From the NCBI RefSeq assembly GCF_020141465.1, contig NZ_JAHSPD010000001.1, forward strand, positions 682,001 through 746,000: a DNA stretch of 64,000 nucleotides, written 5' to 3'. Below are positions 1 to 64,000 of the stretch, piece by piece. The position numbers were made by a program, and so were the translations under genes. Source of the stretch: Roseovarius carneus (lineage in GTDB: Bacteria; Pseudomonadota; Alphaproteobacteria; Rhodobacterales; Rhodobacteraceae). Under the pieces are notes generated by a model, which was not told where the DNA came from, did not search any database, and worked only from the letters and a program-made list of their open reading frames with translations. How positions within the stretch are numbered: position 1 is the stretch's first letter; each line of letters starts with the position of its first letter.

Positions 1-387
1 TCGGGCGAAAAATTCGAAGTGCCCTTCGATACGCTCGCGATCTTCTCGACCAACTTTCACCCAAACAAGATCTTCGATCAGGCCGCCCTGCGCCGGATTT
101 TCTACAAGATCAAAATTGATGGGCCAAGCCAGGCGGATTTCCTCAAAATCTTCGCCATGGTCGCACGCAAAAAGCAGATTCCGCTGGATGAGCCGTCCCT
201 CGTGCATCTGCTCAAAAAGAAATACGCCGAGATCAACAATGTCTACGCCAACTATCAGCCGGTCTTCCTGATTGATCAGATCATTTCGATCTGTGAATTC
301 GAGGGCATTCCCTACCAGATGACGCCCGATCTGATCGACCGCGCTTGGGCCAACATGTTCGTCGAGGACTCCGATATCGTGAACTGA
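1..387 (+). CDS. AAA-type ATPase, C-terminal part (5' end outside window)
   Basis: Open frame running in from the window edge and ending at TGA 385-387. The 128 visible residues include the segment FSTNFHPNKIFDQAALRR, followed by KIKIDGPSQADF and a helical end. This is the layout of the sensor/lid end of an AAA+ ATPase, in which the Asn of the sensor strand (STN) and the following Arg pair contact nucleotide. The Walker A and B motifs would lie upstream of the window. Roseobacter genomes often carry a cytosolic ATPase of about 430 residues of this type with no assigned substrate. The family call is moderate and no function is claimed. Confidence 0.6.
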   Translation, partial: SGEKFEVPFDTLAIFSTNFHPNKIFDQAALRRIFYKIKIDGPSQADFLKIFAMVARKKQIPLDEPSLVHLLKKKYAEINNVYANYQPVFLIDQIISICEFEGIPYQMTPDLIDRAWANMFVEDSDIVN

Positions 388-442
388 CAAGGGCGGTCTT
401 TTTTGCGCGCAACTTGAGGCCGCGCGCTCTATATGGGAGGGG

Positions 443-2863
443 ATGACGCCCCTCCCCTCCCCACAACTGCCCGCGAGTTTCGACGCTTGGTTCGCCGCGC
501 GTGGCTGGTCCATCCACCCGCATCAACGCGAGATGGTGGCGCGTGCGCGCGACCCCGCGCTTTTGCTCATCGCCCCCACGGGCGGGGGCAAAACGCTGGC
601 CGGATTCCTGCCTACCTTGGCCGAGTTGGCCAGCGGCGGTCACGCTGGCATGCACACGCTCTACATCTCTCCGCTCAAGGCGCTGGCCACAGATATCAAG
701 CGCAACCTCACCGCTCCGGTAGAGGAAATGGGCCTGCCCATCCGCATTGAGGATCGCACTGGCGACACATCCTACACCAAAAAGCGCCGCCAGCGCGCGG
801 ACCCGCCCCATATCTTGCTGACCACACCCGAAAGCCTCGCCCTGCTGACCTCATACGAGGATGCACCGCGTATTTTTGCGGGGCTTCAGCGCGTTGTGAT
901 TGACGAAATACACGCCCTCGCCGACAGCAAGCGCGGCGATCAGTTGATGCTGGCGCTCACACGGTTGCAGACCCTTTGTCCCGGCCTGCGTCGTGTGGGC
1001 CTTTCGGCCACAGTCGAAGACCCCGCCGCCATCGCGCATCTTCTAGCCAGCCACCCCGACCCTTGCGCGATCCTTCAGGCCGATCCCGGACCCGCGCCGG
1101 ATATCTCCATGCTCGAAATCAACGAACCGCCCCCTTGGGCCGGTGGCGGTGCGGCCTATGCCATTCCCGCCGTGCTGGAGGAGGTGAAAAAGCACAACAC
1201 CACGCTCATTTTCCACAACACCCGCGCGCAGGCCGAGATTTTCTTTCGCAACCTGTGGCTGGCGAATGATGACACCCTCGCCATCGGCATCCACCACGGA
1301 AGCCTTGATCGCGAGCAGCGGGTGCGGGTCGAAGGCGCTATGCAGCGTGGGGAATTGCGCGCAATCGTCTGCACGGGAAGCCTTGATCTGGGCATTGACT
1401 GGGGCGATGTCGATCTTGTCATTCAGGTCGGCGCACCCAAAAACGTCAAGCGCCTCGTGCAACGGATTGGCCGCGCGAACCACCGTTACAACGCGCCTTC
1501 CAAGGCGCTTCTGGTGCCCGCCAACCGGTTTGAGGGGGTCGAATGCCGCGCAGCCCTTGAGGCGGCCGCGGCCCATGATCTGGACGGTGATCCGCGCGGA
1601 CCGGGACCTTTGGATGTGCTGTGCCAGCATATCCTGATCCGCGCATGCGCCGGACCGTTTGACGCGGATCACCTCTACGCGGAGGTGATCACATCAGGCG
1701 CCTACACCGCCCTCACCCGCGCCGATTTCGACGCCTGTCTTGAGTTTTGCGCCACCGGAGGCTACGCGCTTCGGGCCTATGACAAATGGCAGCGACTACA
1801 TCTGCGTGACGGCCTCTGGCAGTTGCGAGACCCCCGCGCGACACAGCTTATCCGGATGAATGTTGGCACGATTCAGGATAGCGACACGCTCAAAGTTCGG
1901 CTTAAGCGCAATCGCGGCGGCAAGCCTCTGGGCGAGGTGGATGAGGCCTTTGCAGCCACCCTCACCCCCGGTGATACGTTCCTGATCGGGGGGCAGGTCG
2001 TGCGCTACGAATCCATGCGCGACCTGACGCTTGAGGTGAGCCGCGAGCCAAGCAAAAAGCCCAAGATCGCCACGTTTGGCGGCACAAAATTCGCCACCTC
2101 CACACAGCTGAGCCAGCGCATCCTGCGGCTATTGTCGCAGCCCGATTGGCCCGAGCTGCCCGCACATATCCGCGACTGGCTCGCCCTTCAGCGCAAGGTC
2201 TCCGAAATGCCGCGCGCTGGCCATCTGCTGATCGAAAGTTTCCCGCATGACGAGCGCGAACATACCTGCATCTACGGTTTCGCGGGACGCAACGCGCAAC
2301 AAACCTTGGGCCTTCTGGTGACCAAGCGGATGGAGGAGATGGGGCTGGACCCGCTGGGCTTTGTCTCCACCGATTACGCCACCCTCATCTGGGGTTTGGA
2401 GCCCCTCAACGATGCCACGGATCTATTTGATATCAATGCTTTGCAGAATGGTCTCGACAGTTGGCTCACCGGAAATACGGTGATGAAACGCACCTTCCGC
2501 GCCTCGGCCCATGTGGCGATGCTGCTCAACCGCGCGACGCCTCAGGCCCGCAAGTCGGGGAGGCAGGCGACGATGTCCTCGGATATTCTCTACGACACGC
2601 TGGTGAAATACGACCCCGACCATCTGCTCTTGAAAATCACCCGTCAGGAGGCGATGCGCGGCCTTGTTGATTTCGGCCGGATTGAGGAAATGATTGCACG
2701 CATTGATGGCCGTATCACCTTGCGTCGTCTGCCGCGCGTGACACCTCTCGCCGCGCCGTTGTTTCTTGAGGCTGGCCGCACTCCCGTCAAAGGTGCAGCC
2801 GAAGAGCGCCTTTTGGCGGAAGAAACCGCGCGCCTCATGACCGCGGCTGGCCTCGCACCCTAG
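443..2863 (+). CDS. Lhr-type, ligase-associated DEXH-box helicase
   Basis: 806 residues, an ATP-dependent superfamily 2 helicase of the bacterial Lhr-core group, thought to act in DNA repair. Walker A APTGGGKT is at 44-51, the DEIH box at 154-157, motif III SAT near 189, and the motif VI-like QRIGRANHR around 340-348, followed by the winged-helix and Lhr C-terminal region. A GGAGGGG run lies directly before the chosen ATG. Members are often encoded beside a DNA ligase and the PdeM phosphoesterase, but neither is adjacent here; the previous gene is an ATPase and the next is convergent. The stop codon shares the sequence CTAG with the stop of the cytochrome c gene on the other strand. Confidence 0.9.
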   Translation: MTPLPSPQLPASFDAWFAARGWSIHPHQREMVARARDPALLLIAPTGGGKTLAGFLPTLAELASGGHAGMHTLYISPLKALATDIKRNLTAPVEEMGLPIRIEDRTGDTSYTKKRRQRADPPHILLTTPESLALLTSYEDAPRIFAGLQRVVIDEIHALADSKRGDQLMLALTRLQTLCPGLRRVGLSATVEDPAAIAHLLASHPDPCAILQADPGPAPDISMLEINEPPPWAGGGAAYAIPAVLEEVKKHNTTLIFHNTRAQAEIFFRNLWLANDDTLAIGIHHGSLDREQRVRVEGAMQRGELRAIVCTGSLDLGIDWGDVDLVIQVGAPKNVKRLVQRIGRANHRYNAPSKALLVPANRFEGVECRAALEAAAAHDLDGDPRGPGPLDVLCQHILIRACAGPFDADHLYAEVITSGAYTALTRADFDACLEFCATGGYALRAYDKWQRLHLRDGLWQLRDPRATQLIRMNVGTIQDSDTLKVRLKRNRGGKPLGEVDEAFAATLTPGDTFLIGGQVVRYESMRDLTLEVSREPSKKPKIATFGGTKFATSTQLSQRILRLLSQPDWPELPAHIRDWLALQRKVSEMPRAGHLLIESFPHDEREHTCIYGFAGRNAQQTLGLLVTKRMEEMGLDPLGFVSTDYATLIWGLEPLNDATDLFDINALQNGLDSWLTGNTVMKRTFRASAHVAMLLNRATPQARKSGRQATMSSDILYDTLVKYDPDHLLLKITRQEAMRGLVDFGRIEEMIARIDGRITLRRLPRVTPLAAPLFLEAGRTPVKGAAEERLLAEETARLMTAAGLAP

Positions 2864-3258
2864 CCTTCTTGGATGCTCTGCAAATACGCGACAAGCGCCG
2901 CCAAAGGACGCGGCGTGGGCGTCATCACCCCGTCGCCCGTATCCACCGGGACCATCTCGCCCGTAAGCAAAAGCCCGAATTCCGGCATTTCCTGACCCGG
3001 CAGTGCTGCGCGGTGATAGCCGTCGATCGTGCTCAGCACGCGGGTGGTAGGAAACGCGCTGCCCATGCCGAGTGTGGTCAGATCGCTCGGCGCAGGCGAC
3101 ATGCCTTTAGACCACGGACCATCACCCTTGCCCGACGGGCCATGGCATTGCGCACAATTCTCAAGGTAGAGCACACGCCCCTCGGACGGGGCCGGCATGT
3201 CGACCTGCGCACAAGCCGCGATTGCAGCCACAATGGCCAAGGGGACATAAATCTTCAT
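2860..3258 (-). CDS. Lipoprotein-type monohaem cytochrome c
   Basis: 132 residues from an ATG preceded by GGAGGT. The N-terminus is a short signal with lipobox AIAAC (Cys near residue 16), so the protein is probably an inner- or outer-membrane-anchored periplasmic lipoprotein. One haem attachment site, CAQCH, follows, and GQEMPEF supplies a plausible distal Met ligand. The size and motifs fit a class I c-type cytochrome electron carrier. No oxidase or dehydrogenase partner is next to it, so its redox partner cannot be inferred. An upstream in-frame start exists but would hide the signal peptide. The gene converges with the helicase, and the two stop codons overlap. Confidence 0.85.
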   Translation of the reverse strand: MKIYVPLAIVAAIAACAQVDMPAPSEGRVLYLENCAQCHGPSGKGDGPWSKGMSPAPSDLTTLGMGSAFPTTRVLSTIDGYHRAALPGQEMPEFGLLLTGEMVPVDTGDGVMTPTPRPLAALVAYLQSIQEG

Positions 3259-3318
3259 CTCGCACCTCCGATTTTCGCCCAGAATGGCGCGGCTATCACT
3301 CACCTGCCTTGATCTGGC

Positions 3319-4902
3319 TCAACTGCCTGAGGTCAGCTTGCCCGCCAGCGCGTCATCAATCAACCGGATCGTCTCTTCAACCCCGTAAAGCGCAATAAAC
3401 CCGCCGAAGCGCGGCCCTTGGGACGCACCCAACAGAACCTCGTAAAGTGCCTTGAACCACCCTTTGAGCGGGTCAAAACGGTCGCGCCCCTCGGCATAGA
3501 CAATGCCCTGAAGCGTCTCGTCGTCTCGCGGTCCGTCATGCGTCGCCAATGCATCGCGCAGGGCGATCAAAGCCTCGCGCTCTTGCTCGGTCGGGGGGCG
3601 GTAGGTTTTTGCGGGCTTCACGAAATCATTGTAATAGGCCACGGCAAACCCAGCCGCCTGATCCAGATCGGGATGCGTCTCCGGCGACGCGTCAGGAGCA
3701 TAACGCTGGATAAAGCCCCACAAATGTGTCTTGTCCTCGGCCCCCGCGACCGACGCGAGGTTGAGCAACATAGAGAACGGCACGACCATATGGCTCTCTG
3801 GCACGTCCCCGCCATGGATATGCCAGACCGGGTTATTGGCCCGCTGCGCCGCATCCTGCCCCACATAGGCGCGCAATTGCTGGTGATATTCGTCCACCGC
3901 TTTGGGGATCACATCAAAATGCATCCGCTTGGCCGTCTTCGGCTTGAGATACATGAAATAGCTCAGGCTCTCGGTCGAGGCATAGGTCAACCACTCGTCA
4001 ATGCTGATCCCGTTGCCCGAAGATTTGGAGATTTTCTGGCCATTCTCATCAAGGAAAAGCTCATAGCTGAAATGCTCAGGCTTGCGCCCGCCAAGGATCT
4101 CGCAAATCCGGTCATAGATCGCAGTATTCGTCGCGTGCTCCTTGCCATACATCTCAAAATCAACATCCAGCGCGGCCCAGCGCGCGCCGAAATCCGGCTT
4201 CCATTGCAGCTTCACATTGCCGCCCGTCACAGGCAACGTCCACTCACGGCCATCTTCGTCATCAAAGGTTACCGTATGATTGACGCCATCCACATTTTTC
4301 ATCGGCACATAAAGAACACGGCCCGTTTTGGGATGGATCGGCAGAAAGATGGAATAGGTCTGCTGCCGCTCGTCCCGCAGCGATTTTAACATAACCTTCA
4401 TCACTTCGTCATAGCGTTCACAGGCCCGGCGCAGAATCTCGTCAAACTGACCAGAGGCATAGAACTCCTTGGCCGAGTAGAACTCATACTCAAAGCCAAA
4501 CGCGTCCAGAAACCGCCGCAGCATGGCATTATTGTGGTGGCCGAAGCTTTCATGCGTGCCGAACGGGTCGGGCACGGATGTCAAAGGCCTGTGCATATGC
4601 TCGGCCAACATCTCCTGCTGGGGCACATTGCCCGGCACTTTGCGCATCCCGTCGAGATCGTCGGAAAAGCAGATCAGCTTGGTTGGAATATCGCTGATCA
4701 CCTCAAAGGCGCGCTGCACCATCGTGGTGCGCAACACCTCGCCAAACGTGCCGATATGCGGCAGGCCGGACGGCCCGTATCCCGTCTCGAAAAGCACATA
4801 ACCCTTCTCGGGTGGTGTCTTTTCGTAGCGTTTGAGAACCCGGCGCGCTTCTTCGAAAGGCCAAGCTTTGGAAGTCATCGCGGCGTCGCGCAGATCGGAC
4901 AT
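3319..4902 (-). CDS. lysS: Lysyl-tRNA synthetase, class I
   Basis: 527 residues. Charges tRNA-Lys in the cytosol. This is the class I (archaeal-type) LysRS, normal for alphaproteobacteria and unrelated to the class II E. coli enzyme. The Rossmann-fold signatures are visible: HIGT at residues 49-52 and KISKS at 290-294. The start MSDLRDAA is chosen because AGGAG lies just upstream; a longer reading of 10 codons is possible but has no ribosome-binding site. It is divergent from the TerB-like gene across about 120 bp. Length and motifs indicate an intact enzyme. Confidence 0.95.
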
Positions 4903-5023
4903 TGGGGGCTCTCCTGATTTACCTTGGCGCAAAGGGCGGCAAAGCTCTGCCGCTACCTATTGCCGAGGGGCGGCGCAGTCAATAATCTGCGACATGCACC
5001 CAAGGCGGGAAGGACCCACCAAA

Positions 5024-5449
5024 ATGACCCAGACGCCCCCCCATTCACTCAGCGAGCAAGACTGCCTTGTTGCGGTGATGATCGCGGTCTCTGCCTCGGA
5101 TGAGAAAATCCAGACGGCAGAGCTTGTGAAGATCGAGACGGCCGTGAACAACCTGCCTATCTTTGGCGCATATGATGCGGACCGGATCAACACCGTGGCG
5201 CAGGTGGTGTTTGATCTTTTCTCGGTCGAGGACGGGCTTGATGCGCTTTTCGGCCTCGTGCGCGACAACCTGCCCGAGCGGCTCCACGAAACGGCCTATG
5301 CGCTGGCCTGCGACGTGGCCGCCGCCGATGGCTCGATCCAAGAGACGGAGCTGCGCCTTTTGGAGGAGATTCGCTATGAACTTGAGATTGACCGCCTGCA
5401 CGCCGCCGCGATCGAGCGCGGTGCCCGCGCGCGCCACATGACCCTTTAG
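5024..5449 (+). CDS. TerB-like (tellurite resistance family) protein
   Basis: 141 residues, all-helical, with two acidic repeats, ASDEKIQTAEL and AADGSIQETEL, that resemble the paired metal-binding turns of TerB/DjlA-like domains. Such domains occur in envelope-stress and tellurite-resistance proteins, but many stand alone with no known role, and there are no other ter genes here. The ATG at 5024 is preceded by GGGAAGGA; an in-frame ATG ten codons earlier is less likely. It is followed 12 bp later by an Lrp-type domain gene and a flavoprotein gene on the same strand, so the three may be cotranscribed. Confidence 0.75.
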   Translation: MTQTPPHSLSEQDCLVAVMIAVSASDEKIQTAELVKIETAVNNLPIFGAYDADRINTVAQVVFDLFSVEDGLDALFGLVRDNLPERLHETAYALACDVAAADGSIQETELRLLEEIRYELEIDRLHAAAIERGARARHMTL

Positions 5450-5461
5450 GAGACCCCCCTC

Positions 5462-5698
5462 ATGCGTTGCGTTTTCATCAACATCCGCTGCAAGCCCGGC
5501 ACCTCCTACAAGGTGGCCGAACAGATCGTGCTGCGCGAGGTCCATTCCGAGCTCTACTCCACCTCCGGGCCCTTCGATCTGCTGCTAAAGCTCTACATCC
5601 CGGAAGATGCGGATGTGGGCAAATTCATCAACGACAATCTGCTCGATATCACACATATCGAACGGACCGAAACCACTCTGACCTTCAAGGCGTTCTGA
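5462..5698 (+). CDS. Stand-alone Lrp/AsnC ligand-binding (RAM) domain protein
   Basis: 78 residues corresponding only to the C-terminal effector-binding ferredoxin-like domain of Lrp/AsnC regulators. There is no helix-turn-helix, so it does not bind DNA by itself. The pattern VHSELYSTSGPFDLLLKL, in which strand-helix-strand is followed by a conserved Gly-Pro-Asp turn, is characteristic. Such small proteins may form oligomeric amino-acid sensors or associate with full-length Lrp proteins. AGGAG lies just upstream. It sits between the TerB-like gene and an FAD oxidoreductase with only 4 bp to the latter, suggesting one transcript. Confidence 0.85.
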   Translation: MRCVFINIRCKPGTSYKVAEQIVLREVHSELYSTSGPFDLLLKLYIPEDADVGKFINDNLLDITHIERTETTLTFKAF

Positions 5699-5702
5699 GC
5701 AT

Positions 5703-7106
5703 ATGCTGGATGATCTACGCCACCTCATGGGCCCTGCGGGAGTGTTGGAAGGCGCGGATGCGGCGCGCTATGGGCTTGATTGGGCCGGGGTAGATCAAGG
5801 CGCTCCCATGGCCGTGCTACGCCCCCAAAACACGGGTGAAGTCTCAGCCATCCTGCGCACAGCCAACCAGATCGGGGTGGCCGTCGTGCCGATGGGCGGG
5901 AATACCGGCCTCACGCAAGCCACGGCGGCGGGTGGCGCTTGGGTGCTGTCTCTGGAGCGGATGAACAAGGTGCTGGACGTGAGCCCCGAGGGCCGTATCG
6001 CCGTGGTCGAGGCAGGCGCGATCCTCAGCCATATCCATGAGGCGGCGGAGGCCGAGGGGCTGATCTTTCCGCTCTTTTTTGGCGCGCGCGAATCGGCGCG
6101 GATCGGCGGCGCGCTCAGCACCAATGCAGGTGGCTCCAATGTGCTGCGTTATGGCAATACGCGCGATCTGTGTCTGGGGCTGGAGGTTGTGCTGCCCACC
6201 GGCGAGGTGGCGAACCTGATGAGCGCGCTGCACAAGGACAATTCGGGCTACAATCTCAAACACCTGATGATCGGCGCGGAAGGTACGTTGGGTGTGATCA
6301 CCAAAGCGGTGCTGAAGCTCTTCCCGCGCCCTTTGGCCCATGCCACGGCGATGGTGGGGATGCAGAGCATCGAGGATGCGCTGCGCCTGCTACACGCGCT
6401 GCAAGAGGCCACGGGTGGCGCGGTTGAGGCGTTTGAGTATATGCCCGGCACCTATATGGAGGCGCATGCGCGCTTTGCCCCCGACGCGCGGCCCGCGTTT
6501 GATCGCACCTACCCAGTGAACATCCTCGTGGAGCTTGGCAGCGCCGCCCCGCGCGACGCTGCACCCGGCGCGGATGGCGGCATGGCGCTTGGCGGTGTGC
6601 TGGAGGCAATACTGGCCGATTTTCTGGAGGCCGGAGCCGTCCATGACGCTCTGATCGCGCAAACAGAGGCGCAGCGGCGCGACATCTGGACACGGCGCGA
6701 GGATTTGTCGGATGTGACCCTGATCCGGGACCCTATCGTGCATAATGATGTGGCGGTGCCGCTTCACCAGATGGGCGCGCTTCTGGCCCGTATCAGCGCT
6801 CTGCTGGCCGAGCATGACCCCGGCGCGGTGGATATTTCGGTGGCGCATCTGGGCGATGGAAACCTGCACTTTGCCTGCTGGCCCAGCACCCACGACGCCA
6901 GCGTGCATGACCGGATTTACCGCGCGGTGGAAGAGGCTGTCATCGCCCTTGGCGGTAGCTTCTCGGCCGAGCATGGCATCGGGCTGGAGAAACGCAGCAG
7001 CATGGCGCGCTACAAGGACCCCGGCGCGCTGGCCGCGATGCGTGCCATCAAAGCAGCGCTCGATCCCAATGGGATTTTGAACCCCGGCAAGGTGCTTCCG
7101 GACTGA
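5703..7106 (+). CDS. FAD-binding 2-hydroxyacid oxidoreductase (GlcD/D2HGDH type)
   Basis: 467 residues. The N-terminal PCMH-type FAD domain shows VVPMGGNTGLT (around 62-72), then GGALSTNAGGSNVLRYGNTR, the hallmark of the D-lactate / D-2-hydroxyglutarate / glycolate dehydrogenase family. The C-terminal part ends with SAEHGIGLEKR and LNPGKVLP, the family's closing motifs, including the catalytic-loop His. It probably oxidises a D-2-hydroxyacid and passes electrons to a quinone or electron-transfer flavoprotein. The exact substrate cannot be told from sequence; the D-2-hydroxyglutarate dehydrogenase subgroup is the best fit. It lies 4 bp after the Lrp-domain gene. Confidence 0.85.
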   Translation: MLDDLRHLMGPAGVLEGADAARYGLDWAGVDQGAPMAVLRPQNTGEVSAILRTANQIGVAVVPMGGNTGLTQATAAGGAWVLSLERMNKVLDVSPEGRIAVVEAGAILSHIHEAAEAEGLIFPLFFGARESARIGGALSTNAGGSNVLRYGNTRDLCLGLEVVLPTGEVANLMSALHKDNSGYNLKHLMIGAEGTLGVITKAVLKLFPRPLAHATAMVGMQSIEDALRLLHALQEATGGAVEAFEYMPGTYMEAHARFAPDARPAFDRTYPVNILVELGSAAPRDAAPGADGGMALGGVLEAILADFLEAGAVHDALIAQTEAQRRDIWTRREDLSDVTLIRDPIVHNDVAVPLHQMGALLARISALLAEHDPGAVDISVAHLGDGNLHFACWPSTHDASVHDRIYRAVEEAVIALGGSFSAEHGIGLEKRSSMARYKDPGALAAMRAIKAALDPNGILNPGKVLPD

Positions 7107-7151
7107 CCGCTCAGGCCAGTGCCTTCAGATCAGTGCCTTCAAACCAGCGCC

Positions 7152-8111
7152 TCAGGTGCGCCAGTCAAAGAAGCCCGGCCCGGCCTTTTGTAGCAAATCG
7201 GCTGCCATGGCACGGCCAAGCTCGGCCCCATCCTCAATCGGCGCGCTGCGGTCGTCCTTGAGGCTCTCCGACCCATCGGGGCGGAGGACTTCGCCGCGCA
7301 AACGCAGCGTGCCACCATCCAGTTCTGCGAGGCCCGCGATAGGCGTCTCACAGGAGCCGTCGAGCGCTTCGAGAAAGGCGCGTTCTGCCGCAAGGCGCTG
7401 ACCCGTTTGCGTGTCGTGGATCGCCTCCAGCATATGGGCCGCGCGCATATCATCCGCGCGCCGCTCAATCCCGATCGCCCCTTGGGCGACGGCGGGCAGC
7501 ATGTCTGTCACATCCATCGCGGCTGTGGCCACTTCGGGGCGGCCCAACCGCTTGAGACCCGCCATGGCGAGGAAGGTGCAGGCAGCCACACCCTCATCAA
7601 GCTTTTTCAGCCGGGTCTGCACATTGCCACGAAACTCCACCACGTCGAGATGTGGGAAATTCACCATCACCTGCGCGCGGCGGCGCAAAGATGAACTGCC
7701 GACCTTGGCGCCTTCGGGCAAATCCGCAAGGCTCTTGGCCATGGGCGACACAAACGCATCGCGCACGTCTTCACGCGGCAGATAGGTGTCCAGCATCAGC
7801 CCTTCGGGTTGCAGCACCGGCATGTCTTTCATCGAATGGATCGCGATGTCGATATCCCCGTCGAGCATGGCCTGCTCAATCTCGCGGGTGAAAAGCCCCT
7901 TTCCGCCCAGCTCTTTGAGCGGCGTATCGGTGGCGATCAGAGCCCGGTCATCGCCGGTGGTCTTGATCACAACAATCTCAAACGCCTCTTCCGGCAGGTC
8001 GAACGCGGCGCTGAGCCGACGGCGGGTTTCATAGGCTTGAGCAAGCGCCAGCGGGGAACCGCGCGTGCCCAGTTTCATCGGGGCCGAAGGGGATGGCATG
8101 GTCATTTTCAT
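7152..8111 (-). CDS. hemC: Hydroxymethylbilane synthase (porphobilinogen deaminase)
   Basis: 319 residues. Polymerises four porphobilinogens into hydroxymethylbilane in haem/chlorophyll synthesis. The N-terminus has KLGTRGSPLALAQA; the middle has GNVQTRLKKLDEG, which carries substrate-binding Arg residues; DGSCETPIAG holds the Cys (residue 254) that anchors the dipyrromethane cofactor. Start candidates are two in-frame ATGs at 8111 and 8105, and neither has a strong ribosome site. The gene is divergent from hemE over about 100 bp, so the two consecutive-pathway genes share one promoter region. Three imperfect copies of CAGTGCCTTCA-like sequence lie just after the stop (7115-7155). Confidence 0.97.
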   Translation of the reverse strand: MKMTMPSPSAPMKLGTRGSPLALAQAYETRRRLSAAFDLPEEAFEIVVIKTTGDDRALIATDTPLKELGGKGLFTREIEQAMLDGDIDIAIHSMKDMPVLQPEGLMLDTYLPREDVRDAFVSPMAKSLADLPEGAKVGSSSLRRRAQVMVNFPHLDVVEFRGNVQTRLKKLDEGVAACTFLAMAGLKRLGRPEVATAAMDVTDMLPAVAQGAIGIERRADDMRAAHMLEAIHDTQTGQRLAAERAFLEALDGSCETPIAGLAELDGGTLRLRGEVLRPDGSESLKDDRSAPIEDGAELGRAMAADLLQKAGPGFFDWRT

Positions 8112-8209
8112 GGCCGAATGTGTAAGGCTGTCTTCACATACGCGCAAGCGCGGTATACTTGGGATTACATGCCCATACGGGCGAGCAAAACGCCCGAGGA
8201 GGACCACGA

Positions 8210-9244
8210 ATGGCTGAGACGAAGACTATCCTGCGTGCATTGGCCGGTGAAACAATGCCCACGCCACCGATCTGGATGATGCGGCAGGCCGGACGTTATT
8301 TGCCCGAGTATAAAGCCACCCGCGCCGAGGCCGGAGATTTTCTGTCGCTTTGCTACAATAGCGATCTGGCCACCGAGGTGACGCTTCAGCCGATTCGCCG
8401 CTATGGCTTTGACGCCGCCATTCTCTTTGCCGACATTTTGCTGGTCCCACAGGCGCTGGGTGCCGATCTGTGGTTCGTGACCGGCGAGGGGCCGCGCCTC
8501 TCGACCATCACGGGCGAGGCGGATTTCGCCAAGCTGGGCGGCAAGGACGATATTCACGAGACGCTGAACCCGATCTACCAGACCGTGCGCAACCTGCGCA
8601 GCGCGCTGCCCCCCGAGACGACGCTGATTGGCTTTGCCGGCGCGCCCTGGACCGTCGCGACCTACATGATTGCTGGCAAAGGCACACCGGATCAGGCCCC
8701 CGCCCACGCCCTCAAAGCCACGCATCCTGAGGTGTTTGACGCGCTGATGGCGCGGATCACCGAAGCGACGATCGAATACCTGTCGCATCAGATCGACGCA
8801 GGTGCCGAGGTGGTCAAGATTTTCGACAGCTGGGCAGGCTCGCTCAAAGGGGCGGATTTCGACAAATACGCGCTGGCGCCCACCAAGGAGATCATCGCAG
8901 CCCTCAAGGCGCGCCACCCCGACACGCCGATCATCGCCTTCCCGCGTGAGGCGGGCGAGAACTATATCGGCTTTGCCAAGGCAACGGGCGCCGATTGCGT
9001 GGCAATCGACGATTCCGTCACCGCCGAATGGGCCGCACAAAACGTACAGACAGATGGCTGTGTGCAGGGCAATCTCAAATCCTCGCATATGGTCACGGGT
9101 GGTGATGCGCTTGTCTCCGAGACGCGGCGGATTGTGGACGCGCTCAAGGGCGGGCCGCATATCTTCAATCTTGGCCACGGCATCACACCTGACGCAGACC
9201 CTGCGAATGTCCAACTGATGATCGACACCGTGCGCGGCGCTTAA
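8210..9244 (+). CDS. hemE: Uroporphyrinogen decarboxylase
   Basis: 344 residues. Decarboxylates uroporphyrinogen III to coproporphyrinogen III in the cytosol. The two family signatures are present: [13 protein letters not shown] near residues 22-34, carrying the conserved Arg residues, and [11 protein letters not shown], with the catalytic-site Asp. The later [13 protein letters not shown] and FNLGHGI motifs are also intact. AGGAGG-type sequence precedes the ATG. It is divergent from hemC. Its stop overlaps by 4 bases the stop of the HNH gene on the other strand. Confidence 0.97.
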
Positions 9245-9612
9245 CGCTTCTTGCGCAGCCTGCCGGGGGTTTTGCTATGAAACCCCGGCGGGCGCTTCGA
9301 GACCCAGCGCGCAAAACGTTCCAGCCTTGGATGACCGCGCAGCGCCTCGGGCGTGTTGAAGTCGCGCGCCAGTTCGGCCTCGGTGAGGGTCGCGTGGATC
9401 TCGTTGTGGCAGATTTGATGCAGCAGAACGACAGGACCGCCCTTGCCCCCTTTCAGCTTCGGGATCAGGTGATGCAGGCTCTGTTTGGCGTCCCGAGGGA
9501 TGGGCCGCAGGCAGAGCGGGCAGAGCGGCACATCGTCCAAGGCGGGTTGATCCTTTGCATGGGTAAGGGCAAGAGAATGTATGTAGAGCCCCAAAAGGCA
9601 AGAGATGCGCAT
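9241..9612 (-). CDS. HNH endonuclease family protein
   Basis: 123 residues. A CPLC pair, then [12 protein letters not shown] and [11 protein letters not shown], form the Cys/His zinc site and beta-beta-alpha metal core of HNH nucleases: first His in HHLIP, Asn-His in CHNEIH. Small free-standing HNH proteins like this are widespread in alphaproteobacteria with no assigned biology. The ATG at 9612 has AGGTGG upstream on its strand, but it lies inside the beginning of the divergent MscS gene, so the two start regions overlap. A GC-rich hairpin within the last codons (about 9263-9289) could also end hemE transcripts. Confidence 0.8.
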
Positions 9613-10945
9613 GGAAAACCCACCTGAGATCGTGCTGCAAGCGATGTACTATGCCCGCCAAGGCTGGGACTTGGCGCAAGGCTGGCTGCTCAGCCCTGCG
9701 GCGTGGTCACAATTCGCCATCCTCATCGCCGCCTATGTTTTGGCAGTTTTGATCAGCCGCAAACTCCGCCCTTTGATGACGCGCCTCCTGACACCGCCGG
9801 AGGAGCAAGAGCATGTCCTCGCCCAAGCGCGTCGTTTTGTGCTAATCTTCGTGCCGCTGATCCTGCCCCTTCTCGCCTATGCCCTCACCGGGATCGGCGA
9901 AAGCGTGACACGTTCGATCTTTGGCTCGGGCGAGGTGATTGCTTTTGGCAAGCGGGTTTTCTTGTTCCTCGCGGTGCGCGTGCTGGTCCGCGATATCCTC
10001 AAAGAGCCGTTCCTGCGCCTTCTGGGCCGCTACGTGCTGATGCCGGTGACGGCGCTCTATACCGTGGGCGCGCTTGAGGCGGTCACAGCCGCGCTGCGCT
10101 CTACGGTCGTGCCGCTTGGCAATATGTCGTTTGATCTTTTGTGGCTCATTCAGGGCGTGGTCGCAGGCGGGATCATCTTCTGGCTCGGGCGCTGGTCCAA
10201 CGATCAATCAACCACCTACATCTCCAAACAAGAAGAGATGCGCCCCGCCACACGGCAGCTTGCCACCAAAGCTGCCGAGATTGTCATTTTCGGCGCGGCC
10301 TTCCTCGTCTTGATGAATTTCATGGGCATATCGCTCACGTCGCTGGCTGTTTTGGGTGGCGCTATTGGTGTGGGCCTTGGCTTTGGCCTGCAAAAAATTG
10401 CAGCGAATTTCATCTCCGGTGTGATCCTTCTGCTGGAGGGTGAAGCGACCGTTGGCGATTATGTGGAGCTTGATGGCGGCGAGGCGGGCACGATCGTGCG
10501 CACGACCGCCCGCGCGATGATCTTGGAGACTTTCGATGGCCGCTGGATCGTGGTGCCAAACGAGGATTTCATCACCACCCGCGTCGTGAACTTCTCCGAT
10601 CAGGGCAGCGCCAACCGCTTCGAGGCCGCGTTTTCCGTCAGCTACGATACTGATATCAACCTTGTCCCCGGCATCATCGAGGCGGCCGTTGCCAAACATC
10701 CAGACGTGCTCGGCGCGCCCCAGCCCCCCGATTGCGAGCTGCGCGGCTTTGCCGATAGCGGTGTGGAATTTGCGGTGGAGTTTTGGGTCAACGGGCTGGA
10801 TGACGGAAAGAACAAATACACCTCCGACGTGCTCTTTCTCATTTGGAATGCGCTCAAGGAGCATAATATCGAGATCCCCTTCCCGCAGCGGGTTTTCCAT
10901 CACAAAGGGCTTCCCCAGAGCATGGTCAGCGTGCCAGACACATGA
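9605..10945 (+). CDS. MscS-family mechanosensitive channel
   Basis: 446 residues. Four or more hydrophobic spans lie in the first half (about 33-50, 79-100, 115-130, 175-195), then a pore-lining helix around LAVLGGAIGVGLGFGLQKIAANFISG at 255-280, whose Gly/Ala packing and GLQKIAANF end are diagnostic of MscS TM3. The beta domain follows (EGEATVGDYVELDGGEAGTI), then the cytoplasmic cage ending in IEIPFPQRV. It releases solutes under osmotic downshift. Longer than E. coli MscS because of extra N-terminal helices. The stop codon overlaps the next start (ATGA). Confidence 0.92.
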   Translation: MRMENPPEIVLQAMYYARQGWDLAQGWLLSPAAWSQFAILIAAYVLAVLISRKLRPLMTRLLTPPEEQEHVLAQARRFVLIFVPLILPLLAYALTGIGESVTRSIFGSGEVIAFGKRVFLFLAVRVLVRDILKEPFLRLLGRYVLMPVTALYTVGALEAVTAALRSTVVPLGNMSFDLLWLIQGVVAGGIIFWLGRWSNDQSTTYISKQEEMRPATRQLATKAAEIVIFGAAFLVLMNFMGISLTSLAVLGGAIGVGLGFGLQKIAANFISGVILLLEGEATVGDYVELDGGEAGTIVRTTARAMILETFDGRWIVVPNEDFITTRVVNFSDQGSANRFEAAFSVSYDTDINLVPGIIEAAVAKHPDVLGAPQPPDCELRGFADSGVEFAVEFWVNGLDDGKNKYTSDVLFLIWNALKEHNIEIPFPQRVFHHKGLPQSMVSVPDT

Positions 10946-12123
10946 GCCACGCACTCATCATTGGCGCAGGGCCAGCTGGGCTGATGGCCGCTGAGGCCTT
11001 GGCACAGGCGGGCCACCGCGTGGAGGTGGCAGAGGCGATGCCGTCGCCGGGGCGCAAATTTCTGATGGCGGGCAAGTCCGGGCTGAACCTCACCAAGGCT
11101 GAGGATTTCGGGGCGTTTACCGCCGCCTACGCGTGTCCTGAGATTGCGCCAATGTTGGAGGCTTTTGGCCCGGTAGAGGCACAGGCCTGGGCCGAAGGGT
11201 TGGGTCAGCCACTTTTCACAGGCACAACCGGGCGCGTGTTCCCCAAGGCGATGAAAGCCTCGCCACTTCTGCGCGCATGGCTGGCGCGGCTCGATGGGCT
11301 GGGCGTGACGCTGCGCCGTCGCTGGCGCTGGACCGGGTGGGACGGCGATGCGTGGTGCTTTGAGACACCCGAGGGGCCGCAGAGCCTTGCCCCTGACGTG
11401 GCCGTTATGGCCTGTGGTGGGGCCAGTTGGGCGCGGCTCGGCTCGGACGGGGCGTGGGCGGCGCATATGCCCGGCCAAACCGCCCCGTTTCAGCCCGCCA
11501 ATATGGGTCTACGCCGGGTGTGGTCAGACCACATGCAGCACTATTTCGGCACGCCGATCAAGGGTATCGGCCTTGCGGCGGGCGATACACACGGGCGCGG
11601 CGAGTTCGTGATCACCGCAAATGGCCTTGAGGGTGGCGGCATTTACGCCCTCTCAAAGACGCTTCGCACCGGCGCGCCGCTGATCCTTGATCTGATGCCT
11701 GACCTCAGCGTGGAGGATATCCGCACCCGCCTCAGCCGCCCGCGCGGCAAAGCAAGCCTCGGCACGCATATTCGCAAGACCTTGCGTCTCGCACCGGTGA
11801 AACAAGCGCTCTTGATGGAGCTTGCCCGGCCCCTGCCGGATGATCTGGCCCCGCTGATCAAGGCGCTCCCGCTCAACCATGATGGCCCCGCGCCGATGGA
11901 TGGCGCGATCTCCACGGCGGGCGGCCTGCGCTGGGACGCGCTGGACGCTGGCCTCATGCTGCGCGCGCGCGCCGGCACGTTTGCCGCCGGAGAAATGCTT
12001 GATTGGGAGGCGCCCACGGGCGGTTACCTCATCACCGGCTGCATGGCCACGGGGCTTTGGGCGGGGCGGGCTGCGGCGGAATACGCCGCGATGGCCAAAC
12101 CGCACGGCTCTGTGCCAAACTGA
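10942..12123 (+). CDS. HI0933/BaiN-family flavoprotein (TIGR03862 type)
   Basis: 393 residues. The N-terminal dinucleotide fold ALIIGAGPAGLMAAE is followed by GRKFLMAGKSGLNLT, the second conserved motif of the HI0933-like NAD(P)/FAD-dependent oxidoreductases. Near the end, GTFAAGEMLDWEAPTGGYLITGC closes the FAD site. The subgroup is short compared with BaiN and has no proven reaction. Translation is probably coupled to the MscS gene through a 4-base overlap, but that does not show a shared function. Confidence 0.85.
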   Translation: MSHALIIGAGPAGLMAAEALAQAGHRVEVAEAMPSPGRKFLMAGKSGLNLTKAEDFGAFTAAYACPEIAPMLEAFGPVEAQAWAEGLGQPLFTGTTGRVFPKAMKASPLLRAWLARLDGLGVTLRRRWRWTGWDGDAWCFETPEGPQSLAPDVAVMACGGASWARLGSDGAWAAHMPGQTAPFQPANMGLRRVWSDHMQHYFGTPIKGIGLAAGDTHGRGEFVITANGLEGGGIYALSKTLRTGAPLILDLMPDLSVEDIRTRLSRPRGKASLGTHIRKTLRLAPVKQALLMELARPLPDDLAPLIKALPLNHDGPAPMDGAISTAGGLRWDALDAGLMLRARAGTFAAGEMLDWEAPTGGYLITGCMATGLWAGRAAAEYAAMAKPHGSVPN

Positions 12124-12151
12124 CGCCACCTCAGCAAAAGGACGCACCCCA

Positions 12152-12592
12152 ATGCCCACCACCGGTTCTTGCCTTTGCGGCGCAGCGACATTCACCCTTT
12201 CCCAGACGCCCAAACATATGGGCGCGTGCCATTGCGGGCAGTGTCGCAAATGGTCGGGTGGGGTTTTGCTGTCAGTGGAAATTCCAGCAGACGCGATGAC
12301 CATCACTGCGGGCGAGACGATCAAGACCTACAAATCATCAGACTGGGGCGAGCGGGCGTTTTGCAACGCCTGCGGAAGCTCGCTTTATTTCCGGCTGACC
12401 GCCACCGGCCCGATGCACGGCACCTATTACATCAGCGCAGGCACGCTGGATGAGGGCGACCCAATGCTGCATGAAGAGCTTTTCATCGACGAAAAGCCCG
12501 CCGGATACGCCCTTGACGGGCAACACAAGAAGATCACCGGCCCCGAGTTTTTCGCCATGATGGAAGAAGAGGCGACAAAGCCTCAAAGCTGA
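12152..12592 (+). CDS. GFA-family zinc protein (CENP-V/GFA domain)
   Basis: 146 residues. The zinc-binding Cys pattern of the family is complete: CLCG near residue 7, CHCGQCRKWSG near 27-36, and CNACGS near 72. The founding member was described as glutathione-dependent formaldehyde-activating enzyme, but most homologues have no proven catalysis, so only the fold is claimed. It follows the flavoprotein by 28 bp on the same strand with an AAAAGGA ribosome site. Its 3' end overlaps by 10 bases the end of the convergent hydrolase gene. Confidence 0.88.
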   Translation: MPTTGSCLCGAATFTLSQTPKHMGACHCGQCRKWSGGVLLSVEIPADAMTITAGETIKTYKSSDWGERAFCNACGSSLYFRLTATGPMHGTYYISAGTLDEGDPMLHEELFIDEKPAGYALDGQHKKITGPEFFAMMEEEATKPQS

Positions 12593-13338
12593 TCGCGCAG
12601 AAATGCCAGAATGAGCGCCCGCACCGCCGCGTCGCCAGACGTCCAATGCTGATCAAAAAGCGGATCGGGTGCTTTGAACACGACCGAGCGATCATTCGCG
12701 TCCATGAACTCCCCGCAATCGCCGCGCAAGATAGGCAGGCGGAACCACGGATCGCGCTTGCCCACGAGCGACAGAACCGGCTCCGCCTCAGGGGCGCTCA
12801 GCCCGATATACTCCGGCCAGCCCGCGTTGCAGGTCCAGCCCTCAATCACCCGCGCCGCCAGAGGCGCGCCGGTGAACGTGGCCGCCGTAATGGCCCCCTC
12901 GCTATGGCCCACCAGCACGATGGGCGCATCCGTCAGCCTGCGAAGTTGCGCAATCGCATGACCCGCCTCGGCCTGCCGCCAGCCAAGAACGGCGCGGTGC
13001 AAGCCCCCTTCCGGCACTTCGGGGCGGCAGCTTGCGGGCTTTTCGGCCCGCGCAAAACTGTCAGGCGCGACAAAGACATAGCCCGCCTGCGCATACATCC
13101 GCCCCGCCGCGTGGGCGATCTCGATGATGCCGGAGCATCCGTGCATGTAGAGCACCAACGCAGGCGCATCAACAAGATGCGCGGACAGATCGGCGACCGT
13201 CCCCTGCTCAGGCCCCTCGGCACCGGGCAAATAGACAAGTGCCGCCTCATAGGTCCGGTCAAGCTCCACCGGGTCGCTGCCCGTCTCGGCAGAGGCGGGG
13301 CCCGCGAGCAGGCACAGAAGGGCCACAATCCGCCTCAT
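12583..13338 (-). CDS. Secreted alpha/beta hydrolase
   Basis: 251 residues from an ATG whose bases overlap the TGA of holA. The N-terminus MRRIVALLCLLAGPASA is a Sec signal peptide with an AxA cleavage site, so the protein is periplasmic. YMHGCSG is the oxyanion-region HG motif and VLVGHSEG the nucleophile elbow (GxSxG). The late acid and His are probably in VGKRDPWF and LFDQHW. Overall it resembles dienelactone-hydrolase-like enzymes; the substrate is unknown. A longer frame open upstream reads through holA in the wrong frame and is not used. Confidence 0.8.
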   Translation of the reverse strand: MRRIVALLCLLAGPASAETGSDPVELDRTYEAALVYLPGAEGPEQGTVADLSAHLVDAPALVLYMHGCSGIIEIAHAAGRMYAQAGYVFVAPDSFARAEKPASCRPEVPEGGLHRAVLGWRQAEAGHAIAQLRRLTDAPIVLVGHSEGAITAATFTGAPLAARVIEGWTCNAGWPEYIGLSAPEAEPVLSLVGKRDPWFRLPILRGDCGEFMDANDRSVVFKAPDPLFDQHWTSGDAAVRALILAFLRDQL

Positions 13339-14360
13339 CGCCGCGCCAACATGGCCAGCCGGATAAGCGCACGCTCCACCACCGCCATCTGTGGCGCGGT
13401 CTGCGCGGCAGAGCGCATTTGCAGATCCGTCTCGGTCAAGAGGCTGAGGGCGATCTCCAGATTGGGCGCACCCCAGCTCGATGCCTGCCGGATCATCCTG
13501 TCGCGGCGCGGGCCAAAAACAGGCGGGCGCATCCGCGAGATGCCTTGGCTCGCCCCACCGGGATCGGCGGCGGCGGTGTAAAGCGTGCGAAAATGGCGCG
13601 TCGCCGCAATACAAAGCGCCACGGGCTGCACGCCTTGAGCCCGCAATCGCTTCATGATCGGCCCAATCTCGCCCGACCGTGCCTCGGCCACGATATGAAG
13701 GACATCATCCAGATCCGCCTCAACCGACGCAGGCGCGCAGAGTGCGATTTCCTCAGAAGTGAGCGGCGTGGCATCGCCCAGCTTGTAAAGGGCAATCTTC
13801 TCAACGGTCTGGCGCAAATCGCCGGGATCAAGCGCACGAGCAAGGTCCGTCAGATCGCGCATCGCATCATGGCCGGGCATGGGCAAACCGGCGGCAGAGA
13901 GCATCGCCTCAAGCTCTGCCCGGCTGGGAGGGTCGTCATAGATGGCCACCGCATAGGCGTTTTTGTGCGCCTCAAACGCCTTGCGCAGTTTGGAGGTGGG
14001 TTTGAGCTGTCCTGCGGTCACGATAATCTGGGCATCGCCCTCCTGCCAATCGGCAAGTGCGGCAAGGATGGGCGCGGCCAGCGCCTCTGTCGCGTCCTCG
14101 ACAAAAGTCACACGCGGACCGGGGAAAAAGCTTTGCGCCTTCACCGCATCATCGAGGCGCGCGGGGTCCTTGCGCAGCTCTCCCGCTGGCATCCGTGCGA
14201 GGCGCATCTCCTCCTCGCCCTGCGGGCCGATCAGGGCGGCGATCACCTCTTGCCGCTTCAGTGCGATGCGCATGGCATCTGCACCATAGATGAGCAGGCC
14301 CGTGCGCTGCGCCTCGGGGCGGGCGAAATAGCCCGGCGCATCGCGGGGCCCAAGCTTCAT
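13335..14360 (-). CDS. holA: DNA polymerase III delta subunit
   Basis: 341 residues. The delta subunit of the clamp loader opens the beta sliding clamp. The N-terminus MKLGPRDAPGYFARPE followed by GLLIYGADAMRI is the alphaproteobacterial HolA form, an AAA-like fold with no Walker A as expected for delta. The conserved LRKAFEAH and LDPGDLRQTVEKIALY segments are present. It lies 27 bp after leuS on the same strand. The lptE gene that separates the two in E. coli and usually in Rhodobacterales is missing. The stop is coupled to the secreted hydrolase by ATGA. Confidence 0.93.
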   Translation of the reverse strand: MKLGPRDAPGYFARPEAQRTGLLIYGADAMRIALKRQEVIAALIGPQGEEEMRLARMPAGELRKDPARLDDAVKAQSFFPGPRVTFVEDATEALAAPILAALADWQEGDAQIIVTAGQLKPTSKLRKAFEAHKNAYAVAIYDDPPSRAELEAMLSAAGLPMPGHDAMRDLTDLARALDPGDLRQTVEKIALYKLGDATPLTSEEIALCAPASVEADLDDVLHIVAEARSGEIGPIMKRLRAQGVQPVALCIAATRHFRTLYTAAADPGGASQGISRMRPPVFGPRRDRMIRQASSWGAPNLEIALSLLTETDLQMRSAAQTAPQMAVVERALIRLAMLARR

Positions 14361-14395
14361 TGCGCGAGCCTGCGAAGAGCTATGTGATCAAACAA
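14357..14395 (-). pseudogene. Possible 12-codon tail of lptE
   Basis: Between leuS and holA a frame different from both reads [12 protein letters not shown] and then TGA, where the TGA overlaps the holA ATG. A basic, Leu-rich helix of this kind is plausible for the end of LptE, the outer-membrane LPS-assembly lipoprotein normally encoded at this position, and the ATGA junction looks like an old translational coupling. No signal peptide, lipobox or body of the gene remains. The reading is short enough to be chance, so it is offered only as a hypothesis. Confidence 0.3.
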
Positions 14396-16988
14396 CGACA
14401 TTCACGATCCGTCCGGGGACGACGATGACTTTCTTGGGCTGCGCCCCATCCAGCGCACGGATCACAGCATCAAGCGCAAGGGCGGTTTTTTCAACCTCGT
14501 CTTTGGGCATATCAGCAGGCACGTTGATCTCCGCCCGCCGTTTGCCGTTAATCTGCACGGGCAAGGTGATCATGGCATCGACGAGCATGGCCTCATCAGC
14601 CTCAGGCCACGGCGCGGTGGCGGCGAGACCAGTATGGCCGAGCATGTGCCACAGTTCCTCGGCCAGATGCGGCGTCATGGGCGACATGAGCTGCGCCAGC
14701 GCGCTGGCCGCCTCGCGCTTTGCGGTGCCGCCAGCGGTGGATTTCGCAAGGGTCGCCGTGAAGGCATAAAGCCGCGCAATGGCCGCGTTGAAGCCAAACG
14801 CCTCAACCCCCGCCGTGACTGCCTGAATGGTCTTGTGCATCTCACGCAAGAGCGCCTCATCGGCCTCTGGTGAGGCGTCCTCGGCTGAGGCCACGATCTC
14901 GGACACAATGCGGTGCACGCGGGCGAGGTGCTTATGCGCGGCCTCTGCGCCAGATGCCGTCCACTCCACGTCCCGCTCGGGCGGGCTGTCCGACAAGACA
15001 AACCACCGGGCAGTATCCGCGCCATAGTCGGAAATGATGCTGATCGGATCGACGACATTCTTCTTGGATTTGGACATTTTAGCGGAGGGGATGATTTCTA
15101 CTTCCCGACCATCTTCTTTGAGGAACGCCTTACCATCACGCAAATCAACCTCTTCAGGGAGCCTATACTTGGTGTATTTCACTCCAGGTCTGAGGTTAGG
15201 GTTGGGGTCATTTTCTCCCACAACTTCTACGGTCTGATAAATCTCATGCGTCACCATGCCTTGGGTGAAGAGCGCATCAAACGGCTCGATGGCTTTTTGC
15301 GGCAGGTGCCCAGTGATCTGCATCGCACGGGCGAAAAAGCGCGAATAAAGCAGGTGCAGGATCGCGTGTTCCACCCCGCCGATATACTGATCCACGTTCA
15401 TCCAGTAGGACGCCGCATCCAAATCCGTAGGCGTGTCCGCATGGGGCGCGGTGAAGCGGGCAAAATACCATGAGCTGTCCACGAATGTGTCCATCGTATC
15501 CGTCTCGCGCCGGGCGGGCGCGCCGCATTTCGGGCAGGGCGTGTCGCGCCATGTCGGGTGGCGGTCAAGCGGGTTGCCCGGCACATCGAAAGTCACGTCA
15601 TCGGGCAGACGGATGGGCAGGTTTTCCTTTGCCTCAGGCACGACGCCGCAGGTCTCGCAATGCACGACAGGGATGGGGCAACCCCAATAGCGTTGGCGCG
15701 ACAGGCCCCAATCGCGCAGGCGGAATTTGGTGACGCCTTGGCCCACGCCTTGATCCTCGCAGAACGCGATGGCGGCGTCGATCGCCTCAAGGCCCGTCTG
15801 CCATGCCTCGCCTGCGAAGCCTTTGGTGTAGAAGACTTTATCGGTCTTGGGTGGAGCGAACGCCTCATCTAGGTCGGTCGCGCTGTCCTCGGCAGGCAGA
15901 TAGGTCGCAACAATTGGCAGATCGTATTTCCGCGCGAAATCAAAGTCACGCTGGTCATGCGCGGGGCAGCCGAAAATCGCGCCCGTGCCGTAATCCATCA
16001 AGATGAAATTGGCCACATAGACCGGCAGTTCCCAGCTTGTGTCGAACGGATGGCGCACGCGCAGGCCGCTATCAAAGCCCATCTTCTCGGCCGTCTCAAG
16101 CGCCTCTTCCGTGGTGCCGCCCCGGCGACATTCGGCATTGAAGGCCGCAAGCGCAGGGTTGTCCTTCTCCAGCTGCTTGGCCAGCGGATGATCGGGCGCA
16201 ATCCCCAGAAAGCTCGCGCCCATCAGAGTGTCGGGCCGCGTGGTATAGACCTCCACCCGGTCATGGCCCGCAGGCCCGTCAATGAGGCCAAAGGCAAATT
16301 GCAGACCGCGCGATTTGCCGATCCAGTTCTCCTGCATCAGCCGCACCTTGGCCGGCCAATTCTCCAGCCCATCCAGAGCGCCCAAAAGCTCATCGGCCAT
16401 GGACGAGATCGCGAAGAACCACTGCGTCAGCTCACGCCGCTCCACTTCCGCGCCCGAGCGCCAGCCGCGCCCGTTCTCGACCTGCTCATTGGCCAGAACG
16501 GTCATATCCACCGGGTCCCAGTTCACCACCGCGTTCTTGCGGTAGACCAGCCCCGCCTCCAGCATGTCCAAAAACAGCGCCTGTTGCTGCCCGTAATACT
16601 CCGGATCACAGGTGGCAAATTCGCGGGTCCAATCAATCGAGAGGCCAAGCGGCTTCATCTGATCGCGCATGTCCGCGATGTTTTGATAGGTCCAGTCCTT
16701 GGGGTGGCCACCGCTGGCCATTGCGGCATTCTCGGCGGGCATCCCGAACGCGTCCCACCCCATCGGGTGCAGCACGTTATGCCCGGTCGCGATCCGGTGG
16801 CGCGCGATCACATCACCCATGGTGTAGTTGCGCACATGGCCCATATGGATGCGCCCAGACGGATAGGGGAACATCTCCAGCACATAGTATTTGGGCTTCT
16901 CAGACCCGGCCTCGGCGCGGAAAACCCCGGCGGCGTCCCAGGCTTTTTGCCATTTTGCTTCGATCTCGGCGGCGGAATAGCGCGACAT
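14388..16988 (-). CDS. leuS: Leucyl-tRNA synthetase
   Basis: 866 residues, the usual length. Charges tRNA-Leu in the cytosol. HMGH is at residues 48-51, KMSKSKKN lies in the later catalytic half, and the zinc-ribbon CETCGVV / CPKCGAPA segment of the inserted domain is complete. The CP1 editing domain is present ([22 protein letters not shown]). It ends with [13 protein letters not shown], the normal LeuRS tail, so the loss of material between this gene and holA did not damage it. It would normally be first in a leuS-lptE-holA unit. Confidence 0.97.
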
Positions 16989-17134
16989 GGGGGCGGCCCT
17001 CTTCGGTCAGACATGCGTGGCGTTGGTGATAGGCCCAAGGGCGCAGGGCGTCCAGTGGCAAGGGCGCAAAAACCTATGCCTATGCAGGGGGTGGGGCGCT
17101 GCCTATAAAGGGCGAAACTGCGCGGGACAGCACC

Positions 17135-18385
17135 ATGAACATCCTTTTCATCCACCAGAATTTCCCCGGTCAATGGAAGCATCTGGCACCTGCACTTGCA
17201 GCGGCGGGTCATAGCTGCACCGCGCTGACCTTGCGGGTGAAAAAGCAAAGCATGTGGCACGGCGTGCGGGTGCTGCCCTATGCCCTGCCCGAACGCGCGG
17301 CGCAAAAGGTGCATCCATGGCTCGTGGATCTGGATACTAAGGTGACGCGGGCCGAGGCATGTTACCGCGCCGCCGCCCGGATGAAGGCCGAAGGCTATAC
17401 CCCCGATCTCATCCTCGCGCATCCCGGCTGGGGCGAGCCGATGTTCCTGCGCGATCTGTGGCCCGGCGCGCGCATGGCGATCTATTGCGAGCTTTATCAC
17501 AAGCCCGGCAAACCGCATCTCGATTTCGATCCTGAGTTTCAATCCCGCGAGCCCGAGGTGCAGCCGCTGCGCATCCGCCTGAAAAACATCTACAACCACC
17601 TGCATTTCCCTATGGCCGAGGCCGGGATCTCGCCCACGCGGTTTCAGGCGGACACATTCCCACCAGAGTTTCGCGACAAGATCACGGTCAGCCATGATGG
17701 CATCGACACCGTGGCATCGTGCCCCGACGAGGGCGTGCGCGTGCACCTCAAAGGCCACCCGGAATTTACCCGCAAAACCGAGGTGATCACCTTCGTCAAT
17801 CGCAATCTGGAACCCTATCGCGGCTATCACATCTTCATGCGCGCCCTGCCGCGTCTGCTGCGCGAGCGGCCAAATGCGCGGGTGATCCTTATAGGTGGCG
17901 ATGAGGTAAGCTATGGCGCGGCCCCTCCCAAGGGCCAGACATGGAAGCAGATTTTCCGCGATGAGGTGTCGGATCAAATCTCGCCCGAGGATTGGAAGCG
18001 CGTGCATTTTCTGGGCCGCATCCCGCATGGGGATTTCACCCGGATTTTGCAGCTGAGCCGCGTGCACGTCTACCTGACCTACCCGTTCGTGCTCAGTTGG
18101 TCCTTGATGGAGGCGATGTCATGCGGTGCGGCAATCGTCGCCAGCGGGACCGAGCCTGTGCGCGAGGTGATCACCGATGGTGAGACGGGGCGTCTCGTGG
18201 ATTTCTTCGACCGCGAGGCGCTGGTGGATCAGATCGTGGCGCTTTGCGAGGATGCGGACGCCCGCGCCACATTGGGCGCAAACGCACGGACCTTGATGCA
18301 GGATCAGTATGACCTCAAAACCATCTGCCTGCCACGGCAGCTCAAATGGGTGGATGAGGTGATGGATCTGCCCGTCCTGCTCTAG
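17135..18385 (+). CDS. Glycosyltransferase, family 4 type
   Basis: 416 residues with a GT-B fold. The N-terminal Rossmann half starts MNILFIHQNFPGQWKHLAP; the C-terminal half has VHFLGRIPHGDF and SWSLMEAMSCGAAIVAS, the donor-nucleotide-binding EX7E-like region of GT4 enzymes, then EVITDGETGRLV. It transfers a sugar from a nucleotide donor, probably to a surface polysaccharide. No other polysaccharide genes are next to it and acceptor and donor cannot be told. It is divergent from leuS across about 145 bp. Confidence 0.85.
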   Translation: MNILFIHQNFPGQWKHLAPALAAAGHSCTALTLRVKKQSMWHGVRVLPYALPERAAQKVHPWLVDLDTKVTRAEACYRAAARMKAEGYTPDLILAHPGWGEPMFLRDLWPGARMAIYCELYHKPGKPHLDFDPEFQSREPEVQPLRIRLKNIYNHLHFPMAEAGISPTRFQADTFPPEFRDKITVSHDGIDTVASCPDEGVRVHLKGHPEFTRKTEVITFVNRNLEPYRGYHIFMRALPRLLRERPNARVILIGGDEVSYGAAPPKGQTWKQIFRDEVSDQISPEDWKRVHFLGRIPHGDFTRILQLSRVHVYLTYPFVLSWSLMEAMSCGAAIVASGTEPVREVITDGETGRLVDFFDREALVDQIVALCEDADARATLGANARTLMQDQYDLKTICLPRQLKWVDEVMDLPVLL

Positions 18386-18424
18386 TGGTGCTATAGTGCT
18401 GCTCTATTGGTGCTTTAGCCCGCC

Positions 18425-18880
18425 TCAGTCAGATTTTTCGTATACGATCAACGGCGTGCGCGTCGCCACCTGATCATAGAGCATCCGGCCTTTGTAATTG
18501 TCATCCTGCGTGGTCCAATACGTGACCACGATACCCTCCTTTTTGGCCGCAGCATGCACCGCGTTGATCAAGGCACGCGCAACGCCTTTGCCGCGTGCGG
18601 CGGGATCAGTGTAGAGGTCCAAGAGATAACAAGTATCCTCCTCGGACCACAAAAGCCGGTGAAAAAGGAAATGCGCAAGGCCCACGGGCCGCCCCTCCAT
18701 CTCCGCGATGAAGCCCTGAAATTCCCGCGTGTCCTCGATCAGCAATCGCGCGAAAGCGGTCTCATAGACCGCCTCGGACAGCGTGGTGCGATAAAACTCC
18801 AGATAGGCGGTCCACATGCGCGACCACTCCGCGTGGTCTTCGCGCCTGAGCGCCCGGATCGTAATTTCTGCTGTCATCAT
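18425..18880 (-). CDS. GNAT-family N-acetyltransferase
   Basis: 151 residues. The acetyl-CoA-binding motif A is AARGKGVARALINAV (about 93-107, R/Q-x-x-G-x-A type), preceded by the beta4 strand CYLLDLYTDP and followed by VVTYWTTQDDNYKGRMLYDQV, a typical motif B with the Tyr that protonates the leaving thiol. The substrate is unknown. GGGGG precedes the ATG pair. The gene lies between the glycosyltransferase (convergent) and the DUF3576 lipoprotein gene (same strand, about 100 bp upstream). Confidence 0.85.
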   Translation of the reverse strand: MMTAEITIRALRREDHAEWSRMWTAYLEFYRTTLSEAVYETAFARLLIEDTREFQGFIAEMEGRPVGLAHFLFHRLLWSEEDTCYLLDLYTDPAARGKGVARALINAVHAAAKKEGIVVTYWTTQDDNYKGRMLYDQVATRTPLIVYEKSD

Positions 18881-18980
18881 TCATGTCCCCCTGTTTGATC
18901 ATAGGAGGTGTCATATCCTGGCGGAGGTCAAGCCACGCTGGGATTTGCTCAGTCGGGAGTTTTGCCCGCGCAAGCCGTGA

Positions 18981-19472
18981 TTAGAAATTGCCCGCTTGAA
19001 TCCGCAGCTGCCGCGCACGCGACAATATCGCATCCTCAACCGCGCGTTGGGTTTCCGCGCCCACAGGCCCCGAGCGTGATTGCAGCGCCACGTTCAGGCT
19101 GCGCGCGTCCAAGGCCGGATCGCTGATCAGGATGGTCGCGCGGTAGGCATTGCTGCCACCGGGAGGGGTGCCAAAGCCTGTGGAGATCACGCCCGTAAAG
19201 GGATCAGCCGATTGCACGGGCAGGAAATCAAGCACGTCAAGCGATGCCGTCCAAAGAAAGCGGTTCACCTTCACGCCCGCGTCTTTGCCACGGAACGCAT
19301 CAAAGAGGCTGGTGCCCGAGGTCACACCCACATTGGACTCGCGCCCACCCTTCAGGGTGATCGCCTCCTGGTCCAGCGTCGGGGGCTCATCGCCACAGGC
19401 CGCAACAACCAAGGTTGCCAGCACCAATGCGCTACGCTTTGCAAAAGTCAGGATCATACCGCCCACCGCCAT
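18981..19472 (-). CDS. DUF3576 lipoprotein
   Basis: 163 residues. The N-terminus has a lipoprotein signal ending LVVAAC, so the mature protein is probably anchored in the envelope with the lipidated Cys near residue 26. The body contains FLWTASLDVLDFLPVQSADPFTGVI and ends in a RARQLRIQ helix, the layout of DUF3576 proteins, which have no assigned role and in Rhodobacterales sit near leuS-lptE-holA. Here it is separated from leuS by two other genes. An ATG five codons in (19457) is an equally possible start. Confidence 0.75.
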   Translation of the reverse strand: MAVGGMILTFAKRSALVLATLVVAACGDEPPTLDQEAITLKGGRESNVGVTSGTSLFDAFRGKDAGVKVNRFLWTASLDVLDFLPVQSADPFTGVISTGFGTPPGGSNAYRATILISDPALDARSLNVALQSRSGPVGAETQRAVEDAILSRARQLRIQAGNF

Positions 19473-19642
19473 TAACTTCTTCTTTTCCTAGTATCCAACC
19501 GCGCCCCGAGGGGCAAGCTGTTTAGCCTCACGTCCCCTCCCCCGCCTGTGGGGTGTGGCCCGATCGCGCCGATTGGTGGTTTGCAAGTTATCGGCGCTGG
19601 ATTACCTATCGGGTAAATACGCAATCCCCCGGAGCCGCCACC

Positions 19643-20299
19643 ATGAGCCTTGCCGATATCACTACCCGCATCACCAAAGCCGAGGCTGCGGCCGGGCGCG
19701 CGCCCGGTTCGGTGCATCTCATTGCCGTCTCCAAAGTGCAGCCCAATGAGCGGGTCGCCGCCGTTCTGGGCGAGGGGCATCGCTGTTTCGGCGAGAACCG
19801 CGTGCAGGAAGCGGCGGGTAAATGGCCCAGCTTCCGCGAGGCATATGCAGGTGTCGACTTGCACCTGATCGGACCCTTGCAAAGCAACAAGGTGCGGCAG
19901 GCTTTTGGGCTTTTTGACGCCATCCACTCCCTAGACCGCCCCAAGCTTGCCACCGCCATCGCGCGGATTGCACAAGAAGAAGGCAGTTGCCCCAAGGTGT
20001 TTGTACAGATCAACACCGGGGAGGAGCCGCAAAAGGCGGGTGTCCTGCCGGGCGGGGCGGATGCGATGATCGCCGAGTGTCGCGCGCTTGATCTGCCCAT
20101 CGAGGGGTTGATGTGTATCCCGCCCGCCGAGGAAGAACCCAGCCTGCATTTCGCACTTCTGGCTAAGATTGCCGAGCGCAACGGGTTGAGCGGCCTCTCG
20201 ATGGGCATGAGCAGCGATTTCGAGAGCGCGATTGCACTTGGTGCGACCCATGTCCGCGTGGGCAGCGCCATTTTCGGCGCGCGTGTGGCCGCAGGCTGA
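19643..20299 (+). CDS. YggS-family PLP-binding homeostasis protein
   Basis: 218 residues. A small TIM-barrel PLP protein (PROSC/YggS) with no known catalysis, needed for balanced vitamin B6 and branched-chain metabolism. The PLP lysine is in HLIAVSKVQP; FGENRVQE, HLIGPLQSNK and GLSMGMSSDFESAI (phosphate cup) are the canonical blocks, and VRVGSAIFGAR closes the barrel. Length is normal. GGAG lies about 12 bases before the ATG. It is divergent from the DUF3576 gene. Confidence 0.92.
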   Translation: MSLADITTRITKAEAAAGRAPGSVHLIAVSKVQPNERVAAVLGEGHRCFGENRVQEAAGKWPSFREAYAGVDLHLIGPLQSNKVRQAFGLFDAIHSLDRPKLATAIARIAQEEGSCPKVFVQINTGEEPQKAGVLPGGADAMIAECRALDLPIEGLMCIPPAEEEPSLHFALLAKIAERNGLSGLSMGMSSDFESAIALGATHVRVGSAIFGARVAAG

Positions 20300-20312
20300 A
20301 CCCCGTTTTCGC

Positions 20313-20804
20313 TCAGCCGATGATCAGCTTGGTCCCCGGCGCGGCCAGAGCCGCGATTTGCCAGATGTGATCGCGGCGAAACGCGATGCAGCCTTCGGTC
20401 GGATATCCGGGCCTGCGCCACTGATGCAAAAAGATGCAAGAGCCGCGCGCGGCCTGCGCCTCGGGCCAGTTCCAATCGGTGATCATCACCACATCATAGA
20501 GCGGATCACCACGCCGGAGCGCCTCATGGCTATGCGCATAAGGCGCACGCACCGGGTGGTTATACTCCGCCTCTCCGCTCGCGTCAGACCACAGATCACC
20601 GGGCAAAATCGGCTCAGCCCATGGCGCGGGCGGCGGCACTCGATCGGGCCGATAGAGCAGCCCCACAATCCGGTGCACACCCTTCGGTGTGGCCCCATCC
20701 CCCTCACGTTTGTCCGCGCTAAGCCCGCCCTTGCCAATGGCGCAGGGCCAAAGCCGCCCGGCATAGCGCAGGCCCATTTTCGTGAGGATCATATCATCGG
20801 TCAT
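20313..20804 (-). CDS. L,D-transpeptidase (YkuD) family protein
   Basis: 163 residues from MTDDMIL. The YkuD catalytic block is FLHQWRRPGYPTEGCIAF: the conserved His, then T-x-G-C with the nucleophilic Cys. Thr replaces the more common Ser of the SxGC motif, which is tolerated. DGATPKGVHRI and WSDASGEAEYNHPVRAP are further family blocks. There is no signal peptide, as in the YafK/ErfK-like short group, so export is uncertain. The reading overlaps the end of the upstream DAO gene by 11 bases, implying coupling. Confidence 0.8.
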   Translation of the reverse strand: MTDDMILTKMGLRYAGRLWPCAIGKGGLSADKREGDGATPKGVHRIVGLLYRPDRVPPPAPWAEPILPGDLWSDASGEAEYNHPVRAPYAHSHEALRRGDPLYDVVMITDWNWPEAQAARGSCIFLHQWRRPGYPTEGCIAFRRDHIWQIAALAAPGTKLIIG

Positions 20805-21867
20805 GGGCAGAGCCTGTGGTGCCAAGGGCCAAGTTTTTCAAAGACGCCTCAGGCCGGAACCCTTCGGGCACCCCATCCCGCCCCTCCAGCACCAGATCGG
20901 CCATCACCTCGGCCACTTTCGGGGCCATGCCAAAGCCGATCTTGAACCCACCATTGGCAATAAACTGCCCCGCGTACAAAGGATGCGGCCCCAGCATCGG
21001 CGCGCGCGACCGTGTGCGGGGCCGCACCCCCGCCCAGCGCGCGATCACCGGCGCGTCCGCCAAGGCGGGCACAGCCGCGCGCGCGGCGGCAATCACATCG
21101 TCAAGCTGCGCATCGGTGTCGGTGCCGCTGGTATAGTCCCGCTCGGAGGTGGAGCCTACGGCCACCGTGCCATCCGCATGAGGCACGATATGCACACCGC
21201 CGGCGAAAAGCTGTGGCAGATCGGGTGCTGCAAACTCCAGGAGCGCCGCCTGCCCCTTGATGCCCATGCCAACCTGCCGCGCAGCACCCGCGTTCAGCGC
21301 CTCAAGCCCCGCGGTGCCCGTGGCATGGATCACCTGACCGCACTCCTTGCCTTCGCGCACGACCTCCCCACCCCGCGCGCAAATGGCGGCGACCAACGCC
21401 GCGCAGGCCTGCTTGGGATGGACCCGCGCCGTCAGCGTGTCGTGGATGACGAACCCCGTGGGCGAGGCTGGCGCCCAGCCGAACACATCCGCCTCCGCCA
21501 CATTCCATTCCGCCAGACCGAGCCAAAGCGCGCCCGCACCCCGACCCCTATCGCGTGCCAGTTCAAGCGCCGCCGCATCGGCCAAGGGCTGAAGCCGCCC
21601 GGTGCGCGCATAGCCCGCGCTGAGGCCGCCCGCCTGCGCGACACCCGCCCAAAACGCCTCGGCCATCAGCAGGCTTTCCAATTGAAATGCCTTCTTGTCG
21701 TTCCAGTTTTCCGGCACATGCGGGGCCAGCGCACCGACAATGCCCCCCGACGCGCCCGCGCCGGGTCCATATGGATCAATGACTCGCACCCGCGCGCCCC
21801 GCTCAAGGCAGGCCCAAGCGATCGAGAGGCCGAAAATACCGGCCCCGTGGATGGTGATATCGGACAT
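20794..21867 (-). CDS. DAO-family FAD oxidoreductase (MnmC oxidase-like candidate)
   Basis: 357 residues. The N-terminus DITIHGAGIFGLSIAWACLE is an FAD dinucleotide fold; the C-terminal RWAGVRPRTRSRAPMLGPHP and ANGGFKIGFGMAPK blocks are those of D-amino-acid-oxidase-like enzymes (glycine oxidase, MnmC oxidase). It is transcribed away from mnmD with 67 bp between. In E. coli, MnmC is a fusion of an MnmD-like methyltransferase and just such a DAO domain that removes the carboxymethyl group from cmnm5s2U34. The neighbourhood therefore suggests, without proving, that this enzyme is the oxidase half. Confidence 0.75.
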   Translation of the reverse strand: MSDITIHGAGIFGLSIAWACLERGARVRVIDPYGPGAGASGGIVGALAPHVPENWNDKKAFQLESLLMAEAFWAGVAQAGGLSAGYARTGRLQPLADAAALELARDRGRGAGALWLGLAEWNVAEADVFGWAPASPTGFVIHDTLTARVHPKQACAALVAAICARGGEVVREGKECGQVIHATGTAGLEALNAGAARQVGMGIKGQAALLEFAAPDLPQLFAGGVHIVPHADGTVAVGSTSERDYTSGTDTDAQLDDVIAAARAAVPALADAPVIARWAGVRPRTRSRAPMLGPHPLYAGQFIANGGFKIGFGMAPKVAEVMADLVLEGRDGVPEGFRPEASLKNLALGTTGSAHDR

Positions 21868-21934
21868 TGCCAAGGCGGCGATCCCTCTGCATGGTCGGCA
21901 CGTGTGCCCACGCCGGACAATAGAGGACAACCGC

Positions 21935-22621
21935 ATGCAAAACCAGCACGCCGATTTAAGCTGGCGCAGCACGGACGGGGCGGGGGAGGTGCCTGTCTCG
22001 GAGCGGTTCGATGACCCCTATTTCAGCTTTGAGAACGGGCTGGAGGAGACGCGGCATGTGTTTCTCGCAGGCAATGACCTACCCGCGCGCTTTGCAGATG
22101 GCTTTCGCATTGCCGAGCTTGGGTTCGGCACCGGGCTGAACATGCTGACAGCGGCCCTTGCATGGCAGAGGGCTGGCACGGCGGGCAGGCTGCACCTGAC
22201 TTCGTTTGAGGCCTATCCAATGGACGCGCACGAGATGCGCCGCGCGCTCACCGCCTTTCCCGAGCTTGGGCGTCTGCGCGATATTCTGGTGGCTGCATGG
22301 GCGCAGGGCGGACAGATTGCTCTGGGCCAGACTGTGCAGCTCGACGTGATCATAGGTGATGCGCGCGAGACCCTGCCCGCATGGCAAGGTGCTGCGGACG
22401 CGTGGTTTCTCGACGGCTTCTCCCCGGCCAAAAACCCCGAGCTTTGGGGTGCGGACCTGATGGCGCAGGTCTATGCCCACACAGCCCCCGGTGGCACGGC
22501 CGCGACCTATACCGCCGCAGGCTTCGTGCGGCGAGGCCTTGCGGATGCGGGCTTTGAGGTGGAGCGGACACCCGGCTTTGGCCGCAAGCGCCACATGACC
22601 CGCGCGAGGCGACGCACATGA
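21935..22621 (+). CDS. mnmD: tRNA (mnm5s2U34) methyltransferase MnmD
   Basis: 228 residues. SAM-dependent methyltransferase making the methylaminomethyl group at U34 of tRNAs. RIAELGFGTGLNMLTAA is the SAM motif I; AWFLDGFSPAKNPELWG is the highly specific MnmD/MnmC methyltransferase block, and ATYTAAGFVRRGLADAGF closes the domain. The oxidase domain fused to it in E. coli MnmC is absent, but a DAO enzyme is encoded divergently next door. GAGGACAA lies before the ATG. The stop overlaps the transporter start (ATGA). Confidence 0.9.
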   Translation: MQNQHADLSWRSTDGAGEVPVSERFDDPYFSFENGLEETRHVFLAGNDLPARFADGFRIAELGFGTGLNMLTAALAWQRAGTAGRLHLTSFEAYPMDAHEMRRALTAFPELGRLRDILVAAWAQGGQIALGQTVQLDVIIGDARETLPAWQGAADAWFLDGFSPAKNPELWGADLMAQVYAHTAPGGTAATYTAAGFVRRGLADAGFEVERTPGFGRKRHMTRARRRT

Positions 22622-23484
22622 CCGAACAAAACACACGGCTCGGCATCATGCTGATGGTCATCACCACGTTCATCTTCGCCATGCAGGACGGGCTCTCGCG
22701 CCATCTGGCGGGGGAATATAATGTGCTGATGGTGATCATGGTGCGCTATTGGTTCTTTGCGGCCTTCGTCATCACCATCGCTGCCCGCAAGGCCGGCGGC
22801 ATCCGCGCCGCTGCGCGCACAAGTCAGCCCCGCGTGCAGGGGTTTCGCGCGCTGCTTCTGGTCACAGAAATCTGCGTCATGGTGCTGGCCTTCACCCTTC
22901 TGGGCCTGGTGGAAAGCCACGCAGTCTTTGCCTGCTATCCACTCCTGATCGCCGCCCTTTCCGGCCCCGTTCTGGGCGAGCATGTGGGCTGGCGCCGCTG
23001 GGCCGCGATCGGCGTAGGCTTTGTCGGCGTAATCATCATCCTTGAGCCGGGGTTCGGCGTTTTTCAGATTGAGGCGGTGGTGCCCCTGCTGGCAGCGCTG
23101 ATGTTCGCGCTCTACGGTCTTCTGACGCGATACGTCGCCCGCGAGGATAGCGCCGCCACCAGCTTTTTCTGGACCGGCACGGTCGGTGCCATTGGGATCA
23201 CGGCGGTGGGCATCTGGTTCTGGGAGCCGATGAGCGCGCCTGACTGGGCATGGATGAGCCTCCTTTGCGTCACGGGCGCGCTTGGCCATTTCACCTTGAT
23301 CAAATGCTATGAGGTGGCCGAGGCGAGTGCTGTGCAACCCTTCGCCTATCTCCAGCTTGTCTTCGTCACCGTCTTGGGCGTCACCGTCTTTGGCGAGGCG
23401 ATCCGGCTCAACGTGGCGCTCGGGACGGGCATCGTCGTGGCCGCTGGACTATTCACCCTCTGGCGGCAGCGTCAGGTAGGATAA
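22618..23484 (+). CDS. EamA/DMT-family transporter
   Basis: 288 residues with about ten hydrophobic helices in two EamA repeats: the first begins GIMLMVITTFIFAMQDGLSRHLAG, the second VPLLAALMFALYGLLTRYV, and each ends with a conserved Pro/Glu-containing helix (SGPVLGEHVGW, LGVTVFGEAI). Inner-membrane drug/metabolite exporter type; the substrate cannot be predicted. It overlaps mnmD by 4 bases. Confidence 0.88.
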   Translation: MTEQNTRLGIMLMVITTFIFAMQDGLSRHLAGEYNVLMVIMVRYWFFAAFVITIAARKAGGIRAAARTSQPRVQGFRALLLVTEICVMVLAFTLLGLVESHAVFACYPLLIAALSGPVLGEHVGWRRWAAIGVGFVGVIIILEPGFGVFQIEAVVPLLAALMFALYGLLTRYVAREDSAATSFFWTGTVGAIGITAVGIWFWEPMSAPDWAWMSLLCVTGALGHFTLIKCYEVAEASAVQPFAYLQLVFVTVLGVTVFGEAIRLNVALGTGIVVAAGLFTLWRQRQVG

Positions 23485-23527
23485 CGCTTGATTGGGCGGT
23501 GGGGCTGTGGCACCTCTAAACAGATGA

Positions 23528-23541
23528 TCACAAGCTTGTGA
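23528..23541. promoter_or_regulatory. 14-bp perfect palindrome at the ribosome site
   Basis: TCACAAGCTTGTGA, perfectly self-complementary, ends one base before the ATG of the following small membrane-protein gene. Its position over the translation start region suggests an operator or an mRNA structure controlling that gene. It does not match the FNR consensus (TTGAT-N4-ATCAA). No regulator is encoded nearby. Confidence 0.35.
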
Positions 23542-23542
23542 G

Positions 23543-23929
23543 ATGCCTTTTTTGATGCGCATGCGCTCCGCCATTCTATCCGAATTTGCCACATCGGTCC
23601 TGCCGGTGGCCTTGGCGTTCGTTCTGGCATTCCGGCTCATTGCGGTGCCTTTGGTGCTGCCCAATGCGGCAGACGGGACCGTTACACTCTGCCTTGGCGG
23701 CAAGATAGTCACGATCAACTGGGATGGGCCGGGAACGCCCAAAGTCACCCATGACGTCTGCCCTGCGATGGGCCTGCTGGCCTTGGTGGATGCGGTAGCA
23801 CCGCTCCCTCCCGCGCCCGAAGCACAGCTCCGGCCTGCGGATTACGCGCTGATGGACCCGCTTGCCATCCGCGCCCATGTGCTGTCTGCCCGGATGCCCC
23901 GCGCGCCGCCGCGCGCCATGTCTGCCTGA
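23543..23929 (+). CDS. Small membrane or exported protein, DUF2946-like
   Basis: 128 residues. An N-terminal hydrophobic segment (SVLPVALAFVLAFRLIAVPLVL, about 18-39) is a signal anchor. A two-Cys part follows (TLCLGGKIV ... DVCPAMGL), then a Pro/Ala-rich end. The order signal, CxGG, CP resembles DUF2946-type proteins often found with copper-handling genes, and the next gene also looks metal-related, but the similarity is weak. ATGs at 23555 and 23561 are alternative starts. Confidence 0.5.
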   Translation: MPFLMRMRSAILSEFATSVLPVALAFVLAFRLIAVPLVLPNAADGTVTLCLGGKIVTINWDGPGTPKVTHDVCPAMGLLALVDAVAPLPPAPEAQLRPADYALMDPLAIRAHVLSARMPRAPPRAMSA

Positions 23930-23997
23930 GTTTTAGCTGACATAAGGGCGGCCCCACGTCACGGGCGCGCCTTAGCATTTATCTGAGAGAACAACTA

Positions 23998-25098
23998 ATG
24001 AAATACCGTATTCTGACAGCGCTCGCGCTGAGCGCCACCTTTACGGCAGGCCCCCTGCTTGCCCATGACGACGCCCTGCCGGGCACAGCAGGCCCTGCGC
24101 CGCTGCGCGCGGACGGGCACGCCCCGATTGGCGTGATGGGCGATCATCGCCACAAAACCGGCGAGGTCATGCTATCCTTCCGCTCGATGTATATGAGCAT
24201 GGAGGGCAACCAACAGGGTACCTCCAGCATCAGCCCACAGACCCTCGTCACAACCGTGCCAAACCGCTTTTCCGGTGCGCCAGGTCAGCCCCCTACGCTG
24301 CGCATTGTGCCCTTGGACATGCAGATGCAGATGCACATGCTCGGCGCGATGTATGCACCGAGCGACCGTGTCACGCTGATGGCGATGCTGCCTTACGTGA
24401 AGAAGACCATGAACCACCTGACCTTCGCAGGCGGTACTGGCACGACGGTGCGCGGCACGTTTGAGACCGAGACAAAAGGCATTGGCGATGTGAAGGTCTC
24501 GGCCCTCATCGGCCTGATGGAGAGCGGCGAGCATAAGCTGCATTTCAACGCAGGTCTCAGCCTGCCCACAGGCTCTATCACGGAAACGGGGCGCATTCTG
24601 ACCCCCGCGGGGGCGACACCCGAGGTGCGCCTGCCTTATGCGATGCAGCTTGGCTCAGGCACCTATGACCTGCTCCCCGGCATCACCTATATGGGCGGCG
24701 CAGGCGACACACGCTGGGGCGCGCAGCTGCGCGGCATCATCCGGTTGGGCAGCAATGATGAGGGCTATTCCTTGGGTGATGAGGTGGCCGCGACCGCTTG
24801 GGTCAGCCGCCAGATTGAGCCTTGGATTTCCGTCTCGGGCCGTGTGGAGGCCAAAACACTGGGCCGGATTGACGGGATCGATCCCAATATCGTGGGCCCC
24901 GTGCAAACCGCGAACCCTGCCAATTACGGTGGTGACACCGTATCGCTCTTTGCCGGGGTGAACATGGTGGGCCAGAAGGGCGCATGGCGTGGTCATCGCC
25001 TCGCAATCGAAGCGGGCGCGCCGGTCTATCAGGACCTCAACGGCGTCCAGATGCAGACCGACTGGTCCGTCTCCGTCGGCTGGCAATACGCGTTCTGA
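23998..25098 (+). CDS. Secreted, Met/His-rich outer-membrane-type transporter
   Basis: 366 residues. Signal peptide MKYRILTALALSATFTAGPLLA, then IGVMGDHRHKTGEVMLSFRSMYMSMEGNQ and later DMQMQMHMLGAMY, which are strikingly rich in Met and His. The alternating beta pattern, and an end in the aromatic WQYAF typical of BAM-recognised barrels, point to an outer-membrane beta-barrel. Homologues are annotated as putative transporters and, from memory, often sit in copper-resistance clusters. Met-rich stretches would suit Cu(I). A strong terminator follows the gene. Confidence 0.65.
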   Translation: MKYRILTALALSATFTAGPLLAHDDALPGTAGPAPLRADGHAPIGVMGDHRHKTGEVMLSFRSMYMSMEGNQQGTSSISPQTLVTTVPNRFSGAPGQPPTLRIVPLDMQMQMHMLGAMYAPSDRVTLMAMLPYVKKTMNHLTFAGGTGTTVRGTFETETKGIGDVKVSALIGLMESGEHKLHFNAGLSLPTGSITETGRILTPAGATPEVRLPYAMQLGSGTYDLLPGITYMGGAGDTRWGAQLRGIIRLGSNDEGYSLGDEVAATAWVSRQIEPWISVSGRVEAKTLGRIDGIDPNIVGPVQTANPANYGGDTVSLFAGVNMVGQKGAWRGHRLAIEAGAPVYQDLNGVQMQTDWSVSVGWQYAF

Positions 25099-25107
25099 AC
25101 AGGCGCA

Positions 25108-25143
25108 GGCTCCGGGCGCTCTCAACGCGCCCGGAGCCATTTT
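25108..25143 (+). terminator. Rho-independent terminator
   Basis: A 12-bp perfect GC-rich stem, GGCTCCGGGCGC with its complement GCGCCCGGAGCC, a 7-base loop, then ATTTT. It ends the two-gene unit 23543-25098 on the + strand and separates it from the convergent lytic transglycosylase gene. Confidence 0.85.
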
Positions 25144-25164
25144 GCCGTGTCTATTTCACGATGT

Positions 25165-27129
25165 CTACTTCACGGTGATCGTCGCCCCAAGAAGCTCTTG
25201 GGTGAACGGAATCGGCAAAGCCTCCCGGCCCAGCCGCGCGCGGTAGACGGGCAAGCTCTCTGTCACGCGATGGATATAATTGCGGGTCTCGTTGAACGGG
25301 ATATGCTCAATCCAGTCGATGATATCCATACCGCCAGAAGTCTGGGCCACACGTGGGTCGCCAAAATCCTCCATCCAGCCGATGGGGCGGCGCGGGCCTG
25401 CATTATAGCCTGCCGAAATCATCACCACATTGCCGTCGAACATCTCCGAGAGCTGCGCAATATACGTGCTGCCAAGCTGAGCGTTATACCGCCAATCGCT
25501 GAGCACGCGGGCACGCTCATGCGCCAACCCCAAATCGCGCGCCACATCGCTGGCCGTGCCCGGCATCAGCTGCATCAGGCCCTCGGCCCCCGCACCGCTG
25601 GTCACGCCAAAATCAAACTCCGACTCGCGACGCGCAATCGCCAGCGCCATCTCCATCGGCACGGGAAGATCCATCTCCTGCATCGGGTGCAGCGCATAAT
25701 AAGGCCCCGGCAAAACGATGCCGCGCTGCGCCACAGCCTTGCCCAGCATGACCTGCAAATGCGGGGCGCCCATCTCTTGCAGCACGGCGGCGATCTGACC
25801 ATTCCCCACGCGGTCCTGCGTCTGGCTCAGCGCCACAAAAAGCTGTTCGGACAGGGTCAGTTGACCCGCTGCATGGGCCAAGACCGCCGCTTGGAAAAGG
25901 GGCGTCTGCGTGAAAGGGGCCGCGCGCCAATCAGGGAAGGTCTCTGTGCCAGAAAGCGCAGGATCAGCAGGTAATCCAGCCTTTTCAGCAGCCAAGAGGC
26001 CGTAGAAGCTGGTCTGATGCTCGGCACCTTCCTCATAGGCGATCTGCGCGCCTTCCGCGTCACCCAACGCCTCCTGCGCGCGGCCAATCCAATACCCCGC
26101 CCGACCCAGCGAAATCGGCGTGGCCACGGCGGCGCGCAGGCGTTGAAAATGATCCAGCGCCAGTTCCGGCTCATCGAGGAACCTGAGCGCGAGATAGCCC
26201 GAGAGCCACTCCAGATCGGCAAAGGCCGCCCCCTCCACAAGCTGATGCCGCGAGGCCAGATCATAGGCAGCCGCATAGTCCTGTGCGCGCATCATCCGGC
26301 GCGACAGGGCGCGCCGCCACCCGGACCAGTTCTGCGCCCGCCCCAAGCCGCCCTCGATGGCGCTTTGAGAGCGCATGAGGGCAATCGCCTTGTCGTCCTC
26401 ATCAATCTCCAGATACCGCTCAAACCGGGCATGGGCGAGGCCCGGATCATTGCGCAATACCTCGGGAAGGCTGGCGATCTTCGCATCCAGCCCGCGCTGA
26501 CCCGCTGCTGCCGCCTGCCGGATTTCGGCCACCGCACGCGCGCCGTCGCTGGCCAAGGGCAGCATCAATTCAGCATCACGCAGCCCGCGCCACAGGGTCA
26601 TATCAAGCCGCGCATCATGGTGCGGTGCCAAAAGCTCGGCATGGGCGGCCATGAAATCGGCGTGCTCTTCAGCGCTCAGGTCAAAGGACCGCCACGCCAT
26701 GACAACGCTGGCATCGGCATCCCCGACCTGCCCCGCGGCGCGCAACGCGCGATCAAGACGCAAGATACCGGCCCCCGTCTCAGGCAATCCGCCGGCATGA
26801 AACGCCAAGACCTGCGCATCAGTGGCGTCGGCAAAATCAGTCTCCGCCCGCGCCCTAAGCCGCTCAAGCCCCGGCCAATCGGGATAGGTCTCCAAAAACG
26901 TCAAAACCTCCGCCGGGCTGCCGCGGCCTGCACGCAAGCGATACCACTCGACAAGCACCACAGCCCCCGGCCCATCCCGCTCGGCCAAGTCAGCAGCCCA
27001 CTCCCACCGACCATCGCCCAAGGCGTCCAAAGCCGAAGCCAGCGGGCGCGGCGCGATCTTCGCAGGCTCCGCCATAGCAGGCAGCGCAAGCCCGAAGGCC
27101 GCGCAAAACGGGAGAAGACAGCGCAACAT
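25165..27129 (-). CDS. Soluble lytic murein transglycosylase
   Basis: 654 residues. Signal peptide MLRCLLPFCAAFGLALPAMA, a long alpha-superhelical U-domain, and a C-terminal SLT lysozyme-like domain. ALAIARRESEF carries the catalytic Glu; GLMQLMPGTA and YIAQLSEMFDGNVVMISAGYNAGP are the other SLT blocks. Cleaves peptidoglycan to 1,6-anhydromuropeptides in the periplasm. Starts nine and three codons upstream exist, but the one chosen gives the best signal peptide with AGGAA ten bases before it. It is divergent from dapA. Confidence 0.93.
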   Translation of the reverse strand: MLRCLLPFCAAFGLALPAMAEPAKIAPRPLASALDALGDGRWEWAADLAERDGPGAVVLVEWYRLRAGRGSPAEVLTFLETYPDWPGLERLRARAETDFADATDAQVLAFHAGGLPETGAGILRLDRALRAAGQVGDADASVVMAWRSFDLSAEEHADFMAAHAELLAPHHDARLDMTLWRGLRDAELMLPLASDGARAVAEIRQAAAAGQRGLDAKIASLPEVLRNDPGLAHARFERYLEIDEDDKAIALMRSQSAIEGGLGRAQNWSGWRRALSRRMMRAQDYAAAYDLASRHQLVEGAAFADLEWLSGYLALRFLDEPELALDHFQRLRAAVATPISLGRAGYWIGRAQEALGDAEGAQIAYEEGAEHQTSFYGLLAAEKAGLPADPALSGTETFPDWRAAPFTQTPLFQAAVLAHAAGQLTLSEQLFVALSQTQDRVGNGQIAAVLQEMGAPHLQVMLGKAVAQRGIVLPGPYYALHPMQEMDLPVPMEMALAIARRESEFDFGVTSGAGAEGLMQLMPGTASDVARDLGLAHERARVLSDWRYNAQLGSTYIAQLSEMFDGNVVMISAGYNAGPRRPIGWMEDFGDPRVAQTSGGMDIIDWIEHIPFNETRNYIHRVTESLPVYRARLGREALPIPFTQELLGATITVK

Positions 27130-27313
27130 CTCTTGCATTTCCTGGCTCTTCAAAGGATAGACAGCGCCAGCCTAAGGCCGCGCCTGAGGGCCGTCCACCC
27201 GCTAAACTTGGCAGGGGGGCGGCATCCCGATAGGGTCGCGAAAATGTTATCACGAGAGGGCCCAACCCGGCCCCGACAACGCGTAAAGACAACGCATGAA
27301 AAGGAGCGCTCCG

Positions 27314-28189
27314 ATGATCAAAGGTTCCATGCCAGCCCTGGTCACACCGTTCAAGAACGGTGAAGTGGATTTCGACACGCTCAAGACGTTGGTGGAATGG
27401 CATATCGGCGAAGGCAGCCATGGCCTGGTGCCGGTGGGCACAACTGGCGAGAGCCCGACGCTGTCACATGCCGAGCATGAAAGCGTCGTCGAGGAAGTGG
27501 TGCGCGCAGCGGCAGGCCGCATCCCGGTGATCGCAGGCGCAGGCAGCAATAACACTGTCGAATCAATGCGCTTCATGCAGCACGCCGACAAAGTTGGCGC
27601 CACAGCGGCACTTATCGTCACACCCTATTACAACAAACCCACCCAGCGCGGCCTGATTGCGCATTTTACGGCCCTGCATGACTGCTGCGATTTGCCGATC
27701 GTAATCTACAATATCCCCGGCCGCTCCGTCGTGGATATGACGCCCGAGACCATGGGCACGCTGGCCAAACTGCCACGCATCATCGGCGTGAAAGACGCAA
27801 CCGGCGATCTCGCGCGCGTCTGCCAACAACGCATCACCTGCGGCCCCGAGTTCATTCAGATCTCTGGCGAGGACGCCACAGCCCACGGCTTCAACGCCCA
27901 AGGCGGCACCGGCTGCATCTCGGTCACGGCCAATGTCGCCCCCAAACTCTGCGCAGCCCTGCAAGAGGCCTGCCTGGCCGGGCGCTATGACACGGCTTTG
28001 GACATTCAGGACCGCCTGATGCCGCTGCACCAAGCCATCTTCACCGAGCCCGGCCTCGTCGGTGTGAAATACGCGATGTCCAAGCTCGGGCTCTGCTCCG
28101 AGGAAGTGCGCTCACCGCTCACTGGGCTTGCGGATGAGACAAAGGGCTTGGTTGAAAACGGTCTGCGCCATGCGGGGTTACTGACCTGA
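27314..28189 (+). CDS. dapA: 4-hydroxy-tetrahydrodipicolinate synthase
   Basis: 291 residues. Condenses pyruvate with aspartate semialdehyde, the first step of the lysine/diaminopimelate branch. The Schiff-base lysine is K160 in GVKDATGD; Tyr132 lies in IYNIPGR; GTTGES at 42-47 binds the pyruvate carboxylate. AAGGAG precedes the chosen ATG, and an in-frame start six codons earlier is less likely. Single-gene unit divergent from the transglycosylase. Confidence 0.97.
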
Positions 28190-28470
28190 GGCAGGCTTTG
28201 ACTGACGGCTGGTATCAATAGCACTTTGGACTGCTCGGCAGAGGGCGCGTTTGAGTATTTCTTCTAAGAAGAAACGCAATTTTTTATTAACTTTAATATG
28301 GTTCTCTTGCTGCACGGTACAGGCTGGAGAGCCGATGACCGTCTGAGGAGAAGGCGCATCCTGCTTGCCGGCGTGAGGGTCAGTGGCCCAGTCCGGAAGC
28401 GGGGTGCCCACCTTGGCTTTCTTCTTAGGGAAAATACTCAAAATCTTTTCTCACCAAAGAGGACTATCCC
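28190..28470. other. Intergenic stretch with a weak open frame
   Basis: No convincing gene. On the minus strand, 28178-28441 is open for 87 codons from a TTG (product starting SIFPKKKAKVGTPLPDW) and its end overlaps the 3' end of dapA. It has no ATG and no clear ribosome site, and nothing in it is recognised. Base composition is more AT-rich than in the neighbours. Confidence 0.4.
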
Positions 28471-29169
28471 TCAATCGACACGGCGCACCATCAGCTGATT
28501 GCCCTCGCGACGGGTTTCCAGCACCTTCAGCGCCTTGACCAGATCGCTCAGCTTTTTGTGACCGTAGCTGCGCGTGTCGAAATCCGGTGTGGCGGTGGTG
28601 ATCTGTTGGCCTAGTTGGCCCAGAGAGTACCAATCGCTGTCCTGATCGAGGCTATCCATTGCCTTAAAGAGCAGGTCGCGCGCCTCGTTGAGGTTTTTGC
28701 CCGTGGCCTGAGGCGCGACCCCTTCCGGCGCGCCACCAAGATTTTCGAGATAAATAAACCGTTTGCACGCCTTGCGGAACGCATCGGGCGTTTTGCGCGC
28801 GCCAATGCCGAAGACATCCAGCCCCTGTTCACGGATACGGCTGGCCAGACGAGTGAAATCGCTGTCGGATGAGACGAGGACGAACCCGTCAAAGCGGTTT
28901 GAGTGCATCAGATCCATCGCATCGATCACAAGCGCAATGTCGCTCGCGTTCTTGCCCACTGTGTTGGCGGGTTGGTGATGCGGGACGAGGCCAAACTCGG
29001 CCTGCACCTTGCTCCACCCGTTCATCTGTTGCGAGGAGAAGTCGCCGTAGCAGCGGCGCACGGACGCCTCGCCCATGCCTGCGATCTCATCAAAGATCGC
29101 TTGGGTCCATTTGGGCGAGGTGTTGTCGGCATCAATCAGAACAGCGAGCAGGGGCGTCTGGTTTACCAT
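28471..29169 (-). CDS. NYN-domain nuclease with C-terminal OST-HTH/LOTUS domain
   Basis: 232 residues. The N-terminal PIN-like NYN domain has LAVLIDADNTSP (catalytic Asp residues near 11-13), ASDIALVIDAMDLM and VSSDSDFTRLASRIRE, the acidic metal-binding set of LabA/DUF88-type RNases. The last 70 residues (LLFKAMDSLDQDSDW ... YGHKKLSDLVKAL) match the OST-HTH/LOTUS fold that binds RNA. The combination suggests an RNA-processing or RNA-silencing nuclease. A second, shorter NYN protein is encoded at 60133-60714. AGGAGAT precedes the ATG. Confidence 0.88.
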   Translation of the reverse strand: MVNQTPLLAVLIDADNTSPKWTQAIFDEIAGMGEASVRRCYGDFSSQQMNGWSKVQAEFGLVPHHQPANTVGKNASDIALVIDAMDLMHSNRFDGFVLVSSDSDFTRLASRIREQGLDVFGIGARKTPDAFRKACKRFIYLENLGGAPEGVAPQATGKNLNEARDLLFKAMDSLDQDSDWYSLGQLGQQITTATPDFDTRSYGHKKLSDLVKALKVLETRREGNQLMVRRVD

Positions 29170-29238
29170 GATGATCTCCTTTTGCTCTGTCTTGCCTGAA
29201 AACCGCGCCCGGCGAAAGCAGATCGCCGGGCTGCGGCC

Positions 29239-30087
29239 TCAGCCTTTCGGCAGCGCGTCGAAATCCGCAGCGCTGTGGCGTTCGGGCAGTTGCATATGCG
29301 GCTCGCCCCAGCTGCGATTGACCTTGCGACCACGCTGCACGGCGGGGCGGGCGTCGATGAGCTTGGCCCAGCGCATGACATGAGTGTAGCTTTCCACATC
29401 GAGGAAGGTCGCCGCATCGTAGAGCCGTCCCAGCACCAGCTGCCCATACCATGGCCAGATCGCGATATCGGCAATCGTATACTCCTCGCCCGCAATATAG
29501 GCCCGTGTGGCCAGCTCCCGGTCCAGCACATCAAGCTGGCGTTTGGTCTCCATCGCGAAACGGTCAATCGGGTATTGGAACTTCTCGGGCGCATAGGCAT
29601 AGAAATGGCCGAACCCACCCCCAAGATAGGGCGCGCTGCCCATTTGCCAGAAGAGCCAGTTCAGTACCTCAGCCCGTGCAGCACCCTCTTTAGGCAGGAA
29701 CATGTCGAACTTTTCGGCGAGATGCATCAGGATTGATGCGCTCTCGAACACGCGCACGGGCTCCGCGCCCGAGCGGTCGAGCAGGGCGGGGATCTTGGAA
29801 TTCGGGTTGATCTCGACAAAGCCGCTGCCGAACTGATCCCCCTCACCGATGTCGATGAGATAGGCATCATATTCGGCGGCTTTCCCAGCCTCCAGAAGCT
29901 CCTCGAACATCACAGTCACCTTCACCCCATTGGGCGTGGCGAGGGAATGGAGCTGAAACGGATGGTCGCCCGCTGGCAGCACCTTATCGTGGGTGGCCCC
30001 GGCGATAGGGCGGTTGGTGGAGGCAAACTTGCCGCCGTTCTTCGCGTCCCAGGTCCAGACGTTCGGCGGGGTATATATATCGGTCAT
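29239..30087 (-). CDS. yghU: YghU-type glutathione S-transferase / disulfide-bond reductase
   Basis: 282 residues. The N-terminal extension TPPNVWTWDAKNGGKFASTNRPIAGATHDK is diagnostic of the nu-class YghU group, then a thioredoxin-like half (HPFQLHSLATPNGVKVTVMFEE) and an all-helical half (YTIADIAIWPWYGQL). Uses two glutathiones to reduce disulfides or peroxides. AAGGAG precedes the ATG. The neighbouring gene on the same strand is glutathione-dependent formaldehyde dehydrogenase, so both rely on the thiol pool. Confidence 0.92.
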   Translation of the reverse strand: MTDIYTPPNVWTWDAKNGGKFASTNRPIAGATHDKVLPAGDHPFQLHSLATPNGVKVTVMFEELLEAGKAAEYDAYLIDIGEGDQFGSGFVEINPNSKIPALLDRSGAEPVRVFESASILMHLAEKFDMFLPKEGAARAEVLNWLFWQMGSAPYLGGGFGHFYAYAPEKFQYPIDRFAMETKRQLDVLDRELATRAYIAGEEYTIADIAIWPWYGQLVLGRLYDAATFLDVESYTHVMRWAKLIDARPAVQRGRKVNRSWGEPHMQLPERHSAADFDALPKG

Positions 30088-30223
30088 TGCTGTCTCCTTG
30101 ATGTGTTGCGGCATAGGTAGTCACCGCGCAGAGATGTGCAATGTGCAGCGCCGCACAGGGCTGTGCGCACAGGCCTGTGCGGGCAGAGCGGAAAGCCAGT
30201 GGAGACCCTCCGCTCCAAAGGAA

Positions 30224-31336
30224 TTAGAAAACGACGACGCTGCGGATGCTTTCGCCCGAATGCATCATGTCGAAGCCCTTGTTGATATCTTCAAGCTTGA
30301 GCGTGTGCGTGATCATCGGATCAATCTCAATCTTGCCGTCCATGTACCAATCGACAATTTTGGGCACATCCGTGCGGCCCGAGGCACCACCAAAGGCTGT
30401 CCCGCGCCAGACACGGCCCGTGACAAGCTGAAACGGACGGGTTGAGATTTCCTGACCCGCGCCTGCAACACCAATGATCACGCTCTCGCCCCAGCCCTTG
30501 TGAGCCGATTCAAGCGCTTGGCGCATCACGGTGACGTTGCCAGTCGCGTCGAACGTGTAGTCGCCACCCCCGCCGGTCAGCTCGACCAGATGAGCCACGA
30601 TATCACCGTCAATCTTCTTGGGGTTCACGAAATGGGTCATGCCGAAATGCTTGGCCATGACCGCCTTGTCATCGTTGAGATCGACGCCCACGATCTGATC
30701 CGCACCCGCAAGACGCAGACCCTGAATCACGTTGAGGCCAATGCCACCCAGGCCAAAGACAATCGCGGTCGAGCCGATCTCGACCTTTGCGGTGTTGATC
30801 ACAGCGCCGATTCCGGTCGTGACGCCGCAGCCGATGTAGCAGATTTTATCAAACGGCGCGTCTTTACGGACCTTGGCCAGTGCGATCTCGGGCAAAACCG
30901 TGTGATTGGCGAAGGTGGAGCAGCCCATGTAATGCAGGATCGGCGTGCCATCGAGCATGGAGAACCGGCTTGTCCCGTCGGGCATGACACCCGCCCCTTG
31001 GGTCGTGCGGATCTTCTGGCAGAGGTTGGTCTTGGGGTTGAGGCAATAATCACACTCGCGACACTCGGGCGTGTAGAGCGGTATCACATGATCGCCCACC
31101 TCAAGCGAGGTCACACCGGGGCCGACCTCGACCACCACGCCCGCGCCTTCATGGCCCAGAATGGCCGGAAACGCCCCCTCAGGGTCCGCGCCAGATAGGG
31201 TGAAATCATCCGTATGGCACAGGCCCGTCGCCTTGATCTCCACCAGAACCTCGCCCGCTTTGGGGCCCTCAAGGTTCACCTCCATGATCTCCAGCGGTTT
31301 ACCGGCGTCCAGTGCCACAGCAGCTCTCGTGCGCAT
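30224..31336 (-). CDS. S-(hydroxymethyl)glutathione dehydrogenase (class III ADH)
   Basis: 370 residues. Oxidises S-hydroxymethylglutathione formed from formaldehyde and also reduces S-nitrosoglutathione; cytosolic zinc enzyme. [17 protein letters not shown] carries a catalytic-zinc Cys; [15 protein letters not shown] is the zinc ADH signature; [16 protein letters not shown] supplies the four structural-zinc Cys; [12 protein letters not shown] binds NAD. GAGAGGACA lies before the ATG. No S-formylglutathione hydrolase gene follows, unlike in many genomes; a GST lies there instead. Confidence 0.95.
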
Positions 31337-31453
31337 CTTGTGTCCTCTCGTGTTGTTCGGGCCGACTTTGGGCGAAGTTTCGCGCGGTTTCAATGACGCT
31401 TGGCGCTCTGGGTTGAACTGCTGCACCTTTAGGGTACTATCAACCGCCTGTTC

Positions 31454-31500
31454 AAAGCGTTTCGAGAAAAGCTGTGCCTCAGGTTTTTGTCGAAACGCTT
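31454..31500. repeat. Palindromic repeat family A, copy 1
   Basis: About 47 bp with arms AAGCGTTTCGAgAAAA and TTTTgTCGAAACGCTT around a TGCCTCAGG centre. Two other copies lie at 37060 and 39405. This one sits between the class III ADH promoter region and the I78 inhibitor gene and ends just before that gene's ribosome site (AGGAG). Confidence 0.85.
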
Positions 31501-31513
31501 CAGGAGACCGGAT

Positions 31514-31777
31514 ATGACCCGTTTGATCACCCTTCCCGCCATTGCCCTACTGCTTATGGCCTGCCAGCCTGAAGAGACAGCGGTCGAGGATACATGCGGC
31601 GCAGAAGGTTACGCCGCCCTGATTGGCACCGCCGCGAGCGATCACGATTTTACCGACCCCGATCGCCCGCACCGGATCATTCTGCCCAATTCCGCCGTGA
31701 CGATGGATTACCGTGCAGACCGGCTGAACGTGGATCTCGATGAGGCCGGACAAATCACGCGATTCTGGTGCGGCTGA
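31514..31777 (+). CDS. I78-family protease inhibitor lipoprotein
   Basis: 87 residues. Lipoprotein signal [17 protein letters not shown], then [12 protein letters not shown] and [36 protein letters not shown], the two conserved blocks of the potato-inhibitor-I-like I78 family with its N- and C-terminal Cys pair. Probably a periplasmic inhibitor guarding against secreted serine proteases. Preceded by repeat A copy 1 and an AGGAG site. Confidence 0.88.
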
Positions 31778-31857
31778 TTTCATAAAGAGCCCGCTTGGGA
31801 CGTTGCTCCCGCAGGAAACCCCTTGATCCCACCTCTGAATGCCGCAACTCTGGGAAT

Positions 31858-32193
31858 ATGAGTTTTCAACCTCTGACCCAGTTCAACAGCTCTGAGGCCG
31901 TGGCCTTTCATCGCACGGAGCTCGCAGTGATCCTGTCTCTCTACGGGCGGATGGTAGCGGCAGGGGAATGGCGTGATTACGGTATCTCGTCACTGCGGGA
32001 CCTTGCTGTATTCTCCATCTTCCGGCGCACGGCAGAGCACCCGCTTTACCGGATCGAGAAGCGCCCCAAGCTGCGCGCCAAGCAGGGGCAATACGCGGTG
32101 ATCGGTATGGACGGGCAAATCCTCAAGCGCGGCAATGACCTCAAACAGGTGCTCCGGGGTCTGGAGCGCAAGCTGATCCGGGCCGTGGATTAG
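31858..32193 (+). CDS. DUF2794 protein
   Basis: 111 residues. SSEAVAFHRTELAVILSLYGRMVAAGEWRDY and YRIEKRPKLRAKQGQYAVIG are the blocks of DUF2794, a cytosolic family conserved across alphaproteobacteria without assigned function. There is no signal peptide or membrane segment. Its TAG stop coincides with the start of a family B palindromic repeat. Confidence 0.88.
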   Translation: MSFQPLTQFNSSEAVAFHRTELAVILSLYGRMVAAGEWRDYGISSLRDLAVFSIFRRTAEHPLYRIEKRPKLRAKQGQYAVIGMDGQILKRGNDLKQVLRGLERKLIRAVD

Positions 32194-32213
32194 GGCGTAT
32201 CGCGTTCTAAAGC
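32191..32213. repeat. Palindromic repeat family B, diverged copy
   Basis: TAGGGCGTATCGCGTT followed by CTAAAGCGCG resembles the better copy at 55500-55544 with a few differences. It supplies the stop codon of the DUF2794 gene on the + strand and the stop of the sulfatase remnant on the - strand. Confidence 0.6.
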
Positions 32214-32491
32214 GCGCTGCCCTCCTCTGGCCTGTGGGCGATTGGCGGGTCCTTGCGCAGAAGGCCAATGGGCCAGCCGATGCCGCCCACCATATGCATC
32301 GTCAGGACCTCACGGGTGACGCCGTTCTCATCCGCGCCCGACCGAAAATGCAGCTTGCCCAACGAGGTCACATCGACGCCTGCATCGCGCAGAATATGCA
32401 CCCATCTGGGGGTTTTGCCGTCATAGGGAGTGGCGCTGTCCCGATGGCAATGGCCGGTGCGGTGCACATGAGTACTGCGTGCCGTCAACAC
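32207..32491 (-). pseudogene. Sulfatase fragment
   Basis: About 94 codons without a proper start. THVHRTGHCHRDSATPYDG, TPRWVHILRDAGVDVTSLGKLHFRS and LTMHMVGGIGW follow, in order, the segment just after the catalytic Cys/Ser signature of choline-sulfatase-like enzymes (GRHVHETG ... PYDG ... GKLHF). The signature itself, the N-terminal metal-binding part and the whole C-terminal half are missing. The frame ends at a TAG provided by the adjoining repeat. It is a decayed remnant, not a functional gene. Confidence 0.7.
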
Positions 32492-32493
32492 AC

Positions 32494-32571
32494 CTAGCTG
32501 GGCACGATGCGCAGATCGCTGACGCCCTCTGTGCTCCAGAATTCGGCCTGCGCTTGGTTGGGATCACTCAT
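32494..32571 (-). pseudogene. 25-codon stub coupled to agmatinase, possible methyltransferase start
   Basis: ATG overlaps the agmatinase TGA (ATGA) and the frame reads MSDPNQAQAEFWSTEG before stopping at 32494. The pattern NQAQAEFW is how many class I SAM methyltransferases begin, so this may be the truncated front of a deleted third gene in the operon. It is too short to be sure, and the sulfatase remnant starts 3 bp later in another frame. Confidence 0.35.
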
Positions 32572-33524
32572 TGCGCAGCCGCCATGACGCATAAAAGCTC
32601 AAACATGATCGACGCGCCCAGAAAGGCCGTGCCGCCACCTGCATCAAAAGGCGGCGCGACCTCAACCAGATCGGCACCGACGATATGCAGCCCGGCCAAC
32701 CCGCGCACCACTTCGAGCGCCTGAAAGCTGTTGGGTCCGCCGACTTCGGGCGTGCCCGTGCCGGGGGCAAAGGTGGGATCGACGAAATCAATGTCGTAGC
32801 TCACATAAGTCGCCTGCTGCCCGACGATCTCGCGCGCCTCCGCCATCACATCATCCACCCCGCGCGCATGAAACTCTTCGATATGGATCAGGCGAATGCC
32901 TTGGGCGGCGGCAAAATCAATATCCTCATCGCCATAGGTCGTGCCCCTGATGCCGATCTGCACGATGCGCTTGGAATCCAAAAGCCCCTCCTCCACCGCG
33001 CGCCGGAAAGGCGTGCCATGGGTGTATTTCGTTCCGCCAAAATAGCTGTCGTTCAGATCGGTGTGGCTGTCAAAATGCACCATCCCCACGGGTCCGTCCG
33101 CCGCTACAGCACGCAAAATAGGCAGCGAGCTGAGGTGATCCCCGCCAGCAGTCAGCGGCACGATCCCGGCGGCGGTGACTGTCTTGTAGAAGGCCGTGAT
33201 GCGGTCCATCGAATCGTGGATATCGGCGGGGTTCGGCCCCACATCGCCCAGATCGGCGCAGGCGCGCGCCTCAAACGGGCGCATACCCGAGGCACCATGC
33301 TGCGCGCGGATCATGGTGGAGGCATCGCGGATCTGACGCGGCCCGTGCCGCGCGCCGGGGCGGTTGGTTGTCCCGCTATCCCACGGCACGCCGATAAGAC
33401 CTATCTGCACCTCGCCAAAGCGCGCGTGCTCCGGTGGCACATGCGGCAGCCGCATGAAGGTCGGCACGCCTGCAAAGCGTGGCAACTCTGACCCAGAGGG
33501 CGGATGAAAAAACGGATCGCTCAT
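32568..33524 (-). CDS. speB: Agmatinase / ureohydrolase
   Basis: 318 residues. Mn-dependent hydrolase releasing urea from a guanidino compound. Metal ligands are visible in TAGGDHLSSLP, VHFDSHTDLND and SYDIDFVDPTFAPGTGTPE, and RPGARHGPRQIRDAS is the substrate-side block. Agmatine is the usual call, but guanidinobutyrate or guanidinopropionate hydrolases share these motifs. It is the third gene of a tightly coupled operon (aminopeptidase, NlpC/P60, this gene), each joined by a 4-base overlap, which is an unusual partnership. Confidence 0.85.
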   Translation of the reverse strand: MSDPFFHPPSGSELPRFAGVPTFMRLPHVPPEHARFGEVQIGLIGVPWDSGTTNRPGARHGPRQIRDASTMIRAQHGASGMRPFEARACADLGDVGPNPADIHDSMDRITAFYKTVTAAGIVPLTAGGDHLSSLPILRAVAADGPVGMVHFDSHTDLNDSYFGGTKYTHGTPFRRAVEEGLLDSKRIVQIGIRGTTYGDEDIDFAAAQGIRLIHIEEFHARGVDDVMAEAREIVGQQATYVSYDIDFVDPTFAPGTGTPEVGGPNSFQALEVVRGLAGLHIVGADLVEVAPPFDAGGGTAFLGASIMFELLCVMAAAQ

Positions 33525-34357
33525 GGCGCAGGCTCCAATCGTTTGCGCACGGTGATCGCGCCGAATTCACGCGCACCGATGCGGGCTGTGGCCTCGGCCA
33601 GCGGCTCGGTCTCGACACGCATATGATGGGCGTTGGCGTGGATCAACGTCTCGGGGTCAAGCATCATGCCCACATGCCCGGACCAGAAGATCAGATCACC
33701 CCGCTCAAGCGGCGCATCGTCAGGCAGCGCCACACCAAGCTGCGCCTCTTGCAGATCGCTGTCACGCGGGCAGGTGCGGCCCGCAGCCCAAAGCGCCATC
33801 TGGATCAGGCCCGAGCAATCAATCCCCGTGCCCGTGTTGCCACCCCAAAGATAAGGCGTACCGAGGAACAGCGTGGCTGTGGCCGCGATGTCCGGGACAT
33901 GCTGCGCCAGAGGGACAAGGTGCTGCGCTGCGATATAGCCTTGCGCTGTGCGGTGAAACCCGTGGGTCTCATCGCTGACCGCCACGCAGCTCAGAAAGCT
34001 GAGCAGCCCCCGCTCAGGCGATTTGAAATTGGGGGCGGAATAGAGATGCGCGCCACGCTGTCCAATGCGGTGGGTTGGGCGGGGCGTGTCGCCCAGCGCC
34101 GCCTCCGGCAGGTAGCCGACATAACCATCCGCCATATCAATGCCAAAGGCCCAGCCCTCATGCCGCTCCAGCACCCGAAACCCTTGGCCAAAAAGCATCT
34201 GCTTGTCACGTGCACCGCCCGGTGCGCGGCAAAGGTCCGCATGGGGCAAAGCGATGCGCTCAGCTGTGCCGTCGGTATAGGCGGGCGCGTCTACCCGTCC
34301 GCGCAGGCCGCTCTCGGCCACGCGCGCATTCGCCGCCAGAAAGCGGCGGTCGGTCAC
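33521..34357 (-). CDS. NlpC/P60 cysteine peptidase with SH3-like N-terminus
   Basis: 278 residues from a GTG that overlaps the aminopeptidase stop (GTGA). The N-terminal 140 residues resemble bacterial SH3 repeats (GQGFRVLERHEGWAFGIDMADGYVGYL). The C-terminal NlpC/P60 domain has TPYLWGGNTGTGIDCSGLIQ with the catalytic Cys, RGDLIFWSGHVGMM with the His, and IHANAHHM. Probably cleaves gamma-D-Glu-diaminopimelate bonds of muropeptides. No signal peptide, which with the adjoining aminopeptidase suggests cytosolic recycling of wall peptides. Confidence 0.88.
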   Translation of the reverse strand: MTDRRFLAANARVAESGLRGRVDAPAYTDGTAERIALPHADLCRAPGGARDKQMLFGQGFRVLERHEGWAFGIDMADGYVGYLPEAALGDTPRPTHRIGQRGAHLYSAPNFKSPERGLLSFLSCVAVSDETHGFHRTAQGYIAAQHLVPLAQHVPDIAATATLFLGTPYLWGGNTGTGIDCSGLIQMALWAAGRTCPRDSDLQEAQLGVALPDDAPLERGDLIFWSGHVGMMLDPETLIHANAHHMRVETEPLAEATARIGAREFGAITVRKRLEPAP

Positions 34358-35733
34358 AAGCCCAAGGCCTTGGGAAATGCCTCCAACAGCGCGCGGGCGG
34401 CCATACCGACACCACCCTTGGGGCGCGCCGGGGCCGCCGTGGGGTTCCAGCCATAGACGTCGAAATGGGCATAGCGCGTCCCATCTGTGAACCGGCGCAG
34501 GAAAAGTGCCGCCGTGATACACCCGGCAAACCCACCCTTGGGCGCATTGTCCAGATCCGCGATGCCCGGCTCGATCATCGCCTCATAGGGCGCATGAAAC
34601 GGCAGCCGCCAAACCGGATCGGCCACACGCAAAGCCGCCTCTTCCAGCGCTGTCACCAGCGCGGTGTCATCCGCGAAATAAGGCGCGATATCCGGCCCGA
34701 CCGCCACACGTGCCGCCCCCGTCAGCGTGGCCATGGAGATCATCAGATCGGGCGCATCCTCGGCCCCAAAGCTCAGCGCGTCGGCCAGAACGAGGCGCCC
34801 TTCTGCATCTGTATTGTTGACCTCCACCGTCAGCCCGTTGCGCGCGGTCAGGATATCGCTTGGGCGCATCGCACCCGCGCTTATCGCATTTTCCACCGCC
34901 GGAATAAGCACGCGCAGCTGCACCGGCAGGTTCAGCGACATAATCATATGCGCAAGGCCCAGCACCGTGGCCGCCCCCCCCATATCCTTCTTCATCAGGC
35001 CCATGGACGTATCAGGCTTGAGGTTCAGCCCGCCGGAATCAAAGCACACGCCCTTGCCAACGAGGGTCAGCTTCGGACCCGCCTTGCCCCAGCGCATATC
35101 AACCAACCGTGGTTCCTCTGCTGCCGAACGGCCAACGGCGTGGATCATGGGAAAATTCTTTTGCAGCAACGCCGCGCCCGTGATGACGGAAATCTGCGCC
35201 CCGTGGCCTTCCGCAAGGTCGCGGCATGCCCCCTCAAGCGCATCAGGCCCCATGTCCGAGGCAGGCGTGTTGATCAGATCGCGGATCAACGCCTCCGCCG
35301 CCGCGATCACCTCAAGGCGATCCGCATCGACACCTTCAGGCGCGATCAGCCGCGCGGACGCACCGGGTTGCGCGCGGTAGCGATCAAACGCATACCCTGC
35401 CAAGAGCCAACCAAGCGCCTCTTCCTCTGCTCGGTCCTCTGGCAACCCGGCAAGCGTATATGTCCCCTCGGGCAAGGCCGCCGCTGCCGCTGCCAGATGA
35501 AACCGCCCGCGCGACCGCATTTCTTCAGTGCCATAACCCGCCAGCGCCATCGCAATCGCACCATCCGGGCCAGGCACCAGACAGATGCTGCCCAACGCCC
35601 CGGTAAAGCCCGTGTTGCGCACCCAGATCTGCACGGCGCTGTCCTGCCCCGCCAGCCAATCATCAAGATCCCCCGAAGCAATCACATGACACGGAATGGC
35701 AGAAGGACCGGCAGTGGCGAAGGTCAGGCTCAT
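34354..35733 (-). CDS. Leucyl aminopeptidase family (M17) protein
   Basis: 459 residues. The C-terminal catalytic domain shows LVGKGVCFDSGGLNLKP, MKKDMGGAATVLG and NTDAEGRLVLADAL, the metal-binding and bicarbonate-site motifs of M17 aminopeptidases. The N-terminal domain is divergent, as in the short PepB-like branch. Removes N-terminal residues from peptides in the cytosol. First gene of the aminopeptidase / NlpC-P60 / agmatinase operon, compatible with stepwise degradation of murein tripeptides. Confidence 0.9.
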   Translation of the reverse strand: MSLTFATAGPSAIPCHVIASGDLDDWLAGQDSAVQIWVRNTGFTGALGSICLVPGPDGAIAMALAGYGTEEMRSRGRFHLAAAAAALPEGTYTLAGLPEDRAEEEALGWLLAGYAFDRYRAQPGASARLIAPEGVDADRLEVIAAAEALIRDLINTPASDMGPDALEGACRDLAEGHGAQISVITGAALLQKNFPMIHAVGRSAAEEPRLVDMRWGKAGPKLTLVGKGVCFDSGGLNLKPDTSMGLMKKDMGGAATVLGLAHMIMSLNLPVQLRVLIPAVENAISAGAMRPSDILTARNGLTVEVNNTDAEGRLVLADALSFGAEDAPDLMISMATLTGAARVAVGPDIAPYFADDTALVTALEEAALRVADPVWRLPFHAPYEAMIEPGIADLDNAPKGGFAGCITAALFLRRFTDGTRYAHFDVYGWNPTAAPARPKGGVGMAARALLEAFPKALGL

Positions 35734-35817
35734 GGAGGGCAGTCCTTTCAGGGGAGCGGCACGGGCGCGCCGACAATTGCCGCTCAGCCTATCCGCCCTG
35801 ACCGCACCTGCAAGCCT

Positions 35818-36183
35818 TCAAATCGATATATCCTGCAATTCCCAGATCTCGCTCAGGCTCCGCTCGCCAATGCGCAGCAACCGCGCGAGCGTGGCTGCAA
35901 GAGCGACGGCATCGCCAAGATCAACGCAGGCCACCACGTTGGACGCCACCCGCGCGAGGGTGCCCATGCCAATTTGCTCGGAGATTGCCACGAGGCTGCG
36001 CGCGGATTTGCGCAAATCCGCCTCGCGCCCTTCGCGGTAGCACCGCTCAGTATGTGACAGGCGCACGGCCAGCTCCTCCAACGCACGACAAACGACATCT
36101 TCAGCCCCCGCCTCACCAAGCTGCACATAGAGCGCCTTCAGACGATCCGGGTCCAGCCGCACAGTTTCATCCTGCTTCAGCAT
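35818..36183 (-). CDS. Helical protein of unknown function, Hpt-like in outline
   Basis: 121 residues from an ATG with AGGTAAC upstream. Entirely helical in appearance: LDPDRLKALYVQLGEAGAEDVVCRALEELAVRL, then LRKSARSLVAISEQIGMGTLARVASNVVACV and LARLLRIGERSLSEIW. The spacing of the middle helices recalls a histidine phosphotransfer bundle, but the H-x-x-K-G motif is absent, so it would not carry phosphate. It lies upstream of the aminopeptidase operon on the same strand, 84 bp away. No function is claimed. Confidence 0.6.
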   Translation of the reverse strand: MLKQDETVRLDPDRLKALYVQLGEAGAEDVVCRALEELAVRLSHTERCYREGREADLRKSARSLVAISEQIGMGTLARVASNVVACVDLGDAVALAATLARLLRIGERSLSEIWELQDISI

Positions 36184-36380
36184 CGTTACCTGTTCCAAAA
36201 CTCTCACCCCAAATTCAATTCAACCGCACGGCCAAGCCCCCAGCTTTCGCCGCTCACGGAGGGCACCATGCGCCAGCACCCCTTCCCGAAAGGTTTCCAC
36301 CAACCCCATTTCTCTCTCGAATTCTCGGACAATCCAGTCTATTCATCCCCTTCAAGAGCAGAAAAAACAAGAGGGATGCC

Positions 36381-37031
36381 ATGGAGCATATCTCCCCGCT
36401 GCCAACGTATCTGGCGCAGCGTTACCACGGCTGGAAAGCAACCAGCTATTCCGAGAACAAAAGCTGGTATCGCCATCTGGCCAATGAGGGTCAACATCCG
36501 CGCGCGATGATGATCTCATGCTGCGATAGCCGCGTGCATGTCACGTCGATCTTCGGCGCGGATCAGGGCGAGTTCTTTATCCACCGTAATATCGCCAATC
36601 TGGTCCCCGCATTCGACACAAGCGGCGGCCAGCACGGCACGTCAGCGGCGGTGGAATATGCCGTGCGCCAGCTTCATGTGGCGCATGTGATCGTGATGGG
36701 TCACTCCAATTGTGGCGGTGTGAACGGCTGTGCGGCCATGTGCTCCGGCCACGCGCCCGAGCTTGAGGCCGAGGGGAGCTTTGTGGGCCGCTGGATGGAC
36801 ATCCTGCGCCCCGGCGTGGCGCGCGTGGCCCATATCGAGGACCCCGCTAACCGGATGCGTGCACTGGAGCATGAATCGGTGCTGATCTCTCTGAGCAACC
36901 TGATGACCTTCCCCTTCGTTGCCGATCTCGTTGAGGCGGGCGATCTCACACTGCACGGATTGTGGCTCGATATTTCCGAGGGCGTGGTGGAGCATTACCT
37001 GCCCGCTCAAGGCGTTTTTGCCCCGCTGTAA
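36381..37031 (+). CDS. Beta-class carbonic anhydrase
   Basis: 216 residues. Interconverts CO2 and bicarbonate. Zinc ligands: Cys47 within CCDSR (C-x-D-x-R at 47-51), His108 and Cys111 in GHSNCGG. IHRNIANLVPAFD is a further conserved block. Cytosolic, no signal peptide. AAGAGGG precedes the ATG. A repeat A copy lies 28 bp after the stop and may act as a terminator for both converging genes. Confidence 0.95.
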   Translation: MEHISPLPTYLAQRYHGWKATSYSENKSWYRHLANEGQHPRAMMISCCDSRVHVTSIFGADQGEFFIHRNIANLVPAFDTSGGQHGTSAAVEYAVRQLHVAHVIVMGHSNCGGVNGCAAMCSGHAPELEAEGSFVGRWMDILRPGVARVAHIEDPANRMRALEHESVLISLSNLMTFPFVADLVEAGDLTLHGLWLDISEGVVEHYLPAQGVFAPL

Positions 37032-37059
37032 AACGCCTAATTTATCATCGTTGATGTCT

Positions 37060-37109
37060 TAAAGCGTTTCGAGAAAAGTAGTGCCTCAGGTTTTTCTCGG
37101 AACGCTTTA
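37060..37109. repeat. Palindromic repeat family A, copy 2
   Basis: TAAAGCGTTTCGAGAAAA ... TTTTTCTCGGAACGCTTTA, 50 bp, between converging carbonic anhydrase and RgpF-like genes. The last three bases on the minus strand form the TAA stop of the RgpF-like gene. A stem with T-runs could terminate transcription in both directions. Confidence 0.85.
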
Positions 37110-38300
37110 GGCGCCGCTTTGGCGTTCCATTTTCTTGTCTGCATTTGCTTTTGGCCACGCATCAGGCCTAAGCATACGCGCCTCGCGCGCGGCATTTTTA
37201 CCCATTGGGCCGCCCAAGCGCTCCAGCAGGTCCAACATTGTATCCGATCCAGCCTGCGATTCCCAAAGTGGTGATTTTTTAACGAATTGGAAATCGCGAT
37301 ACCGTAAATTGTAATATGGCATTACATAACTCATGCCTTGCGAGCTGATTGACGTGAGTGTGATTTTTATCCGATCAGACCGGCCTTCGGGGCTGCTCAC
37401 TGGACGCATAATCACCTCATCACGCTTCGCCTGAAGTTTTGGCGTAAAGGGGATCACCAGATGGTGTGCAACAGCATCTAGCTCGGCATCGTCCAATGCT
37501 GAAATTTCTCTGTCTATGTCGGTGGTCGGGCAAGTTGCCAAATGGCTATAACACTTGCGCCGCAGCATCCATTGCGTCAAGCCGATCTCGCCTCGGCGTA
37601 CCGTAGTACTTTTATTATCAGATAATCGAAACTTGCGCCAAAACTTCCGAAATCCTGGATCGCGTAAGATTGGAGTCCTCATTGCCAAAGCGTACGAACC
37701 ATAATGAAAATAAGGCAGGCCAGTGGTGTAAGTCCATTTGATGTTGCGGAATTCATCGGCCTTATGCGGCTTAATCGAGTAGTGTGCAGTCGCACTACAA
37801 AAATCCACATTTGCGTCGCGCACCGCTTCGAACCAGCTGCGCGGCGCATCAATCATCCAGCATGAGTCGTTCAAGAGGTAAAGGCGCTCAAGACTATGCA
37901 GATCGTCCGCCAGGTTTAGGACCCCATCGCGATAGCCGCCAAAATCATACCCGGTATTGGGCCGTTCTATAATTTTCGTGCAAAGCGGAGTGAGGATGGC
38001 AATATCCTCTTGGGATAGAGGCAGGTTTGACACCAGAATTGGGCTGATGCCATCAGTGTTAAGCTGCTTCAGAAGGTCAAGATGCGATGCCAGCAGGCCC
38101 TTAGACGGGAAAATCAAATAGATCGCCGCCTCGCTCACCAGAGGCACATGGCCTTCATGCACCTTACGCGCCCGCGCTGCTTTGATGTCATAACGGATGG
38201 TTAACGTCATAAAGTCCCAAGCCACCCGGTAAACTGCCAGGGCTTGATGGACCACCCGCAGCAATTCGCGCTTCAATTTCCACAGCGGAATTACTTTCAT
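37107..38300 (-). CDS. RgpF-like rhamnan-synthesis family glycan protein
   Basis: 397 residues. IYLIFPSKGLLASHLDLLKQL, then IIERPNTGYDFGGYRDGVLNL and LYLLNDSCWMI are the blocks of the rhamnan synthesis F (RgpF) family, a glycosyltransferase-like group acting on cell-surface polysaccharides. The enzyme probably works on the cytosolic face of the membrane. It stands alone. GC content is lower than in the genes before it, a sign that it may be acquired. The product ends exactly in repeat A copy 2. Confidence 0.8.
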   Translation of the reverse strand: MKVIPLWKLKRELLRVVHQALAVYRVAWDFMTLTIRYDIKAARARKVHEGHVPLVSEAAIYLIFPSKGLLASHLDLLKQLNTDGISPILVSNLPLSQEDIAILTPLCTKIIERPNTGYDFGGYRDGVLNLADDLHSLERLYLLNDSCWMIDAPRSWFEAVRDANVDFCSATAHYSIKPHKADEFRNIKWTYTTGLPYFHYGSYALAMRTPILRDPGFRKFWRKFRLSDNKSTTVRRGEIGLTQWMLRRKCYSHLATCPTTDIDREISALDDAELDAVAHHLVIPFTPKLQAKRDEVIMRPVSSPEGRSDRIKITLTSISSQGMSYVMPYYNLRYRDFQFVKKSPLWESQAGSDTMLDLLERLGGPMGKNAAREARMLRPDAWPKANADKKMERQSGA

Positions 38301-38562
38301 CTTCTGGCCTCATTCTTTTCTCAGACGTGTTTGGGCATCTATAATCGTAGAAGGCCGCCAAACTCCATAGTCTGATGCGCTTTCAGGAAAACGGCATTTT
38401 CTAAGGCAAATTTTGTCACCGTCGAAAACAACATTTGCACGACACGTTAAGATTTGTATCGCTCATAGTCTATGGGGCTGCTTGAGCTCAAAAAACACGG
38501 TCAAATCCCGGTGGCCTCCTGCTCTGGACCCTCCCATGCTCACAATAAACGCACGTTGACTA
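38301..38562. other. Intergenic region upstream of RgpF-like gene
   Basis: About 260 AT-rich bases between the RgpF-like start and the IS left end. No gene or clear structure was found. It must hold the RgpF-like promoter. Confidence 0.5.
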
Positions 38563-38582
38563 GGGTCTGGGCTCATTGAGTA

Positions 38583-38972
38583 TCAAAGCCAGTAGATGAC
38601 AAGTGCCGCGAGAGCGATTGCGGATAAGAAGACTTTGGGACATCTGTCATATCTTGTCGCCACGCGCCGCCAATCCTTGAGCCTACCGAACATGATCTCG
38701 ATCCGGTTGCGTCGTTTGTATCTGCGTTTGTCGTACTTGACGGTCTTCTTGCGTTGTTTTCGGCCCGGGATACATGCGCGTATCCCTTTGTCTTTCAACG
38801 CTTCCCTGAACCAGTCGGCGTCATATCCGCGGTCGCCGAGCAGCCAGTCAACGTTGGGTAGTCCGCTGAGCAAGGCGCGCGCGCTGATGTAATCACTCAC
38901 CTGTCCGGCGGTTACAAACAGATCAAGCGGGCGTCCTTGGCTGTCGCAAATGGTATGCCGCTTGGTATTCAT
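38583..38972 (-). CDS. IS5-family transposase, C-terminal frame (orfB)
   Basis: 129 residues ending the DDE catalytic domain. TAGQVSDYISARALLSG and WLLGDRGYDADWFREAL carry the second catalytic Asp; RNRIEIMFGRLKDWRRVATRYDR contains the final Glu and the Y-x2-R-x3-E-x6-K style signature of IS5. It is not expected to act alone: it is made as a fusion when ribosomes slip from orfA. Confidence 0.85.
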   Translation of the reverse strand: MNTKRHTICDSQGRPLDLFVTAGQVSDYISARALLSGLPNVDWLLGDRGYDADWFREALKDKGIRACIPGRKQRKKTVKYDKRRYKRRNRIEIMFGRLKDWRRVATRYDRCPKVFLSAIALAALVIYWL

Positions 38973-38992
38973 GCCGCCCTTAGTTCGCCCAA

Positions 38993-39340
38993 TCAGACGT
39001 CCACGCCCCCTTTTTTGACGCCCATACTGGTCGCTGTTCGGTGGGCCTTCAAATAGGTGGCATCGATCATAACCGTCTTCTGTTCGCCGTGTGCCGAGGC
39101 CAGACGGGCCATCATCCGGGCGAAGATGCCCTTATCGCTCCACCCTTTCCAACGGTTATAGAGCGTCTTGTGTGAGCCATAGGCAGTAGGCGCATCACGC
39201 CATCGTAAGCCATTGTGATTGATGAAAATAATCCCACTCAGCACCCGTCGGCCATCAACGCGTGGCTTGCCGTGGGACTTGGGAAAGAATGGCTCAAGAC
39301 GCGCCATCTGCGCGTCGCTCAACCAGAAAAGATCAGACAT
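38993..39340 (-). CDS. IS5-family transposase, N-terminal frame (orfA)
   Basis: 115 residues. N-terminal helical domain DLFWLSDAQMARLEPFFPK, then GLRWRDAPTAYGSHKTLYNRW and VMIDATYLKAHRTA with the first catalytic Asp. An A6G5 run (39006-39016 on the + strand as C5T6) near the end allows a -1 slip into GRGRLIGRTKGGMNTK, which leads into orfB. A GTG two codons earlier is an alternative start. Confidence 0.85.
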   Translation of the reverse strand: MSDLFWLSDAQMARLEPFFPKSHGKPRVDGRRVLSGIIFINHNGLRWRDAPTAYGSHKTLYNRWKGWSDKGIFARMMARLASAHGEQKTVMIDATYLKAHRTATSMGVKKGGVDV

Positions 39341-39404
39341 GCTCACCGCTCGCTTTTTGAGCCGTGAATCATGCCATCAGCCGGAAATCAATGGGTCTTG
39401 ACCC

Positions 39405-39450
39405 TAAAGCATTTCGAGAAAAACCTGAGGCACTGTTTTCTCGAAACACT
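39405..39450. repeat. Palindromic repeat family A, copy 3
   Basis: TAAAGCATTTCGAGAAAA ... TTTTCTCGAAACACT, with its asymmetric centre (CCTGAGGCA) inverted relative to copies 1 and 2. It begins at the TA flanking the IS right end, so the IS inserted at the tip of this repeat. Confidence 0.8.
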
Positions 39451-39836
39451 CGCAACATATATGGTCAGTATGTGCAAAGCGTCCGTTTTTACATAAGAAA
39501 ACGCCAAGTTCTTGTCGCAGGAATGCCCTGTATCCACCGGACGCCCTAAGCCCAACCAGATGATAACCCGCGTAAACCGGCTCTGACCCTATTATGTCCA
39601 GATTCGGCTTATGCCAGCGGCGGATGGGGGTGTTATCCAACGCCGCAGAAAACCCGCTATAACTTAGGATAGTGGCCTAGCTCCTCGCCCACCCGTCATG
39701 CAGACAAACTATCACCGCGCGCTTACAAACGATCCGCGCGCGATGCCCGATTTACCCAAAATATTGCCCATAAAAACCAACAGATGCACCTTAGGAAACG
39801 CATAATTCAGGCCAGCATCAAAGACTGCGTTGCCAA
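39451..39836. other. Gene-free stretch between the IS and the catabolic block
   Basis: About 390 bases of mixed composition. The minus-strand frame 39404-39640 is open for 78 codons, but its end lies inside the repeat and nothing in it is recognised. No RNA gene or terminator was seen. Confidence 0.5.
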
Positions 39837-40043
39837 TTATAGCCTGCGTTGCGGTCCACTCACGCATGCGGTCTGCAATGCCTGCCGCAAGACGGCTCGG
39901 TCACCAATATGGTTGGCCAGAACCAAAATCAAACGCGCGTTGAGCGCATCGCTTTGCTGCTTGCTAAGTCCCTCATGTGCGCTCAGCAATTCATCATAAA
40001 ACCCGTCGGGGTCGGTGATGTTGGCGTTCAGGTTGATATCCAT
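39837..40043 (-). CDS. DUF2783 protein
   Basis: 68 residues. DPDGFYDELLSAHEGLS and LNARLILVLANHIGDRAVLRQAL are the two conserved helices of DUF2783, small alphaproteobacterial proteins usually encoded next to FAD aromatic hydroxylases. Here it starts 2 bp after the hydroxylase stop, as the last gene of the homogentisate operon. A role as an accessory or stabilising partner of the hydroxylase is a guess from position. Confidence 0.85.
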   Translation of the reverse strand: MDINLNANITDPDGFYDELLSAHEGLSKQQSDALNARLILVLANHIGDRAVLRQALQTACVSGPQRRL

Positions 40044-40045
40044 TT

Positions 40046-41686
40046 TTACTGCCCCTGTACCATTGCAAGCTGTCCTGTTGCCGTTCGCACGGCTGTTTTG
40101 ATGTTTGCGGCATACGCTTGAGCCCAGCGCGCCGCAACATGTTGGTCCGGGCGGATAAGATAAATACCGCTTGGCGCATTCCCCAGATAGCGGGCGGCAA
40201 TGGCGCCCTTTGGATCATCGCGGGTCGTATTCAGTTGAATTGTACGGATGGGAATACCATCGACATCCGCTATGTCCGGCGACGCGGTATTGATCGCCAA
40301 AATAACAAAGTCACCGCCCAGATGATCCAGCAAGAATCCATCCGCCATTGGTGCATCAGCGCATGTGGCCCCCACGCGGCTGCGTGTTGGTCCATCCAAT
40401 TGATCCGGCCCGTTCAACGACAGCCCGTCATAAACACACGGCACTGAAAGGCGGCCAGAGTTCACCAAAGGCCGGGCGAATGCGTGGGCTTGTGCCAATT
40501 CCAGAACCGCATTTCGGAAGATCTTGCTGATCTCGCTTTTCGGGGTCAGAAAGTCGGTCGCACGGGTGGAATTAAGGATGTTTTCATCTGCGCCATGCAC
40601 GCGTTCTTCCGAATAGCTGTCGAGCAGGCTGTCGGGTGCGAGGCCTTTGACGACCAGATCAAGCTTCCACGCAAGATTGTCGGCATCCTGTACACCAGAA
40701 TTTGCGCCACGCGCGCCAAACGGCGAAACCTGATGCGCGCTGTCGCCTGCAAACAAGACACGCCCGTGGCGGAATTTCTCCATACGGCGGCACTGGAACG
40801 TGTAAATCGACGTCCATTCCAACTCGTAATCCGCATTCTCGCCCAGCATGGCATCAACGCGGGCGCGGATATTCTCGGGCTTCAATTCCTTGGCGCGATC
40901 AATATCCCAGCCAAGCTGGAAATCGATCCGCCAAATATCATCGGGCTGTTTGTGTAACAACGCGGACGCGCCGCTATCCTTGAAGGGCGGTTCAAACCAG
41001 AACCACCGTTCGGTCGGGAAGTCCGCTTTCATTTTAACATCGGCGATCAGGAAATTATCCTCAAACACGCGCCCATCAAAGCTCAGCCCCAACATACCGC
41101 GCATGGGCGAGCGCGCACCATCACAGGCGATCAGCCAATCGGCCTCAAGGCTGTAGGGGCCGTCCGGTGTTTCGAGATTGAGCACCACGTGATCGTCTTG
41201 CTGCGTCACGCCTGTCACAGCGTTCCGACCACGAATCTCAATTGGGGCACCCTGTGACTGCGCTACCCGAATTTCATCCACGAGGAACTTCTCAAAATAG
41301 GGTTGTTGCAGATTGATGAATGCAGGCACCTTATGTCCGTCTTCGGGCTGAAGATTGAATTCAAATACCCTCTCGTCACCATGAAACACTTTACCCACGT
41401 TCCAGATGACGCCTTTGTCGATCATCGCCTGGCCCGCGCCCATCCGGTCACAAATCTCAAGCGTGCGTTTGGCAAAGCAGATGGCGCGGCTGCCTTGCCC
41501 CACGCCTTCATGATCATCCAGCACCAGCACCGGCGTGCCCTTGCGCCCCAAATCCAGAGCGGCGGCCATCCCAACAGGACCGCCCCCGACAATAACGACG
41601 GGATGACGCACAGGGGCGGCATTCATCGCCGCTACCTTTTCGTAGGGGTAGAGCTTGAACGCGATGTCGTAACGAGCGTCGACCAT
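40046..41686 (-). CDS. FAD-dependent aromatic hydroxylase (MhpA/PheA-type)
   Basis: 546 residues. Flavoprotein monooxygenase. FAD fold HPVVIVGGGPVGMAAALDLGRKG at 28-50; DG motif ADWLIACDGARSPMR; GRVLFAGDSAHQVSPFGARGANSGVQDADNLAWKLDLV is the second FAD block. The C-terminal thioredoxin-like domain is present. The family includes 3-hydroxyphenylpropionate and phenol hydroxylases. In an operon with homogentisate dioxygenase the likely job is ring hydroxylation of a phenol such as 3-hydroxyphenylacetate to homogentisate, but the substrate is inferred from context. AGGAGG precedes the ATG. Confidence 0.85.
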   Translation of the reverse strand: MVDARYDIAFKLYPYEKVAAMNAAPVRHPVVIVGGGPVGMAAALDLGRKGTPVLVLDDHEGVGQGSRAICFAKRTLEICDRMGAGQAMIDKGVIWNVGKVFHGDERVFEFNLQPEDGHKVPAFINLQQPYFEKFLVDEIRVAQSQGAPIEIRGRNAVTGVTQQDDHVVLNLETPDGPYSLEADWLIACDGARSPMRGMLGLSFDGRVFEDNFLIADVKMKADFPTERWFWFEPPFKDSGASALLHKQPDDIWRIDFQLGWDIDRAKELKPENIRARVDAMLGENADYELEWTSIYTFQCRRMEKFRHGRVLFAGDSAHQVSPFGARGANSGVQDADNLAWKLDLVVKGLAPDSLLDSYSEERVHGADENILNSTRATDFLTPKSEISKIFRNAVLELAQAHAFARPLVNSGRLSVPCVYDGLSLNGPDQLDGPTRSRVGATCADAPMADGFLLDHLGGDFVILAINTASPDIADVDGIPIRTIQLNTTRDDPKGAIAARYLGNAPSGIYLIRPDQHVAARWAQAYAANIKTAVRTATGQLAMVQGQ

Positions 41687-41708
41687 GTGGTATCCTCCTA
41701 AAGCCGGC

Positions 41709-42659
41709 TTAACCCTGCAACTGCGTCCACATGTCCAGATCGCGCTTGTCGGTCCAGATGCGGGGGTGCCAGATGCCGCGGGCCTCGTCATATGCGCGGC
41801 TGACGTTAAACGGCAGGCAATGTTCGTAGATGGCGTAATCCTTGAATTTCGGATCGCATTCGGCGCGCACCGCGTCCCACGCATCTTTCAGTGAACCACC
41901 CTTCATGGCGACCTTTTTGGCGGGTTCAAACGTGCTGTTTACGAAGTCACGGGTGCTCTCAATGGCGCGTTCAACGGCATCTTTTCCGATCAACGCGGCC
42001 CCGCGACCGGGTGCAATTGCGTCAACATCATAGGCTTTGATGTTGTCGAGGGTCTGGCCCCAATCGCCAAAGTAGCCGTCGCCGCAATAGCAGGCGGAAT
42101 GGTCTTCGACGATGTCGCCAGTGAACATAACATTTTGATCGGGAACATGAATAACCGCATCCCCGGCCGTGTGCGCACGGCCAAGGTGTTTGATGTCGAC
42201 ACGACGTTTGCCCAGGTAAACCGTCATGGCATCGCTGAATGTCGTTGTGGGATAGGTCAGGCCGGGGATGGACTCGTGGCCTTCGAACAGGCGCGGGAAG
42301 CGTTGAAATTCGCTGTCCCAGTCTTCTTGTCCACGTTCTTCGACCATGGCGCGGGCTGTATCAGACATGATAATCTGATCGGCCCCATATGCAGACGCCC
42401 CCAACACACGTACCGCGTGATAATGAGTCAGCACGACGTGGCTGATCGGCTTATCGGTGACGTCGCGCACCTTTTCGATGACTTTGTTGGCCAAACGCGG
42501 GGTTGCCTGTGCCTCAACGATCATGACGCTGTCGTCGCCGATAATCACGCCGGAGTTCGGGTCGCCCTCGGCGGTAAACGCCCACAGACCCTCGCCGACT
42601 TCGTCAAACGTGATCTTTTTCTCGGTCATATCCCCTTGGGATGCGAATGCTTTTGCCAT
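41709..42659 (-). CDS. MBL-fold protein of the homogentisate operon, variant metal site
   Basis: 316 residues with a metallo-beta-lactamase fold. The usual H-x-H-x-D-H motif reads HYHAVR at 79-84, so the second-metal Asp and His are replaced by Val and Arg. The later GRAHTAGD and VMFTGDIVEDH still supply a His and an Asp, so a one-metal site is possible. Probably a hydrolase acting in aromatic degradation or repair of thioesters or lactones; the real substrate is unknown. AAAGGACC precedes the ATG. It lies between fahA and the hydroxylase. Confidence 0.8.
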   Translation of the reverse strand: MAKAFASQGDMTEKKITFDEVGEGLWAFTAEGDPNSGVIIGDDSVMIVEAQATPRLANKVIEKVRDVTDKPISHVVLTHYHAVRVLGASAYGADQIIMSDTARAMVEERGQEDWDSEFQRFPRLFEGHESIPGLTYPTTTFSDAMTVYLGKRRVDIKHLGRAHTAGDAVIHVPDQNVMFTGDIVEDHSACYCGDGYFGDWGQTLDNIKAYDVDAIAPGRGAALIGKDAVERAIESTRDFVNSTFEPAKKVAMKGGSLKDAWDAVRAECDPKFKDYAIYEHCLPFNVSRAYDEARGIWHPRIWTDKRDLDMWTQLQG

Positions 42660-42671
42660 TGTTTTGGTCCT

Positions 42672-43928
42672 TTATGCGGGGAATTTTACTGCCGGTAGGA
42701 TCGTGCCGACGCACTCCCCAAACCCGACTTGATAACCGTCGCCCTTCGCGGCACCGCGCAGGATCAACGTGTCGTTGTCTTCGATGAATGTGCGGGTCTC
42801 GCCGGTGTCGAGCGTGAAGGGTTCGCGCCCGGCCCAGCTGAGTTCCATCAGCGATCCATATTCAGACTTCTCGGGTCCCGAAATCGTGCCAGACCCCAGC
42901 AGATCACCGGAATTCATACCGCATCCACCGCTTGCATGGTGGCACAGCTGTTCAGCAGCTGAGTAATACATCCGGCTGTAATTGGTCTTGGACAGTAACG
43001 TCGCTTTGACAGCCCCTTCGGGCTGCATCAACACTTCTAGTTCGATATCGAACAACCCGTCGATGGTGCCGTCCAGATACGGCAACAGCTCCTTTTCACG
43101 CGCGGGCGTCGCCGTGCGGAACGGTTCCAACGCGGCAGTCGTCACGATCCATGGGGAAATCGACGTACCGAACGCCTTGCCCTGAAAAGGCCCAAGCGGT
43201 TGGTATTCCCAGCCCTGAATGTCTCGCGCGGACCAGTCGTTCAGCAACACATAGCCAAAGATCATCGCGTCTGCCTGATCCACGGTGATCGGTGCGCCGA
43301 ATTCAGACGATGTGCCGACAATCGCGCCCATTTCCAGCTCAATATCCAACCGTTTGGACGGGCCGAATGACGGCATCTCGGCATCGGGCGCTTTGGACTG
43401 GCCATTGGGGCGGTGAATGTCGGTGCCCGAGACCACGACAGACGACGCGCGGCCATTGTAGCCAATCGGGATGTGCAGCCAGTTGGCCGGCAGATCGGGA
43501 GAGCCTCGCAGGATCGCGCCCATGTTTTGCGCGTGCTGACGGCCTGCGTAAAAATCGGTGAACTCAGAAACCATCAATGGCATGTGTAATTCAGCGTCGA
43601 CCTGCGGGATCAAATAGGGTTCAATCGCGGCTTGGTCCGCTGATCCGTCTGCCAGCATCTCAATCAGGCGCGCGCGCAGCTTTGCCCACACGTCTGGCCC
43701 GAGTTCCATCACATCATTCCAGAATGGCAGGTCGAATGCGCCGTCATCGTCCAGTTTGATGAGGCCAGCGGTTTCCAACGCGGCCATATCAAGGATCATA
43801 TCGCCAATCGCCACACCACAGCGCGCGTCGTCGCCATCCGTGGAAAACACGCCATATGGCAGGTTGTTAAGCGGGAAAGGTGTGTCGGCGGAATTGGCGC
43901 TGGTCACCCAGCTTTTCATCAAGGTCAT
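42672..43928 (-). CDS. fahA: Fumarylacetoacetase
   Basis: 418 residues. Hydrolyses fumarylacetoacetate to fumarate and acetoacetate, the last step of homogentisate degradation. FPLNNLPYGVFS is the N-terminal domain; the metal site shows MVSEFTDFYAGRQHAQNMG, PSKRLDIELEMGAIVG and YVLLNDWSARDIQGWEYQPLGPFQGKAFGTSISPW. The start is one base after the maiA stop; an ATG three codons later is also possible. Confidence 0.95.
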   Translation of the reverse strand: MTLMKSWVTSANSADTPFPLNNLPYGVFSTDGDDARCGVAIGDMILDMAALETAGLIKLDDDGAFDLPFWNDVMELGPDVWAKLRARLIEMLADGSADQAAIEPYLIPQVDAELHMPLMVSEFTDFYAGRQHAQNMGAILRGSPDLPANWLHIPIGYNGRASSVVVSGTDIHRPNGQSKAPDAEMPSFGPSKRLDIELEMGAIVGTSSEFGAPITVDQADAMIFGYVLLNDWSARDIQGWEYQPLGPFQGKAFGTSISPWIVTTAALEPFRTATPAREKELLPYLDGTIDGLFDIELEVLMQPEGAVKATLLSKTNYSRMYYSAAEQLCHHASGGCGMNSGDLLGSGTISGPEKSEYGSLMELSWAGREPFTLDTGETRTFIEDNDTLILRGAAKGDGYQVGFGECVGTILPAVKFPA

Positions 43929-43929
43929 A

Positions 43930-44565
43930 TCATACTTTCGCATCAGGCTGATTATCAGGATGCGCATCGAAAATAGCGGGAACGCCTAGGCATAACCGTT
44001 CAATACGCGCGGTGTTCGGGAATTTCATCAGATCAACACCCCAACGATGAGCATTGTAGGCTTGGGCGGTGATGCAGATATCGGCAATGTTCGGGGTATC
44101 ACCAAAGGCAAAGGCATCACCACCGGGCAGCACCGCCTCAAGTGTGGTGAACCCTTCGTTCATCCAGTGGCACATCCAGTCTTTCGCTTGATCAGGCGTC
44201 GCACCAAACCGCGATTTCAACTGCCCAATCAGGCGCAGATTGTTCACTGGATGAATATCCATCGCGACGGTATGCGCCACCGCCATCACCCGCGCACGCA
44301 ATACTGGATCGCTGGGGATCAATTGCGGTTCGGGCCACGTCGCGTCGATATATTCAAGGATCGCCATGGATTGCGTCAGCACGCTGCCATCATCCAGCAC
44401 CAGCGTCGGCACGCCCTTGCCTGCATTCAGCGCCGTATATTCGGGCGCGCGCTGATCCCCAGCCACCAGATCAATAGGCACAGTATCATACACCAAACCC
44501 TTCAGGTTCAGCGCGGCACGCACACGGTAGGATGTCGTGGATCGCCAGTATGAATAGAGCTTCAT
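43930..44565 (-). CDS. maiA: Maleylacetoacetate isomerase
   Basis: 211 residues. Glutathione-dependent zeta-class GST that isomerises maleylacetoacetate to fumarylacetoacetate. The SxxxC-like motif is [19 protein letters not shown]: here the usual SSCSYR appears as STTSYR, so the active-site Cys is replaced by Thr, leaving the Ser as catalytic residue. [12 protein letters not shown] binds glutathione. The start overlaps the hmgA stop (ATGA) and the stop is one base before fahA. Confidence 0.92.
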
Positions 44566-45920
44566 TTTTTACCGGGCGTACCGTCAAATTTCTTTTCAAG
44601 CGACGTCCAGCAATCAATATAATCGTCCTGCATCGGCGCCTCTTTGGCGGCAAATTCCGTCAGGTGCTGGGGGAAACGGGTTTCGAACATGAACGACATT
44701 GTATCATCGAGCTTTTCAGGCTTCAGTTCAGCATTCGACGCTTTTTCGAACGCATCCATGTCGGGACCGTGCGGAATCATCATATTGTGCAGGCTGACAG
44801 ATCCGGGCGCAAAGCCATTCGGCTTGGCGTCATATTGACCGTAAATGTTGCCCATCATCTCGGACATGACGTTCTTATGATACCACGGCGGACGGAACGT
44901 ATCCTCCATCGTCATCCAGCGTTCGCGAAACAACACGAAATCAATATTGGCCGTGCCGGGCACACCGGACGCGGCGGTCAAAACCGTAAAGATCGACGGG
45001 TCAGGATGATCAAAAAGGATCGATCCAATCGGGCAATAATTGCGCAGGTCGTATTTGACCGGCGCGTAATTTCCGTGCCATGCGACAACGTCCAGCGGGC
45101 TTTGACCGATCCTGGTTTCGTGGAACTGGCCGCACCATTTCATCGTCACGGTGCTGGGCACCTCGCGGTCCTCGAAGGCGGCAACAGGCGTTTTGAAGTC
45201 GCGGCGGTTGGCCATGCAGTTGGCTCCGATCGGTCCCCGACTAGGGAGTTCAAATTTTTGCCCGTAGTTTTCGCATACAAACCCGCGTGCAGGGCCTTCA
45301 ATTACTTCGACACGGTAAACCAGACCACGGGGAATGATCGCAATCTCTTTGGGTTCCAAATCAATGATGCCCAATTCCGTACAGAACCGAAGACGCCCCT
45401 CTTGCGGGACAACAAGGAGCTCTGAGTCGGCGGAATAGAAATATGCGTCCTTCATGCTTTGCGTCACAAGATAGACATGGGACGCCATCCCAACTTGCGT
45501 GTTCACATCACCCGCAGTGGTCATCGTGTGCATCCCTGTCAGCCATGTCATCGGCTGATCACTATGGGGCAAGGGGTTCCAGCGATACTGACCAAGGCTG
45601 GCAACATCATCAATCACATGCGGCGCGGATTTCCAGTAAGGCAACTGGATACGTTGATAGCGACCCGAATGTTTCACCGACGGGCGAATGCGGTAGCACC
45701 AAGTGCGTTCATTTTGATGGCTGGGTGCTGTGAAGGCCGTTCCCGACAGCTGTTCGCCATACAAACCATAATTACATTTCTGCGGGCTGTTCATGCCTTG
45801 GGGCAGCGCACCGGGCAGAGCTTCGGTTTCAAAATCATTCCCGAACCCCGGCATATAGCCTTCGGTCGTACCGACAGGTGTCTGCGCCACACTCAAGGAC
45901 GCTGGTGACTGTTTGTTCAT
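44562..45920 (-). CDS. hmgA: Homogentisate 1,2-dioxygenase
   Basis: 452 residues. Fe(II) enzyme that opens homogentisate to maleylacetoacetate. [26 protein letters not shown] is the characteristic N-terminus; the C-terminal cupin carries [19 protein letters not shown] and [12 protein letters not shown] with iron-binding His and Glu. First gene of the operon, divergent from the MarR gene over a 95-bp AT-rich region holding a dyad. Confidence 0.96.
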
Positions 45921-45981
45921 GAAATCACTCCTTGAGGTAGATCAAATCGAATCGTTGCAGGTGAAACTATATTTTAGATAT

Positions 45982-45999
45982 TAGTTGAAAATGTAACTA
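45982..45999. promoter_or_regulatory. Candidate MarR operator
   Basis: TAGTTGAAAATGTAACTA, an inverted repeat with TAGTT and AACTA arms, lies in the AT-rich gap between hmgA and the MarR gene. A second half-site GAAACTAT is at 45963-45970. Its position suggests that the regulator controls both directions. Confidence 0.5.
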
Positions 46000-46015
46000 T
46001 CAATGGAAATCTAAC

Positions 46016-46483
46016 GTGTCAGAAACCGCCCCGAGTGAAAATATCGAAGAATTCGACCTCAAGAACTTCTTACCCTATTTGCTGAACATCGCAGGCGAAG
46101 TCACAAGCCGCCGCTTCGAAGAAAGTTACAAAACCGAATACGGCATGAGCCGAACGCAATGGCGGGTGTTGTTTCACTTGGGCCGCTATGGCGACATGAC
46201 TGCACGCAGCATTTGCGACCGCGCACGAACCCATAAAACCAAGGTAAGCCGCGCGGTTAGTGGCCTTGAAACCATGCGGTTTTTGGAACGCGTCAAAGAC
46301 CTTGATGATCGCCGTTTTGAAACACTGTCCCTCACGACAAGAGGCTACCAAGCCTACAATACCCTGTGCGGCAAAGCTGGGGAATTTGACCGCGAATTGT
46401 CCGCACAGTTCACGTCAGAGGAAAACGCAATTCTGCGCCAATGCCTTCGCCAAATTGCTGAACTGCCAAAGGATATCGAATGA
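46016..46483 (+). CDS. MarR-family transcriptional regulator
   Basis: 155 residues from a GTG. The winged helix is MSRTQWRVLFHLGRYGDMTARSICDRARTHKTKVSRAVSGLETMRFLERVKDLDDRRFETLSLT, read in parts; the DRR wing is typical. Divergent from the homogentisate operon, so it is probably its aromatic-acid-responsive repressor, acting like HmgR in function though of a different family. A family B half-repeat follows the stop. Confidence 0.88.
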   Translation: MSETAPSENIEEFDLKNFLPYLLNIAGEVTSRRFEESYKTEYGMSRTQWRVLFHLGRYGDMTARSICDRARTHKTKVSRAVSGLETMRFLERVKDLDDRRFETLSLTTRGYQAYNTLCGKAGEFDRELSAQFTSEENAILRQCLRQIAELPKDIE

Positions 46484-46489
46484 TGCCTC

Positions 46490-46511
46490 CGTTAAACGCG
46501 ACACGCTCTAA
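46490..46511. repeat. Palindromic repeat family B, half copy
   Basis: The reverse strand reads TAGAGCGTGTCGCGTTTAAC, one base different from the left arm of the copy at 55500. The other arm is missing. It lies between the MarR gene and the converging Tm-1-like gene. Confidence 0.6.
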
Positions 46512-46540
46512 GCTAAGCTAACCGGCCAAGCAAAACGTCG

Positions 46541-47773
46541 CTAGCTTTTGACGATACCCCGCGCGCACCAGTCATCAAAAATCGCAAGAGCCGTATCGGC
46601 AAAAATAGCGTCGTTGATATGCCCTGCAACCTTATGAGCCTCGACGTTGGCAGGCAGTGTCGCTTGCAACTCATTCAAGAACGCATCCAGTCCGTCCTGA
46701 TCATGCAGATCGCCGCCCTTTCGATCCCATTCACCAAACCCGTGTTCGGCCATCAAGAACGCAATTGGGCCTTTCGCTGTTTGCAGCTGCTCAGAGTGTG
46801 CGCGGGCGACGGCGGCGCGTTCGTCGTTGTCCAAAACGATGGACGTGATCAGACGGTTATGGGCGTGGTTAGGATGGTTTGCCCATTTGTCTGGCAGTCC
46901 TTGCCACCCCACAATATCGACCAGATCATAGCAACCTGCCGAAACGATTTGCGGTGTGCCGACGATCCCTGCATTGGTCAAACGATCTGCCCCAGCCGAA
47001 ATGTTGGAGCCGTGGATATGATTGCCCAATTCTTGCGTGCAAAAGTCGAACACGCAGGCAAATGCACCCTGTGCGGCAAGGCTCTCAAACGCCCGCCCCC
47101 CCATGCCGGTCGCATGGAACACAGCAACCTCGAACCCGCGTTCTTCCAATGCCGGCTTCAGAGCGACCATGTATGTCAACGCGGTTTTGCCAAGCGATGT
47201 CATACCAATCAACGGCTTGGTCAGATCAGGTTTTTCAACAGCGTTTGCCGCGCCAAGAACAGCGCCAGCCGCTTGACTCAGCGACGCCTTGCAAACCGAA
47301 TTCAGGCCGTAAAGACCGCCAGCCCAAAGGATCATCTGTGTATCTGCGGCCAACCGCTCTGGGGGGATAAGCGGGGAAAATGATACCGTGGATACGATAT
47401 ACTTCGGAACCCCCAAAGGCAGCGCCGATGTCACATCAAGCGCCAGATCGGTTCCCATGGAGCCTCCCAAAACGATCGTCCCGTCGAAACAGCCTTCGCG
47501 GTACAGCCGCGCTGCCAAAAGGGCGGCTCCCTTCCCCATGATTTGCATCGCGACGTTTTCGTTCTTGGTCGCGATCGCTTCGGCAATCGAACTGCCGCCC
47601 GCCTCGGCCACGTCATGTTTGGAAAAGTCAGTCGGCTTGGTTGGATCGCCCAACACCGACACATCCATTGTCAGGACTTGCCCGCCTTGGTTGCGGATGA
47701 CGCCAGCCAAATAGTCCAATTCGTCGTCTTTGGTGTCATAAGTTCCGATCACAAGAATGGTTTTGGTGGTCAT
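46541..47773 (-). CDS. Tm-1-like ATP-binding protein (UPF0261)
   Basis: 410 residues. VIGTYDTKDDELDYLAGVIRNQGGQVLTMDVS is the family N-terminus; SAGCYDLVDIVGW and FHATGMGGRAFESLA are conserved blocks. Named after the tomato Tm-1 virus-resistance protein; in bacteria often paired with a TIM-barrel (PEP-hydrolase-like) gene in catabolic operons, but that partner is missing here. The reaction is unknown. Last gene of the transporter/ALDH operon. Confidence 0.85.
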   Translation of the reverse strand: MTTKTILVIGTYDTKDDELDYLAGVIRNQGGQVLTMDVSVLGDPTKPTDFSKHDVAEAGGSSIAEAIATKNENVAMQIMGKGAALLAARLYREGCFDGTIVLGGSMGTDLALDVTSALPLGVPKYIVSTVSFSPLIPPERLAADTQMILWAGGLYGLNSVCKASLSQAAGAVLGAANAVEKPDLTKPLIGMTSLGKTALTYMVALKPALEERGFEVAVFHATGMGGRAFESLAAQGAFACVFDFCTQELGNHIHGSNISAGADRLTNAGIVGTPQIVSAGCYDLVDIVGWQGLPDKWANHPNHAHNRLITSIVLDNDERAAVARAHSEQLQTAKGPIAFLMAEHGFGEWDRKGGDLHDQDGLDAFLNELQATLPANVEAHKVAGHINDAIFADTALAIFDDWCARGIVKS

Positions 47774-47782
47774 GAAAGCCTC

Positions 47783-49267
47783 CTAAAGCTTGATCCAGGC
47801 AGTCTTCAGGTTGATGTATTTGTCGATGGCATGCAGGGATTTATCCGCGCCATTGCCTGATTGCCCAACACCGCCCAGCGGCACTGTGCCGTCTGCACCA
47901 CCATAAGTGTTCACATGCATGACGCCTGTGCGGACATTGCGCACCATGCGGTGCGCGCGGCTCAGGTTTGAAGTCCACACGCCGCCCGCAAGCCCGTAAA
48001 CGGTGGCATTGGCAATCTTCACGGCTTCCTCATCGGTGGTGAAAGACGTTACACTCAAGACAGGGCCGAACACCTCTTTTTGGGCCAATGTCGCATCGGG
48101 GGTGACACCCGTTATGATCGTTGGTGCCATGTAATAGCCACCCGTGTCTTGCAAGATGCGCCCACCACCGGTGACGATTTGCCCACCTTCGGCTTTGGCT
48201 GTTTCCACGAAGCCAAGGTTGGCCTGCAACTGCGCATCTGAATTGATCGCGCCGATATGGGTATCCATCCGCAATGGATCACCGACACGCATGGCCTCAG
48301 CCGCGTTAGTGACCGCGGCGACGAAATCATCATGAACGGATGCCTCAACCAGCAACCGCGATCCTGCCACGCACACCTGACCGGAATTGCGGAAAATCCC
48401 CGCGGCCGCGACTTTCGCAGCCTCGTCCAGATCGGGGGCGTCCGCGAAAATGATGTTGGGGGATTTACCGCCCAACTCCAGATAGACACGCTTCATGTTG
48501 GAGCGCGCTGCATACTCCATCAACCGCCGACCCGTGCCGCCTGATCCGGTAAAGACCAAAACATCGACGTCCATCGACAGGCCCAAGGCCTCGCCCACGA
48601 CTTTGCCCTCGCCTGTCACCGCGTTCAAAACGCCCAGCGGCAATCCCGCCTCAAGCGCCAGGTCAGCCATGCGCATCAACGACAGCGACGCAGCTTCAGA
48701 CGGCTTCAACACAACCGAATTGCCCATGGCCAACGCCGGCCCCAGTTTCCATGCGCCAATCATCATTGGGAAGTTCCACGGGATGATCGCGCCAACAACG
48801 CCAACCGGCTCCTTATGGATCAGGCCCAACACATCGCCAGACGTCGGTGCAATCTCGCCATACAGCTTATCCAAAGCTTCGGCGTAGTAGCGGATGGTCG
48901 CCGCTGCTGATCCCGGTTCAGCCTTGATTGCCATACTGATTTCAGTGCCATTGTCGCGCACACCCAACACGGCAAGTTCTAGCGCGTTAGCCTCAATCAG
49001 ATCGGCCCATTTCATCAGAACTTTCTTGCGCGCGGCAGGCGGCTGTCCGGCCCAACGCCCGTCCTCAAACGCGGCGCGCGCCGAGGCAATCGCGGCCTCC
49101 ATATCAACGGCCGTGCCCCGCGCAGTGGTCGTCAACACCTGTCCGTCGATGGGCGAAATTATGTCCATCGTGCCACCATCACTGGCCGCAACATGCTTGC
49201 CGTCAATCAGGTGCACAAACGGTGCAGCGGGCTGCGCACGAAGCGCGTCGATCTTGGTCTGGTCCAT
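47783..49267 (-). CDS. Aldehyde dehydrogenase
   Basis: 494 residues. NAD(P)-dependent oxidation of an aldehyde to the acid. IIPWNFPMMIGAWKLGPALAMGNSVVLKPSE binds the cofactor phosphate; YLELGGKSPNIIFADAPD carries the general-base Glu; FRNSGQVCVAGSR the nucleophilic Cys. Encoded 5 bp after the TctA-type permease, so the imported compound or its transaminated product is presumably the source of the aldehyde. Specificity is unknown; gamma-glutamyl-aminobutyraldehyde or betaine-aldehyde types are closest in appearance. Confidence 0.92.
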   Translation of the reverse strand: MDQTKIDALRAQPAAPFVHLIDGKHVAASDGGTMDIISPIDGQVLTTTARGTAVDMEAAIASARAAFEDGRWAGQPPAARKKVLMKWADLIEANALELAVLGVRDNGTEISMAIKAEPGSAAATIRYYAEALDKLYGEIAPTSGDVLGLIHKEPVGVVGAIIPWNFPMMIGAWKLGPALAMGNSVVLKPSEAASLSLMRMADLALEAGLPLGVLNAVTGEGKVVGEALGLSMDVDVLVFTGSGGTGRRLMEYAARSNMKRVYLELGGKSPNIIFADAPDLDEAAKVAAAGIFRNSGQVCVAGSRLLVEASVHDDFVAAVTNAAEAMRVGDPLRMDTHIGAINSDAQLQANLGFVETAKAEGGQIVTGGGRILQDTGGYYMAPTIITGVTPDATLAQKEVFGPVLSVTSFTTDEEAVKIANATVYGLAGGVWTSNLSRAHRMVRNVRTGVMHVNTYGGADGTVPLGGVGQSGNGADKSLHAIDKYINLKTAWIKL

Positions 49268-49272
49268 ATGTC

Positions 49273-50790
49273 CTACCGTGTTTGGCTGTCATGCATGTCG
49301 TGATCTTCGTCCGGCTGATGGGCACGGAATTCCTTGATCAACGTGCGAAGATGCATGGCAAGTACGAAAACAATGATCGCAAATATGATGAATGCAATCG
49401 GGCGCTCGATCATATCGAACGGGGTTTGCAGGCGCGGCAATGCCGAGCGGAGTTTGACCTCCATGATGCCGCCAAGCACTATGCCCAGAATGATCGGAAC
49501 AATTGGCAGGTTCATGCGTTTCAAAACCAAACCAAGCACGCCAAACCCCGCAGCGATCATGCAATCGGTCAGTGAGTTGCGCAAGGAATAGACACCTACG
49601 AACGAAAGCAGCAGGATCATAACGCCAAGCAGGCGCGTCGGGATGCGGATGATTTTGGTGAGCAGGTTGGTCGAGAACAACAAGAACACCATCACAATCA
49701 CATTTAGCGCGATGAGCGCGAAATAGAGCCCATAGACCAGATCAATATTGTTCTGGAAAAGCTGCGGGCCGGGGATGACGTTATGCACGTAAAACACCGA
49801 TAGCATCATCGCTGTTAGCGCCTCACCCGGTATGCCAAGCGCCAGCAACGGGATCATCGCGGCGGCAGGCACCGCATTATTTGCGGCTTCGGATGCGATC
49901 AACCCCTCAGGGGAGCCTTTGCCAAATTTCTCAGGGTTTTTGGATGTCTTTTGCGCGTAGGTGTAACTCATGAATTGGGCGGTGAATTCGCCAGTGCCAG
50001 GGATCATGCCAAGGATCACGCCGAAACCAGATGCGACTGTAGCCACGCGTTTATGCTTGAGGAGTTCTTTGATACCCGCGCTCATTTTCCCGCTGACAGG
50101 TTTCGCGTCTGGGCTGGAATCCGGCGCTGTAAGCAAAAAGAACGCCTGGCTGAGCGCGAACAGGCCCAAAACGGCCACAATCAGGTTCACACCCGAACTC
50201 AGGAACGAATACCCGAAAGTATAGCGGTGCGTATAGGTGACCGCATCCAAACCCACGGTCTGCAAGAAGATCCCGAACATAGCAAGCATTCCGGCGGCAA
50301 AAATCTGCCCCCTGTGCGCCAACACCACAAGGATAATACCCAGCAACGCGGCGAGAAAAATTTCTCGGCTGCCAAACATCGGGGCGATGATCGCCAGCAC
50401 AGGCGACAGCAAGATCAAGCAGCCGATGCCGAAAATCCCACCCCAGAACGACGCCGAATAGGCCAGCGACACGGCGCGGTGGGCCTCTCCATTTTTGGTC
50501 ATGGGATAACCCTCATAGGACGTCAGCGCATTGACCGCCGTCCCGGGGGTGTTGATCAAAACCGCAGGGATCGCACCACCATACATGGACGATCCGTAGA
50601 TCCCCAAAAGCATGGTCAGACCTACAATCGGATCAAGCGAGAACGTCGCTGGCAACAAGATCGCGATGGCAACAGCAGGCCCGACACCGGGTATGGCACC
50701 GATAATGACACCGCCGATAGACCCAATAAACAAGGCAATAATCACGTCCCAACGGGTGAGCATTTCGAGGCCAGAAAATATATTTTCCAT
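49273..50790 (-). CDS. Tripartite tricarboxylate transporter, large permease (TctA)
   Basis: 505 residues with about twelve hydrophobic helices. VIIGAIPGVGPAVAIAILLPATFSLDPIVGLTMLLGIYGSSMYGGAIPAVLINTPGT, read in parts, is the TctA signature, and it recurs in the second half as GMIPGTGEFTAQFMSY. Forms the inner-membrane channel of a Na+- or H+-driven solute importer with the small subunit and binding protein encoded just upstream. Confidence 0.93.
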   Translation of the reverse strand: MENIFSGLEMLTRWDVIIALFIGSIGGVIIGAIPGVGPAVAIAILLPATFSLDPIVGLTMLLGIYGSSMYGGAIPAVLINTPGTAVNALTSYEGYPMTKNGEAHRAVSLAYSASFWGGIFGIGCLILLSPVLAIIAPMFGSREIFLAALLGIILVVLAHRGQIFAAGMLAMFGIFLQTVGLDAVTYTHRYTFGYSFLSSGVNLIVAVLGLFALSQAFFLLTAPDSSPDAKPVSGKMSAGIKELLKHKRVATVASGFGVILGMIPGTGEFTAQFMSYTYAQKTSKNPEKFGKGSPEGLIASEAANNAVPAAAMIPLLALGIPGEALTAMMLSVFYVHNVIPGPQLFQNNIDLVYGLYFALIALNVIVMVFLLFSTNLLTKIIRIPTRLLGVMILLLSFVGVYSLRNSLTDCMIAAGFGVLGLVLKRMNLPIVPIILGIVLGGIMEVKLRSALPRLQTPFDMIERPIAFIIFAIIVFVLAMHLRTLIKEFRAHQPDEDHDMHDSQTR

Positions 50791-50805
50791 GTCGCTGGCG
50801 TCCGA

Positions 50806-51345
50806 TCAAAAATAGGTCAGCATGATCTGACGCACCCCGTCAGGCAGGTATTCATAGATCAGCCCGGAAGGAAGGTTGACCTGCAGCAAAGTCTTGAACA
50901 GAACAACAATGACGACGGCGAATATGGCCGCAGAAATAATGATTAACAGGCGTCGGTATCCAACCCGCAAAGCAAGAGCGACCGCAAAGATAACAGTCGT
51001 CAAAAGGTAGCCCGTGTAGGGAACCGTGCTTGCATAGGCGATAAACCACACGGCGTATTCCAAGGCGCAAATCCACAGCCAGACTTCGCGCCAACGCCCT
51101 TCGATACGTTCAGATAGGGCCGACCCCAACAAATGAAATCCGGCAAAAACGGCCATGCCACCCAAGGATACAGCGGGCCAAAAGCGCGGCTGCGCGAACA
51201 GCTTGTTGCCGGATCGCCACGTCGTTTGATCCATGATCTGCGACAACAGAAAAACCGACGCCAAAAATACAAACCAGGCGAACACAATGTCTCCCGGACG
51301 GCGATACCGTTTGAACAAGGTCTGAAGGGTTTTCACACGCGACAT
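50806..51345 (-). CDS. Tripartite tricarboxylate transporter, small permease (TctB)
   Basis: 179 residues from MSRVKTL, with four hydrophobic spans (FAWFVFLASVFLLSQIM; FWPAVSLGGMAVFAGFHLLG; YAVWFIAYASTVPYTGYLLTTVIFAVALAL; LLIIISAAIFAVVIVVLF) and the short cytosolic loops of TctB. Member of the C-B-A transporter operon. It is separated from the binding-protein gene by 74 bp with a strong hairpin. Confidence 0.85.
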   Translation of the reverse strand: MSRVKTLQTLFKRYRRPGDIVFAWFVFLASVFLLSQIMDQTTWRSGNKLFAQPRFWPAVSLGGMAVFAGFHLLGSALSERIEGRWREVWLWICALEYAVWFIAYASTVPYTGYLLTTVIFAVALALRVGYRRLLIIISAAIFAVVIVVLFKTLLQVNLPSGLIYEYLPDGVRQIMLTYF

Positions 51346-51373
51346 GGACGGTTTCCGCTGGGAGGCGTTGCGC

Positions 51374-51402
51374 GGTCGGGCAACCACAGTGGTTGCCCGA
51401 CC
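51374..51402. terminator. Intercistronic hairpin between tctC- and tctB-like genes
   Basis: GGTCGGGCAACCAC and its complement GTGGTTGCCCGACC nearly touch, giving a stem of about 12 bp with a small loop. No T-run follows on the minus strand, so it is more likely a stabiliser or attenuator that keeps the binding-protein mRNA more abundant than the permease mRNA. Confidence 0.6.
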
Positions 51403-51419
51403 CGGATTTTGCACAGATC

Positions 51420-52364
51420 TTATTCGGCCAACATGGCTTCGATAACGGCCATCGTAGCGATGTCCTTTTCAATCTGCATCACGACCTCAGCTGCAGGCTG
51501 CCAGTAGATCGAAGCCCCTGTTTCGGCGGCCAATGCCTGCGCGCGATCAGACATCATGGTCTTTTCTGCAACAGCGATGATCTTGTCCTGAACGTCCTGT
51601 GGTGTGTCGGCATGAACAAACAGACCGTTCCACAACGACACATCCAAATCAGGCGCCAGTTCTGCAACTGTTGGTGTGTCAGGTGTGAGGTTGATGCGCT
51701 CGCTGCCGATGGATGCGAGCACTTTGACGTCGTCGAGGCATGGCAGGATCAGCTGCAATGTGGTGTTGATAACGTCCACATCGCCAGACGCCAAAGTGTT
51801 GCAGTCCAGCGCGTCAAAGGCCGCATCAGACGCAAAGGCAAAGCCCATTTCCGAAGCAAGACCAAACGTCACCTGAGTTGGCACCAGGGGCGCACCGAAG
51901 TGACCGAGAGCCAAGTCATTTTCTTGTGCATATGCCGCCAGCCCCGCCATGTCATCGTAGGGTGCGTCAGCGCTGGCTGCGATTACGAACGGATATGTCA
52001 GGAAGTTGCCGAGTGGCACAAACGGGTCAGGGTTCAGCTCTGGAATGCCGAGCTGAGGGCCGACAACAGGGATTGCGATGATGAATGAACCGATCGTGTA
52101 GCCATCAGCGGGGGCATTTGCCACTTCGATAGCGCCGGGAAACGGCCCGCCGCCCCCACCCGGTTTATTCACAACTGCTGTTGGCACCCCGTAGGCTTCG
52201 GAAAAATCTTCCGCAATCATACGCGTCAGCACATCCTCAAGATCACCCGGAGGCCACGGTACAACAAATTCGACTGGCTTCTCCGGATATTCTGCCTGTG
52301 CAGAGCCTGCAAAAGCCGCGAGCACGAGCGCCATCGCAGTGACTGGTTTTGTAAACTTTGGCAT
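51420..52364 (-). CDS. Tripartite tricarboxylate transporter, periplasmic binding protein (TctC)
   Basis: 314 residues. Signal peptide MPKFTKPVTAMALVLAAFAGSAQA, then YPEKPVEFVVPWPPGDLEDVLTRMIAEDF and VVNKPGGGGG, the Bug/TctC motifs. ADGYTIGSF is the ligand-loop block. Captures a carboxylated solute in the periplasm for the TctAB permease. First gene of its operon, divergent from the IclR regulator, with a palindromic operator candidate between. Confidence 0.9.
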   Translation of the reverse strand: MPKFTKPVTAMALVLAAFAGSAQAEYPEKPVEFVVPWPPGDLEDVLTRMIAEDFSEAYGVPTAVVNKPGGGGGPFPGAIEVANAPADGYTIGSFIIAIPVVGPQLGIPELNPDPFVPLGNFLTYPFVIAASADAPYDDMAGLAAYAQENDLALGHFGAPLVPTQVTFGLASEMGFAFASDAAFDALDCNTLASGDVDVINTTLQLILPCLDDVKVLASIGSERINLTPDTPTVAELAPDLDVSLWNGLFVHADTPQDVQDKIIAVAEKTMMSDRAQALAAETGASIYWQPAAEVVMQIEKDIATMAVIEAMLAE

Positions 52365-52382
52365 TGTAGTCTCCCTGTAGGT

Positions 52383-52399
52383 GGTTCATATTTTGAACC
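52383..52399. promoter_or_regulatory. Candidate IclR operator 1
   Basis: GGTTCATATTTTGAACC, a perfect inverted repeat (GGTTCA / TGAACC) 19 bp before the TctC gene. The GTTC...GAAC form resembles operators of IclR-family regulators; the neighbouring regulator is of that family. Confidence 0.55.
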
Positions 52400-52449
52400 G
52401 ATGTTATTAAAAAACAGCTTGCCCCCGTTCACTTGCATGTGTCAAATTT

Positions 52450-52466
52450 TTTCTGAAACACAGAAA
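52450..52466. promoter_or_regulatory. Candidate IclR operator 2
   Basis: TTTCTGAAACACAGAAA, perfect inverted repeat with TTTCTG / CAGAAA arms, 14 bp before the iclR-type start and overlapping its ribosome site region (AAAGGA). Possible autoregulatory site. Confidence 0.4.
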
Positions 52467-52480
52467 GGACCGTTCGCAAA

Positions 52481-53290
52481 ATGTCATCTGCGTCCAAAGC
52501 ACTCGAACTGCTGTCGCTCTTTTCAAAGGCGCAGCCCGAAATCGGCTTGTCGGATATGGGCAAGCTGGCGAAGCGTGACAAAGCGACGACATATCGGCAT
52601 CTTCAGATTTTAGAAGCCGCTGGTTTTGTTGAGCAAAATGTAACGACCAAGCATTATCGCCTTGGTCCTACCCTTTTGCAGCTTGGCCGCATGAGAGAGG
52701 CAACCGTGCCGCGCAAGGCGGGCGCAGAGGCCCCCGTACATACCCTTGCTGATAAAACTGGCGAAACGGCCCACGTTTCGGTTTTGTCGGGCACAAGCTT
52801 GTTCGCGCTGGTGTCCTGCGAATCGCCGAAGCACAGCACGCGGGCCGTCATCGATATAACAACATTCCCGCTTCACGCCACGGCATCGGGGTTCTGCGCG
52901 CTGGCCTTCGGACCAGAGTGCTTGTTCGACACCGCCTGCAAAAACCTGTCACCCTATACCGATGTCACGCCGACAACGCCGGATATGTTGCAGGCCTTGA
53001 TCGACGAGGCGCGCGCCACAGGTTTTGCCCGCTCTGAAGGACGTTTCGAGTCTGAAATCCACAGCCTGTCCGCACCGATATTCGATCAAACCGGCGGGTT
53101 TTCTGGTGCTGTTTCAGTGGCAAGCGTCGCCTCACGTTTCGCCCCCGAACTCGAACGCATCATCATGACCGAGCTGATCATGGCCAGCCGTGACATCACC
53201 AAAAGCTGGGGGGGGATCATCCCACCCTCCGTAGAAATTGCATGGTCAAATTCCATTGCATCCCAAACTGAAGTGGAAACCACATCATGA
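52481..53290 (+). CDS. IclR-family transcriptional regulator
   Basis: 269 residues. N-terminal winged helix SKALELLSLFSKAQPEIGLSDMGKLAKRDKATTYRHLQILEAAGFVEQ, read in parts; C-terminal GAF-like effector domain with TGETAHVSVLSGTSLFALVSCES and HATASGFCALAFG. Divergent from the transporter operon and coupled by ATGA to the aminotransferase gene, so it most likely controls both arms in response to the imported substrate or a product. Confidence 0.9.
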   Translation: MSSASKALELLSLFSKAQPEIGLSDMGKLAKRDKATTYRHLQILEAAGFVEQNVTTKHYRLGPTLLQLGRMREATVPRKAGAEAPVHTLADKTGETAHVSVLSGTSLFALVSCESPKHSTRAVIDITTFPLHATASGFCALAFGPECLFDTACKNLSPYTDVTPTTPDMLQALIDEARATGFARSEGRFESEIHSLSAPIFDQTGGFSGAVSVASVASRFAPELERIIMTELIMASRDITKSWGGIIPPSVEIAWSNSIASQTEVETTS

Positions 53291-54633
53291 AAGATTCAAA
53301 CTTCCTCAAAGAACATAACGGTCGCCTGATGTGGCACCCGATGACGTCACCCAAAGATACCATCGACCAGCCACCAAAGATCATCACTGGATCGCATGGT
53401 GTGAACATCACCGATATCGACGGACACAGCGTGGTGGACGGTGTTGGCGGTCTTTGGAATGTAAACTTGGGCTATTCCTGCCAGCCTGTGAAAGATGCAA
53501 TTGCGGCACAGCTTGACCAATTGCCCTATTACTCCACGTTCCGTGGCACATCCAACGACGCAGCCATTGAGCTCTCCTATGAGCTGAGCGAATTTTTCGC
53601 GCCTGATGGTCTGAGCCGCGCGTTCTTCACCTCTGGAGGGTCGGACTCTGTTGAGACCGCGTTACGCCTTGCGCGGCAATATCATAAGTTGCGCGGTGAA
53701 CCCGGACGCACGAAATTCCTAAGCCTCAAGAAGGGCTACCACGGAACCCATATGGGCGGGGCCTCCGTCAACGGTAACGCTAATTTCCGCACCGCCTATG
53801 AGCCGCTGTTGCCCGGCTGCTTCCATATCCCCGCGCCCTATACTTACCGCAACCCTTTCAATGAAACCGACCCTGAAAGGCTAGCGCATTTGTGCGTGCA
53901 GGCCCTTGAGGATGAAATCGCATTCCAAGGTGCAAGCACGATTGCCGCGATGATTATGGAACCGATCCTTGGGGCAGGTGGCGTTATTCCACCACACAAG
54001 TCCTTCGCACCGATGGTGCAAGAGGTTTGTAACCGCAATGGTATCCTTCTGATCACGGATGAAGTCATCACCGCCTTTGGGCGCACGGGTGCGTGGTCTG
54101 GTGCGCGGCTTTGGGGCATCAAGCCCGATATGATGGCCACGGCCAAGGCAATAACGAACGGTTATTTCCCGTTTGGTGCCGTGATGCTGGGCGAGCGGAT
54201 GATCGAGGTCTTCGAGGGCAACCCATCCGCCAAGATCGGTCACGGTTACACCTATTCCGGCCACCCTGTAGGGGCTGCGGCAGCGCTAGCCTGCTTGACG
54301 GAAATCGCCCGCCTGAACGTGGTCGAGAACGCTGCCGCCCGTGGCACGCAATTGTTCGACGGGTGCAAAGCGTTGATGGAAAAGCATGACATCATTGGCG
54401 ATGTGCGGGGCGGGCACGGGTTGATGACGGCCATTGAGATGGTCAGCGACCGCACCTCCAAAAAGCCCATCGACGCGGGCACCGCCACCACAGTGCAAGA
54501 GATCGCATATCAGAATGGTGCGATCGTGCGGGTGTCCGGCGCGAACCTGATCCTGTCACCGCCCTTGATTATCACCGAAGCAGAGACCACCACGATCCTC
54601 TCCGCACTCGATGCAGGTTTCTCAGCCATTTGA
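53287..54633 (+). CDS. Class III (omega) aminotransferase
   Basis: 448 residues. PLP enzyme; the Schiff-base lysine is K287 in ATAKAITNGYFPFG; FTSGGSDSVETALRLARQY is the phosphate-binding block and LLITDEVITAFGRTG holds the pyridine-ring Asp. The start LMWHPMTSP resembles beta-alanine/pyruvate and taurine-type transaminases. It would turn a terminal amine into an aldehyde, which the aldehyde dehydrogenase of the divergent operon could oxidise. Confidence 0.9.
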   Translation: MKDSNFLKEHNGRLMWHPMTSPKDTIDQPPKIITGSHGVNITDIDGHSVVDGVGGLWNVNLGYSCQPVKDAIAAQLDQLPYYSTFRGTSNDAAIELSYELSEFFAPDGLSRAFFTSGGSDSVETALRLARQYHKLRGEPGRTKFLSLKKGYHGTHMGGASVNGNANFRTAYEPLLPGCFHIPAPYTYRNPFNETDPERLAHLCVQALEDEIAFQGASTIAAMIMEPILGAGGVIPPHKSFAPMVQEVCNRNGILLITDEVITAFGRTGAWSGARLWGIKPDMMATAKAITNGYFPFGAVMLGERMIEVFEGNPSAKIGHGYTYSGHPVGAAAALACLTEIARLNVVENAAARGTQLFDGCKALMEKHDIIGDVRGGHGLMTAIEMVSDRTSKKPIDAGTATTVQEIAYQNGAIVRVSGANLILSPPLIITEAETTTILSALDAGFSAI

Positions 54634-54644
54634 AGGGCCACGAC

Positions 54645-55502
54645 ATGACGCAAGACTATATAGCCCTTATGGGGACCAAAGGCGGGCCTGCCATTCGGCC
54701 TGGATCATCCATGCCAACGTCGAACCTGATCTGCCTGAACGGTCATCAGATCGTTTTGGATTGCGGGCTTGGGGTGACAAAGGGGCTTGTCGATCAGGGC
54801 ATGCAACTTAAGGATCTGTCGCTGATTTTCATCAGCCACCTCCATTCCGATCATTATCTTGAGCTTGGGCCACTGATCCACACGGCGTGGACTGCGGGGC
54901 TGAAGACACCCATAGATATCTACGGCCCAGACGGGCTTGCGGACTATTGGACCGGTTTCCTGGCCTCCATGAAGGCCGACATCGACCTGCGCACCGAGGA
55001 TGAAGGGCGCCCCGACTTACGCGATCTGATCACCTTTCATGTTGTGGACGCAGGCACGGTGATGGAACACGGCGGTATCGCCGTATCTGCCCTGCGCACG
55101 CAGCACCCACCCCTGATTGATTGCTTTGCCTACGCGTTCAAAACGACAACCACTCACGTGGTTTTCTCTGGCGACACAGCACCAATTGGAGCGCTTGAAG
55201 ACTTTGCCCGCGGTGCAGATTTGCTGGTCCACGAAGCCATGTTGGAATCCGCACTGCCTGCCCTGATGGAGCGGGTTGGTAACGGATCGGATAAATTGAT
55301 GGCGCATTGGCTGCGCTCTCATAGCTTTGCCCATGACGCCGCAAAAACAGCGCAAAACGCGGGCGTAAAACGGCTGGCCCTGTCGCATCTGATCCCGTCT
55401 GATGACCCCAGTTATGGTGAGCAAGACTGGCAAGACGCCGTTGCCCCACATTGGGACGGTCCGCTAAGCGTTGGGTACGATGGGATAAGGATAGACCTCT
55501 AG
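54645..55502 (+). CDS. MBL-fold metallohydrolase (RNase Z-like layout)
   Basis: 285 residues. Canonical metal site FISHLHSDHYLELGP (H-x-H-x-D-H), later VFSGDTAP (Asp) and LALSHLIPS (His). N-terminal LGTKGGP-like GTKGGPAIRPGSSM and DCGLGVTKGL are the RNase Z/arylsulfatase-type blocks. Small-molecule esters or lactones are the likely substrate class. It follows the aminotransferase by 11 bp. The TAG stop is formed within repeat B copy 1. Confidence 0.85.
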   Translation: MTQDYIALMGTKGGPAIRPGSSMPTSNLICLNGHQIVLDCGLGVTKGLVDQGMQLKDLSLIFISHLHSDHYLELGPLIHTAWTAGLKTPIDIYGPDGLADYWTGFLASMKADIDLRTEDEGRPDLRDLITFHVVDAGTVMEHGGIAVSALRTQHPPLIDCFAYAFKTTTTHVVFSGDTAPIGALEDFARGADLLVHEAMLESALPALMERVGNGSDKLMAHWLRSHSFAHDAAKTAQNAGVKRLALSHLIPSDDPSYGEQDWQDAVAPHWDGPLSVGYDGIRIDL

Positions 55503-55544
55503 AGCGTATCGCGTTTAACTGAATTCAATTGAGCGCGATACGCT
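55500..55544. repeat. Palindromic repeat family B, copy 1
   Basis: TAGAGCGTATCGCG and CGCGATACGCT arms (perfect AGCGTATCGCG over 11 bp) around a TTTAACTGAATTCAATTGAG centre. The first three bases are the MBL gene stop codon. Other, poorer copies are at 32191 and 46490. Confidence 0.85.
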
Positions 55545-55980
55545 TTAAGCAGTCCACAAACAGACGGTACAGCCGCTAGAGACGGTTCACCGCCGCGTGT
55601 GAAGCGTGAAAGATGCAAGAAGCGTTAGTCACATCGTCATCGAGTGGACAGATCGCAGTCGCAAATTTCCACGGGCCAAGTAAACTACGAATTCCTGCAC
55701 TGAATCTACCGCGAGGAGCGGTTGGAGGTCCGTCGCCGCGATTGGCGCAAAGAAGTGACTGATCCGCGGCCCCTGATGGCATGATGCCGAACAAGCGCTG
55801 GTATTGGATTGCGTCAGGCCGGTTGACTGAAGGCCATCGCGCCCGGCATGGCGCTCCAGATGGGTTCACAGCCTGGATTTTAAGGCAGAGTCCATACTGT
55901 CATAGATCAAGGAAGCGCCCAGCTTGTCTTGCGAACGGGTTCGGGCTTCAAGCACACCGATCCCCCCTTAGCTCACGCAT
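55545..55980. other. Gene-free stretch before the signalling locus
   Basis: About 435 bases without a recognisable gene on either strand. Open frames here have no ribosome site and read as low-complexity Arg/Pro-rich strings. Likely a boundary between the catabolic block and the signalling locus. Confidence 0.5.
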
Positions 55981-56631
55981 TCAGGCTATTTGCTCGCGCA
56001 AGGCGATCACGGCGGCTTGGGTTCGATTTTTTGCGCCCATCTTGTTACAAATGCCCCGCATGTGCATTTTTACAGTCACCTCAGTCATTTGCAAATCGCG
56101 GGCGATTTCCTTGTTCGACTGTCCAGCACAAACTTTGCGAAGTACTTTCAGCTCGTTCTGCGACAACCCAAAATTCATGGCCCCGCCGGCCTCTGCTGTA
56201 CTGTTTAGGAAGGACGACGGGATAAACACTTCGCCCGAGGCAATAAGGCGGATCGTGTTCAACAGAGACTTGAAAGGGAGTGTTTTGGGAATATACCCTC
56301 TCGCTCCCTGCTCCAGTGCATCTTTCACATATTCGTCGGTTGTGCTTCCCGAAAAAACAACAATTGCAGTTTCTGGGAATTTTCTGACAAGAGCTCCGAG
56401 GCTGCTTATGCCGTCCATGCCAGGCATCTTCACATCCAGCAGGACAACGTCAAAAGCTTTGTTTGCGCTCAAAGCTTCAAGTGCTTCGGGGTAGCTTGAT
56501 ACTGCGGTTATATCGAAATCAGGCTGGGCGTCGATGAACGCACCGATCATGTCGCGCACCAGTTGGTGATCATCCGCAATGAGAATTGAAATACTCGCAT
56601 TGTGTGGAAAATCGAACATAGCAGCGCTCAT
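55981..56631 (-). CDS. LuxR/NarL-type response regulator
   Basis: 216 residues. Receiver domain: acidic pair near 20-21 (ILIADDHQL), phospho-acceptor D66 in VVLLDVKMPG, then VVFSGS and YIPKTLPF with the conserved Ser and Lys. The C-terminal LuxR HTH is LSQNELKVLRKVCAGQSNKEIARDLQMTEVTVKMHM, read in parts. Divergent from the molybdopterin-fold / hybrid kinase operon; the natural end of that phosphorelay, which finishes in an Hpt domain. It probably binds sites in the 196-bp AT-rich gap. Confidence 0.92.
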   Translation of the reverse strand: MSAAMFDFPHNASISILIADDHQLVRDMIGAFIDAQPDFDITAVSSYPEALEALSANKAFDVVLLDVKMPGMDGISSLGALVRKFPETAIVVFSGSTTDEYVKDALEQGARGYIPKTLPFKSLLNTIRLIASGEVFIPSSFLNSTAEAGGAMNFGLSQNELKVLRKVCAGQSNKEIARDLQMTEVTVKMHMRGICNKMGAKNRTQAAVIALREQIA

Positions 56632-56669
56632 TTCTTCAACCTTTCTTGCATTTTCAACCGCTATCTAAA

Positions 56670-56684
56670 TGGGAGCTAAGATTG
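56670..56684 (+). promoter_or_regulatory. Shared 15-bp motif, copy 1
   Basis: TGGGAGCTAAGATTG, followed by AAG. The same 15 bases occur reversed at 61835-61849 upstream of the receiver-like/NYN operon. Both copies point towards their operon, here the + strand operon starting at 56828. Candidate site for the locus's response regulator. Confidence 0.45.
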
Positions 56685-56744
56685 AAGATAGGCCGAAAAT
56701 TTTCTCATTAGCCCAAAAGATTTTATCTCTAGGCTTGATTTTGT

Positions 56745-56764
56745 ATCTAAAGATATCTTTAGAT
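56745..56764. promoter_or_regulatory. Perfect 20-bp palindrome in the divergent promoter
   Basis: ATCTAAAGATATCTTTAGAT, perfectly self-complementary, 63 bp before the molybdopterin-fold gene. The surrounding sequence repeats ATCT/TAG elements. A dimeric LuxR-type regulator is the natural candidate to bind it. Confidence 0.5.
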
Positions 56765-56827
56765 TCTTTCGGCAACTATGCAACAAGGCGGAGTATCTTT
56801 GCATAATCCTTACGGGGAGACATCACG

Positions 56828-57388
56828 ATGACGGCACGCCCCAGAAATAAGGCACGTGAAACGGTCAACGCCGCGCGGCGCTCGCTTGTGTTGTCGGCAC
56901 CGCTTCTGATCTTGTCCGGCCACTTACTGCGCGCGCAAGAAACGCCCTTACCCCAACCGGTAGGGCCAGTGACACTGACGATAGACGGCGACATTTCCAT
57001 CACGAATGGGGGCGGCACTGCGGTATTTGATGACGCAATGCTTGGCGATCTGCCCAGCGTTTCGTTTGAAACCTCGACTGTCTGGACCGATAGCATCAGT
57101 ACATTTTCAGGGCCGACGCTACGCAGCGTTCTTGACCGTGTCGGAGCAGGGCCGGGCAACATCACCGCCATGGCCATAAACAAATATGAAGCAAGCATTT
57201 CGCAAGAATATATTCTTGATAACGCACCCATTATTGCCAACCGTCTGGACGGGGCACCGTTTGGACTCCGTCAAAAAGGCCCCTTGTGGGTCATATTTCC
57301 ATACGATTCCGATATTACCTTTCGTACCAAAAAAATTTACGCGATGAGCATCTGGCAGTTGGAAAAGCTCACTGTTACCACAGGCTGA
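56828..57388 (+). CDS. Secreted molybdopterin-oxidoreductase-fold protein without cysteine
   Basis: 186 residues, with an N-terminal Arg-rich region then LVLSAPLLILSGHLLRAQ as an export signal. The body (TLTIDGDISITN ... GPTLRSVLDRVGAG ... AMAINKYEASISQEYIL ... PLWVIFPYDSD) follows the small oxidoreductase molybdopterin-binding fold of SUOX/YedY relatives. There is no Cys anywhere, so the Mo-ligating residue of true enzymes is missing and catalysis is unlikely. Placed 3 bp before the sensor kinase, it is more probably a periplasmic ligand-binding partner. GGGGAG precedes the ATG. Confidence 0.75.
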   Translation: MTARPRNKARETVNAARRSLVLSAPLLILSGHLLRAQETPLPQPVGPVTLTIDGDISITNGGGTAVFDDAMLGDLPSVSFETSTVWTDSISTFSGPTLRSVLDRVGAGPGNITAMAINKYEASISQEYILDNAPIIANRLDGAPFGLRQKGPLWVIFPYDSDITFRTKKIYAMSIWQLEKLTVTTG

Positions 57389-57391
57389 TCC

Positions 57392-59002
57392 ATGTTTGAG
57401 CATACAAGACGTGCGAAATGGTACGACAAAATGGTGCCGAACTGGGCTATTGTAACATGCCTAGTTTTGGTCCCTTTGATGCTAATTTTTCTAGGTTTTT
57501 ATTATAGCAATCTGAAAAATACGGCAGATGACTTTAAGTATGTAAGGTCTGACAATGGTGCCTGGCCGATTACCCAACTCGAAGTAGACTATCAAAATTT
57601 GCGGCTGTCATTGGCACGCGATTTGGCAAATTCGCGCGCCGGAAAAGCCGTTAGCCCAGAAGCAATCAAGCGATCGTTTGACATTTATTATAGCAGGCTG
57701 AACGTAAATCGCGCGCTTTATGGGTCGGATTCAAAAGGCCAAGACCACAAGACGCGCTCTATTCTTGAGCGGCTTACAGACCATAGAGATGCCCTTGCGC
57801 TCCAGATTGATACGCTAGAGACGCTGAGCGAGACTAATTTAGCGGAGCTTCTGGCACAGGCTGACATCGTAGAAGATGATATACGCAGATACTCGACAAT
57901 GTCCTTGGCTTTGCTTGTCCAAGAGGCCACCCACGAACGCGATACAATGCTCACGATCATATTTCGCCATGCTGAGCTTCTCTATCTGGTGGTCGCGTTA
58001 CTTATGGTCAAAATGGCCCTTACCACGCTTGTATACCAGCGTTTAAAAAGCAAGGTGGTGGTCACTGAGCGCACGGCAGAAAGCCTTCAAGGGGTGATCG
58101 ACGCGTCCCAAGATGCAGTGGTGATCACAAGTGCAAGTGGTCACATTGCGGCTTATAATGCAGCTGCCGAAACCATCTTTGGGTACACGGCAACCGAAGC
58201 AATTGGCGCGAAAATGGAAGAGCTCTTCATTCCAGCGCGAACGAGAAACGCACATCTGGAGTGCATAAAGACCTACCTTGAAACGGGCCAAAGCAAGTGG
58301 ATCAATTCGGGCCGCCATATAATGGCAGTCTGCGATAAAGCCGGCCGCGAATTTTCGGTGGAAGTCACTATTGCCTCAAGCAGGGGCGACCAAGACGAGA
58401 AGATCTTTATCAGTGTGTTAAGGGACATATCCCCGCGGATCAATGCCGAAGAAAAGTTGCGCCGCACGGCCGAGATTGCCAAGCGAGACGCAATGGCCAA
58501 GCAGCAGTTTCTGGCCGTCATGAGCCACGAAATGCGAACGCCTTTGCAGGGTGTGCTTGCAACGTTCGATCTGTTAGAAACTGACATGACCACACCGGAT
58601 CAGAAAGACCTTCTAACGCTTGGAAAACGCTCGGGCATGAAGGCGTTGGAGCAGATAAACAACACGCTTGAACTGGCGCGCCTCAGTGACTGCCGTGTGG
58701 TGCGACAAAACAATATTATCTCCCCGACCGGGTTGCTGTTCGGTCTTGTTACACTGCTTGAGCCACTGCTTTTGAAAAATGGTAACAAGATCGTCCTCAA
58801 GACGGCTCGGGACGTTCCGGTGCGTGTGCTGGGCAACCAATGCCTATTCACATCAGTCTTCGATAACCTTCTGGCAAACGCCAATAAATTCACAAAAATG
58901 GCCAAATCACCGTTTGCGTTGATATGGTCGAGATCGACGGCAAGGCAGATGTTCAAATTGCCGTCAAAGATACAGGCATCGGGATTGACCCCGCAAAGCT
59001 GA
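57392..59002 (+). CDS. Hybrid histidine kinase, 5' part (sensor, PAS, HisKA; frameshifted in HATPase)
   Basis: Membrane segment at about 19-41, periplasmic helical region 42-190, second membrane segment 191-213, PAS domain from 233 (VIDASQDAVVITSASGHIAAYN), HisKA with H379 in MSHEMRTPLQG, and the start of the ATPase domain (VFDNLLANANKFTK at the N-box). From 58898 the frame departs into MAKSPFALIW and stops at 59002, whereas the -1 frame continues NGQITVCVDMVEI and the rest of the kinase. The break is at a run of five A. With the next entry it forms a single kinase of about 868 residues. Confidence 0.8.
   Translation: MFEHTRRAKWYDKMVPNWAIVTCLVLVPLMLIFLGFYYSNLKNTADDFKYVRSDNGAWPITQLEVDYQNLRLSLARDLANSRAGKAVSPEAIKRSFDIYYSRLNVNRALYGSDSKGQDHKTRSILERLTDHRDALALQIDTLETLSETNLAELLAQADIVEDDIRRYSTMSLALLVQEATHERDTMLTIIFRHAELLYLVVALLMVKMALTTLVYQRLKSKVVVTERTAESLQGVIDASQDAVVITSASGHIAAYNAAAETIFGYTATEAIGAKMEELFIPARTRNAHLECIKTYLETGQSKWINSGRHIMAVCDKAGREFSVEVTIASSRGDQDEKIFISVLRDISPRINAEEKLRRTAEIAKRDAMAKQQFLAVMSHEMRTPLQGVLATFDLLETDMTTPDQKDLLTLGKRSGMKALEQINNTLELARLSDCRVVRQNNIISPTGLLFGLVTLLEPLLLKNGNKIVLKTARDVPVRVLGNQCLFTSVFDNLLANANKFTKMAKSPFALIWSRSTARQMFKLPSKIQASGLTPQS
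58894..58898 (+). other. A5 run at the -1 frameshift inside the kinase ATPase domain
   Basis: The frame reads ACA AAA ATG; stepping back one base gives AAA AAT GGC, which restores the conserved NxxxF-K-NGQITV order of HATPase domains. Either one A was lost from an A6 run (mutation or sequencing error), or ribosomes slip here. Confidence 0.75.
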
Positions 59003-59997
59003 CCAGCATCTTTGACGATTTCTCGACCGGAGACGCTGGCTATGCCCGTGTTTCTGAAGGAACAGGCCTTGGGCTAGGGATCGTCAAACGGGCCGCCGAA
59101 AAAATGGGTGGGGAAATCACGGTTGAAAGCGTTTTGGGGAAAGGGAGTGTCTTTACGTTTCGGTGTCGCTTCGATGCCGCCCCCGACGACGTAAGCGGCC
59201 CCGAGCCGGTACCATCGGCCAAAGCAGACGGTAACAAAGCGTCTGAAGTCAAGCCATTGGTGCTTGTGGTGGATGACAATGAGACGAACCGCACTTTGAT
59301 CGGACATATGCTTAAGCGACTGGGCTGCGACTTTGAGCTGGCTGAAGACGGAATGCAAGCGGTCGAGAAATGCCGCGACACTTCGTATGATTTGATCCTG
59401 ATGGATGTCAGTATGCCAAAGATGGACGGCTTTGAGGCCGCGTCAGCCATCTATGAAGTCGGTCTGATGCAGGGGTACATGGTATGTCTGACAGCACATG
59501 CGTCTGATGAAATCCGCACCGCTGTCCAGCACGCAGGCATGAACGAAATGATGATAAAACCGGTCCGGCTTGAGATGATGCAAGAACTTTTGCAGCGCTC
59601 GGTTTTTGCGCGCGATAGACAGGGTGATTGCCAGACGGCTGATACTGTTCACAACCCCATCGACGATCTGATTGAGACTCTCGGCGAGGATAATCTAAGA
59701 GATCTAATCGACCAGTTTGTCGATGATACCCGCGCCGAGCTTAGCAGATTACGCGATCTGCTCGTCGCAGGAGATACCTCCGAAGCGGCCACGATCCTGC
59801 ATAACATCAATGGCAACGCGGGCATGATAGGCGCTCTATCGCTAAGCGCGCTATGTGCCGATCTTGAGGCCGCCGCAACCACAGGAGGGCCAGACTTGAC
59901 TGTAACCGATCTGGACAAGTGCGATGCCTTGCTGGAGGCGTTTCTCACAGACCTAAGATCGCGGGGCATGGGCAGGCGGCAAAAATCCAGCGCCTGA
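58924..59997 (+). CDS. Hybrid histidine kinase, 3' part (HATPase end, REC, Hpt)
   Basis: 357 codons in the -1 frame from the first ATG. VKDTGIGIDPAKLTSIFDDF and GTGLGLGIVKRAAEKMGG are the G1/F/G2 boxes of the HATPase. A receiver domain follows with DDN at 117-119, phospho-acceptor D161 in LILMDVSMPKMDG, and MIKPVRLE. The C-terminal Hpt bundle has the phosphorylatable H293 in ILHNINGNAGMIG. There is no ribosome site of its own at the ATG, so it is normally the back half of the kinase rather than a free protein. Confidence 0.8.
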   Translation: MVEIDGKADVQIAVKDTGIGIDPAKLTSIFDDFSTGDAGYARVSEGTGLGLGIVKRAAEKMGGEITVESVLGKGSVFTFRCRFDAAPDDVSGPEPVPSAKADGNKASEVKPLVLVVDDNETNRTLIGHMLKRLGCDFELAEDGMQAVEKCRDTSYDLILMDVSMPKMDGFEAASAIYEVGLMQGYMVCLTAHASDEIRTAVQHAGMNEMMIKPVRLEMMQELLQRSVFARDRQGDCQTADTVHNPIDDLIETLGEDNLRDLIDQFVDDTRAELSRLRDLLVAGDTSEAATILHNINGNAGMIGALSLSALCADLEAAATTGGPDLTVTDLDKCDALLEAFLTDLRSRGMGRRQKSSA

Positions 59998-60132
59998 AGC
60001 AAAACGCGGCCCTACATATACCGATCGTCACTACTTGATGCGGTTACAACGTAAGCAAATAAATAGCATTTTAAATTGCAACTGTTGATAAAAGGCGAAC
60101 GTCATTCAAACTATATTTTCCGAAACGGTCTG

Positions 60133-60714
60133 CTAACTAAAGGCTTCTGCTGGTACTTTGATTTGCCCGTCATTCAGATCAAAATCGCGGGGTGGACGCC
60201 CTATGATATCTTTCAGGGCGTCAAGTTCGATGAAGTGGTCTGCCTGCCGCCGCAGATCATCAGATGCCATCGCGGGGGAAGTTTTGACGGTCGAAACGAT
60301 AGACACCCGCCGCCCCATGCGCTGCAAACACGCCACAAGAGACCGGAAATCTCCATTTCCCGAAAAAAGAACGACATGGTCAACATGTGGAGCGATTTCG
60401 ACGGCATCGACGGCCAGCTCCACGTCTATGTTCCCTTTAATCTTTCGCTGACCAGCCCCATCGACGAATTCGCGGGCGGGTTTCGTGTGTACCGAGAAAC
60501 CATTATATTGCAGCCAGTCCAAAAGAGGTTGAACTGGAACGAAATCATCTTGCTCAAGCAAGGTCGTGTAGTAGCGCAGAGATAAGAGCCGGCCTCTTCG
60601 GGCGAACTCGTTGCGCAACAATTTATAGTCAATATCAAAGCCTAGTGCTTTAGACGTCGAAAACAGATTTGGCCCATCAATGAAAATCGCCAGCCGCTCA
60701 TCTTTATAAAACAT
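60133..60714 (-). CDS. NYN-domain (LabA/DUF88-type) protein
   Basis: 193 residues. PIN-like RNase fold: LAIFIDGPNLFSTSKALG (first catalytic Asp), KGNIDVELAVDAVEIA and VVLFSGNGDFRSLVACLQRMGRRV, the acidic set of LabA relatives. Length and absence of a LOTUS domain distinguish it from the NYN protein at 28471. Third gene of a minus-strand operon after two receiver-like proteins, 42 bp downstream, which suggests RNA-level output of a signalling pathway. In cyanobacteria LabA acts in circadian output; no such role is claimed here. Confidence 0.85.
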   Translation of the reverse strand: MFYKDERLAIFIDGPNLFSTSKALGFDIDYKLLRNEFARRGRLLSLRYYTTLLEQDDFVPVQPLLDWLQYNGFSVHTKPAREFVDGAGQRKIKGNIDVELAVDAVEIAPHVDHVVLFSGNGDFRSLVACLQRMGRRVSIVSTVKTSPAMASDDLRRQADHFIELDALKDIIGRPPRDFDLNDGQIKVPAEAFS

Positions 60715-60756
60715 GACTTCTCCAATTACGTTTTACTCAAAGCTCAAGGCTACCGG

Positions 60757-61383
60757 TCATCCCGGTAGACCCTCGGGGTAGGTGCTTCTTGGGAACTGCA
60801 GGCACGGCTCCGACTGCGATGGCGTGATCGAGGCAGTCCAATCGCGGTTATTGGCGTCAGCAGCTTGCAGCGCTATCTTCAAACGCTCACTACTTACCGG
60901 GGCGCGTAGAGTAACATCACCAACTTGTTTGCGATGTCCACCAAGATCATCATTCAGCACAACCGAAGAGACCATCAGGACCCGCACAGTTGGGAATGAA
61001 GTGCGAAACGTCATGAGCGTATCAACTGCCCTATCGACCGAGTCGAACGCATCAATGTTGATGACAATATGGCTGAAGGTATTAGACACTTCGGTCAATT
61101 GCGCGATATCTTCGGCACTGCAGGAGGTTGCACAAGATTCTACAGATGCATCACGCAACATCTGCATCATCCTTGTCGCTTCAGTCCGCGTAAAGCCAAT
61201 AATGCAGGCAGAGCCACGCAAATCGGTTGAGCTTGGGTCCGCGTCCCACTGGTGACTCTTAGACGATGCATGATCTGAATTGCCCAATCCCAGCCAGCGC
61301 ACAAGACGGCTCGGCTTTTTGTTGGCGGGATGGGGTGATTTTTCGTCCGCACCAGGAAAAGGAATTACTTTGAAGGCTGTCAT
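60757..61383 (-). CDS. Degenerate receiver-like protein A
   Basis: 208 residues from an ATG at 61383. The middle follows the receiver alternation: beta1 ACIIGF, helix TEATRMMQMLRDA, beta3 HIVINIDAFDS, beta4 VRVLMVSSVV, beta5 VTLRAPVSSERLKIAL. An Asp is present at the acceptor position (INIDAF), but the N-terminal acidic pair is missing and the beta5 Lys is Arg, so normal phosphorylation is doubtful. A basic N-terminus and Pro/Ser-rich end flank the domain. It starts 4 bp after the next gene's stop. Confidence 0.6.
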   Translation of the reverse strand: MTAFKVIPFPGADEKSPHPANKKPSRLVRWLGLGNSDHASSKSHQWDADPSSTDLRGSACIIGFTRTEATRMMQMLRDASVESCATSCSAEDIAQLTEVSNTFSHIVINIDAFDSVDRAVDTLMTFRTSFPTVRVLMVSSVVLNDDLGGHRKQVGDVTLRAPVSSERLKIALQAADANNRDWTASITPSQSEPCLQFPRSTYPEGLPG

Positions 61384-61387
61384 GCAA

Positions 61388-61801
61388 TCACCCTTCGATT
61401 GAAACAAAAGAAATGCCGGCAGCCACAAGCACATCACGGGCATCGTTGAATTCTAAATACTCAAAGTCATCGGGGTCCGGACAATGCGGCGCGAAGCCTG
61501 TCAAAACGCAAACCGCAGCCTCTGGATAGCTTGCGCGCATCGCATTTATTTTTCCTGCCCAATTATCCTGCTCCCAACTTTGCGAATCGAGGATAATCAG
61601 TGGAGTTTCGCCCAGATCATGCCGATCGAGGCCGGTGAAAACCGTCAGGCCCAATGCTTGCAAAATAGATCGCCAGCGCGTCAGATCCGAATTAAGGCCA
61701 CTTAGATAGTAGACGTCCCTATCCTCAATGGCCCAGAAGCCACCGGATACCATAGCACATCGCGCCACCATGGTCTGGGGTACACATTCAGGGTCTGACA
61801 T
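61388..61801 (-). CDS. Degenerate receiver-like protein B
   Basis: 137 residues from MSDPECVPQ. It shows a receiver-like order: VYYLSG, helix TRWRSILQALG, LTVFTGLD, TPLIILDSQSW (Asp at the acceptor position), AAVCVLTGF, and GISFVSIEG where the conserved Lys would be. The acidic pocket of beta1 is absent. A TTG start at 61837 would add 12 residues. First gene of the operon with protein A and the NYN protein. The fold call is an inference from pattern only. Confidence 0.5.
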   Translation of the reverse strand: MSDPECVPQTMVARCAMVSGGFWAIEDRDVYYLSGLNSDLTRWRSILQALGLTVFTGLDRHDLGETPLIILDSQSWEQDNWAGKINAMRASYPEAAVCVLTGFAPHCPDPDDFEYLEFNDARDVLVAAGISFVSIEG

Positions 61802-61834
61802 ATTAGAGGTCGAATGGTCTAACACAGCCTCCTC

Positions 61835-61849
61835 CAATCTTAGCTCCCA
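61835..61849 (-). promoter_or_regulatory. Shared 15-bp motif, copy 2
   Basis: The reverse strand reads TGGGAGCTAAGATTG, followed by GAG, 34 bp before the receiver-like gene at 61801 and pointing towards it. Identical to the copy at 56670-56684. Confidence 0.45.
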
Positions 61850-62639
61850 AGGAAAATCTTCTACGGTTATTGAAAACTTAATGTCAATTTGACCTTGTTG
61901 AAGCGCACGGAGAACCCCGTCTTAAGTGCGAAAGCGGGCCAACAGATGAGATGGGGTCTACGAAGATTTAAATTTATATCTAACGATACAAGTTTTTATC
62001 CTTCTGTTAATCGAGCGGCATTAACAGCTCTACCCTTGGCCAGTACGTGCTTGGCCAAGTCTACGCCTAAAACGCATATTTCTAACTGCCTTAATTTCGT
62101 TTTCGTAATGTCGGTGATTTGTGAGCCCTCAATACCTATTAGCTCTTATGGAAACTTTATTTGCGAGATTCTTTTACTGCTCTTTTAGCTGACTTGGCGC
62201 AGGCGCGCTCACATGGTCGCTTCGTGTCCACCCGCACCTTGCCCACATAAGCCTCCCTTCAGTCGACATACGCATCCGGGTTAATCCAGGCCTTAAGGCA
62301 GATGCCAGAAACCGCTTTACCTCTTCGCTGCTATTATTAGTGAGCGCCTTCTGCGCGTCTTTAAAACTTATACCCTTAAGGTATTTCTATCCCTCCCTCA
62401 GCTGGAGAATTCTTAACCGAAAACACTAGCCGTAAAAGAAGACGCTCTCAGGGATAACAACAGGGAATTTAACAAATGACTGAAGAGGTTATTATGTCTT
62501 ATGACGCCAAGCTTATCTTATGATCATATTTTTCATATAAGCTTTATATAAAAATCAATAAATCAATCTCTCACCCAATGAAGATGCTAATCTTCCATGC
62601 GACAATGTTACTGCAAAATATCAGCGGAGAGGCCTCACA
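61850..62639. other. AT-rich gene-free region
   Basis: About 790 bases. Open frames on both strands lack ATG starts with ribosome sites, or read as unrecognised short strings. One minus-strand frame of about 70 codons ending near 62190 (with SFKDAQKALTNNSSEEVKRF) has no start. The end of the region, 62500-62580, is very AT-rich and probably holds the promoter of the following small gene. Confidence 0.5.
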
Positions 62640-62873
62640 ATGCGTAGACGGTACGTGCCAATTACCGAAGATCCTAGAGAGGATGCATTTGATTATGATC
62701 CAAGCACCTCCGTCGTCGGCTTCTCCGTTCATAGTGACGCCGAGTTTTTTTGTATCTCTGATGACGACAATATTCGCAAGATGAGCAGTTGGTGGATAAT
62801 TCCACTTCTGTTTTTCAGTATATTAATATGGCTCTTCATTCTTAACGAGGTGTTTTCCTGGCTGCCGTCGTGA
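62640..62873 (+). CDS. Small single-span membrane protein
   Basis: 77 residues. A polar, acidic N-terminal part (YVPITEDPREDAFDYDP) and one C-terminal hydrophobic helix (WWIIPLLFFSILIWLFIL, about 51-68), so probably a tail-anchored inner-membrane peptide. GGAGAGG lies 8 bases before the ATG, which is the main reason to believe it. Not recognised; its surroundings are debris. Confidence 0.5.
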   Translation: MRRRYVPITEDPREDAFDYDPSTSVVGFSVHSDAEFFCISDDDNIRKMSSWWIIPLLFFSILIWLFILNEVFSWLPS

Positions 62874-62925
62874 CCCTCGCGTACGATCGGACAATAGCAA
62901 AAGGAGCACTACTTTAAATCTTGGT

Positions 62926-63144
62926 TTATTGATGGTTGAATGCACTCACAAAGAGACTCATCCTATTCACCAACGGCTTCCTCAAATACCACCCGACCTG
63001 GCGGTTTTCCCGCCGTTTCCGGATCGCATTAGACGTAAGCTCAATCGCATTGTCGCTGACCACCACGTAGGGATATCCACGCATCCCAGAGATCCACCCA
63101 GTACACGAGTAACATGAGCACCCAAGAGGGGCGTAATCAACCAC
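62926..63144 (-). pseudogene. IS3-family transposase remnant
   Basis: The frame reads RGYPYVVVSDNAIELTSNAIRK, then NRQVGWYLRKPLVNRMSLFVSAFNH. This parallels the integrase core of IS3-type OrfB proteins, with SDN as the second catalytic Asp (DNG-x-E-x-T/S), then W...PGKP-x-QN...ESFN. The key positions around GKP and ESFN are altered, and neither ends nor the rest of the gene remain. A short piece of a dead insertion sequence. Confidence 0.6.
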
Positions 63145-63534
63145 AGCAGCAGCAAGGTATTCTCGCTTCAGCAGGATATGAGTCCTCGATATCTGGGAAG
63201 CATGTCAATGCGATCAAGCGATCTGACGGCGAAGAATATGAAATCCAAACCTGCAAGCTCTCGTTATGAATGAGGACCCCTCAGGAGCCGGTCATCCCAA
63301 ATCTTGCGGGGCAAGCAAACTTTTCAAGCCTGCGCCATACAATGCCCCCCAACACAACCAGACCTTTTTTCTTAGCGCGTTGCCGGAGCCTCCGGATCTT
63401 AACGTTAAACGCAAAAAGCACCCCACGGGGCTCTAGGCCTTGATATATTGCATTATTGCTGGTGACCGAAGGGCGCGCACCGTTGCTCACCCATTATTTT
63501 TTTCAATTTCGACAATTTCCCAAAGTGGCCCTGC
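63145..63534. other. Gene-poor stretch after the IS remnant
   Basis: No supported gene. A + strand frame 63114-63269 (51 codons, MSTQEGRNQPQQQQ...) has no ribosome site and is not recognised. The minus frame 63281-63490 is likewise unsupported. Confidence 0.45.
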
Positions 63535-64000
63535 TCAAAGATCTAAACCCGTTTCCTTGGCGGCCTCGAACTGCGACAGGAAAACCTGTCCTGTCAACTG
63601 CTCCAGAAAATGCCCTCGCTTCAGGCGGTCCATCACCGGGCCTTTGACTTCGGAGAGGTGCAGCTGGACATCCATTTCGCGCAGCCGCTCGTTGATCGCC
63701 TCGAGCGACTCTAGTGCGCTCAGGTCGATTTCGTTGATTGCGGAGCATTGCAGGATCACATGGCGGATATTTTTATCACCCGCCACGCGGTTGTGGATTT
63801 TATCCTCGAGGAAGCGGGCATTCGCAAAATAAAGGCTTTCATCCACGCGCAACGTCACAATGGTTGGATCAGTGATCACATCGTGGCGCAGGATATTGCG
63901 ATAGTGCTCTGTACCAGGAACTTGTCCGACTTCGGCGATGTGGGGCTTGGATGATTTATAGAGATGCAGCAAGATCGACAAGCCGACACCCGCCGACACA
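63535..64000 (-). CDS. SulP-family anion transporter, C-terminal STAS part (5' end outside window)
   Basis: The open frame runs off the window. A last membrane region (VGLSILLHLYKSS) and the linker PHIAEVGQVPGTEHYRN, with the PGT motif typical of SulP proteins, lead into a STAS domain: TLRVDESLYFANARFLEDKI, VILQCSAINEIDLSALESLEAI, and LSEVKGPVMDRLKRGHF. The Asp-Leu-Ser of the NEIDLSAL loop is the family's anti-sigma-antagonist-like motif. Probably imports sulfate, bicarbonate or a dicarboxylate. Confidence 0.9.
   Translation of the reverse strand, partial: VSAGVGLSILLHLYKSSKPHIAEVGQVPGTEHYRNILRHDVITDPTIVTLRVDESLYFANARFLEDKIHNRVAGDKNIRHVILQCSAINEIDLSALESLEAINERLREMDVQLHLSEVKGPVMDRLKRGHFLEQLTGQVFLSQFEAAKETGLDL

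Follow-up and report, generated by a model that had tools for sequence, protein, structure and literature searches.

Introduction

The primary paper on PruR is said to be that of Greenwich and colleagues, in PNAS in 2024. The PruR structure 7KOS belongs to the PruR-DcpA system of Agrobacterium tumefaciens (PMC13259868). In the PruR-DTB systems (DcpA-TorS-BaeS), exemplified by that of Ruegeria pomeroyi DSS-3, pruR is directly followed by the gene of a kinase with a DcpA-type periplasmic motif and PAS, HisKA, HATPase and REC domains (PMC13259868). These systems are known from gene surveys, and neither a response regulator nor an operator or output is named for them in the available part of that source (PMC13259868). 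A search of the literature on PruR, on pterin- or molybdopterin-binding sensor kinases and on HfaB/CsgG, covering few subscription papers, returned nothing on a LuxR partner, an operator or the protein termed ORF6 below.

A locus of Roseovarius carneus was compared with these systems. It lies in a stretch of 64,000 nucleotides, hereafter the window. Gene order, strands and spacing at 55981–61849 are as given in the initial annotation, which had proposed a new signalling system with two outputs. Support was obtained for its envelope-sensing phosphorelay with LuxR as an output, for which the name PruR-DTB is available, but the RNA-level output through an NYN protein is not upheld. The system is not new in kind, PruR with a kinase being a published type; the adjoining ORF6/ORF7 gene set is little known. 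The locus probably combines a pterin-responsive phosphorelay with an accessory module for surface attachment, made of ORF7, ORF6 and a small membrane protein; the NYN gene would be a bystander, and the locus is perhaps decaying in this genome. The basis computed here comprises homologies, gene neighbourhoods, motif counts and the receiver fold of the ORF6 model. The features are as follows.

55981–56631, minus strand: NarL/LuxR-type response regulator (REC and GerE), divergent from pruR; Pfam Response_reg 6e-25, GerE 1.5e-17
56670–56684, plus strand: 15-mer TGGGAGCTAAGATTG, copy 1, between the regulator and pruR; from copy counts in window and genome
56745–56764, no strand: perfect 20-bp palindrome ATCTAAAGATATCTTTAGAT, candidate operator, about 73 bp upstream of pruR
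56828–57388, plus strand: predicted PruR-type periplasmic pterin-binding protein; phmmer and profile search, SUOX fold by homology, no cysteine
57392–59002, plus strand: DTB-type hybrid kinase, part 1; periplasmic domain with WX7D, PAS, HisKA, start of the ATPase domain
58924–59997, plus strand: DTB-type hybrid kinase, part 2, in a different frame; HATPase, REC, Hpt
60133–60714, minus strand: NYN (PIN-like) protein, second genomic copy; Pfam NYN 1.9e-37, whole domain
60757–61383, minus strand: ORF6, pseudo-receiver with a predicted receiver fold lacking the phosphoacceptor; AF2 model, Foldseek, VIA-align, family alignments
61388–61837, minus strand: ORF7, small partner of ORF6; possible GTG start at about 61825
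61835–61849, minus strand: 15-mer TGGGAGCTAAGATTG, copy 2, where the ORF7-ORF6 unit begins; from copy counts in window and genome
62640–62873, plus strand: small protein, WWI.P motif, single membrane helix at the C-terminus; repeatedly found next to relatives of ORF6, no Pfam match
62926–63144, minus strand: transposase-like remnant; resemblance by eye to a copy further right, no Pfam match

The PruR-type protein and its kinase

The 56828 product had been annotated as a cofactor-less molybdopterin-fold sensor. The gene is present, and its product is secreted and weakly matches Oxidored_molyb (Pfam, E 0.022, below the cut-off); by homology, however, the product is a PruR-type periplasmic pterin-binding protein, which explains that match. 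With phmmer, it matched PDB entries 7kos (E 1.1e-26) and 7rkb (E 2.2e-22), and a PruR profile search matched solved structures with E 1e-49. Oxidored_molyb is matched in 12 of 16 members of its family. Membership of the PruR family, a conserved Asn, Tyr and Trp, and the lack of cysteine are shared with the PruR-DcpA system: N118, Y120 and W176 are invariant in an alignment of 16 sequences, and the product has no Cys and hence no Mo-ligating cysteine. W176, Y120 and N118 are provisionally paired, by context, with Trp160, Tyr104 and Asn102 of PMC13259868. It is presumed that the protein binds a reduced pterin.

The kinase gene lies 3 bases after pruR in the window and immediately downstream of pruR in 48 of the 51 PruR loci examined. 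All domains of the annotated PAS-HisKA-HATPase-REC-Hpt kinase were matched by Pfam, but they occupy two reading frames rather than one, a break that had been overlooked. The open reading frame 57392–59002 stops within the ATPase domain, and the remainder continues in another frame from 58924, which places the break near 58890–58925. The position of the WX7E motif reads WPITQLEVD, that is WX7D; the W is present in 48 of 48 kinases, and the last place is E or D in all 46 rows displaying it. Kinase domains stand where DcpA has c-di-GMP domains, and neither part of the kinase has a GGDEF or EAL domain among its Pfam matches. By these homologies the plus-strand arm, with the divergent regulator, is a PruR-DTB system of the kind already published. 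It differs from the described systems in the added Hpt domain, WX7D for WX7E, the broken frame and the linked ORF6/ORF7/small membrane protein module. Two further features, the divergent LuxR regulator and the proposed operator, go unmentioned in the available part of PMC13259868.

CsgG and curlin gave no match in the window's own genome and, unlike in curli loci, no such gene was recognised by eye in or near the window. Together with the broken kinase, this suggests that the locus may be decaying here: the kinase would be inactivated, fibre or secretion genes lost, the right side littered with mobile-element debris and the rest awaiting loss. The frame break and the remnant at 62926–63144, which resembles an IS3-type transposase, both fit this course. 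On the other hand, the kinase domains past the break still score well and the remaining genes are open, so that a recent event or a sequencing error is equally likely; the former presence of fibre genes at the locus is an assumption. Decay on this scale is a serious possibility, although not the outcome we would expect.

The regulator and a candidate operator

The divergent LuxR response regulator was confirmed by Pfam matches to REC and GerE. Of the 51 PruR loci examined, 38 have a divergent relative of it no more than 2.5 kb from pruR. The palindrome CTATCC-N4-GGATAG occurs upstream of pruR in 16 of 31 intergenic regions, where 0.79 are expected, and with at most one mismatch in 9 of 22 further, held-out upstream regions. 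It was not found in the window, in 15 of the 31 intergenic regions or in 13 of the 22 held-out regions. The window carries the palindrome ATCTAAAGATATCTTTAGAT in the same region. CTATCC-N4-GGATAG is proposed as a candidate operator upstream of pruR, which the LuxR regulator may use.

The ORF6/ORF7 module

ORF6, ORF7 and the small membrane protein encoded at 62640–62873 form a module. ORF7 was directly upstream of ORF6 in all three cases found, that of Gemmobacter by a weak match. An ORF6 profile made from a five-row alignment retrieved 7 loci from the genome contigs. Searched against Pfam and NCBIfam, ORF6 and ORF7 gave nothing at E 0.1, including no Pfam match of window ORF6 to Response_reg (PF00072). 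The relatives of ORF6 gave weak Pfam matches only, Response_reg being the commonest (3 of 16, best E 0.0092). The gene of the small membrane protein had been overlooked in the initial annotation.

The AF2 model of ORF6 has pLDDT values of at least 90 for 108 of 208 residues, and its best Foldseek match is 4dad. CpaE/TadZ receivers and ordinary CheY-like receivers tied in score with VIA-align, in a list that concerns the receiver part only and says nothing against families missing from it. In CpaE and TadZ, an atypical receiver precedes a MinD-like ATPase. ORF6 resembles their receivers (4dad, 4dn6, 4myr) in fold; unlike them, it has no match to an ATPase domain, and no link between the sequence families was found. 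When the ORF6 profile was run against PDB sequences, the matches were weak, with designed TIM barrels at the top, and were discarded. In the family alignments, ORF6 has N at the phosphoacceptor place, which closes strand 3 and where several relatives carry D, and the acidic pair after strand 1 is absent. ORF6 is predicted to be a pseudo-receiver, with the receiver fold but no phosphorylation site, and may serve as an adaptor. Of the annotated receiver-like pair, the 60757 product thus has a predicted receiver fold, but that of the 61388 product is unproven, its model (pLDDT 49) being too poor to use.

A probable link between the two arms

The arms had been linked through a motif common to both upstream regions. 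This motif is real: across the genome, TGGGAGCTAAGATTG is found without mismatch at these two places and nowhere else. At least 15 bases in common were found in 7 of 2897 draws of random region pairs matched in size to the upstream regions. With up to three mismatches, the 15-mer was found 3 times in the window against a shuffle mean of 1.43, no better than shuffles; with up to two mismatches over the whole genome, the pattern read backwards likewise finds one place. The pair of exact copies alone is remarkable. The link is also supported by four other genomes (G103, G227, G029 and Marivita), in which a relative of ORF6 adjoins the PruR triad. There ORF6 is at most about 3 kb from PruR, and in the window 3.4 kb.

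The two copies are mutually inverted and bound the segment from pruR to ORF7, and no counterpart of at least 12 bases was found in the selected regions of the same four relatives. Both observations would suit inverted ends or rearrangement relics around 56670–61849 rather than an operator. However, both copies lie within upstream regions and no equal duplications are seen by eye in their flanks, which makes a relic origin doubtful. A transposon reading of the pair was rejected for the absence of the flanking duplication.

Alternatively, an ordinary PruR-DTB system and a separate ORF6/ORF7 module could be neighbours by chance. Among the PruR matches listed, 25 of 28 strong ORF6 places are away from PruR, and 3 of the 28, including the window, lie within 5 kb of a PruR place in the family set; in G156, the ORF7-ORF6 pair stands without a neighbouring PruR. 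Yet ORF6 adjoins the triad in the four other genomes in differing arrangements, about 0.05 cases would be expected by a hand estimate for the two further family-set cases, and the 15-mer common to both arms also counts against a fortuitous adjacency, which we consider unlikely.

Proposed mechanism and output

In the preferred reading, a phosphorelay with an accessory module, secreted PruR would bind a reduced pterin, dock on the kinase's periplasmic domain and set the flow of phosphate from His to Asp, on to the Hpt His and finally to the LuxR regulator's Asp. The regulator may act at the palindrome between its own gene and pruR. The ORF7-ORF6 arm is probably under the same regulator, with ORF6 as a pseudo-receiver adaptor rather than a phosphate carrier. 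Surface attachment is the likely output, because in some relatives such modules adjoin curli/CsgG-type fibre or type I secretion genes.

Genes for curli/CsgG or for type I secretion are close to at least six ORF6 relatives, whereas most relatives, as far as seen, are near neither; of the 28 strong ORF6 places, 4 have recognisable fibre or secretion genes nearby, in stretches scanned without gene-by-gene annotation. As in curli loci, CsgG-family or curlin-repeat genes are present in four genomes (G156, G144, G228 and Marivita) close to a relative of ORF6 or PruR. Caulobacter fibre loci of the HfaA/HfaB type are a further point of comparison. Other PruR systems adjoin flagellin or RND efflux genes, so attachment would not be the sole output.

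A response regulator, an operator and an output can now be proposed for PruR-DTB in one bacterial family, namely the divergent LuxR regulator, CTATCC-N4-GGATAG, and the neighbouring genes for fibres or secretion, flagellin and efflux, all testable at the bench. A small undescribed receiver-like family, ORF6, is tied to some of these systems. A bolder and rather unlikely conjecture is that ORF6, ORF7 and the WWI.P protein make up a membrane-tethered pseudo-receiver module, so far undescribed. It would plug into PruR-DTB and similar PruR-less LuxR phosphorelays, and the production of surface fibres or secreted adhesins would through it depend on the redox state of periplasmic pterin.

The NYN gene

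The NYN domain annotated in the minus-strand arm was matched by Pfam in the 60133–60714 product. The six genes had been taken for one locus; they occur together in none of the other loci examined, the misfit being the NYN gene. A six-gene system with LuxR and NYN outputs, the receiver-like pair being an adaptor to the nuclease, is very improbable: ORF6 is followed, in the same orientation and after 42 bases, by the NYN gene, whose domain match is whole, but the family is near-universal and no NYN match was obtained in the triad and ORF6 loci scanned for it (G103, G227, G029, Marivita). NYN as an output was rejected on the family distribution (188 of 198 family genomes) and on the lack of linkage to PruR or ORF6 elsewhere among the matches listed. 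The gene is probably a bystander, an extra copy of a family-wide gene, the other copy of the window's genome being at G000:C1:266099. Among the matches listed, no NYN place was seen by eye less than 19 kb from a PruR or ORF6 place in relatives, and the NYN gene nearest to PruR, in G172, is about 20 kb away.

A PruR-type phosphorelay with an interrupted kinase

The region 55981–61849 contains a PruR-DTB-LuxR phosphorelay, a system of a published kind, together with a linked pseudo-receiver module; its kinase is frame-broken here. From left to right, it comprises genes for a LuxR/NarL regulator (− strand), a PruR-type protein (+), a hybrid kinase (+), and a NYN protein, ORF6 and ORF7 (all −), the last three facing the kinase. 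What is new is the LuxR regulator as partner, together with its proposed operator, and the module that ORF6 and ORF7 form with a small membrane protein. None of these was found described in a literature search, whose coverage stopped short of the primary PruR paper.

56828–57388, +, PruR-type protein
57392–59002, +, first part of the kinase: PAS and HisKA, ending within the ATPase domain
from 58924, +, second part of the kinase in another frame: remaining ATPase domain, REC and Hpt
60757–61383, −, ORF6
61388–61837, −, ORF7
62640–62873, +, small membrane protein of 77 residues; single membrane helix at the C-terminus, motif WWI.P

The kinase is broken at about 58890–58925, at a run of A; the break may be either a genuine mutation or an error of sequencing. 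The domains of the PAS-HisKA-HATPase-REC-Hpt kinase proposed in the initial annotation are all present, but they are split over two reading frames and do not form a single gene product.

The PruR-type product (186 residues, secreted-looking) had been described as a cofactor-less molybdopterin-fold sensor. The match to the molybdopterin oxidoreductase family stands, though weak (E 0.022), and the protein is now identified by its match to the pterin-binding structures 7kos/7kou (E 1.1e-26), and also to 7rkb, 7kom and 7kp2. A profile built from 16 relatives reached E 1e-49 against solved structures. These structures are the PruR proteins of the review PMC13259868, which have a SUOX fold without the Mo-binding cysteine and a pterin site made of Trp, Tyr and Asn. 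The window product has no cysteine, and N118, Y120 and W176 are present and invariant in the alignment. Owing to the structure matches, the absent cysteine and the three retained residues, its sequence identifies the sensor as a PruR-type protein, predicted to bind pterin. With its kinase, it constitutes a PruR-DTB system, as PMC13259868 names PruR plus sensor kinase. The periplasmic part of the kinase contains a Trp in all 48 kinases compared, followed by Gln at W+4 (45 kinases), Glu at W+6 (43) and Glu or Asp at W+8 in the 46 rows showing that place. The window kinase has WX7D, whereas PMC13259868 gives WX7E for PruR-DTB.

Conservation of the triad and a proposed operator

A single-protein search found PruR matches in 42 of 80 relatives, and a profile search found them in 112 of the 198 family genomes, the window's own genome being counted in both. 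A non-random set of 51 loci was examined, consisting of the window, 20 single-protein matches, one Marivita locus and 29 high-scoring profile matches; the relatives G103 and G227 are outside it. The kinase lies directly downstream of pruR in 48 of the 51 loci, and a divergent LuxR regulator is found within 2.5 kb in 38.

Palindromes were sought in 31 regulator-pruR intergenics, and CTATCC-N4-GGATAG was common to several. With up to 2 mismatches and gaps of 0–8, it occurs in 16 of the 31, where the remainder of these loci would predict 0.79. As the pattern was derived from these intergenics, 22 previously unused upstream regions were taken as a separate test set. Nine contain the site with at most 1 mismatch and a 4-base gap, versus about 0.25 expected from 41 such sites in 1.65 Mb of fetched stretches, a background that includes the tested promoters and overlapping copies. 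When the held-out loci are divided by regulator distance, the site is present in 8 of the 13 that have a regulator no more than 3 kb away and in 1 of the 9 that do not. The pattern is absent from the window regulator-pruR region (up to 2 mismatches, gaps 0–8), which has a perfect 20-base palindrome, ATCTAAAGATATCTTTAGAT, 73 bases upstream of pruR; the Marivita intergenic contains CTATCTTAAGATAG. We propose all three as candidate sites for the LuxR regulator.

Across the family, CTATCC-N4-GGATAG recurs upstream of pruR at L040, L142, L149, L160 and other PruR loci. By eye, PruR systems without ORF6 adjoin either flagellin and a sigma-54-type activator, or RND efflux genes. Four PruR-kinase loci with no LuxR regulator nearby (L036, L037, L039, L041) adjoin an apparent sigma-54 activator, three of them also flagellin, and none has the palindrome. 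At L048, L050 and L051, the triad is followed by apparent RND efflux genes.

The initial annotation's motif common to the upstream regions of both arms is borne out: TGGGAGCTAAGATTG occurs at 56670–56684 (+) and 61835–61849 (−), with no third exact copy in the genome. Random pairs of same-size regions in the window share at least 15 bases in 7 of 2897 draws. One genome place matches with 2 mismatches, no more than for the pattern read backwards. Since no counterpart of the pair was seen in selected regions of four relatives, it may be a lineage-specific operator or a relic.

The ORF6 module

A family search gave no match for ORF6, and 3 of 16 relatives matched Response_reg weakly (best E 0.0092). 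In the predicted structure, 108 of 208 residues have a pLDDT of at least 90, and the first 45 fall below 50. Foldseek matched it best to 4dad (E 7.9e-6), a CpaE-like receiver of pilus assembly; a second comparison gave Z ≈ 14 with an rmsd of 2.6 over 115–118 residues, tied with many CheY-like chains. The model thus predicts a receiver fold, in agreement with the receiver-like character first assigned to ORF6. Phosphorylation is unlikely judging from the alignments, because the end of strand 3 carries Asn where some relatives have Asp, and the acidic pair is absent. Some ORF6 relatives have predicted membrane helices of their own.

An ORF6 profile located 28 strong places (E <1e-14) in 23 of 198 genomes. 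ORF7 was found in two of the 198, the window's and G156, and was absent from 79 other relatives searched; a Gemmobacter contig matches it weakly (E 7e-4 at 20% identity). In all three, ORF7 lies immediately upstream of ORF6. Counterparts of the small membrane protein adjoin ORF6 in G156, G116 and G144, and among the loci collected WWI.P was confined to these and the window. By alignment score, these counterparts ranked top in a list of 48 small proteins, all with a helix at the C-terminus; a Marivita protein came next at 45, and the first unrelated one, at 36, was not far below. A small HTH-like protein occurs near ORF6 relatives in six loci (L083, L094, L101, L106, L107, L108), that of L094 with a weak MarR_2 match.

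Three of the 28 places (window, G103, G227) have a listed PruR place no more than 5 kb away, as does ORF6 in G029 and Marivita, outside the family set. The ORF6-PruR link is real, as two cases besides the window were observed in the family set versus about 0.05 expected by hand estimate, and occasional, as 25 of 28 places lack it.

Neighbouring genes

A CsgG-family gene, found in only 17 of 198 family genomes, lies about 4 kb from ORF6, ORF7 and the small protein in G156, about 10 kb from ORF6, two LuxR regulators, a large hybrid kinase and the small protein in G144, and about 5 kb from the PruR triad of G228. In Marivita, where the triad has two ORF6 copies, a curlin-repeat protein adjoins the kinase (Pfam E 4.6e-6). 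In G227 and G029, the triad and ORF6 adjoin genes for an ABC exporter and an HlyD-like protein, interpreted as a type I secretion set, and an RTX haem-peroxidase-like protein lies near the G227 triad; in G219, ORF6 is downstream of an ABC exporter/HlyD-like transporter pair. Fibre or secretion neighbours were recognised at 4 of the 28 family-set places and, by mutual comparison of the stretches, at none of the others. CsgG and curlin had no match in the window's genome. By association, attachment is suggested as the output of the system.

Several ORF6 places adjoin core genes, one of which resembles ribosomal protein S1. The RTX protein of G227 (Aestuariivita; L091 15000–19901) is large, has an animal-type haem peroxidase domain and is near the exporter genes. 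At L076 680–4159, a 1159-residue GAF/PAS hybrid kinase is flanked by two LuxR regulators beside ORF6, near a CsgG-like gene; this stretch has no PruR match.

The NYN gene

The NYN protein, initially taken as an RNase output of the system, is judged a bystander that probably does not belong to it. The family is present in 188 of 198 genomes, with 63–70% identity among the matches listed. By eye, among the listed NYN, PruR and ORF6 places, no NYN gene of a relative comes closer than 19 kb to either of the other two, and the closest listed pair, in G172, is about 20 kb apart. The window's genome has two copies, that of the locus and one at G000:C1:266099. A further protein at window 28471–29169 (MVNQTPLLAVLIDADNT...), distinct from both, looks NYN/LabA-like by eye.
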